DNA of 22,924 nt from a virus. The stretch is from the IMG/VR virus record IMGVR_UViG_3300042568_000414, positions 1 through 22,924 of that record; one strand, 5' to 3'. The notes under the pieces are model-generated. The model was not told where the DNA came from. It did not search any database and was given only the letters and a program-made list of their open reading frames with translations. Shown piece by piece: positions 1 to 22,924 of the stretch. A program made the translations under genes and the position numbers. Numbering within the stretch: position 1 is the first letter of the stretch; each line of letters begins with the position of its first letter.

Positions 1-18
1 GCCTCCGTGTCGATGTGA
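1..18 (+). CDS. C-terminal end of an upstream gene (partial)
   Basis: Frame 1 reads five sense codons and then TGA at 16-18, overlapping the GTG start of the next gene at 15 in a GTGA arrangement. The same stop/start overlap style is used at many junctions in this window, so these bases are probably the tail of a gene that begins outside it. Nothing can be said about its product. Confidence 0.3.
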   Translation, partial: ASVSM

Positions 19-290
19 GTGAACTACACGCACAGTTCAACCGAGCATTGTTCGATGATACTATTGCCGAGAACGCCCGCCTCAAGGCCGAGGTCGAGCA
101 CCTCATGGTCTTCTGCAATTGCACCCTTATCCCTAACAAGGAATTACAAGCCAAGGTCGAGCGGCTGACCAAGGCCGGGGACTTATTGGCCTTTCATTAC
201 ATCTCGCTTGGTCGTAAGTTCTTCCCCGATGACCCGCTTCCGTCCAGCATCAAAGACTGGAACGCCGCCAAGGAGGGCAAGCAGCCATGA
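15..290 (+). CDS. Small coiled-coil phage protein, unknown function
   Basis: This 91-residue protein starts at a GTG that overlaps the stop of the preceding frame and ends in an ATGA overlap with the transglycosylase gene. Residues about 17-55 have a leucine/valine heptad-like pattern with many Glu, Lys and Arg residues, which suggests a short coiled coil. There is no signal peptide or membrane segment, and two cysteines sit together as CNC near residue 34. I do not recognise a family. The AGGAGG near its 3' end (about 272-277) lies 9-10 bases before the next start and may act as a rare good ribosome-binding site in this window. A role in regulation or complex formation is conceivable but unsupported. 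Confidence 0.65.
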   Translation: MSELHAQFNRALFDDTIAENARLKAEVEHLMVFCNCTLIPNKELQAKVERLTKAGDLLAFHYISLGRKFFPDDPLPSSIKDWNAAKEGKQP

Positions 291-739
291 CCCTCAACCA
301 GCGCTTCTCCGTCGTCGCCCTGCTGCTCCTCGGGCTCAACGCCCAGGCCAAGACCGACGCCGCCTTCCTTGAGGCCGTCGCCGCGGTCGAGTCCGGGCAC
401 AACCGCAAGGCCGTGGGCAAGGCCGGCGAGCGGGGCATGTATCAGGTCGGCAAGGCCGCTTGGGACGACGCCTCAGCCCGCCTCAAGGCCGAGGGCCACT
501 ACGCATTCCCCTGGTCTAAGTGGCGCGACGCTACCGCCCAGGACATGGTCGCCGCTTCGCACCTCCGCTGGATCAGGGCGAACTTCCACCGCATCGGCAT
601 GACCGACCCGACCCCCGAACAGATGGCGCTCGTCTGGAACGTCGGATGGTCGGAGGCCCGCAGCCGAGACTTTAGGGCGAACGACTACGCCTTCCGCGTG
701 GCTAATTTATTCCGCTCGCAAAAGGTTTTGACCCGTTGA
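287..739 (+). CDS. Exported lytic transglycosylase-like lysozyme (probable endolysin)
   Basis: This 150-residue protein should cleave peptidoglycan glycan strands and most likely acts in host lysis. Residues 1-21 look like a Sec signal peptide: a basic start, a hydrophobic run VVALLLLGL and a likely cleavage site after AQA. The mature part carries the SLT/goose-lysozyme pattern: a catalytic Glu in the AAVESG segment (E35), then GERGMYQV, equivalent to the family GxxGxxQ motif, and later ALVWNVG, resembling the ALAYNAG motif. Its length fits a single-domain enzyme. It overlaps the previous gene by 4 bp and a possible AGGAGG site precedes the start. No holin or spanin is visible nearby. A virion-associated lysin is an alternative, but the signal peptide and distance from tail genes favour lysis. 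Confidence 0.75.
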   Translation: MTLNQRFSVVALLLLGLNAQAKTDAAFLEAVAAVESGHNRKAVGKAGERGMYQVGKAAWDDASARLKAEGHYAFPWSKWRDATAQDMVAASHLRWIRANFHRIGMTDPTPEQMALVWNVGWSEARSRDFRANDYAFRVANLFRSQKVLTR

Positions 740-751
740 AAGTTTCGACCT

Positions 752-1222
752 GTGGCGCATATCCTCATAGCAGTAGACCCCGGTCAGTCCGGGGCGTTCG
801 TCTGGTCCAAGACCGGCGACCCTGAGATTACCGCCGACAAGATGCCTCCGACCGATGTTGAGGTTGCTCAGTATATCGCCGACATCTCCCTGAAGGCAAA
901 GGACGTCGAGCTCTTCCTTGAGGAGCCTTCCACCGCCGGCTACGGCCCGAAGATTCCCGCCGCCTCTATCGCCCGACTCGCCCAGAACTTCGGCATGATC
1001 TACGGCGCCGCCGTCGCCATGGGCTGGAAGATTCACCGCGTTAAGCCCCAATCGTGGCAGGCCGCTCACTCCCTGGGCAAGAAGAAGGACCACGGCAAGG
1101 GCTGGAAAAACCACATCAAAGCCCGTGCGCTGGAACTGTACGGCAGCCGTCTCGATATCACCCTCTGGAACGCCGACGCGGTCCTGATTTACGATGCCGC
1201 CCAGCGTGGCGCCATCAACTGA
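752..1222 (+). CDS. RuvC-like Holliday junction resolvase
   Basis: This 156-residue protein probably resolves branched DNA made during phage recombination, replication or packaging. It has the RNase H-fold RuvC pattern. The first acidic residue is D9 in the segment IAVDPGQSGA, the second is E57/E58 in LFLEEPS, and the last pair is D142 and D148 near the C terminus. A basic KPQSWQ segment near residues 98-103 resembles the DNA-contact region of RuvC-like phage resolvases. The GTG start is chosen because the next in-frame ATG would remove the strand with D9. It follows the transglycosylase by 12 bp and precedes the ERF annealase, so it fits a recombination module. Another RNase H-like nuclease is the main alternative. 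Confidence 0.8.
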   Translation: MAHILIAVDPGQSGAFVWSKTGDPEITADKMPPTDVEVAQYIADISLKAKDVELFLEEPSTAGYGPKIPAASIARLAQNFGMIYGAAVAMGWKIHRVKPQSWQAAHSLGKKKDHGKGWKNHIKARALELYGSRLDITLWNADAVLIYDAAQRGAIN

Positions 1223-1235
1223 GTTAACATAACTC
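1221..1235 (+). repeat. Small perfect inverted repeat after the resolvase stop
   Basis: GAGTTA, a 3-base spacer ACA, then TAACTC form a perfect 6-bp inverted repeat overlapping the stop codon of the resolvase gene. A pyrimidine-rich leader follows. It could be a small hairpin or an operator half-site pair. It lacks the GC-rich stem and T-run of an intrinsic terminator. Confidence 0.35.
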
Positions 1236-1270
1236 GACCCTTCCCCCTCTTTTGTAACCTTTCCCAACCT

Positions 1271-1507
1271 ATGAAGAAAACCTCCATCAAGAACATCCCC
1301 GAGGCTCAGGCCTACGCGGTCATCCCGGGCACGCGCTACATCCTGCTCCCCGACGGCGTCCTCGCCAAGCCCCTGACCAGCACGCTCAAGCCCTCCGGCC
1401 CCGCGTACAATATCGTCATCGACGGCAAGGTCCGACAGGTCTCCCTCTCCGTCCTCCAGGAGTCCATCGGAAAGACCGACATCCGCGACCTGATCCGCAA
1501 GGACTGA
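1271..1507 (+). CDS. Small phage protein of unknown function
   Basis: This 78-residue protein has a Lys-rich start (MKKTSIKNIP) and a central part predicted by eye to be mostly beta (YAVIPGTRYILLPDG ... YNIVIDGKVRQVSLSVL), followed by a short helical tail. The pattern of a turn, a variable strand and a VDGKxxxVSL-like strand recalls the small DNA-recognition units found at the ends of phage HNH proteins, but no HNH residues are present. It lies between the resolvase and the annealase with a 48-bp leader, one of the longer early leaders, containing the recurring CCTTTCCC core. The function is unknown; the context suggests a DNA-metabolism accessory. Confidence 0.65.
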   Translation: MKKTSIKNIPEAQAYAVIPGTRYILLPDGVLAKPLTSTLKPSGPAYNIVIDGKVRQVSLSVLQESIGKTDIRDLIRKD

Positions 1508-1521
1508 CCTCCCCTTTCCCT

Positions 1522-1989
1522 ATGCCTAAAGAACCCACATCCCCCAACACCGCGACGGCCGACCTGGTCGCCGCTCTCGCGCAGCTCGACAACGTCAAGG
1601 CCAACAAGGTCAACCCGGGCTTCAAGAACCGCTACGTCTCCCTCGACGCGCTGCTAGACGCCATCAAGCCCGTCCTGCTCGACCACAACCTCGCCCTGAT
1701 CCAGACGCTCATCTCCGAAGAGGGCAAGGTCGGCGTCTCGACCGCCTTCCTACACACCTCCGGCGAGCGCTTCGACTTCGGCCGACTCATGGTCAAGTCC
1801 GAGGGCCTCGACGCCCAGAAGATTGGCGGCGCGATCACCTACATCCGCCGGCAGTCCATCCAGACCGCCTGCTCTATCAGCGTGGACCTCGACGACGATG
1901 GGGCCGTGGCGGCCTCTGGCTTCCGTTCTGCGGCCGTTTCCCAGTCCGCCCCTGCCTTCTCCCCCACCCCTCGCCCCCTGACCAAATGA
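1522..1989 (+). CDS. ERF-family single-strand annealing recombinase
   Basis: This 155-residue protein should anneal complementary single strands for recombination-dependent phage DNA synthesis or circularisation. The ERF signature is visible. Residues about 33-60 read PGFKNRYVSLDALLDAIKPVL, matching the family's K-x-x-YxxLxxLxxAxxPxL region. Residues 98-112 read AQKIGGAITYIRRQSI, matching the conserved G-x-x-x-TYxxRY-like motif. The C-terminal 35 residues are Ala/Ser/Pro-rich and look like a linker or partner-binding tail. A 14-bp pyrimidine-rich leader precedes the ATG. It ends in the ACCAAATGA overlap with the next gene. With the RecE-like nuclease at 2824 and the SSB-like protein at 3957 it makes a complete exonuclease-annealase-SSB set. 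Confidence 0.85.
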   Translation: MPKEPTSPNTATADLVAALAQLDNVKANKVNPGFKNRYVSLDALLDAIKPVLLDHNLALIQTLISEEGKVGVSTAFLHTSGERFDFGRLMVKSEGLDAQKIGGAITYIRRQSIQTACSISVDLDDDGAVAASGFRSAAVSQSAPAFSPTPRPLTK

Positions 1990-2225
1990 GCGACCCTAAG
2001 CCCTTCGACCCCTTCGACCCCATCTCCGCCGCCATGGGGGCCTTGCACGGCCAGAACCTCCTCGCGGCCAAGGACGCCCGCATCAAGCAGCTGGAGGAAC
2101 GCCTGGAGGGAATGCGCGAGGCCGGCGACCAACTCTGGTACTGCATCCGCCATGCCAAGCGCATCGACCCGTCCGAACTGGTGGACGCCGTCGAGGAATG
2201 GCAGGAGGCCCGCAACAATGGCTGA
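1986..2225 (+). CDS. Small acidic coiled-coil protein, unknown function
   Basis: This 79-residue protein begins in an ATGA overlap with the ERF gene and ends 8 bp inside the next gene, so translation is probably coupled to both. Residues about 25-50 (AAKDARIKQLEERLEGMREAGDQL) form a clear amphipathic coiled coil. The N terminus is rich in Asp, Pro and Phe (DPKPFDPFDPI). There are no catalytic motifs. Similar short helical proteins are common among phage early genes and usually remain unassigned. Its position suggests an accessory to the annealase or exonuclease, which is inference only. Confidence 0.65.
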   Translation: MSDPKPFDPFDPISAAMGALHGQNLLAAKDARIKQLEERLEGMREAGDQLWYCIRHAKRIDPSELVDAVEEWQEARNNG

Positions 2226-2457
2226 CGTGCCCAAAGGCATCGAGAAGATCGCGGCCACCGTCCCGAGGCAATACGCCCTGCTCCTCTTCCTGGACGGCTT
2301 CCCGTACGTCGAGTTCACCGCCCGCAAGCACGCCGACTTCCTGACCGACCTCAACGCCTGGAAGCGCAAGACCTACCCGTCCTTCTCCCGCTCCGTCGTC
2401 CGATTCTTTACGCTCGCACCGAACGGCGAAGTCAAAGAACTTACCTTCACCAAATGA
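2218..2457 (+). CDS. Small phage protein, unknown function
   Basis: This 79-residue protein starts at the ATG at 2218, which overlaps the preceding stop by 8 bp. An in-frame extension upstream to 2152 would lie entirely inside the previous gene, so the shorter form is preferred. The sequence alternates strands and helices: IAATVPRQYALLLFLDGFPYVEF, then a Lys/Arg-rich helix (DLNAWKRKTYPSF), then a strand ending VKELTFTK. The domain looks compact, alpha/beta and cytosolic. It ends with the ACCAAATGA junction shared with the ERF gene and the gene before the metallophosphoesterase. I do not recognise a family. Confidence 0.6.
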   Translation: MADVPKGIEKIAATVPRQYALLLFLDGFPYVEFTARKHADFLTDLNAWKRKTYPSFSRSVVRFFTLAPNGEVKELTFTK

Positions 2458-2801
2458 CGAACCGCGAATACCTCAGGAACCTCCTGACGCAACTAGCCGG
2501 CGAACTGGCCACCCTGCGCCCAAACTCCTTTGAGGGCATCGCCGGTGACGCCAACGCGCTCGCCGAGTCCATCATCGCCGTCAACAACGAGCTCGACGCC
2601 CTGGACGCCGACAAGATCGAGGAGGCCTATCACGTCAAACCGATCTATGACCGCATCAAGGCCGTCATCGCCCATGAGCGCGTCCTCCGCAATCAGCTCG
2701 ACCGCATCGCCCTCGCTGCAGACAACGCCATCGACCTTTGCAACCTCCTTTCGGCGCACGTCGAAGAGCACAACCCGAGCGAAGACGACGCCGCCCTCTG
2801 A
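2454..2801 (+). CDS. Helical phage protein, unknown function
   Basis: This 115-residue, strongly acidic and almost wholly helical protein starts in a 4-bp ATGA overlap with its predecessor. Residues 40-75 (SIIAVNNELDALDADKIEEAYHVKPIYDRIKAVI) and 75-105 form long amphipathic helices that could make a helical bundle or coiled coil. The C terminus is acidic (HNPSEDDAAL). There is one cysteine and no metal-site pattern. It sits directly upstream of the RecE-like exonuclease with a 22-bp pyrimidine-rich leader between them. A role as a nuclease accessory or inhibitor is possible but unsupported. Confidence 0.65.
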   Translation: MTNREYLRNLLTQLAGELATLRPNSFEGIAGDANALAESIIAVNNELDALDADKIEEAYHVKPIYDRIKAVIAHERVLRNQLDRIALAADNAIDLCNLLSAHVEEHNPSEDDAAL

Positions 2802-2823
2802 CCCTTTCCCCCAAACGCACACC

Positions 2824-3627
2824 ATGCCCCAAATCCACGACCGCAAAGAGTACCGCGCCTTCCCGGCGCTGAACCAGTCCGCCGCGAAAGTCCTCGTCGG
2901 CAATTCGCCTGCCCACTATCAGGCCTACATCAACACGCCCCAGGAAGAGACCAAGGCGCTCAAGTTCGGCACGTTCGTTCACTCGGCCGTCCTTGAACCG
3001 AAGACGCTCGACGACCTCTACGTCACCGCCCCGGATTGTGATCGGCGGACTAAAGAGGGAAAGGCTATCTGGAGCGAGTTCGTCACGGCCAACGCCGGCA
3101 AGACCATCCTCGACTATGAGGAGTCCGCTCTCGGCCATCTCGTCGCCGCGTCCGCCCGCCAAGCGCTGAAGACCCACGGCGTCGTCTTCGACGCGACCGA
3201 AGTCATGTACCATGTCGACTACTGCGGCGTCCCGCTCAAGGCCGCCATCGACGGCGTGGCCGGCGACTACCTCTGGGACATCAAGACCACAGGCGCCGGT
3301 GAAGCGACTCCCGCTGGTATGCTCAAGAGCATCCGATCATATCGCTACAACCTGCAGGCCTATTGGTACCGACTCGTCTACGAGCTCGCCACTGGCCGTC
3401 GCCCTCTCGGCTTCCGATTCCTCTTCATCGAGAAGGAGCCCCCGTTCGCCTGGTCGATATGCGAAGTCGGCCCTGACCTGATGTCCTACGCCGTCTCCGA
3501 TTTCGAGAAGGCCATCACCCTCTACAAGGAATGCAGCGCCTCCGGCGTCTGGCCGTCCTACCCGGAGGAGGTCCAGGTCATCGACATCAAGTCCACGACC
3601 ACCGCCGCCCCTATCAACTTCGCCTAA
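2824..3627 (+). CDS. RecE/exonuclease VIII-like PD-(D/E)XK nuclease
   Basis: This 267-residue protein should resect double-stranded DNA ends to make single strands for the ERF annealase. It shows the RecB-family nuclease motifs in order: LKFGTFVHSAVLEP with H53, an acidic residue at E126, LKAAIDG with D143, WDIKTT with D152 and K154, and the QxxxY helix at residues 178-182 (NLQAYWYRL). The length fits a compact phage exonuclease. The ATG at 2824 is chosen because the open frame further upstream runs antiparallel in codon character through the preceding gene and translates to Ser/Arg/Pro-rich shadow sequence. The leader carries the CCTTTCCC core. A Cas4-like nuclease is unlikely because the clustered cysteines are absent. 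Confidence 0.85.
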   Translation: MPQIHDRKEYRAFPALNQSAAKVLVGNSPAHYQAYINTPQEETKALKFGTFVHSAVLEPKTLDDLYVTAPDCDRRTKEGKAIWSEFVTANAGKTILDYEESALGHLVAASARQALKTHGVVFDATEVMYHVDYCGVPLKAAIDGVAGDYLWDIKTTGAGEATPAGMLKSIRSYRYNLQAYWYRLVYELATGRRPLGFRFLFIEKEPPFAWSICEVGPDLMSYAVSDFEKAITLYKECSASGVWPSYPEEVQVIDIKSTTTAAPINFA

Positions 3628-3628
3628 C

Positions 3629-3955
3629 ATGGTAAACCTACCCGACAAGACCCTCAAGGTTCCGACCTGGTTCGAGAACCGCGACTGGATCGTCAACGAG
3701 CGTGGCATCGCTCACAAGGCCGGCCACGCCGACGTGACGTGGGAGGAGGTGACCCAGTTCGCCGACCTCTCTGTCCGCACGATTCACCCGTTCTACATTG
3801 AGCCGTGGCCCTTCCGGGCATCGACCAAGGCCGAAGCCTGGTTTGACTCCGACTCCTATTCCGAGGCCTTCAAGTTCGCCGTCGGTCACGTCGTTACGAA
3901 GCGCTTCAACCTCAAGGCGGTCCGTCAATGCATCGCCAACTTTCCCAATGCCTAA
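3629..3955 (+). CDS. Phage protein of unknown function
   Basis: This 108-residue protein follows the exonuclease with one base between stop and start (TAACATGG). It is rich in aromatic residues, with six Trp and several Phe: VPTWFENRDWIVNERG, VTWEEV, YIEPWPFRAS, AEAWFDSDSYSEAFKFAV. The C terminus is a basic helix (TKRFNLKAVRQCIANF). There are no catalytic motifs, signal peptide or membrane segments. The junction to the next gene uses the same CCTAACATGG string as its own start, so these genes are probably co-translated. Its place between the exonuclease and the SSB-like protein suggests a DNA-metabolism role, but no family is recognised. Confidence 0.65.
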   Translation: MVNLPDKTLKVPTWFENRDWIVNERGIAHKAGHADVTWEEVTQFADLSVRTIHPFYIEPWPFRASTKAEAWFDSDSYSEAFKFAVGHVVTKRFNLKAVRQCIANFPNA

Positions 3956-3956
3956 C

Positions 3957-4415
3957 ATGGAACCCAACAACGACAAAGCCCCCCTCACCACGATCAGCCA
4001 GAGCGGGACGTACAAACTCAAGCTCATCCGCCCCAAGGGGACCGACAAGGTCAAGGTCTGGGAAGACGGCACGGCCTCCTGCCGCCTCTTCTTCCTCGAC
4101 GACAAGGGCTACTGCCTCTGGAAGAACTTCTCGACGCAGTACGGAAAGCCCCTCGCGATGTTGGTCGGGAAGTTCTCCAACAACTTCACAAACGAGATCA
4201 GGATGGACGCAACGCCGGCGGAGTTTCTCCAGTACCTTGACCCGGCCTGCGGCAAGACGTGCCTGATCGGCGTCGAAGTCTCCCAGGCTAAGGACAAGGC
4301 CGGCAATCCCAAGGTCTACAACGGCGAGCCAGTCTGGTCTTACAAGTTCGTCTACCCGAAAGGCTCCCAGAAGCCCACCGTCGCCGAGCCCACCCCTGAC
4401 AACCCGCCCTTCTGA
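3957..4415 (+). CDS. Probable phage single-stranded DNA-binding protein
   Basis: This 152-residue protein probably coats single-stranded DNA made by the exonuclease and helicase. The body looks beta-rich and OB-fold-like: SGTYKLKLIRPKG, then ASCRLFFLDDKGYCLWKNF, then later strands ending VWSYKFVYPKGS. The last residues are a Pro-rich linker and the tip TPDNPPF, which resembles the acidic-Pro-Phe tip that bacterial SSB uses to recruit partners. The ATG at 3957 is chosen because upstream in-frame sequence overlaps the previous gene out of frame and is Ser/Arg/Pro-rich. Neighbours are nuclease and annealase genes. The assignment rests on fold impression, tail and context rather than on a strict motif. 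Confidence 0.6.
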   Translation: MEPNNDKAPLTTISQSGTYKLKLIRPKGTDKVKVWEDGTASCRLFFLDDKGYCLWKNFSTQYGKPLAMLVGKFSNNFTNEIRMDATPAEFLQYLDPACGKTCLIGVEVSQAKDKAGNPKVYNGEPVWSYKFVYPKGSQKPTVAEPTPDNPPF

Positions 4416-4582
4416 TGGACAACCACGCCAAGCTGCGGCAGGCGCTCGTCGAAGCCCTCCTCAAGAACCCTGACATCAACCTCCGCCGCGTCAGGCGTAA
4501 GGTGAAGATGTCCGGCCGCCAGACCCGCATCGCCGCCCGCATGGCCAAGGCGCTGCGTAAGGCCAACGAGGCCGCCGCCTAA
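4415..4582 (+). CDS. 55-residue basic helical protein, unknown function
   Basis: This small gene starts in a TGATG overlap with the SSB-like gene and ends in a TAATG overlap with the dNMP kinase gene, filling that gap exactly, which argues that it is real. The product is highly basic (many Arg and Lys) and helical. The segment ALLKNPDINLRRVRRKVKMSG followed by a second helix looks like a minimal helix-turn-helix, so it may bind DNA or RNA. No family is recognised and the protein is too short for certainty. Confidence 0.6.
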   Translation: MDNHAKLRQALVEALLKNPDINLRRVRRKVKMSGRQTRIAARMAKALRKANEAAA

Positions 4583-5163
4583 TGGAACCCATGTCCGCCC
4601 CGACCCTTGTCCTGATCTCCGGCTTCGCAAGGGCCGGGAAGGACACCCTCGCGGAAGGCATCCTTGAATGGTCCCGCCGTCCGTCCCGCAAGACGTCCTT
4701 CTCCGCACACCTCAAGGACGCCGCCAACGACTTCCTCTGGTCGCTCAATCTGGAAGGCGACTTCCATAACGAGGCCTTCAAGTGCCAGCATCGGGCGCTG
4801 TTGGTCACCATGGGCAAGTTCGCCCGCTCCCTCAACCCGGATGTCTTTGCCGAGAACCTCGCCCACTTCGTCCCGATCCAGATGGGCCCCGATGAGGTCG
4901 CCCCCGAAACGGTCGTCGTTTCCGACTGGCGCTATATCAACGAGCTGCGGGTGTCCCAGTCCATCCTCTGGAACCTCGGCTGGAAGGTCCGCACCGTCTA
5001 CGTCTCCACCGCCGGCGTCGGCCCAGCCAACGACGAGGAACTCGACAGCATCTGCGAGATTAAGCAGTTCCATTCCTTCGACCAGGAGTTCGTCTTCGCG
5101 CCTAACTCCCGCCAGTGCATCCTCGCCGAAGGGCGTCATCTGGCCAAGACGTGGAATCTCTAA
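4582..5163 (+). CDS. Deoxynucleoside monophosphate kinase
   Basis: This 193-residue P-loop kinase should phosphorylate dNMPs to dNDPs to feed phage DNA synthesis. The Walker A loop is GFARAGKDT at residues 14-22, with the Asp after Lys that is typical of phage dNMP kinases. SDWRYINE at 114-121 matches their conserved D-x-R-x-x-N-E substrate and lid segment. The length is close to that of the phage enzymes. It begins in a TAATG overlap with the small basic protein gene. An in-frame ATG at 4591 would remove only three residues and cannot be excluded. The nearby metallophosphoesterase may also act on nucleotides, which would make this a small nucleotide-metabolism cluster. Confidence 0.8.
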   Translation: MEPMSAPTLVLISGFARAGKDTLAEGILEWSRRPSRKTSFSAHLKDAANDFLWSLNLEGDFHNEAFKCQHRALLVTMGKFARSLNPDVFAENLAHFVPIQMGPDEVAPETVVVSDWRYINELRVSQSILWNLGWKVRTVYVSTAGVGPANDEELDSICEIKQFHSFDQEFVFAPNSRQCILAEGRHLAKTWNL

Positions 5164-5177
5164 TCGTGGAAGAGCCC

Positions 5178-5483
5178 ATGTCCATGGAGGAGACCATCGC
5201 ATGGGCCAAGGGCATCGGCATCTCCGCCGAGCGCGTGGCCTTCCTGCTCGCCTGTCCCAAGTATACCCGCACCGGGCGAAAGGACCAGCCCGCCTTCATC
5301 AAGACCGACAACCCTAACCACCATCTCCAGAAGCAGGGCGACTGCTGGTGGCTCCGCATCCGCCGGCGCAAGACCGACATCGTCCACAACCTGGGCAAAG
5401 ACCTGGAGACAGCCCGCCGTCACCGCGACGAGATGCTCGCGGCCTACGACGCCGGCAAACCCATTCCCCACCTGACCAAATGA
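5178..5483 (+). CDS. Small protein with integrase-arm/AP2-like domain
   Basis: This protein of about 101 residues has an N-terminal helical part (MEETIAWAKGIGISAERVAFLL). A segment follows that reads HHLQKQGDCWWLRIRRRKTDIVHNLGKDLETARRHRDEMLAAYDAG. The layout of three short strands with WW, a conserved LG-x-D-L-x-x-A-R and a final helix resembles the arm-type DNA-binding domain of tyrosine integrases and AP2 domains. No catalytic integrase domain follows, so it is a stand-alone DNA-binding candidate rather than a truncated recombinase with visible debris. A GTG at 5166 is an alternative start that adds four residues. It ends in the ACCAAATGA overlap with the metallophosphoesterase. Confidence 0.65.
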   Translation: MSMEETIAWAKGIGISAERVAFLLACPKYTRTGRKDQPAFIKTDNPNHHLQKQGDCWWLRIRRRKTDIVHNLGKDLETARRHRDEMLAAYDAGKPIPHLTK

Positions 5484-6235
5484 GCAAGCTGACCAAGTTC
5501 ATCTACGCCTCCGACAGTCATGGCGACATGGCCGACCCGGAGGCCTTGGCCGCTCTCTACGAGTTCACCAAGGACTTCAAGCCGGACATCCGCGTAGCCG
5601 GCGGAGATCAGTACGACTTCCGCTCCCTGCGTAAAGGCGTCGGCACGGACAAGGAAGGCGCTGAATCCCTTCAGGCCGATCTGGATGAGGGAAAACAATT
5701 TTTCGACCGTTGGAGACCCAATGTATGGTTATGGGGAAACCACGAGCATAGGCTCGACTTCGCCCAGGGCTCCGGCTCCGCCCTCGTCCGCGACTACTGC
5801 CAAGGCGTGAAGGACCACATCAACGCCCACGCACGCAAATGCGGAGCCAAGACCATCCTGCCCTACCACGCCGACCGCGGCGTCTTCCGTCTCGGCCCGA
5901 TAGCGATGATACACGGATACGCACACGGAGCCAACGCCACCGTTCTCCAGGGGCTCCATTACAGCCCCTTCGGCGGCGCTCTGATCCACGGCCACACCCA
6001 CAACCTGGCGAGCATCGCCCTGACGAAGCACGGCGGCGGCAACGCCTTCTCGGCCGGCTGTCTCTGCCGCAAGGAAGACATGACCTATAGCGCTCAGAGA
6101 CTGGCGACGGCCCGATGGGGCTCGGGCTTCGTCGCGGGCTTCGCCACCGCCGGCGGAGATTACAAGGCATGGCTCGTCCACAAGATGGGCGACCAGTGGA
6201 TTTGGACGAAAGACCTCAAGACCTTCACCCCCTAA
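5480..6235 (+). CDS. Calcineurin-like metallophosphoesterase
   Basis: This 251-residue protein is a two-metal phosphoesterase. All signature blocks are present in order: SDSHGD (D12, H14), GGDQYD (D43), GNHEHR (N87, H88), MIHGYAHG (H145) and HGHTHN (H172, H174). The family acts on phosphodiesters or nucleotides; the substrate here is unknown and could be a nucleotide, RNA, DNA end or signalling nucleotide. It starts in the ACCAAATGA overlap. An internal AT-rich patch near 5694-5740 (AAACAATTTTTCGACC) differs from its GC-rich surroundings but is coding. Repair or nucleotide turnover together with the dNMP kinase is the simplest role, inferred from context. Confidence 0.85.
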   Translation: MSKLTKFIYASDSHGDMADPEALAALYEFTKDFKPDIRVAGGDQYDFRSLRKGVGTDKEGAESLQADLDEGKQFFDRWRPNVWLWGNHEHRLDFAQGSGSALVRDYCQGVKDHINAHARKCGAKTILPYHADRGVFRLGPIAMIHGYAHGANATVLQGLHYSPFGGALIHGHTHNLASIALTKHGGGNAFSAGCLCRKEDMTYSAQRLATARWGSGFVAGFATAGGDYKAWLVHKMGDQWIWTKDLKTFTP

Positions 6236-6239
6236 GCTC

Positions 6240-6530
6240 ATGGCCAAGTCCCGCAAGCGAATGCTCTACACCCGCGTCGGCAACGACCCGGTCCTCCTCG
6301 CCGTCATGGCCGAGATTAACCGCAGCGCCGTGAAGCCCCCCAAGGGTTACCTCACCCGCGATCAGTGGGCGGCCAAATGGAAACTCAAGGCCGGGCATAC
6401 CGCGAGCATCTACATTAAGAAAGCCCTAGACCTCGGCGTCCTCGTTAAGGCCCGCTATCGAGTCCTCATCGGCAAGACCGGGCGACTCCGTACGCTCGAC
6501 CACTACGGCCCGCCTCCCCGTAAGCGTTAA
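6240..6530 (+). CDS. Small winged-helix-like basic protein
   Basis: This 96-residue, very basic protein follows the metallophosphoesterase by 4 bp. Residues about 35-75 (PPKGYLTRDQWAAKWKLKAGHTASIYIKKALDLGVLVKARYRVLIG) look like a helix-turn-helix followed by a two-strand wing: a start helix at LTRDQWAAKW, a recognition helix at HTASIYIKKALDLG, and strands VLVKARYRVLIG. The C terminus is PPPRKR. This suggests a DNA-binding regulator or a replication accessory placed just before the helicase. No specific family is recognised. A helicase loader is another reading, from position alone. Confidence 0.65.
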   Translation: MAKSRKRMLYTRVGNDPVLLAVMAEINRSAVKPPKGYLTRDQWAAKWKLKAGHTASIYIKKALDLGVLVKARYRVLIGKTGRLRTLDHYGPPPRKR

Positions 6531-6577
6531 AACAATTTGACCAAGCCGACGCACATCGGCACAACCCACCCCCCCCT

Positions 6578-7900
6578 ATGCCTCTCCCCTCCGCCATCGA
6601 CGCGGAACGCCATCTCCTCGGCGTCCTCCTGCGCGATGCTCTCCCTCTCCCCGAAGGCCTGATCCCTTCGGACTTCTACGAGCCCAAGCATCAGGACACG
6701 GCCGCCTGTATCCTAGCCGTCTGCGAAGCCGGCGTCCCGCCTGACGAGTTGGTCGTGACCAACAAGCTGCGCGAGGCCAAGTCTACCGCCGAAGCCCACT
6801 ACATCTCCGAACTGACAACGACCGTCGGCTCGTCCCTGCTCAACCCGGGCTGGGCCGACCTCATCAAGCGCAAGGCCGCCCTCCGCCAGATCAGCCTCAC
6901 CGCGTCCCGCCTGCTCGCCCACGCTAACGAGGAAGACGCCGACCCCGAAGCCCTGGTCGCCTTCACCGAGGGCTCACTCAAGGCAGACAATAGGGGGAAG
7001 AAGGTATCTGGTCCGACGCGCATGGACTTTGACGCGCTCATGTCCTTCAAGCGCAAGGAAGACCCTACCTGTGTCCTTGGGTCAAACCGTTGGCTATGCA
7101 AGGGCGGGTCCATGCTCATCGTCGGCCAGTCCGGCACGGGCAAGTCGTCCCTGATGATGCAGGCCGCCGTCCATTGGTGCACAGGTCGTGACTTCTTCGG
7201 CATCAAGCCTGCCAAGCCCCTACGAGCCGTCGTGCTCCAGGCTGAGAATGACGCGGGCGACATCTCCGAGGCCTTGCAGGACGTCATCGCCGGGGCATAC
7301 CTCGACAGCGACGAGAAGGCCACCCTCCGCGATCACCTCGCCATCTACCGCGACACCGTCAGCACCGGCACGACCTTTACCGCCGCCTTGCGTCAGCTCA
7401 TCATCGACCAACGCGCCGACATCGTCTTCATCGACCCGCTGCTCTCCTTCGCGGGCATCGACGTCTCCGATCAGGAGCAGGCGTCCAAGTTCCTGCGCCA
7501 CGACCTCGCCCCCATCCTCCTTGAGACAGGCGCCGTCCTCGTGGCCATGCACCACACCGGGAAGCCCAAGGCCGCCTCCGACAAGGAAGGCCACACCGTC
7601 GCCGACCTAGCCTATGCTGGCCTAGGCTCCTCCGAGTTCACCAACTGGTTCCGCGAGGTCGCCGTCCTCTTCCGATGCCAGGGCGAAGAGCCGATCTACA
7701 AGTTCGGCCTGACCAAGCGCCGCGGCCGTGCCGGTCTCAAGGACGGTAACGGCCAGTTTAAGCCAGAGATTAATATTCGCCACGCCGCGGAGAAGGGGGT
7801 CATCCGATGGGAGTATGCCCATGCCCCCGCCGAGGTAGTCCAACAGGATGCCATTTCCAGCCCCGCCAAGGCCGCTCCTAGGCAGGATGGAGGCTACTGA
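6578..7900 (+). CDS. Replicative DNA helicase (DnaB-type N domain with RecA-like core)
   Basis: This 440-residue protein should unwind the phage replication fork. Residues 5-85 match the DnaB N-terminal domain: AIDAERHLLGVLLRDALPL, SDFYEPKHQDTAACIL and AHYISELTTTV. The core has Walker A GQSGTGKSS at 183-191, a QAEN motif at 221-224 where the catalytic Glu is expected, Walker B DIVFIDP at 281-287, and MHHTGKP at 324-330. The core features look closer to RepA/RSF1010-type (AAA_25) hexameric ATPases than to canonical DnaB. No primase domain is present. The leader of 47 bp contains CAATTTGACC and a C-rich tract. The candidate origin region lies directly downstream. Confidence 0.85.
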   Translation: MPLPSAIDAERHLLGVLLRDALPLPEGLIPSDFYEPKHQDTAACILAVCEAGVPPDELVVTNKLREAKSTAEAHYISELTTTVGSSLLNPGWADLIKRKAALRQISLTASRLLAHANEEDADPEALVAFTEGSLKADNRGKKVSGPTRMDFDALMSFKRKEDPTCVLGSNRWLCKGGSMLIVGQSGTGKSSLMMQAAVHWCTGRDFFGIKPAKPLRAVVLQAENDAGDISEALQDVIAGAYLDSDEKATLRDHLAIYRDTVSTGTTFTAALRQLIIDQRADIVFIDPLLSFAGIDVSDQEQASKFLRHDLAPILLETGAVLVAMHHTGKPKAASDKEGHTVADLAYAGLGSSEFTNWFREVAVLFRCQGEEPIYKFGLTKRRGRAGLKDGNGQFKPEINIRHAAEKGVIRWEYAHAPAEVVQQDAISSPAKAAPRQDGGY

Positions 7901-7972
7901 GGGGGAAGACCGCCTCAAACGACCTAAACGCCTTACAAGCCAAGCCAGACCCATGAACCCACCCACCCGACC

Positions 7973-8008
7973 AGACAACTTGCAAGACAAGTCGCAAGAC
8001 AGCATAGT
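7973..8008 (+). repeat. 12-bp iteron-like tandem repeats
   Basis: AGACA occurs at 7973, 7985 and 7997, exactly 12 bp apart. The first two full units, AGACAACTTGCA and AGACAAGTCGCA, agree at 10 of 12 positions; the third, AGACAGCATAGT, keeps the AGACA core and then decays. Short direct repeats of this kind next to a replication gene resemble iterons bound by an initiator, but the copy number is low. Confidence 0.45.
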
Positions 8009-8041
8009 ATCAGTAGGGAGTATATACTCCCTACATGATAC
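8007..8041 (+). repeat. Near-perfect 35-bp palindrome
   Basis: The inner 22 bp (8013-8034) are a perfect palindrome with half-site GTAGGGAGTAT. It is flanked by GTATCA at 8007-8012 and TGATAC at 8036-8041, with one unpaired A at 8035, so the symmetry extends to almost 35 bp. The centre is TATA. Long dyads like this are typical of operators for dimeric repressors or of origin hairpins. The adjacent helix-turn-helix proteins are possible binders. Confidence 0.7.
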
Positions 8042-8109
8042 ACGCAGATGCCTTTGCGTCGCTTACGCTCGCTCGGCCCTGCGGTTTTTCTGCAAGCAAT
8101 TTGACCGCC

Positions 8110-8472
8110 ATGAGTAACCCAAGCCGGCCGAGAAGACGTAAGATGACCGCGGCTCGTCGGAAGCACCTGATCGCGGAGAAGCAGAAGTTTGCCGAGAAAT
8201 GGCTGACCGATAGACCTGGCATGATCAGGCGCTGCGAAGCCGGAGGCGAGGCCACCGCAGACAAGGCTAAGGTACGAAGGGAGGTCGTGGAGGGTTGGCT
8301 GACTACCATGCCGCTCCGCATGACCAAGGCTCAGCTGGTGAAGGAGTTCAAGGCCCGCATGACCGGGGACCGTGACGTCCAACCTCGTTCCCTCATCGAG
8401 AAGATGCGAATCTACGGCAGGATCAAGTACGACGAGACGACAGGCCTGTGGACGAACATGACCAAGGCCTAA
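8110..8472 (+). CDS. Basic, probably DNA-binding phage protein
   Basis: This 120-residue protein is very basic in its first 30 residues (MSNPSRPRRRKMTAARRKHL). A helical region follows: KQKFAEKWLTDRPGMIRRCEAGGEATADKAKVRREVVEGWL. The C-terminal part reads RSLIEKMRIYGRIKYDETTGLW and could be a winged helix. The open frame extends upstream to 8035, but that would translate the palindrome and the non-coding stretch, so the ATG at 8110 is preferred. CAATTTGACCGCC precedes it, the same CAATTTGACC string found in the helicase leader at 6533-6542. The function is unknown; DNA binding or regulation is suggested by charge and by its place next to the palindrome. Confidence 0.6.
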   Translation: MSNPSRPRRRKMTAARRKHLIAEKQKFAEKWLTDRPGMIRRCEAGGEATADKAKVRREVVEGWLTTMPLRMTKAQLVKEFKARMTGDRDVQPRSLIEKMRIYGRIKYDETTGLWTNMTKA

Positions 8473-8517
8473 GGTTTGCACCTTGATACCGAGAGAAGAT
8501 GGGCAACCTAAGCCGTA

Positions 8518-9051
8518 ATGGCGAAACAACTGCACGACCTTGAGGCTCCTCACAAGGACGCCCGGTCGTTCGATGCTTGGTTCTTCGGACTGCCCAAGGC
8601 ACAGCAGGACAAGCTGCGGGAAGGCGGCGTGCTTCCCTACCGCGAGATGGTCCAGCCTCGCCGCGTCTGCGAGGTCCAACCTTGGCGGCGCATCTGGAAC
8701 TCGACCGAGCAAGAGCAGCGCATGGAGACGGATTCGTTCATCAGCCGCGAACACGTCGGCGCAATGCTCAAGGCCTTCATCGACGCGCTGGCCATGACCG
8801 ACGAGTACTCGGTGCGCCGGCACGTCGAGCTCGTCAGGTGGGCGCTCGACCTACCCGGCTGTCTGCCCGCGCCTGACATCGCTCGGATGTATGACGTGAG
8901 CAAGCAAGCGATCCACAAAAGAGCGAAGCTGATGCGCGAGCAGTTCACTCCTGATGCGCTGGGCGAGTGGACCGGGCAACACGCCACGACTGCTGCTCAA
9001 ACCGTGGCGAAAAACTTGCGGAAACCTGCGAAAACAAAGGGAAAACGATGA
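8518..9051 (+). CDS. Helix-turn-helix protein upstream of terminase
   Basis: This 177-residue protein carries a clear helix-turn-helix near residues 117-140: PAPDIARMYDVSKQAIHKRAK, where MYDVSKQAIHKR fits a turn plus recognition helix as in sigma region 4 or LuxR-like domains. The N-terminal 60 residues contain WFFGLPKAQQDKLREGGVLPYRE, and the C-terminal tail is Lys-rich (KNLRKPAKTKGKR). It lies directly before the small terminase, a common place for late-gene activators, and could be what reads the repeated motif in front of structural genes. That link is speculation. A small-terminase paralogue is another possibility. The 45-bp gap before it contains an imperfect inverted repeat (GGCCTAAGGTTTGC with GCAACCTAAGCC). 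Confidence 0.65.
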   Translation: MAKQLHDLEAPHKDARSFDAWFFGLPKAQQDKLREGGVLPYREMVQPRRVCEVQPWRRIWNSTEQEQRMETDSFISREHVGAMLKAFIDALAMTDEYSVRRHVELVRWALDLPGCLPAPDIARMYDVSKQAIHKRAKLMREQFTPDALGEWTGQHATTAAQTVAKNLRKPAKTKGKR

Positions 9052-9179
9052 GAAACGCCCCAAACACCCCCCGCCAAGGAATCTCTTCCGAACGGCCGTT
9101 TTCGTGCGTGGCCTGCCACAGCCTCAAAATGATGCGTGTCTCGTTGACACAAAACCCCCGTTTAAATGGGCCAGCCTGA
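9048..9179 (+). CDS. Possible 43-residue protein, unknown
   Basis: An ATG at 9048 overlaps the stop of the helix-turn-helix gene as ATGA, the junction style of this genome, and the frame runs to a TGA 14 bp inside the small terminase gene. The product has a CVACH cluster in its middle. It fills an otherwise non-coding gap of 114 bp. Against it, codon use looks less typical and the sequence is A- and C-rich. It could equally be a leader for the terminase operon. Confidence 0.3.
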   Translation: MRNAPNTPRQGISSERPFSCVACHSLKMMRVSLTQNPRLNGPA

Positions 9180-9738
9180 AGCCCTGACGACCAAGGCCTT
9201 AGCCGCGGCGATCGGCGTGAGCGTGCAGCGCGTGGGCGTTCTTCGCCGCGAAGGGATGCCGACCGAATCGGTCGAAGCGGCGACTGCGTGGCGGGAAGCC
9301 CGGGCGGCCGAGCGTGCCGCGTCTGCTCCCGTGCCGGCCGTGGCCTCGCTCGACGACGGAACGATCCAGCAGCGCATCGCCAGACAGAACGTCCTGGTCA
9401 GCCGAGCCCGTGACGTCTGGCAGGCGGCGATGGAAACGGGCGACCGCGACCAGGCTAAGTACCACACGCAGTATAACCAAGCGACCGCCAAGCTCATCGA
9501 CCTAGAGGCCGAGGCGGAGCGTCGAGCGCTGATGGCCCGCGAGTATATCAAATCGTCAGAGGCAAAGGAGGCGATGCTCCAGCTGACGGGCGAATGGATC
9601 GAAGCGATGGAGCGGATGCCCAGTGAGCTCGGCGAGGCATGCAACCCTAACGATCCGCCCAAGGCCATCGCCGTCTTGCAGGCCTACGTCCGCAAGGTGC
9701 GGGAAAAACTCAGCGGCCATGACGAAGCGCAAGCCTAA
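9166..9738 (+). CDS. Terminase small subunit
   Basis: This 190-residue protein should recognise the packaging site and guide the large subunit to it. Residues 7-40 form a winged helix-turn-helix like the N terminus of lambda Nu1: LTTKALAAAIGVSVQRVGVLRREGMP, followed by a helix rich in Ala, Arg and Glu. The middle (residues 60-130) is a long helical region suited to oligomerisation. The location immediately before the large terminase agrees with the usual order. The start at 9166 is inside the preceding short frame, so overlap or misannotation of that frame is possible. The DNA target is unknown; a cos or pac site would be expected near this gene but none is evident. Confidence 0.75.
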   Translation: MGQPEALTTKALAAAIGVSVQRVGVLRREGMPTESVEAATAWREARAAERAASAPVPAVASLDDGTIQQRIARQNVLVSRARDVWQAAMETGDRDQAKYHTQYNQATAKLIDLEAEAERRALMAREYIKSSEAKEAMLQLTGEWIEAMERMPSELGEACNPNDPPKAIAVLQAYVRKVREKLSGHDEAQA

Positions 9739-9856
9739 GCCCAGGCGCAAGCCGATGCCTAAGCCTACGCGACCGCACAAGGACAAGCGCCGCAAATGGT
9801 CGGAGGTGTCGGACGAACTTTACCGACGCATCAAGGAGGCAGGCCTCTATGACTAA
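9719..9856 (+). CDS. 45-residue Lys/Arg/Pro-rich protein
   Basis: This short gene starts inside the end of the small terminase gene and ends inside the start of the large terminase gene, bridging the two. The first half is a run of Lys, Arg and Pro (TKRKPKPRRKPMPKP), followed by a helix (KWSEVSDELYRRIKEAGLYD). Such charge suggests nucleic-acid binding, perhaps in packaging. The overlap at both ends and the lack of another gene in the 110-bp gap support it. No family is recognised. Confidence 0.5.
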   Translation: MTKRKPKPRRKPMPKPTRPHKDKRRKWSEVSDELYRRIKEAGLYD

Positions 9857-11663
9857 GGACGAGCTGCTCGCCATCGGCCGCGAATCCCTGACGCCGCCCG
9901 ATAACGCCGACCCGGTGAAGTGGCTGGCGAGGAACATCACCCGCGTCCCTGCCGGGGCGTTCGCCGGCGGATACAACCCAAGCCGCTGGCCGTGGATCGC
10001 GGAGAGCCTGCGTCTGTTCCTCGACCCATCGACGCGGACGATGGTGGACCTCTGGTCGATTCAGACGGGCAAGACCTTGAAGGCCCGACTAGCGGCGACC
10101 TACCTGATGGCGAACGACCGCGGGAACATGGTCATCTACATGGACAACCAGGTCAACGCGGCGGACTTCACGATCCGTTACTTGCGGCCGATGTTCAACA
10201 TGGTCGAGGACGTGCGTCGGCACATCTCGCCGGCGGACAACCCGAAGAGCGACATCATCGACTTTGCGGACGGGACGATCGTCTACAACAACTCGGCCAC
10301 GACGGAGAAGGACTTGCAGCGCATCTCGACGCGGTACGTCATCGGCGACGAAATCTGGCTCTGGAAGAAAGGGGCGGTGGCGCAGTCGATGGCCCGAACG
10401 AAGGCCTACGAATGGACGGCCAAGAAACTGTATCTCTCGCAGGCCGGCATGGTGGGCGACGACCTCGACAACATCTGGGGGATGACGACTCAACACGAGT
10501 GGAACATGGTGTGCCCCCTATGCTCCAAGCTCCAGCCCTGGGACTGGTCTTTCGTCAGGTTCCCCGAGCAGGCGAAAAGCCCGGCAGGATGGAATCACCT
10601 GATGGTCGAGAAGAACACGACCTACGAATGCTCGGGCTGTAAGGCCCACCTGCCCGATACTAACGAGACTCGCATCGCCTGCAACGCCGTGGAGAACGGG
10701 GCGCAGTTCGTCCAGATGGCGCAACCTCAGAAGACCGGGTGGGTCGGGACGCATGTCAACGCCTTGGCCTCTACTAGCTGGGGCTCATTGGCCGTGGACA
10801 TGATCAAGAGTAAGGAGGCCTCCGAAGCCTACGGCGACGAGGAGGGCAGGAAGATTTTCAAGACCAAGTATCTGGCCATCCCCTGGAGCGACGACGGCGG
10901 GGCGATGGTGGTCTCGACCGAATCCTCGGACTACGCGATGGCGGACGACTGGGACGCCGAGGCGGTCATCAGTCCAGCCGGCAAAGTCATGGACCGAGAG
11001 GGAGCGCCGAATGGTAGCATCCCTTTTCGGGTCATCGGAATCGACGTCCAGCGTGGCCATTTTTTTGCCGTCTGCCGCCGCTTCGCCAAGTCAGGCCATA
11101 GCCGCCTGATGGCGTTTGAGAAGCTGGAGACGTGGCAGGACCTGGACGAGTTCGTCAAGAAGACGGGGACGCACAAGGCCATGATCTGCGTGGACTCGGG
11201 TGACCAGACGCAGCTCGTCTACCAGCAGACGGCGGTCCGCGGCTGGAAGTGCTCCAAGGGTTCCGGCGCCGAGACCTTTGCGGTAGGCGACCGGGACGGG
11301 AACACGGTGCGCCGATTCTATTCGGAGAAGCAGGCCATCCTTGTCCCAGGGACGCAGGCCCGGGCTTGGCTTATCTCGTTCTCAAACGTCATGGCTAAGG
11401 ATTTGCTTCACGGTCTCCGGGCGAGGAAGGTCTTCGGATTTGCCCGGGATGCCTCGCCCGAATACGTTGACCAACTGAATTCAGAAGTCCGCGTCCGCGA
11501 TCGTCGGACGGGCAAGGCCACATGGATTCTCCCTCAGGGTAAGCGGGACAACCACGCCCTCGACTGCGAAATCCTCTGCCTCCTCGTCGCCGTGCGTTGG
11601 GGCGTCGTCGGCCGGGAAGCCACCGCGGACGACTTGCAACCTGGGGAAGGTCGGTCAACATGA
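9849..11663 (+). CDS. Terminase large subunit (lambda gpA-like)
   Basis: This 604-residue protein should power DNA packaging and cut the concatemer. The ATPase part has a Walker A-like loop SIQTGKT at residues 70-76 and Walker B VIGDE at 164-168. A four-cysteine zinc site typical of the gpA family lies between the domains (C222, C225, C261, C264). The RNase H-fold nuclease part shows VIGIDVQ with D399, a second acidic position at D449 (MICVDSGD), and the final NHALDCE at 568-574. The length is near that of gpA-type enzymes. The ATG overlaps the stop of the basic microprotein gene. Family membership suggests cos-type packaging, although pac-type cutting cannot be ruled out. Confidence 0.93.
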   Translation: MTKDELLAIGRESLTPPDNADPVKWLARNITRVPAGAFAGGYNPSRWPWIAESLRLFLDPSTRTMVDLWSIQTGKTLKARLAATYLMANDRGNMVIYMDNQVNAADFTIRYLRPMFNMVEDVRRHISPADNPKSDIIDFADGTIVYNNSATTEKDLQRISTRYVIGDEIWLWKKGAVAQSMARTKAYEWTAKKLYLSQAGMVGDDLDNIWGMTTQHEWNMVCPLCSKLQPWDWSFVRFPEQAKSPAGWNHLMVEKNTTYECSGCKAHLPDTNETRIACNAVENGAQFVQMAQPQKTGWVGTHVNALASTSWGSLAVDMIKSKEASEAYGDEEGRKIFKTKYLAIPWSDDGGAMVVSTESSDYAMADDWDAEAVISPAGKVMDREGAPNGSIPFRVIGIDVQRGHFFAVCRRFAKSGHSRLMAFEKLETWQDLDEFVKKTGTHKAMICVDSGDQTQLVYQQTAVRGWKCSKGSGAETFAVGDRDGNTVRRFYSEKQAILVPGTQARAWLISFSNVMAKDLLHGLRARKVFGFARDASPEYVDQLNSEVRVRDRRTGKATWILPQGKRDNHALDCEILCLLVAVRWGVVGREATADDLQPGEGRST

Positions 11664-11749
11664 CGACAAGAGGAACGGTTCCGAAGCGTCGTAGGATGTG
11701 CGCCTGCGGAGGCATAGGGTCGGGACCGTTCCTCCCCTCCGTTGCCTAG
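11660..11749 (+). CDS. Possible 29-residue microprotein
   Basis: An ATG at 11660 overlaps the large terminase stop in an ATGA arrangement and reads 29 codons to TAG. The product is basic with a CAC pair in its middle. The same DNA forms an inverted repeat (11670-11734) and its end overlaps the first repeated boundary motif, so the region may be a structured RNA leader rather than coding. Confidence 0.25.
   Translation: MTTRGTVPKRRRMCACGGIGSGPFLPSVA
11670..11734 (+). repeat. Inverted repeat between terminase and gpW-like gene
   Basis: GAGGAACGGTTCC at 11670-11682 pairs with GGACCGTTCCTC at 11723-11734, with one base unpaired and a loop of about 40 bases. The stem is about 12 bp and would form a stable RNA structure. 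No T-run follows, so it is not a standard terminator. It stands just before the first copy of the start-associated motif. Confidence 0.5.
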
Positions 11750-11757
11750 CCCCGCAG
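11741..11757 (+). promoter_or_regulatory. Start-associated motif, copy 1
   Basis: This 17-bp copy differs from the consensus GTTGCCCNNNYCCGCAG only by T at position 7. It ends 4 bp before the ATG of the gpW-like gene and is followed by ATTT. Confidence 0.6.
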
Positions 11758-11761
11758 ATTT

Positions 11762-12031
11762 ATGCAAGGATTGTTCATCGGACTTTCGGAAGACGAGCTG
11801 CTGGCAATCAAGGCCAAGGCGGTCTCCATGATCATGGAGGGAAAGGTTCTCATGTCCTACGCCGACTCCGGCTCGTCTTCGACGAAGCAGTTCGCGTTGC
11901 CGCCCAAGGAGATGCTTGCCGAGGCCATGGGCGCGCTCTCTCAGCTCGATAGTGCCAAGTATGGTCGCCGTCGGAATGTGATTAACACCCGCTACGACAA
12001 CCGTAACAACGACTCTCAATATGGCCTCTAA
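11762..12031 (+). CDS. Head-tail joining protein, gpW-like
   Basis: This 89-residue protein lies between large terminase and portal, exactly where lambda W lies. It has the small gpW layout: a helix (SEDELLAIKAKAVSMIMEGK), a two-strand part (VLMSYADSGSSSTKQFAL), then a helix (PPKEMLAEAMGALSQLDSAK), followed by a basic tail. In lambda this protein sits under the portal and stabilises packaged DNA before tail attachment. The ATG directly follows the repeated boundary motif and no Shine-Dalgarno site is visible. It overlaps the portal start by 11 bp. The assignment rests on position, length and pattern. Confidence 0.65.
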   Translation: MQGLFIGLSEDELLAIKAKAVSMIMEGKVLMSYADSGSSSTKQFALPPKEMLAEAMGALSQLDSAKYGRRRNVINTRYDNRNNDSQYGL

Positions 12032-13568
12032 GTCTCCGAAGAAGAAACCCGGCAAGCCTGTCATCAAGGCGCCGAAGAAGCCGGCCCTCGCGGGCGGCGC
12101 CGTGCCTAAGCAGCAGGCCTACACCGAGAGCGGTTCGTCCTATCCGCAGACTCCCCGATGGGAGAGCGTGACGCAAAGCAACGCCCGGCAAATCATGTAC
12201 ACGGGGTCGAACGTGGACTCCCGCCGCGACCTACGTTCCCGCGATCGGAACGTGATGGTCAAGAAGTGCCGGTACGCCGAACGCAACTACGGGCTGTATA
12301 ACCAAATCCTGAACGACATGGTCTTGTATACTTCGGGGGATGGTATCCGCCCGCAGTCCCACGCAAGCACCCCTGAGGCCGCCAGGGCTTACGAAGAATA
12401 CTTTGCCGAACACTCCAAGCGCATCGACGTAACGAACCGCTTCTCTTTCTCTCAGTGCCAGGGGATGCTCGTCCGTGCGCTGATCCGTGACGGCGAGTGC
12501 TTTGCCGCCAAGGTTCGCAACGCCCGCGGCGAGGCCAAGATTCAAATCATCGAGACCCACCGCGTGGGCGACCCTGCCGACCGCGACACGCCTGACCGTA
12601 CTTGGGACGGCGTGCAGTTCGGCGACTTCGCCGAGATCGTCGGGTATTGGGTCTACCGCTCAGACGGCTCCAGCCGCTTCATGCCGGCCAACACGATGAT
12701 GCACATCGTGGACCTTACATCGTCCAGCGCCGCCCGCGGCACCCCCCTCCTACAACATTCGGTCTCGAGTTTGCAGGACCTCGACGAAATCCTAGAGGCT
12801 GAGAAACGTGCAGTCAAGGACCAGAGTGAGGTGACCCGTGTGCTCAAAAAAGGCGGAGGTTTTATCGACGACAACATGGCAGCCGAACTCGGCGGCGGCG
12901 ACCGATGCTACTCGGGCATGGTCGAGCAGGCCGGCGGTAAGCTCATCGTTTTAGAAACCAATGAAAGTCTGGAGCATCAGGAATCAAAGCGACCCTCTCA
13001 AACTTTTAACGGATTCGTGACCGAGCTCCAGCGGGACATCGCCTTCGGCTCCTTGCCTTTCGAGTTCGTCGCCAATCCCCAAGCCCTGGGCGGAGCGTCC
13101 ATTCGCCTTGTAACTGCCAAGGCCGCACGCGTCTTCGGCAAGTACCAGACCGTCATTATCGACACCTTCTGCCAGCCGACTTGGGATTACATCATCGCCG
13201 ACGGCATCGCCTCCGGCGCAATCCCTGACGACCCGAAGTGGTACGCCGCTTCTTGGACCACGCCGAAGAGCGTGACCGTGGACGGCGGCCGCGACGCCGC
13301 GAACGATCGTGCGGACGTGGAGCTCGGCCTCCTATCGATGAGCGAGCTCTACGCCCAGCGCGGCCTCGACTTCAAACAGGAGCTCTCCAAGCGCGCCGAC
13401 GATATGAACTTCGTCATCGGCCTAGCCAAGGACAAGGGCCTTCCCGTGTGGATGCTCTACAAGCCAGGATTCAACTGGCTCCAACAGGGACAGGCCAACA
13501 GCCAACTCCCCACGGACGTGGCCGACAACCTCGACCTCCCTCCTCCCCCCGAACCCTCTACCCCCTAA
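12021..13568 (+). CDS. Portal protein (lambda gpB-like)
   Basis: This 515-residue protein should form the dodecameric ring through which DNA enters and leaves the head. The lambda-type portal signature is clear. Residues about 68-111 contain RDLRSRDRNVMVKK then RNYGLYNQILNDMVLYTSGD and GIRP, matching the family's R-x-L-x-R-N and N-x-x-x-G-x-G-I-x-P region. Further on are QCQGMLVRALIRDGECFA, then KIQIIETHRVGDP, a RGTPLLQHSVSSLQDLDE region and a helical C-terminal part. The first 30 residues are Lys/Pro-rich and likely disordered. It overlaps the gpW-like gene by 11 bp and is followed after 5 bp by the protease. Confidence 0.9.
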   Translation: MASKSPKKKPGKPVIKAPKKPALAGGAVPKQQAYTESGSSYPQTPRWESVTQSNARQIMYTGSNVDSRRDLRSRDRNVMVKKCRYAERNYGLYNQILNDMVLYTSGDGIRPQSHASTPEAARAYEEYFAEHSKRIDVTNRFSFSQCQGMLVRALIRDGECFAAKVRNARGEAKIQIIETHRVGDPADRDTPDRTWDGVQFGDFAEIVGYWVYRSDGSSRFMPANTMMHIVDLTSSSAARGTPLLQHSVSSLQDLDEILEAEKRAVKDQSEVTRVLKKGGGFIDDNMAAELGGGDRCYSGMVEQAGGKLIVLETNESLEHQESKRPSQTFNGFVTELQRDIAFGSLPFEFVANPQALGGASIRLVTAKAARVFGKYQTVIIDTFCQPTWDYIIADGIASGAIPDDPKWYAASWTTPKSVTVDGGRDAANDRADVELGLLSMSELYAQRGLDFKQELSKRADDMNFVIGLAKDKGLPVWMLYKPGFNWLQQGQANSQLPTDVADNLDLPPPPEPSTP

Positions 13569-13573
13569 CACCC

Positions 13574-14359
13574 GTGCGTTTTCTTTCCCAGGGCCTCCGC
13601 GGCCTCGAGCCTCTTCTGATTCATCCCGTCCGTGCCAAGGAGTACGTCGAAGCATCCAAGGCCGCCGGCCTCGGCGACATGATCGCGCAGCTCTTCGGCG
13701 AATCGCCCAAGCCCTACGTCGTCGGCAACGTGGCGGTCATCCCTCTCTCCGGCCCCATCGGCAAAGGCATCAGCCCCATGGAACGCATGATGGGCGCGGC
13801 CGACGTGGACGTGGTCTCTGGCTGGCTCGACGAAGCCGCCGAGAACCCCGCCGTGGAGAAGGTGCTGCTCTTCGTCAACTCCCCGGGCGGCACGGTGACG
13901 GGTGTCCCCGAGCTGGCCGAAAAGGTTGCCAACTTCCCCAAGCCTACCCGCGCCTTTGCGGATAACATGGCCGCCAGCGCTGGCCTGTGGGTGGCCTCGC
14001 AGGCGGACGATTTCGTCGTGACGGGCTCAGCCCAGATCGGGAGCGTGGGGGTCTACCTCGTCGCTACCAATCTCGAAGAGTACTACGCCGCCCAGGGCAT
14101 CAAGGTCGAGGTCATCGCCGCAGGTATCCACAAGGCCGCCGGCGCCGAGGGCATCGCCCTGACCGACGACCAGCGCGCCTATCTCCAGACCTCGGTCGAA
14201 TCTACCCGTGACGAGTTCCGGGCCGCGGTCCGCAACAAGCGCCGCTACGTCCAAGACGCCGACATGGAAGGCCAAGTCTTCTCTGGCCGTGAAGCCGCTG
14301 CCAAGGGCATGGCCACGGGCATCGTGCAGAACCTCCGGGAAGCCCTGGCTACTTTCTGA
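13574..14359 (+). CDS. S49-family (SppA-like) capsid maturation protease, gpC-like
   Basis: This 261-residue protein should degrade scaffold or process head proteins during maturation. It shows the SppA fold motifs: VAVIPLSGPI near residue 53, VLLFVNSPGG with the oxyanion glycines at 105-106, and MAASAGLWVAS with the likely nucleophile S135. IGSVGVY follows, then AAGIHKAAG with the likely general-base K187. Lambda gpC is longer because it carries the scaffold as a C-terminal part; here the scaffold is a separate downstream gene. The start chosen is GTG at 13574, 5 bp after the portal stop. Upstream in-frame sequence is the Arg/Pro-rich shadow of the portal gene. Confidence 0.87.
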   Translation: MRFLSQGLRGLEPLLIHPVRAKEYVEASKAAGLGDMIAQLFGESPKPYVVGNVAVIPLSGPIGKGISPMERMMGAADVDVVSGWLDEAAENPAVEKVLLFVNSPGGTVTGVPELAEKVANFPKPTRAFADNMAASAGLWVASQADDFVVTGSAQIGSVGVYLVATNLEEYYAAQGIKVEVIAAGIHKAAGAEGIALTDDQRAYLQTSVESTRDEFRAAVRNKRRYVQDADMEGQVFSGREAAAKGMATGIVQNLREALATF

Positions 14360-14368
14360 CCCCTGACA

Positions 14369-14385
14369 GTTGCCCACCTCCGCAA
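14369..14385 (+). promoter_or_regulatory. Start-associated motif, copy 2
   Basis: This 17-bp copy differs from the consensus only at the last base (A for G). It lies 9 bp after the protease stop and ends 11 bp before the scaffold ATG. The 3' extension TCTTTAGAACC resembles that of copy 6. Confidence 0.6.
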
Positions 14386-14396
14386 TCTTTAGAACC

Positions 14397-14834
14397 ATGA
14401 CTATCGAAGAAAAACTCGTCGCCGCCGAAGCCCTTGTCGCTTCCGCCTCTGCCGAACGTGACGACCTCCGCGCCACCGTGGAGAAGTTGACCGTCGGCGC
14501 TTCCTCGGAAGTCGAAGCCCTCAAGGTCGAGGCCTCGGCCAAGGACTCCAAGCTCGTCGAGCTGGAAGGCCTCCTCGCCGTCTCCGCCAAGCAAGTCGAA
14601 GAACTGACCGCCAAGGTCGCCGAACTCTCGGCCGTCCAGATCAGCGCCTCCGCCGAAGCCGCGGCCATCGTGGCCAAGGTCGGCGTCGCCGCCGTGGACC
14701 TTCCCCAGGGCGACAGCCCGGTCCGTGCTACGGACAAGGAAATCGCGGAGCAGTACGCCACCATGCCCTTCGGCAAGGAGCGCACCGACTTCCTCAAGAA
14801 GAACCGCGCCGCCATTTTCTCGGCTTCCAAGTAA
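14397..14834 (+). CDS. Capsid scaffolding-like protein
   Basis: This 145-residue, Ala/Glu/Lys/Val-rich protein is nearly all heptad-repeat coiled coil from residue 1 to about 85. It then has AAAIVAKVGVAAVDLPQGD, a segment seen in scaffold or capsid-protease C-terminal regions, and ends in a basic helix (FLKKNRAAIFSASK) that could contact the capsid protein. It lies between protease and major capsid genes as lambda Nu3 does, but as an independent gene. The ATG at 14397 is preferred to a TTG at 14370, since that TTG is part of the repeated boundary motif. A head decoration protein is less likely because of the coiled-coil content. Confidence 0.7.
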   Translation: MTIEEKLVAAEALVASASAERDDLRATVEKLTVGASSEVEALKVEASAKDSKLVELEGLLAVSAKQVEELTAKVAELSAVQISASAEAAAIVAKVGVAAVDLPQGDSPVRATDKEIAEQYATMPFGKERTDFLKKNRAAIFSASK

Positions 14835-14870
14835 CCCTTTCCCCCCAACCCCCCTCTCTCCTAAACTAAT
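14834..14870 (+). promoter_or_regulatory. Pyrimidine-rich leader of the major capsid gene
   Basis: The 36 bases between the scaffold stop and the capsid ATG are almost all C and T, with the CCTTTCCC core at 14836-14843, and end CTAAACTAAT. No Shine-Dalgarno sequence is present although this should be the most highly translated gene. An unstructured C/T leader of this kind would suit initiation helped by ribosomal protein S1; that is inference. Confidence 0.45.
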
Positions 14871-15725
14871 ATGTCCAACACCATTGCTGCTCAGCTGATC
14901 GTCGACACCCTCGCCGCCCAGTCCCAGACCATCCTCGCGAACCGCCTCGCCGCGCTCCGCAACTTCTCGACCGACTTCTCCACGGACGTCAAGAAGCCGA
15001 ACGACACCATCCAGGTCGCCATCGCCTCCGCGACGGCCGCCACTCAGGTCAACCCCTCCGCCTTCAATGTCATCGGCGGCACGACCCTCTCGGCCACCTC
15101 GGTCGCCCTCGACCACGTCTACCAGCCTTTCGGTCTCGGCTACGCTGACATTCAGAACTCCATCCGCCTTGAGCGCCTGGTGAAGATCAACCTCGACGCC
15201 CTCGCCGACAAGATCTGGGCCCTCGCTACCGCCCCCATCACCGTAGCCAACTTCGGCGCCGCTGCCGTGACCGCTGCCGACAGCGCCGTCACCCCGGGCT
15301 CCGCTCAGCTCAAGGCCCTCTGGGCCGGTGTCAGCAAGGCCGGCCGCAAGGCCCTGATCGTGAACCCTGGCATCTACAGCCAGCTCATCCCGACCAGCAC
15401 GACCTCCCTGCCCCTGTCCGAAGGTGCTTACGGTTTCGACGGTGGCGTCTTCTACGCTTCCCAGTTCCCGTCTGAGGCCAAGCTCGCTGGTTTCGCCTGT
15501 GCCCCTGAGGCCGTGGCTCTCGCCGCCGCTGCTCCTTCCCTCGACCACGTCCGCGACGGTATGCTCGTCTCGGAAGTCGTCGCCCTCGAAGGCCTCGGCA
15601 TGAGCATCTACTACAACGTGTGGGCCGACAAGAGCACCCGCAACCTGGTCGCCTCGGCTGAACTCATGTTCGGCGCGAACAAGGCGGTCACGGCCGGCAC
15701 GATCGCCGCGGTCTACAACCCGTAA
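14871..15725 (+). CDS. Major capsid protein
   Basis: This 284-residue protein should form the icosahedral shell. It follows protease and scaffold, has a virion-like composition (Ala, Val, Ser, Thr-rich, no Cys apart from one in FACAPEA), and is followed at once by an intrinsic terminator, as is common after major capsid genes. A segment KPNDTIQVAIAS near residue 43 resembles the start of the HK97-fold body in phage coat proteins (NGDTVxV-like), and the C-terminal part reads VVALEGLGMSIYYNVWADKS then LVASAELMFGANK, as in coat proteins that end with a strand region. It has a strongly host-optimised look, with GCC, CTC, GTC and ATC codons dominating. Confidence 0.82.
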   Translation: MSNTIAAQLIVDTLAAQSQTILANRLAALRNFSTDFSTDVKKPNDTIQVAIASATAATQVNPSAFNVIGGTTLSATSVALDHVYQPFGLGYADIQNSIRLERLVKINLDALADKIWALATAPITVANFGAAAVTAADSAVTPGSAQLKALWAGVSKAGRKALIVNPGIYSQLIPTSTTSLPLSEGAYGFDGGVFYASQFPSEAKLAGFACAPEAVALAAAAPSLDHVRDGMLVSEVVALEGLGMSIYYNVWADKSTRNLVASAELMFGANKAVTAGTIAAVYNP

Positions 15726-15730
15726 TCGCC

Positions 15731-15745
15731 GGGGCTTAAAGCCCC
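15731..15745 (+). repeat. Hairpin just after the capsid stop
   Basis: GGGGCTT and AAGCCCC form a perfect inverted repeat around a single A, 5 bp after the capsid stop. It precedes the intrinsic terminator by only 6 bp, so two hairpins stand in tandem. It may protect the capsid mRNA end from 3' exonucleases. Confidence 0.6.
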
Positions 15746-15751
15746 ACGATG

Positions 15752-15782
15752 AAAGGCCTCCAGAAATGGGGGCCTTTTTTTT
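15752..15782 (+). terminator. Strong intrinsic (Rho-independent) terminator
   Basis: AAAGGCCTCC at 15752-15761 pairs with GGGGGCCTTT at 15768-15777 (ten pairs, one of them T-G) around a 6-base loop. The right arm runs directly into eight T residues (15775-15782). This is a textbook intrinsic terminator and should end most capsid transcripts. The next repeated motif begins within the T-run. Confidence 0.9.
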
Positions 15783-15796
15783 GCCCGAGTCCGCAG
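15780..15796 (+). promoter_or_regulatory. Start-associated motif, copy 3
   Basis: This 17-bp copy differs from the consensus only at the first base (T). It begins in the T-run of the terminator and ends 4 bp before the ATG at 15801. Since transcription should stop just before it, a promoter is needed here and this motif is the obvious candidate. Confidence 0.65.
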
Positions 15797-15800
15797 ATGT

Positions 15801-16181
15801 ATGAGCCTGTACGGTCAAGAGTTTCTGAACGATGCGAAGGAAATCACCTACGACCTAGGGATTCCCTGCGCCACGGCCGGCTCGACCGTCACCTTCTCGG
15901 CCCTTATCTCGGAACCAGCCTACACCACTGGCCTTGAATCTGGGGGCTTTGTGGAGCGGACCCAGTACACCGTCCGCCTGCCCGCCGCAACGGCCTCCTG
16001 GCTCAAGCCAGATGGGTCTAATGGGGCATCGGCGGCGGTCATCTCGGCAGGCGTTCCCATCGCCGCCCTGGGCATCGGCAAGAAACTGACGGTCGGGGGC
16101 AAGGTCGTCCGCATCACCAGCCAGACTTACAAGACCCTTTCGGCTTGGATCACCCTCGTGGTCATCGACGACAACCAATGA
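15801..16181 (+). CDS. Head completion / head-tail adaptor protein (gpFII-like position)
   Basis: This 126-residue protein follows the major capsid gene where lambda FII lies. After a short helix (QEFLNDAKEITYDLG) it is rich in strands: STVTFSALISEPAY, ERTQYTVRLPAA, GKKLTVGGKVVRITSQTY and AWITLVVIDDNQ, consistent with the small beta-barrel head-closure proteins that join head to tail. It has no catalytic motifs. The start is set by the ATG after the repeated motif and the stop overlaps the next ATG (ATGA). The exact class is inferred from order and size rather than from a diagnostic motif. Confidence 0.6.
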   Translation: MSLYGQEFLNDAKEITYDLGIPCATAGSTVTFSALISEPAYTTGLESGGFVERTQYTVRLPAATASWLKPDGSNGASAAVISAGVPIAALGIGKKLTVGGKVVRITSQTYKTLSAWITLVVIDDNQ

Positions 16182-17179
16182 TCGCTGAAGGCAGCATCAT
16201 CCCCAAGAGCCGGGAGGAGTTCATGGCCGCCATCAATCGTTTCGTAATGGGTACGAATGACGGCCTGATAGATGTCTTCCTGGAGCAGGCCGCCCTGATG
16301 TGCCGCGACAGTATGATCTTCACCCCTCCGATTGTTAAGGCCGGAGGCGACGGCATGAGCGACGAAGCCCGCATGGTGGGAAATGCCGCCATCAAGGGCG
16401 ACGTGCATTCGGTCGTAGTCGGCCAGCGGTCGGGCTCAGTCAACGGTCGCCGCGGTCGCCTGTTCCGCAAACTTGGTTCGGCTGCCTTCATGAACAACCC
16501 GTCCAAGTTCTGGAAACTGGCCGGGGAGAATACCGACCTCTTCGCCGGCAACGCTCTTTACGCCCGGATGTTCGACAACGGATTCGGGACTGTCCGCTCC
16601 TTCCGCAAACTGAAGAACTACTTTAACCGCATCGGCCAAGAGGAGGCAGGGAATACTTTCAACCGCTCCGTGATCGAAACCGTGTCTGGTGTTAGGGATG
16701 TCCATCAAGCTGCGCTCAAGAAGTTCGGCGGCCGCATCAAGAAGAACGGCGGCCCAGGGATTGAGTTCTGGCAGCGCATGGAAGCCAAGGACGGAGTCCT
16801 CAAGGAATACATCAAGCAGCGCCAGAAGTCTGTCGGCCGCATCAAGGCAGGCTGGGTCGATACCCTGGCTAAACTCCCCAAGCCAAAAGGCCTTAGCGGA
16901 CCCAAGTCCCGAGCCAATGCAGGCCGCTCCCAGATTCCCCTCTGGATCAAGAGGCATAGCAACTCGGACGGAATCGTTGCCATGTCTAAACGCACAGTGG
17001 GCACGCTCATCTTTGACCTTACAATCGGGAATCAAAAGGGAGATACGGATGGCATTGCAACCGGCGCCGACGTGAAGAACCTTGTCTACGGCAACCGCGT
17101 TAAACAGATGCCTGCTATGATGGAAATCATGCTCAGGCATCACACACAAAACTTTAACAAAAAACACGGAATCAAATAA
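16178..17179 (+). CDS. Tail completion / minor tail protein (gpZ-like position)
   Basis: This 333-residue, strongly basic protein starts in an ATGA overlap with the adaptor gene. The N-terminal half contains a helix (IDVFLEQAALMCRDSMIFTPPI) and the segment SVVVGQRSG, features of the gpZ/HK97 gp10-type neck and tail-completion proteins, in which early helices precede a phrase about conditions on the particle surface. The C-terminal half has Lys/Arg-rich helices (LKEYIKQRQKSVGRIKAGWVDTLAKLPKPKG) and ends in AMMEIMLRHHTQNFNKKHGIK. It is longer than lambda gpZ (about 190 residues), so it may carry an added domain at residues about 120-250. Codon use in the last 200 bp is more AT-rich than in neighbours. 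Confidence 0.5.
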   Translation: MIAEGSIIPKSREEFMAAINRFVMGTNDGLIDVFLEQAALMCRDSMIFTPPIVKAGGDGMSDEARMVGNAAIKGDVHSVVVGQRSGSVNGRRGRLFRKLGSAAFMNNPSKFWKLAGENTDLFAGNALYARMFDNGFGTVRSFRKLKNYFNRIGQEEAGNTFNRSVIETVSGVRDVHQAALKKFGGRIKKNGGPGIEFWQRMEAKDGVLKEYIKQRQKSVGRIKAGWVDTLAKLPKPKGLSGPKSRANAGRSQIPLWIKRHSNSDGIVAMSKRTVGTLIFDLTIGNQKGDTDGIATGADVKNLVYGNRVKQMPAMMEIMLRHHTQNFNKKHGIK

Positions 17180-17181
17180 CC

Positions 17182-17622
17182 ATGCCCGGAACCTTCTCAG
17201 CCCGCCACATCGTCGAGGCCGTCCTCGATACCTTCCTCACCGCCGAGTCTGGCCTTGCTGGGGTGGCCGTCTACACTGGCGACAACGCTGAGATAAACGT
17301 CCTGCCCAAGTGCGTGGTCCTCTGCGACTCCGCCCGTACGCCGCCCGAACTGCCCGAGGGCGCTGGCAACTACTACTGCTCGGTCCGCGTCACGATCTTC
17401 TCCAACGCCGACGACAACACCCTGACCCAGCACCGCGACCGATGCGCTGCCATCGCCGGCTCAATGTCCAACGTCTCTGGCATCAAGGCCGCCTTCGTTA
17501 CCGATGGCTCTGCCCTATGCTATGACGTCATCCCCGACTCCGAAGACGAAGGCCGGGACGAGCGCTCCTGGGCGACCGTCCTCAGCTACACCGTCCCGGT
17601 GGTCGTGAACCCGACCCCCTAA
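17182..17622 (+). CDS. Tail terminator protein (gpU-like position)
   Basis: This 146-residue protein follows the Z-like gene by 2 bp, in the place of lambda U. The layout fits a tail terminator: an N-terminal helix (SARHIVEAVLDTFLTAESGLAGVAVY), then a strand core (PKCVVLCDSARTPPEL, NYYCSVRVTIFSNADDNTLTQH), a second helix with DRCAAIAGSMSNVSGI, and a C-terminal strand pair (SWATVLSYTVPVVV). Such proteins cap the tail tube and fix its length. Five cysteines are unusual for this family. The assignment is from gene order, size and secondary-structure pattern. Confidence 0.55.
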   Translation: MPGTFSARHIVEAVLDTFLTAESGLAGVAVYTGDNAEINVLPKCVVLCDSARTPPELPEGAGNYYCSVRVTIFSNADDNTLTQHRDRCAAIAGSMSNVSGIKAAFVTDGSALCYDVIPDSEDEGRDERSWATVLSYTVPVVVNPTP

Positions 17623-17624
17623 GG

Positions 17625-17641
17625 GTTGCCCGTTCCCGCAG
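17625..17641 (+). promoter_or_regulatory. Start-associated motif, copy 4
   Basis: This copy matches the 17-bp consensus fully. It starts 2 bp after the stop of the tail terminator gene and ends 11 bp before the ATG of the tail tube gene. The extension TTTCAAAGACT follows. Confidence 0.65.
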
Positions 17642-17652
17642 TTTCAAAGACT

Positions 17653-18036
17653 ATGGCAGCTATCCTCAACGGCACTTCTTGCATCTACGGCATCGGCTCG
17701 GGAACCGTGGCGAATCTTTTCGTCCAGTCCTTCTCCGTCTCCTCTGGCTTCAACAACGAAGACACGGTGCAGAACGAGGCCGGCATCACCGTCACCCATC
17801 GCCTGGACGATCGCAAGACGACCCTGAGCATCGACGGCATCTGCAAGACCTCGACCGTCCCCGTCCTTGGCGCGACCCTTACCTTCACGACGAACACCCT
17901 TTCGGCTTATCCTGCCGGAAGCGCTTCGGCGAGCTTCGTGGGAATCGTGACCAAGGTCGACGAGAAGTCGCAGAACAAAGGTTTCTGCAGCGTCTCCGTC
18001 GAGGCCGTCGATTACGAAGGCATCAGCTACGCGTAA
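17653..18036 (+). CDS. Probable major tail tube protein (gpV-like position)
   Basis: This 127-residue protein is nearly all beta strand and loops (VANLFVQSFSVSSGF, ITVTHRLDDRKTTLSIDGIC, TLTFTTNTLSAYPAGSASASFVGIVTKVDEK, GFCSVSVEAVDYEG). It lies between the terminator and tail assembly genes where siphoviruses encode the tube protein. Stacked rings of it would build the tail tube. The ATG at 17653 is preferred to a TTG at 17626, which lies in the boundary motif. It is shorter than lambda gpV because it lacks a C-terminal Ig-like domain. The GAGA-loop hairpin follows its stop. A tail-terminator-associated protein is the alternative. Confidence 0.6.
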   Translation: MAAILNGTSCIYGIGSGTVANLFVQSFSVSSGFNNEDTVQNEAGITVTHRLDDRKTTLSIDGICKTSTVPVLGATLTFTTNTLSAYPAGSASASFVGIVTKVDEKSQNKGFCSVSVEAVDYEGISYA

Positions 18037-18045
18037 TTGACACCG

Positions 18046-18057
18046 CCCCGAGAGGGG
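18046..18057 (+). other. Small GNRA-type hairpin in the gap before the tail assembly gene
   Basis: CCCC-GAGA-GGGG makes a 4-bp all-GC stem with a GAGA (GNRA-type) loop, 9 bp after the tube-protein stop and 12 bp before the GTG start at 18070. No T-run follows, so it may tune translation or stabilise the tube mRNA rather than terminate it. Confidence 0.4.
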
Positions 18058-18069
18058 TAGACTCAAGGC

Positions 18070-18672
18070 GTGGACGGAAGATTCCTACGCGCCTGGACAG
18101 ACCCGGCGGCCAAGGTGCAAATCCTTGGTCGTTCCGTTTATCCGTTTTGCCTCAAGTACCGCGTTCGGCTGATGGCCATCGAGTCTCCGCTGCTTACTGG
18201 CAAGACGGAGCCGACCGCCCTGGACCTATTCGCCGCGGTCAAGATATGCGCCGAGGAACCGCTTGGCGATCTGGAGCCGGCCGAGGTCCGCATGGTCGAG
18301 CACCTCGACAAACACCCGGGCAAGTTCGCAGCTGAGATTGAGCGCTTCAGCGAATACTGCATGGTCGACTGCTGGCCTAGGTTCTGGGACACCCCTGAAA
18401 AGAAGAAGGGGACGGCCGAAGACATGGGCATCCCTTGGCCGTTAGGAGTGATCGCGGCGCTCATCAAGAACGGCATCGACGAGAAGCGGGCGTGGGAGAT
18501 GCCCGAGTGTCAGGCGATTTGGATGAACGCGGCTTGGTCTGCGGCCAACGGTTCAGAGTCAAAGATTCTGACGACCGAGGAGGAGGCCTTCATGGAGGAA
18601 CAGGAGCGGCTCGAAAAGGTTGCCCCTCCCGCAGAGGTAAAGACCCCCGAGACCAATGGCACAGAAACTTGA
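18070..18672 (+). CDS. Tail assembly chaperone-like protein (gpG-like position)
   Basis: This 200-residue, helical, acidic protein lies between the tube and tape measure genes, the usual place of tail assembly chaperones that coat the tape measure during assembly. It includes SVYPFCLKYRVRLMAIESPLL, a helical middle, several Trp residues and a C-terminal Glu-rich tail (TTEEEAFMEEQERLEKVAPPAEVK). Siphoviruses usually make a frameshifted G-GT pair here; I see no convincing slippery heptamer and no second frame of adequate length, so one product is assumed. The start is GTG. Its last 17 bp overlap the tape measure gene, and a copy of the start-associated motif lies inside its 3' end. Confidence 0.5.
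   Translation: MDGRFLRAWTDPAAKVQILGRSVYPFCLKYRVRLMAIESPLLTGKTEPTALDLFAAVKICAEEPLGDLEPAEVRMVEHLDKHPGKFAAEIERFSEYCMVDCWPRFWDTPEKKKGTAEDMGIPWPLGVIAALIKNGIDEKRAWEMPECQAIWMNAAWSAANGSESKILTTEEEAFMEEQERLEKVAPPAEVKTPETNGTET
18619..18634 (+). promoter_or_regulatory. Start-associated motif, copy 5 (inside coding sequence)
   Basis: This copy has all fixed positions of the consensus but a spacer one base shorter, giving 16 bp. It sits in the 3' end of the tail assembly gene, encoding VAPPAE, and ends 21 bp before the tape measure ATG. Its extension GGTAAAGACC resembles that of copy 4. Keeping the motif within coding sequence suggests selection on DNA or RNA. Confidence 0.5.
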
Positions 18673-19876
18673 ATATGAATTGAAGGGGAAGTCCGACGTC
18701 GAGCAAGTGACGGGGCGGGCGAAGAAGTCCGTCGACTCCTTGGGTGACTCGTTCAAGAAGGCCGGCAGTGACATCGGCAAGAAGCTCGCGGGAATGTTCG
18801 CGGCGACCGTTCTCTTCGACAAGGCCCTGAGTTTCCTTAGCAATACCTTTAAGCAACTCGGCGAGGTCGCTGATCAGGTGGACCGAAGCGGCCTATCGGC
18901 CGAGCAGTTCCAGGGGTTGGCCTACGCGGCGCAACAGTCCGGCGTGTCCGTCTCCGTCCTGGCTAAGGCGACCCGTCAGCTGCGCGTGGACATGGCCGAA
19001 GCTGCCGCCGGCACGGGCAAGAAGGTCGAGATGTTCAAGGCCCTCGGCGTCACGATGGAGCAGCTGAAGGCAGGCGACGCGACTTCGGTCTTCCTGGCTA
19101 TCTCTGCCGCGCTAGGCGGTGGGGCTGATGACTCGGAACGGCTGCTCATTACGACGGCCCTCTTCGGCGACAAGATTGGCAACGACATCCTGCCGATGCT
19201 TAACGATTTCCAGAAACTCCAGAAGGACATCGCCGACGCCCCGATCGTGGACGCAAAAACGCTCAAGGCCATGGGTGATTACAACGACGGCATGGACCGG
19301 CTCAACGCAAGCATGGTCAAACTCGCCGCCAACCTTTTCAACGTTTATAATAACTATAGCAAGTGGGCTTCTAAGGTCGCCGAAGATGCGGCCACTGGTC
19401 TTTTCAATTTCCTAGATAGGTTTGCCCCGGGGGCTGCTTCATCCGCTGTCACTGGCGCAATAACGTCGACCCCGATGGGCGCCGCCCTGGTCGCAATGGG
19501 AGCTGATGGCTCGACCACTCCGACTGGCACGACGGCCGCTGCATCTGGAGGCGCCGACAAATCTAAGGCCTTGCTCGCCGCCATCAAGGCAGGTGGCGCT
19601 AGCACCGAAAAGGAAAAGGCCGCAGACACCAAGGGCACGACCTCCAGCACGGGAGCCATCTCCGGCAACGTCATCGGCGTCGGTCAGAACCCGGTCGTCA
19701 CGGCCCTCCAGGAACAGCAGGGCATCGCCCTCCAGCAGCTGAGTGTCCTCCAGGTCATCGCCTCAAAGTTCGGATACGCGGCGACCTACATGGACGTGAC
19801 CGCCTCAGGCGCTACGCCTAACACCCCGGCCAACTCCTCGACCAACCGCAGCCCCCTCGTCACTAAATCTAAATAA
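18656..19876 (+). CDS. Tail tape measure protein
   Basis: This 406-residue protein should set tail length and help DNA entry. Residues 1-60 are helical and basic (GRAKKSVDSLGDSFKKAGSDIGKKLAG). Residues about 75-190 carry a well-known tape-measure segment: VDRSGLSAEQFQGLAYAAQQ, then ATRQLRVDMAEAA, KALGVTMEQLKAGD and TALFGDKIGNDILPMLND. A hydrophobic stretch near residue 47 may be membrane-active. The last third is Ala/Gly/Ser/Thr-rich and low in complexity. At roughly 1.5 angstrom per residue the length predicts a tail near 60 nm, short for a siphovirus. It overlaps the upstream gene by 17 bp. Confidence 0.8.
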   Translation: MAQKLEYELKGKSDVEQVTGRAKKSVDSLGDSFKKAGSDIGKKLAGMFAATVLFDKALSFLSNTFKQLGEVADQVDRSGLSAEQFQGLAYAAQQSGVSVSVLAKATRQLRVDMAEAAAGTGKKVEMFKALGVTMEQLKAGDATSVFLAISAALGGGADDSERLLITTALFGDKIGNDILPMLNDFQKLQKDIADAPIVDAKTLKAMGDYNDGMDRLNASMVKLAANLFNVYNNYSKWASKVAEDAATGLFNFLDRFAPGAASSAVTGAITSTPMGAALVAMGADGSTTPTGTTAAASGGADKSKALLAAIKAGGASTEKEKAADTKGTTSSTGAISGNVIGVGQNPVVTALQEQQGIALQQLSVLQVIASKFGYAATYMDVTASGATPNTPANSSTNRSPLVTKSK

Positions 19877-19878
19877 CC

Positions 19879-20727
19879 ATGGCCCTCGTCAAAGCAGGCA
19901 ATCTTTTAACCACTAAGTTCGTCCAGCCAGGAGGGTCTTACACGAATGACGGCTATGGCATGATGACCGCCCGGGCGACTTACATCGTGGACAAGACCGT
20001 GGGCGGTACGGCCGTCTTCACCGGGCAGGTCCATCCTGAGTACGCCGACTTCTTTTGCCACAAGTTCAACCTGACCCGATCGGGGCTGGAGATGGATACC
20101 ATCGACGCCGAGTATGTAGGCATCGACAGCGCCGTGGGTAGCATCACCAACCCGAACGTGACCGCCTCGCACGGCCTGACCTCGGAGCACATTACGACCC
20201 ACCCGAACTTCTTCGGACCGACGGCTCCTTTCACCACGGCCATCGCCGGCAATGGGACTACCTTCACGACTAATCCGGCTAACCTTGAGGAACGCATCGG
20301 CGGCGTCTTCGGCGCTACGTTCAAGGGCTCGGCCACTAACGCTGGCGGCTTCGTCGGCTTCAAGGATTCGACCACGGCGGCCAAGCAGTACTACTACGGA
20401 AAGACCCACTATCTCTCCCCAATCACGTCCTTCTCTGGGACCATCTACACCAAGAACCTCGGCGACGTCACGACCATGAGGAACGCCGTCGGCAAGACTT
20501 CGGGAGACAATACATTCGGAGGCATCAAGCTGCTGCCTAATCACATCGGCACGACTTGGACGGCCAGCGTCAAAGGAACGACCCGCAACACCATCCTTCT
20601 GTCTCAGGTTTCCTTTGAGGATTATTGCGTGCTGGCTGGAGGCACGCCTAAGATCGTTAAGATTAACTACGAGATTCGGTTCAACCGCGAAGGCTACCCG
20701 GCGGAAGTCTACGCGCCAGTTACTTGA
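19879..20727 (+). CDS. Unrecognised tail or virion structural protein
   Basis: This 282-residue protein follows the tape measure by 2 bp (TAACCATG). It is rich in Thr, Gly, Phe and Tyr and looks almost wholly beta, with strands such as ATYIVDKTVGGTAVFTGQV, GVFGATFKGSA and TPKIVKINYEIRFNREGYPAEVY. No motif of distal tail proteins, tail-associated lysins or lambda M/L/K/I proteins is recognised. The middle (SFSGTIYTKNLGDVTTMRNAVG) could be a receptor-binding or ring-forming domain. By position it is a tail-tip component. Sequence alone does not allow a firmer call. Confidence 0.6.
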   Translation: MALVKAGNLLTTKFVQPGGSYTNDGYGMMTARATYIVDKTVGGTAVFTGQVHPEYADFFCHKFNLTRSGLEMDTIDAEYVGIDSAVGSITNPNVTASHGLTSEHITTHPNFFGPTAPFTTAIAGNGTTFTTNPANLEERIGGVFGATFKGSATNAGGFVGFKDSTTAAKQYYYGKTHYLSPITSFSGTIYTKNLGDVTTMRNAVGKTSGDNTFGGIKLLPNHIGTTWTASVKGTTRNTILLSQVSFEDYCVLAGGTPKIVKINYEIRFNREGYPAEVYAPVT

Positions 20728-20729
20728 AC

Positions 20730-21332
20730 ATGAACTTTCAACCTGGCGCAGGATACGGCTTCACGTCGAGCGGGTACGGCGTAAGCCTGGACTCGTCTAA
20801 TCCTTTCCCCGATGGCGACTCCAATGAGTTCAGACATCCGTTTAAAATAATCAACGTGGGCCTTCGGACTTCGGGTGGCGCCACGACCGTCACCTATCAG
20901 GTCCAGTCAGGCACCATCAATAACCTCGTCCCTCTGATTGACGACTACGTCAGTGGCACCGAGGTCAAGTTAGACCGCGTCACGGCTGGGGTGGCAAACC
21001 CTCCGACCGGGGAACTGGCTTCGTCGAATTACGACGCCACGACTAAGACCTCTTACATCACGCTGCGGGCAGGTGCTGAAATTGCTAGCCCTTACGCTTA
21101 CCCTGACCCTCTGGTGACGAGCAATCAGTACCCGGTCATCATCGGCGGCAACATTGCCCCGACGACTCCCGACGACAACGTCTGGGGCTACCTGGTCATC
21201 GGCACGATCACCGTGGACAGCATCACGACCCCGACGACTTTCACGGTGAACCAGAACGTCAGCGGGTCGCTCTGGGCGGACCGCATCAAGATTAACGGGA
21301 TGACGGCCCGATACTACTACGCCCGCATCTGA
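20730..21332 (+). CDS. Unrecognised tail protein, beta-rich
   Basis: This 200-residue protein starts at ATG 20730, 2 bp after the previous stop; a TTG two codons earlier overlaps that stop and is less likely. It is rich in Gly, Ser, Thr, Asn and Tyr, opens with FQPGAGYGFTSSGYGVSLDSSN and continues with alternating strands (VTYQVQSGTINNLVPLI, TTKTSYITLRAGAEI, WGYLVIGTITVDSITTPTTFTVNQNVSG). This looks like an extracellular virion protein without enzyme motifs. The stop overlaps the next ATG (TGATG). It may act with its neighbours at the tail tip. Confidence 0.6.
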   Translation: MNFQPGAGYGFTSSGYGVSLDSSNPFPDGDSNEFRHPFKIINVGLRTSGGATTVTYQVQSGTINNLVPLIDDYVSGTEVKLDRVTAGVANPPTGELASSNYDATTKTSYITLRAGAEIASPYAYPDPLVTSNQYPVIIGGNIAPTTPDDNVWGYLVIGTITVDSITTPTTFTVNQNVSGSLWADRIKINGMTARYYYARI

Positions 21333-21811
21333 TGGGTTTCGTGATCGGAGACTCTGACGCATTCTCCACGTGGAGCAAATGCCGCACGCCTATCTTCAAA
21401 GGCTACTTGGGAGCGGTGGGCAATAGCGCTGGCGATCATAACTTCTCAGGCGCAAGCGATGCATTGATGACGCAGGCTAACACCTTCTTTCGATGCGCTT
21501 ATCATTTCTACCTTGAATCCTGGACTACCCCTGGCGGTACTACCGGAACGGGATGGTACGGGCCTTTTGCGTTCCCGACCAGCGTCTTCCCTGTTTCATC
21601 GCAATTCTATGTCGGAGCATACGAACCTAATCCCAATGAGGTATACGCCCCGAACCTCTTGGACGACGTAGAGGTTCAAGCCTACTGGGTCGGCAGGAAC
21701 GTACAGATTGATGCCTCCACATACGCGATGGATTACGTCGCCCTTAATGGGGTGATGGGGTCTTTCCAGACCATCTCGCCTTCCAGTAGCGTCATTTCCT
21801 TCGACCTATAA
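21332..21811 (+). CDS. Unrecognised tail protein
   Basis: This 159-residue protein begins in a TGATG overlap with its predecessor. It is rich in aromatic residues and Ser/Gly: TFFRCAYHFYLESWTTPGGT, GWYGPFAFPTSVFPVSSQFYVGAYEPNPN, VQAYWVGRNVQID. It appears beta-rich with no signal peptide or catalytic motif. G+C seems lower here than in the head genes and codon choice less biased, as is common in host-recognition genes. Function is unknown; tail-tip or receptor-binding roles are inferred from position. Confidence 0.6.
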   Translation: MGFVIGDSDAFSTWSKCRTPIFKGYLGAVGNSAGDHNFSGASDALMTQANTFFRCAYHFYLESWTTPGGTTGTGWYGPFAFPTSVFPVSSQFYVGAYEPNPNEVYAPNLLDDVEVQAYWVGRNVQIDASTYAMDYVALNGVMGSFQTISPSSSVISFDL

Positions 21812-21827
21812 CCAAAGCCTTTGACGG

Positions 21828-21844
21828 GATGCCCGCCCCCGCAG
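21828..21844 (+). promoter_or_regulatory. Start-associated motif, copy 6
   Basis: This copy differs from the 17-bp consensus only at position 2 (A for T). It lies in a 45-bp gap and ends 12 bp before the ATG at 21857. Its extension ATTTAGAACGCC resembles those of copies 1 and 2. Confidence 0.6.
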
Positions 21845-21856
21845 ATTTAGAACGCC

Positions 21857-22174
21857 ATGGCCAACACCACCATCTTCTCTAGGGGCGACAGTTTCTCCTG
21901 CACCTGGACTTGGATTCCCGGCGCCGGCGAGCCTGCCACCCTTACCGGGACTACAATCACCTCGACCCTCCGCGATCACTGCGGCCGCGAGTACGACATG
22001 ACCGTGGCCCTCGCCGTTGACGGCTTGTCCTTCTCGACCACCTACGTCGGCGATACCTCTAACTGGTCCATTGGCCTAGGCAGCTGGGACATCCGCTTCC
22101 AATTCGCCGGCTCCCCTGTGACCCATTCCAATATCTTCCGCGTCAAGGTGGAGGAGACCATCACTCAAGCATAA
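21857..22174 (+). CDS. Small Ig-like tail protein
   Basis: This 105-residue protein consists of alternating strands: TIFSRGDSFSCTWTWIPG, TLTGTTITSTLRDHCG, YDMTVALAVDGLSFSTTYVG, SIGLGSWDIRFQFAG and IFRVKVEETITQA. The layout (GD-x-F at the start, strand pairs, W-x-I-R-F near the end) resembles small Ig-like domains at the N terminus of phage baseplate or fibre proteins. It sits directly before the tail fibre gene, so a fibre-attachment or connector role is likely. Codon use returns to the strong C-ending bias of the head genes. The gene begins after the sixth boundary motif. Confidence 0.6.
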   Translation: MANTTIFSRGDSFSCTWTWIPGAGEPATLTGTTITSTLRDHCGREYDMTVALAVDGLSFSTTYVGDTSNWSIGLGSWDIRFQFAGSPVTHSNIFRVKVEETITQA

Positions 22175-22175
22175 C

Positions 22176-22924
22176 ATGGCGACCATCAACGGAACATTCA
22201 ACAGCCTGATCGGCGGGACTATCTCCGGGACCGTCGGGACGCCCGGGCCCGCTGGAGCTCAGGGCATCCCCGGCCCTGGCGTTCCTGTCGGCGGCAGCGC
22301 TGGCCAGTTCTTGACCAAGACGACCACTGGTGTCGATTACGCAACCAACTGGTCAACCCTATCCCTCGCCGGTTACGCGACCGAGTCTTGGGTGACCGCT
22401 GGTTTTTATCCCATAAGCGGAAACCCCTCGGGCTTTCTGACGGCCTCGGCGCTTACGCCCTACCTGACCAAAGCCGACAACCTCGGCTCCCTGACCAACT
22501 TCAGCTTGGCCCGGGATAACCTTGGCCTAGGCTCCCTCACCACCCCGACCTTCGCCGGACTCACGCTGCAAGGCTCAGGCGCCAACGTCGGCCAGTATAC
22601 GCCGACCTCCCTAAGCCTGACGCACGCGACATCCGGCTCCTTCGTGATCTCGCCTTCCTCGGGCATCACCTTCCCCGATACGTCCATTCAGACGACCGCC
22701 TTCGTCGCCGGCTCCGGCTTGCCCACTGGCGGCACGGTCGGCCAAGTCCTGACGAAGAACTCGGGCACGAACTTCGACGCGTCCTTTGCGACCCTTATCC
22801 CGGGCGACCGCTACCTGACGACCTCGACGACGAGCAACACCCTTAGCAATACGAATAAGACCTTCACGATTGGCACCGGCCTCTCTTACACGCCGACCCA
22901 AAGCATCACGATCTCTTACGACGC
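22176..22924 (+). CDS. Tail fibre protein with collagen-like segment (partial, runs off the window)
   Basis: The frame opens with ATG 1 bp after the previous stop (TAACATGG) and has no stop to the window end, giving 249 complete codons. After a short start, residues 21-35 form Gly-X-Y repeats (GTPGPAGAQGIPGPG), a collagen-like trimeric stalk. The phrases GGSAGQFLTK (39-48) and GGTVGQVLTK (185-194) are a diverged internal repeat, typical of phage tail-fibre shafts. Between them, LARDNLGLGSLTTPTFAGLTLQG is another common fibre motif. It should bind the host surface through a C-terminal domain outside this window. Confidence 0.85.
   Translation, partial: MATINGTFNSLIGGTISGTVGTPGPAGAQGIPGPGVPVGGSAGQFLTKTTTGVDYATNWSTLSLAGYATESWVTAGFYPISGNPSGFLTASALTPYLTKADNLGSLTNFSLARDNLGLGSLTTPTFAGLTLQGSGANVGQYTPTSLSLTHATSGSFVISPSSGITFPDTSIQTTAFVAGSGLPTGGTVGQVLTKNSGTNFDASFATLIPGDRYLTTSTTSNTLSNTNKTFTIGTGLSYTPTQSITISYD

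What the first reader, a model, noticed from the sequence alone, without database searches (positions are those of the whole stretch)
7973..8041. Iteron-like repeats beside a near-perfect 35-bp palindrome after the helicase gene
Three AGACA cores at exact 12-bp spacing run into a dyad whose inner 22 bp are perfectly symmetric and whose outer GTATCA/TGATAC arms extend the symmetry. This lies in the only stretch of about 200 bp without a gene, directly after the replicative helicase. The combination suggests a replication origin or a master operator.
Basis: partly seen in the sequence, partly recalled or inferred. Interest (0 to 1): 0.65.

Follow-up and report, generated by a model that had tools for sequence, protein, structure and literature searches.

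The report
Conserved twin-hairpin element after phage helicase
Just after the helicase gene of an uncultured tailed phage lies a short non-coding element, three 12-base repeats followed by two hairpins, whose shape is preserved in many related phages although most of its sequence has changed, which marks it as functional and perhaps as the start point of the phage's DNA replication.

Summary
Three AGACA cores sit at exact 12-bp spacing (7973, 7985, 7997), and 8013-8034 is the only perfect palindrome with arms of 9 bp or more in the window. The outer arms are offset by one base (A8035). The same unit, 12-nt repeats then SL1 then SL2, sits between the helicase stop and a small winged-helix gene in about 100 distinct relatives. 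In the closest relatives it is 94-100% identical, against 82-86% for the helicase gene. In distant ones the stem sequences are replaced but still pair, and loop symmetry is lost. This rejects an ordinary two-fold operator and favours a single-strand structure. Covariation is significant on a sequence-only alignment, and a covariance model built from another group picks out the window's SL2. Folding, wobble pairs and loops favour the minus strand. The best functional reading is a replication-origin-type element, like the RSF1010 and pRN1 stem-loop origins. A structured RNA is nearly as likely and could not be excluded. GC skew gives no origin signal. Clustered contig ends suggest the packaging end is about 1.1 kb away, so this is not cos.

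The parts
6578..7900 (+). Replicative helicase gene (DnaB-like N-terminal domain plus AAA_25 ATPase) directly before the element
   Evidence: Pfam AAA_25 5.6e-24, DnaB 4.8e-9; phrog_19 DnaB-like helicase 7.1e-18
7971..8006 (.). Three 12-bp direct repeats (CCAGACAACTTG, CAAGACAAGTCG, partial CAAGACAGCATA) abutting SL1
   Evidence: 12-nt period recurs in relatives with different unit sequence: mean lag-12 identity 0.49 against about 0.28 at other lags, best lag in 16 of 28 variants
8007..8041 (.). Stem-loop 1: 8007-8012 with 8036-8041, 8013-8021 with 8026-8034, loop 8022-8025, extra A8035
   Evidence: replaced by other complementary stems in relatives
8043..8083 (.). Stem-loop 2, irregular: 8043-8047 with 8079-8083, 8050-8052 with 8075-8077, 8056-8058 with 8070-8072, apical GC-TTAC-GC 8061-8068
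   Evidence: covariation in group 2; found by a covariance model built without it
8110..8472 (+). Small basic protein with predicted C-terminal winged-helix fold; its family follows the element in the relatives; candidate binding protein
   Evidence: AlphaFold pLDDT 87.4; no significant PDB match; two uncharacterised phage proteins at E below 1e-3

Best explanation
The feature is one conserved cis-acting element of about 115 bp: an array of 12-bp direct repeats followed by two adjacent hairpins that work as single-strand structures, most likely on the minus strand. Inferred mechanism: it is the phage's replication origin. A phage protein (candidate: the winged-helix product of 8110-8472) binds the repeats, the neighbouring helicase is loaded and opens the duplex, and the exposed minus-strand hairpins are recognised to position priming, as stem-loops do in RSF1010 and pRN1. 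Shown here: the repeats, their conserved period, the two hairpins, their conservation and covariation, and their fixed place. Inferred: that the acting molecule is ssDNA rather than RNA, the minus strand, the binding proteins, and origin function.
For: Fixed position after the helicase and before the winged-helix gene in 105 distinct intergenic sequences from about 200 loci, including relatives whose helicase is fused to a primase-type N-terminus (L150: phrog_2597 DNA primase 7.3e-48). Element 93.6-100% identical while the helicase gene is 82-86% (96% in the closest relative) and the leader just upstream falls to 59% in L028. Covariation on a sequence-only alignment: 94% paired against 86.6% in shuffles, 0/500, slid controls 21-55%. 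An independent model finds the window SL2, one copy per genome, in 303 kb. Conserved 12-nt period with changing unit. Minus strand folds better in RNA and DNA parameters (44 of 53), holds 50 against 9 wobble pairs (about 27 against 9 distinct sites), and many of its loops are cGNNAg or cGNAg, a pattern I recall as stable in ssDNA. Published parallels: PMC4234260 and PMC4434180.
Against: No GC-skew inflection at or near it in near-complete genomes; not AT-rich; no separate primase found among the window genes searched; a matching repeat on the right side was tested and not supported; wobble counts and folding energies do not tell RNA from ssDNA; the minus-strand preference is partly due to purine-rich loops; several loops do not fit GNNA and the group 2 loop can be paired in two registers.
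Confidence: 0.44

Rival explanations
1. A structured RNA: either the leader of the winged-helix mRNA (translational or put-like antitermination control at the early/late boundary) on the plus strand, or a short antisense RNA on the minus strand.
For: Conserved irregular hairpin with bulge and internal loops, compensatory changes; SL2 ends only 26 nt before the start codon of 8110; two stem-loops with one unpaired base between them is also the layout I recall for HK022 put RNA; GNRA-type loops on the minus strand.
Against: No Rfam family matches; all evident genes lie on the plus strand but folding favours the minus strand; no obvious minus-strand promoter or terminator was seen on reading the flanks; third loop base is not limited to purine as GNRA would be (GTCA, GTTA, GCCA, GCTA).
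Confidence: 0.38
2. Transcription terminator at the end of the early operon (intrinsic, or Rho-dependent through the C-rich leader).
For: SL2 is followed by GTTTTT in the window group; the leader is C-rich and G-poor (mean C 0.39, G 0.16 over 28 variants).
Against: No U-tract after SL2 in the other groups; mean C-over-G bias is below the 99th percentile of the genome; a terminator does not need conserved internal loops or 12-nt repeats.
Confidence: 0.09
3. A two-fold symmetric operator for a dimeric repressor or activator.
For: Perfect 22-bp palindrome, HTH genes downstream.
Against: Palindrome sequence is replaced by different complementary stems with asymmetric loops in relatives (ATAC, TTAAT, TTTA, TTC); SL2 is not a palindrome but is equally conserved; single copy per genome.
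Confidence: 0.05
4. Packaging (cos/pac) site.
For: Repeats plus dyad near terminase genes; five relatives' contigs end inside or near the element.
Against: Contig right ends cluster 1113-1247 bp after the helicase and left ends 604 or 613 bp before terminase large, placing the probable end at about window 9119-9236.
Confidence: 0.02

Closest known systems
pRN1-type stem-loop origin (Sulfolobus plasmids, phage BIP-1; PMC4234260)
   Same: Non-coding stem-loop directly 3' of the replication gene, structure conserved while sequence changes; a winged helix is part of the replication apparatus
   Different: One large stem-loop of about 100 nt without iterons and an archaeo-eukaryotic primase with SF3 helicase, against 12-nt repeats plus two hairpins and a DnaB/AAA_25 helicase here
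RSF1010 oriV with ssiA/ssiB (PMC4434180, PMC4234260)
   Same: Direct repeats, a separate helicase, short single-strand hairpins of about 40 nt
   Different: ssiA and ssiB lie one on each strand and are read by the plasmid's own primase; here both hairpins favour the same strand, repeats are 12 bp, no separate primase was identified
HK022 put antiterminator RNA (from memory, not read)
   Same: Two adjacent stem-loops separated by one base
   Different: Acts on the transcribed strand near early promoters; here folding favours the opposite strand and the place is the end of the early region

Membership tests
pRN1-type stem-loop origin | Stem-loop 3' of the replication gene with structure conserved beyond sequence | tested here: met
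pRN1-type stem-loop origin | Replication protein with archaeo-eukaryotic primase, SF3 helicase and winged helix | tested here: not met
   window helicase is DnaB-N plus AAA_25; so not filed as a member
pRN1-type stem-loop origin | Stem-loop required for replication | not testable with these tools
   needs deletion and complementation
RSF1010-type iteron plus ssi origin | Array of direct repeats next to hairpins | tested here: met
RSF1010-type iteron plus ssi origin | One ssi hairpin on each strand in opposite orientation | tested here: not met
   loops and wobbles of both hairpins favour the same strand
RSF1010-type iteron plus ssi origin | Cognate primase recognises the hairpin | not testable with these tools
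   no separate primase recognised by Pfam or PHROGs among the window early genes scanned; relatives such as L150 carry a primase-type N-terminus
Dimeric operator | Sequence-conserved symmetric half-sites | tested here: not met
Intrinsic terminator | Hairpin followed by U-tract in all relatives | tested here: not met
   only in the window group
Known Rfam RNA | Match above gathering score | tested here: not met
cos/pac site | Coincides with genome ends | tested here: not met

The most novel reading that the evidence does not exclude
A so far undescribed family of twin hairpins, conserved in structure but not in sequence and preceded by a 12-nt repeat array, serves as a single-strand-recognised replication origin in a large group of uncultured tailed phages, coupling a winged-helix initiator to a DnaB/AAA_25 helicase.
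Probability: 0.38. Interest if true: 0.7.

Novelty: new variant of a known kind. Interest (0 to 1): 0.52.

Why it matters
Replication origins of most environmental tailed phages are unknown and cannot be found by sequence similarity. An element with a fixed place, a fixed repeat period and a covarying two-hairpin shape gives a concrete, mutable target, and a covariance model to locate it in metagenomic phages. If it is an RNA instead, it is a new phage RNA family absent from Rfam.

Tried and rejected
Right-hand copy of the repeat after SL2: looked convincing by eye, but direct-repeat scores do not beat shuffled flanks (p=0.48). G-quadruplex or R-loop reading of the C-rich leader: G4 motifs on the minus strand in 9 of 28 leaders and also elsewhere in the genomes, not distinctive. 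Rho loading: bias not extreme. cos site: contig ends lie 1.1 kb away. Generic terminator sequence: the SL2 24-mer occurs in viral contigs only in this family. GC skew as origin marker: almost uniformly negative, uninformative. The arm-swap test used hand-picked arms, so its 100% pairing is by construction; I rely instead. MAG relatives of the helicase do not carry a recognisable copy.

Full report
What is there. The window is a 22,924-base IMG/VR virus record of a tailed phage; evident genes run on the plus strand. The helicase gene ends at 7900 and the next gene starts at 8110. Three AGACA cores at exact 12-bp spacing (7973, 7985, 7997) run into a dyad. Its 22-bp core, 8013-8034, is the only perfect palindrome with arms of 9 bp or more in the window. 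The outer GTATCA/TGATAC arms pair, but with one extra base, A8035. The region folds far better than shuffles: z -5.9 plus-strand RNA, -4.3 minus-strand RNA, -5.0 DNA.

Conservation. The exact 22-mer occurs in 15 other viral contigs. From helicase-based searches I collected 199 helicase 3' ends with 105 distinct downstream sequences. In the closest relatives the element is 94-100% identical while the helicase gene is 82-86% identical (96% in the closest one, L003) and, in L028, the leader just upstream is 59% identical. Close variants keep the stem but change it on both sides: GTAGGGAGT-atat-ACTCCCTAC becomes GTAGGGAAT-atac-ATTCCCTAC, and in L028 GTAGGGGT-ttaat-ACCCCTAC, with the outer arm GTATCA/TGATAC changed to GTATCT/AGATAC. 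The central symmetry of the window copy is therefore probably accidental; what is kept is a helix with a loop.

Distant relatives. In groups with 40-73% helicase identity the place is the same but the sequence is not readily alignable: repeats such as CTCAACTTCCAA, CTCAAGGTCCGA or TACTTCCGTCAC, then a first hairpin, then a longer irregular hairpin with an outer helix, a small bulge or loop, a short helix, an internal loop and an apical loop. The 12-nt period is itself conserved: mean identity at lag 12 is 0.49 against about 0.28 at most other lags, and 12 is the best lag in 16 of 28 variants. On a sequence-only alignment of group 2 SL2, 94% of cells pair against 86.6% after shuffling (0 of 500 as high), the covariation score is 0.203 against 0.083 (0 of 500), and slid controls fall to 21-55%. 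A covariance model from that group alone found, in 303 kb, its own group, L041, and exactly the window-type SL2 (window 8044-8082 and three relatives), one copy per genome; the E-value is weak (4.6) but the position is right in all four.

Which strand and which molecule. Minus-strand folds are more stable in nearly all of the 28 variants (mean z -4.7 against -3.9) and in 44 of 53 sequences with DNA parameters. Minus folds contain 50 wobble pairs, plus folds 9; counted as distinct sites about 27 against 9. Minus-strand loops are often cGNNAg or cGNAg: GTAA, GTCA, GTTA, GCCA, GCTA, GAGA, GTA, GAA. The third base is not restricted to purine, which fits the stable DNA loop pattern I recall better than RNA GNRA loops. 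Exceptions exist (TTTA, TAAA and others in SL1, TCCA and CTAA in SL2) and in group 2 the apical pairing has two registers, so this is suggestive only.

Neighbours. The gene after the element encodes a small protein with a basic N-terminus and a predicted C-terminal winged helix; its family accompanies the element, has no match in the annotated phage collection, no significant PDB match and matches only uncharacterised uncultured-phage proteins. Some relatives (L146, L150) have a longer helicase; the one tested against PHROGs, L150, matches a primase family, and the element still follows. Searches give helicase, Erf-like annealing protein, exonuclease, RuvC-like resolvase and a kinase, but no separate primase among the window genes scanned.

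Function. A repeat array plus structure-conserved hairpins beside the helicase resembles two experimentally studied origins: pRN1, where a stem-loop 3' of the replication gene is conserved in structure but not sequence and is required for replication, with a similar one reported in a phage (PMC4234260), and RSF1010, where a repeat-binding protein and a helicase expose short hairpins used for priming (PMC4434180; PMC4234260). I therefore prefer an origin-type element, at 0.44. It fails defining features of both families (different replication proteins; hairpins not on opposite strands), so I do not file it as a member of either. A structured RNA is almost as likely (0.38). No GC-skew inflection supports the origin.

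Genome ends. In relatives, contig right ends cluster 1113-1247 bp after the helicase (about 30 of 75; group 1 at 1220-1222) and left ends 604 or 613 bp before the large terminase gene. The packaging end is therefore probably in window 9119-9236 and complete genomes are about 29 kb, but an assembly cause for the breaks is not excluded. The element lies about 1.1 kb inside the right end.

Noticed in passing
window 9119-9236: Probable physical genome end (cos-like) just upstream of or at the start of the small terminase gene: many relatives' contigs stop or start at the same offsets; contigs G005, G011, G015 look like end-to-end genomes of 28.9-29.2 kb, and G018 holds two large-terminase copies 28,230 bp apart. 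An assembly cause is not excluded.
   Followed up: partly
window 8518-9051: Second small gene (177 aa) before the genome end with an HTH-like segment (IARMYDVSKQAIHKRAKLMR); no Pfam or PHROG match below 0.01; possible late regulator.
   Followed up: no
L146, L150 helicase genes: Relatives replace the DnaB-like N-terminus by a longer one; in L150 it matches a PHROG primase family, while the 3' element stays.
   Followed up: partly
window about 2021, 4409, 7968, 13573: G-quadruplex motifs occur only on the minus strand in the window and in the relative genomes checked (2-5 each).
   Followed up: no
Genome contigs L277-L283: Distant helicase relatives (35-45% identity) lie in MAG contigs of Verrucomicrobia, Planctomycetota and Lentisphaerae, and the nearest isolated-phage terminase is that of Verrucomicrobia phage P8625: the host is probably in the PVC group.
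   Followed up: partly
L054, L079, L062, L035, L039: Five relative contigs end within about 110-210 bp after the helicase, at or near the hairpins, perhaps an assembly break at the structure.
   Followed up: no
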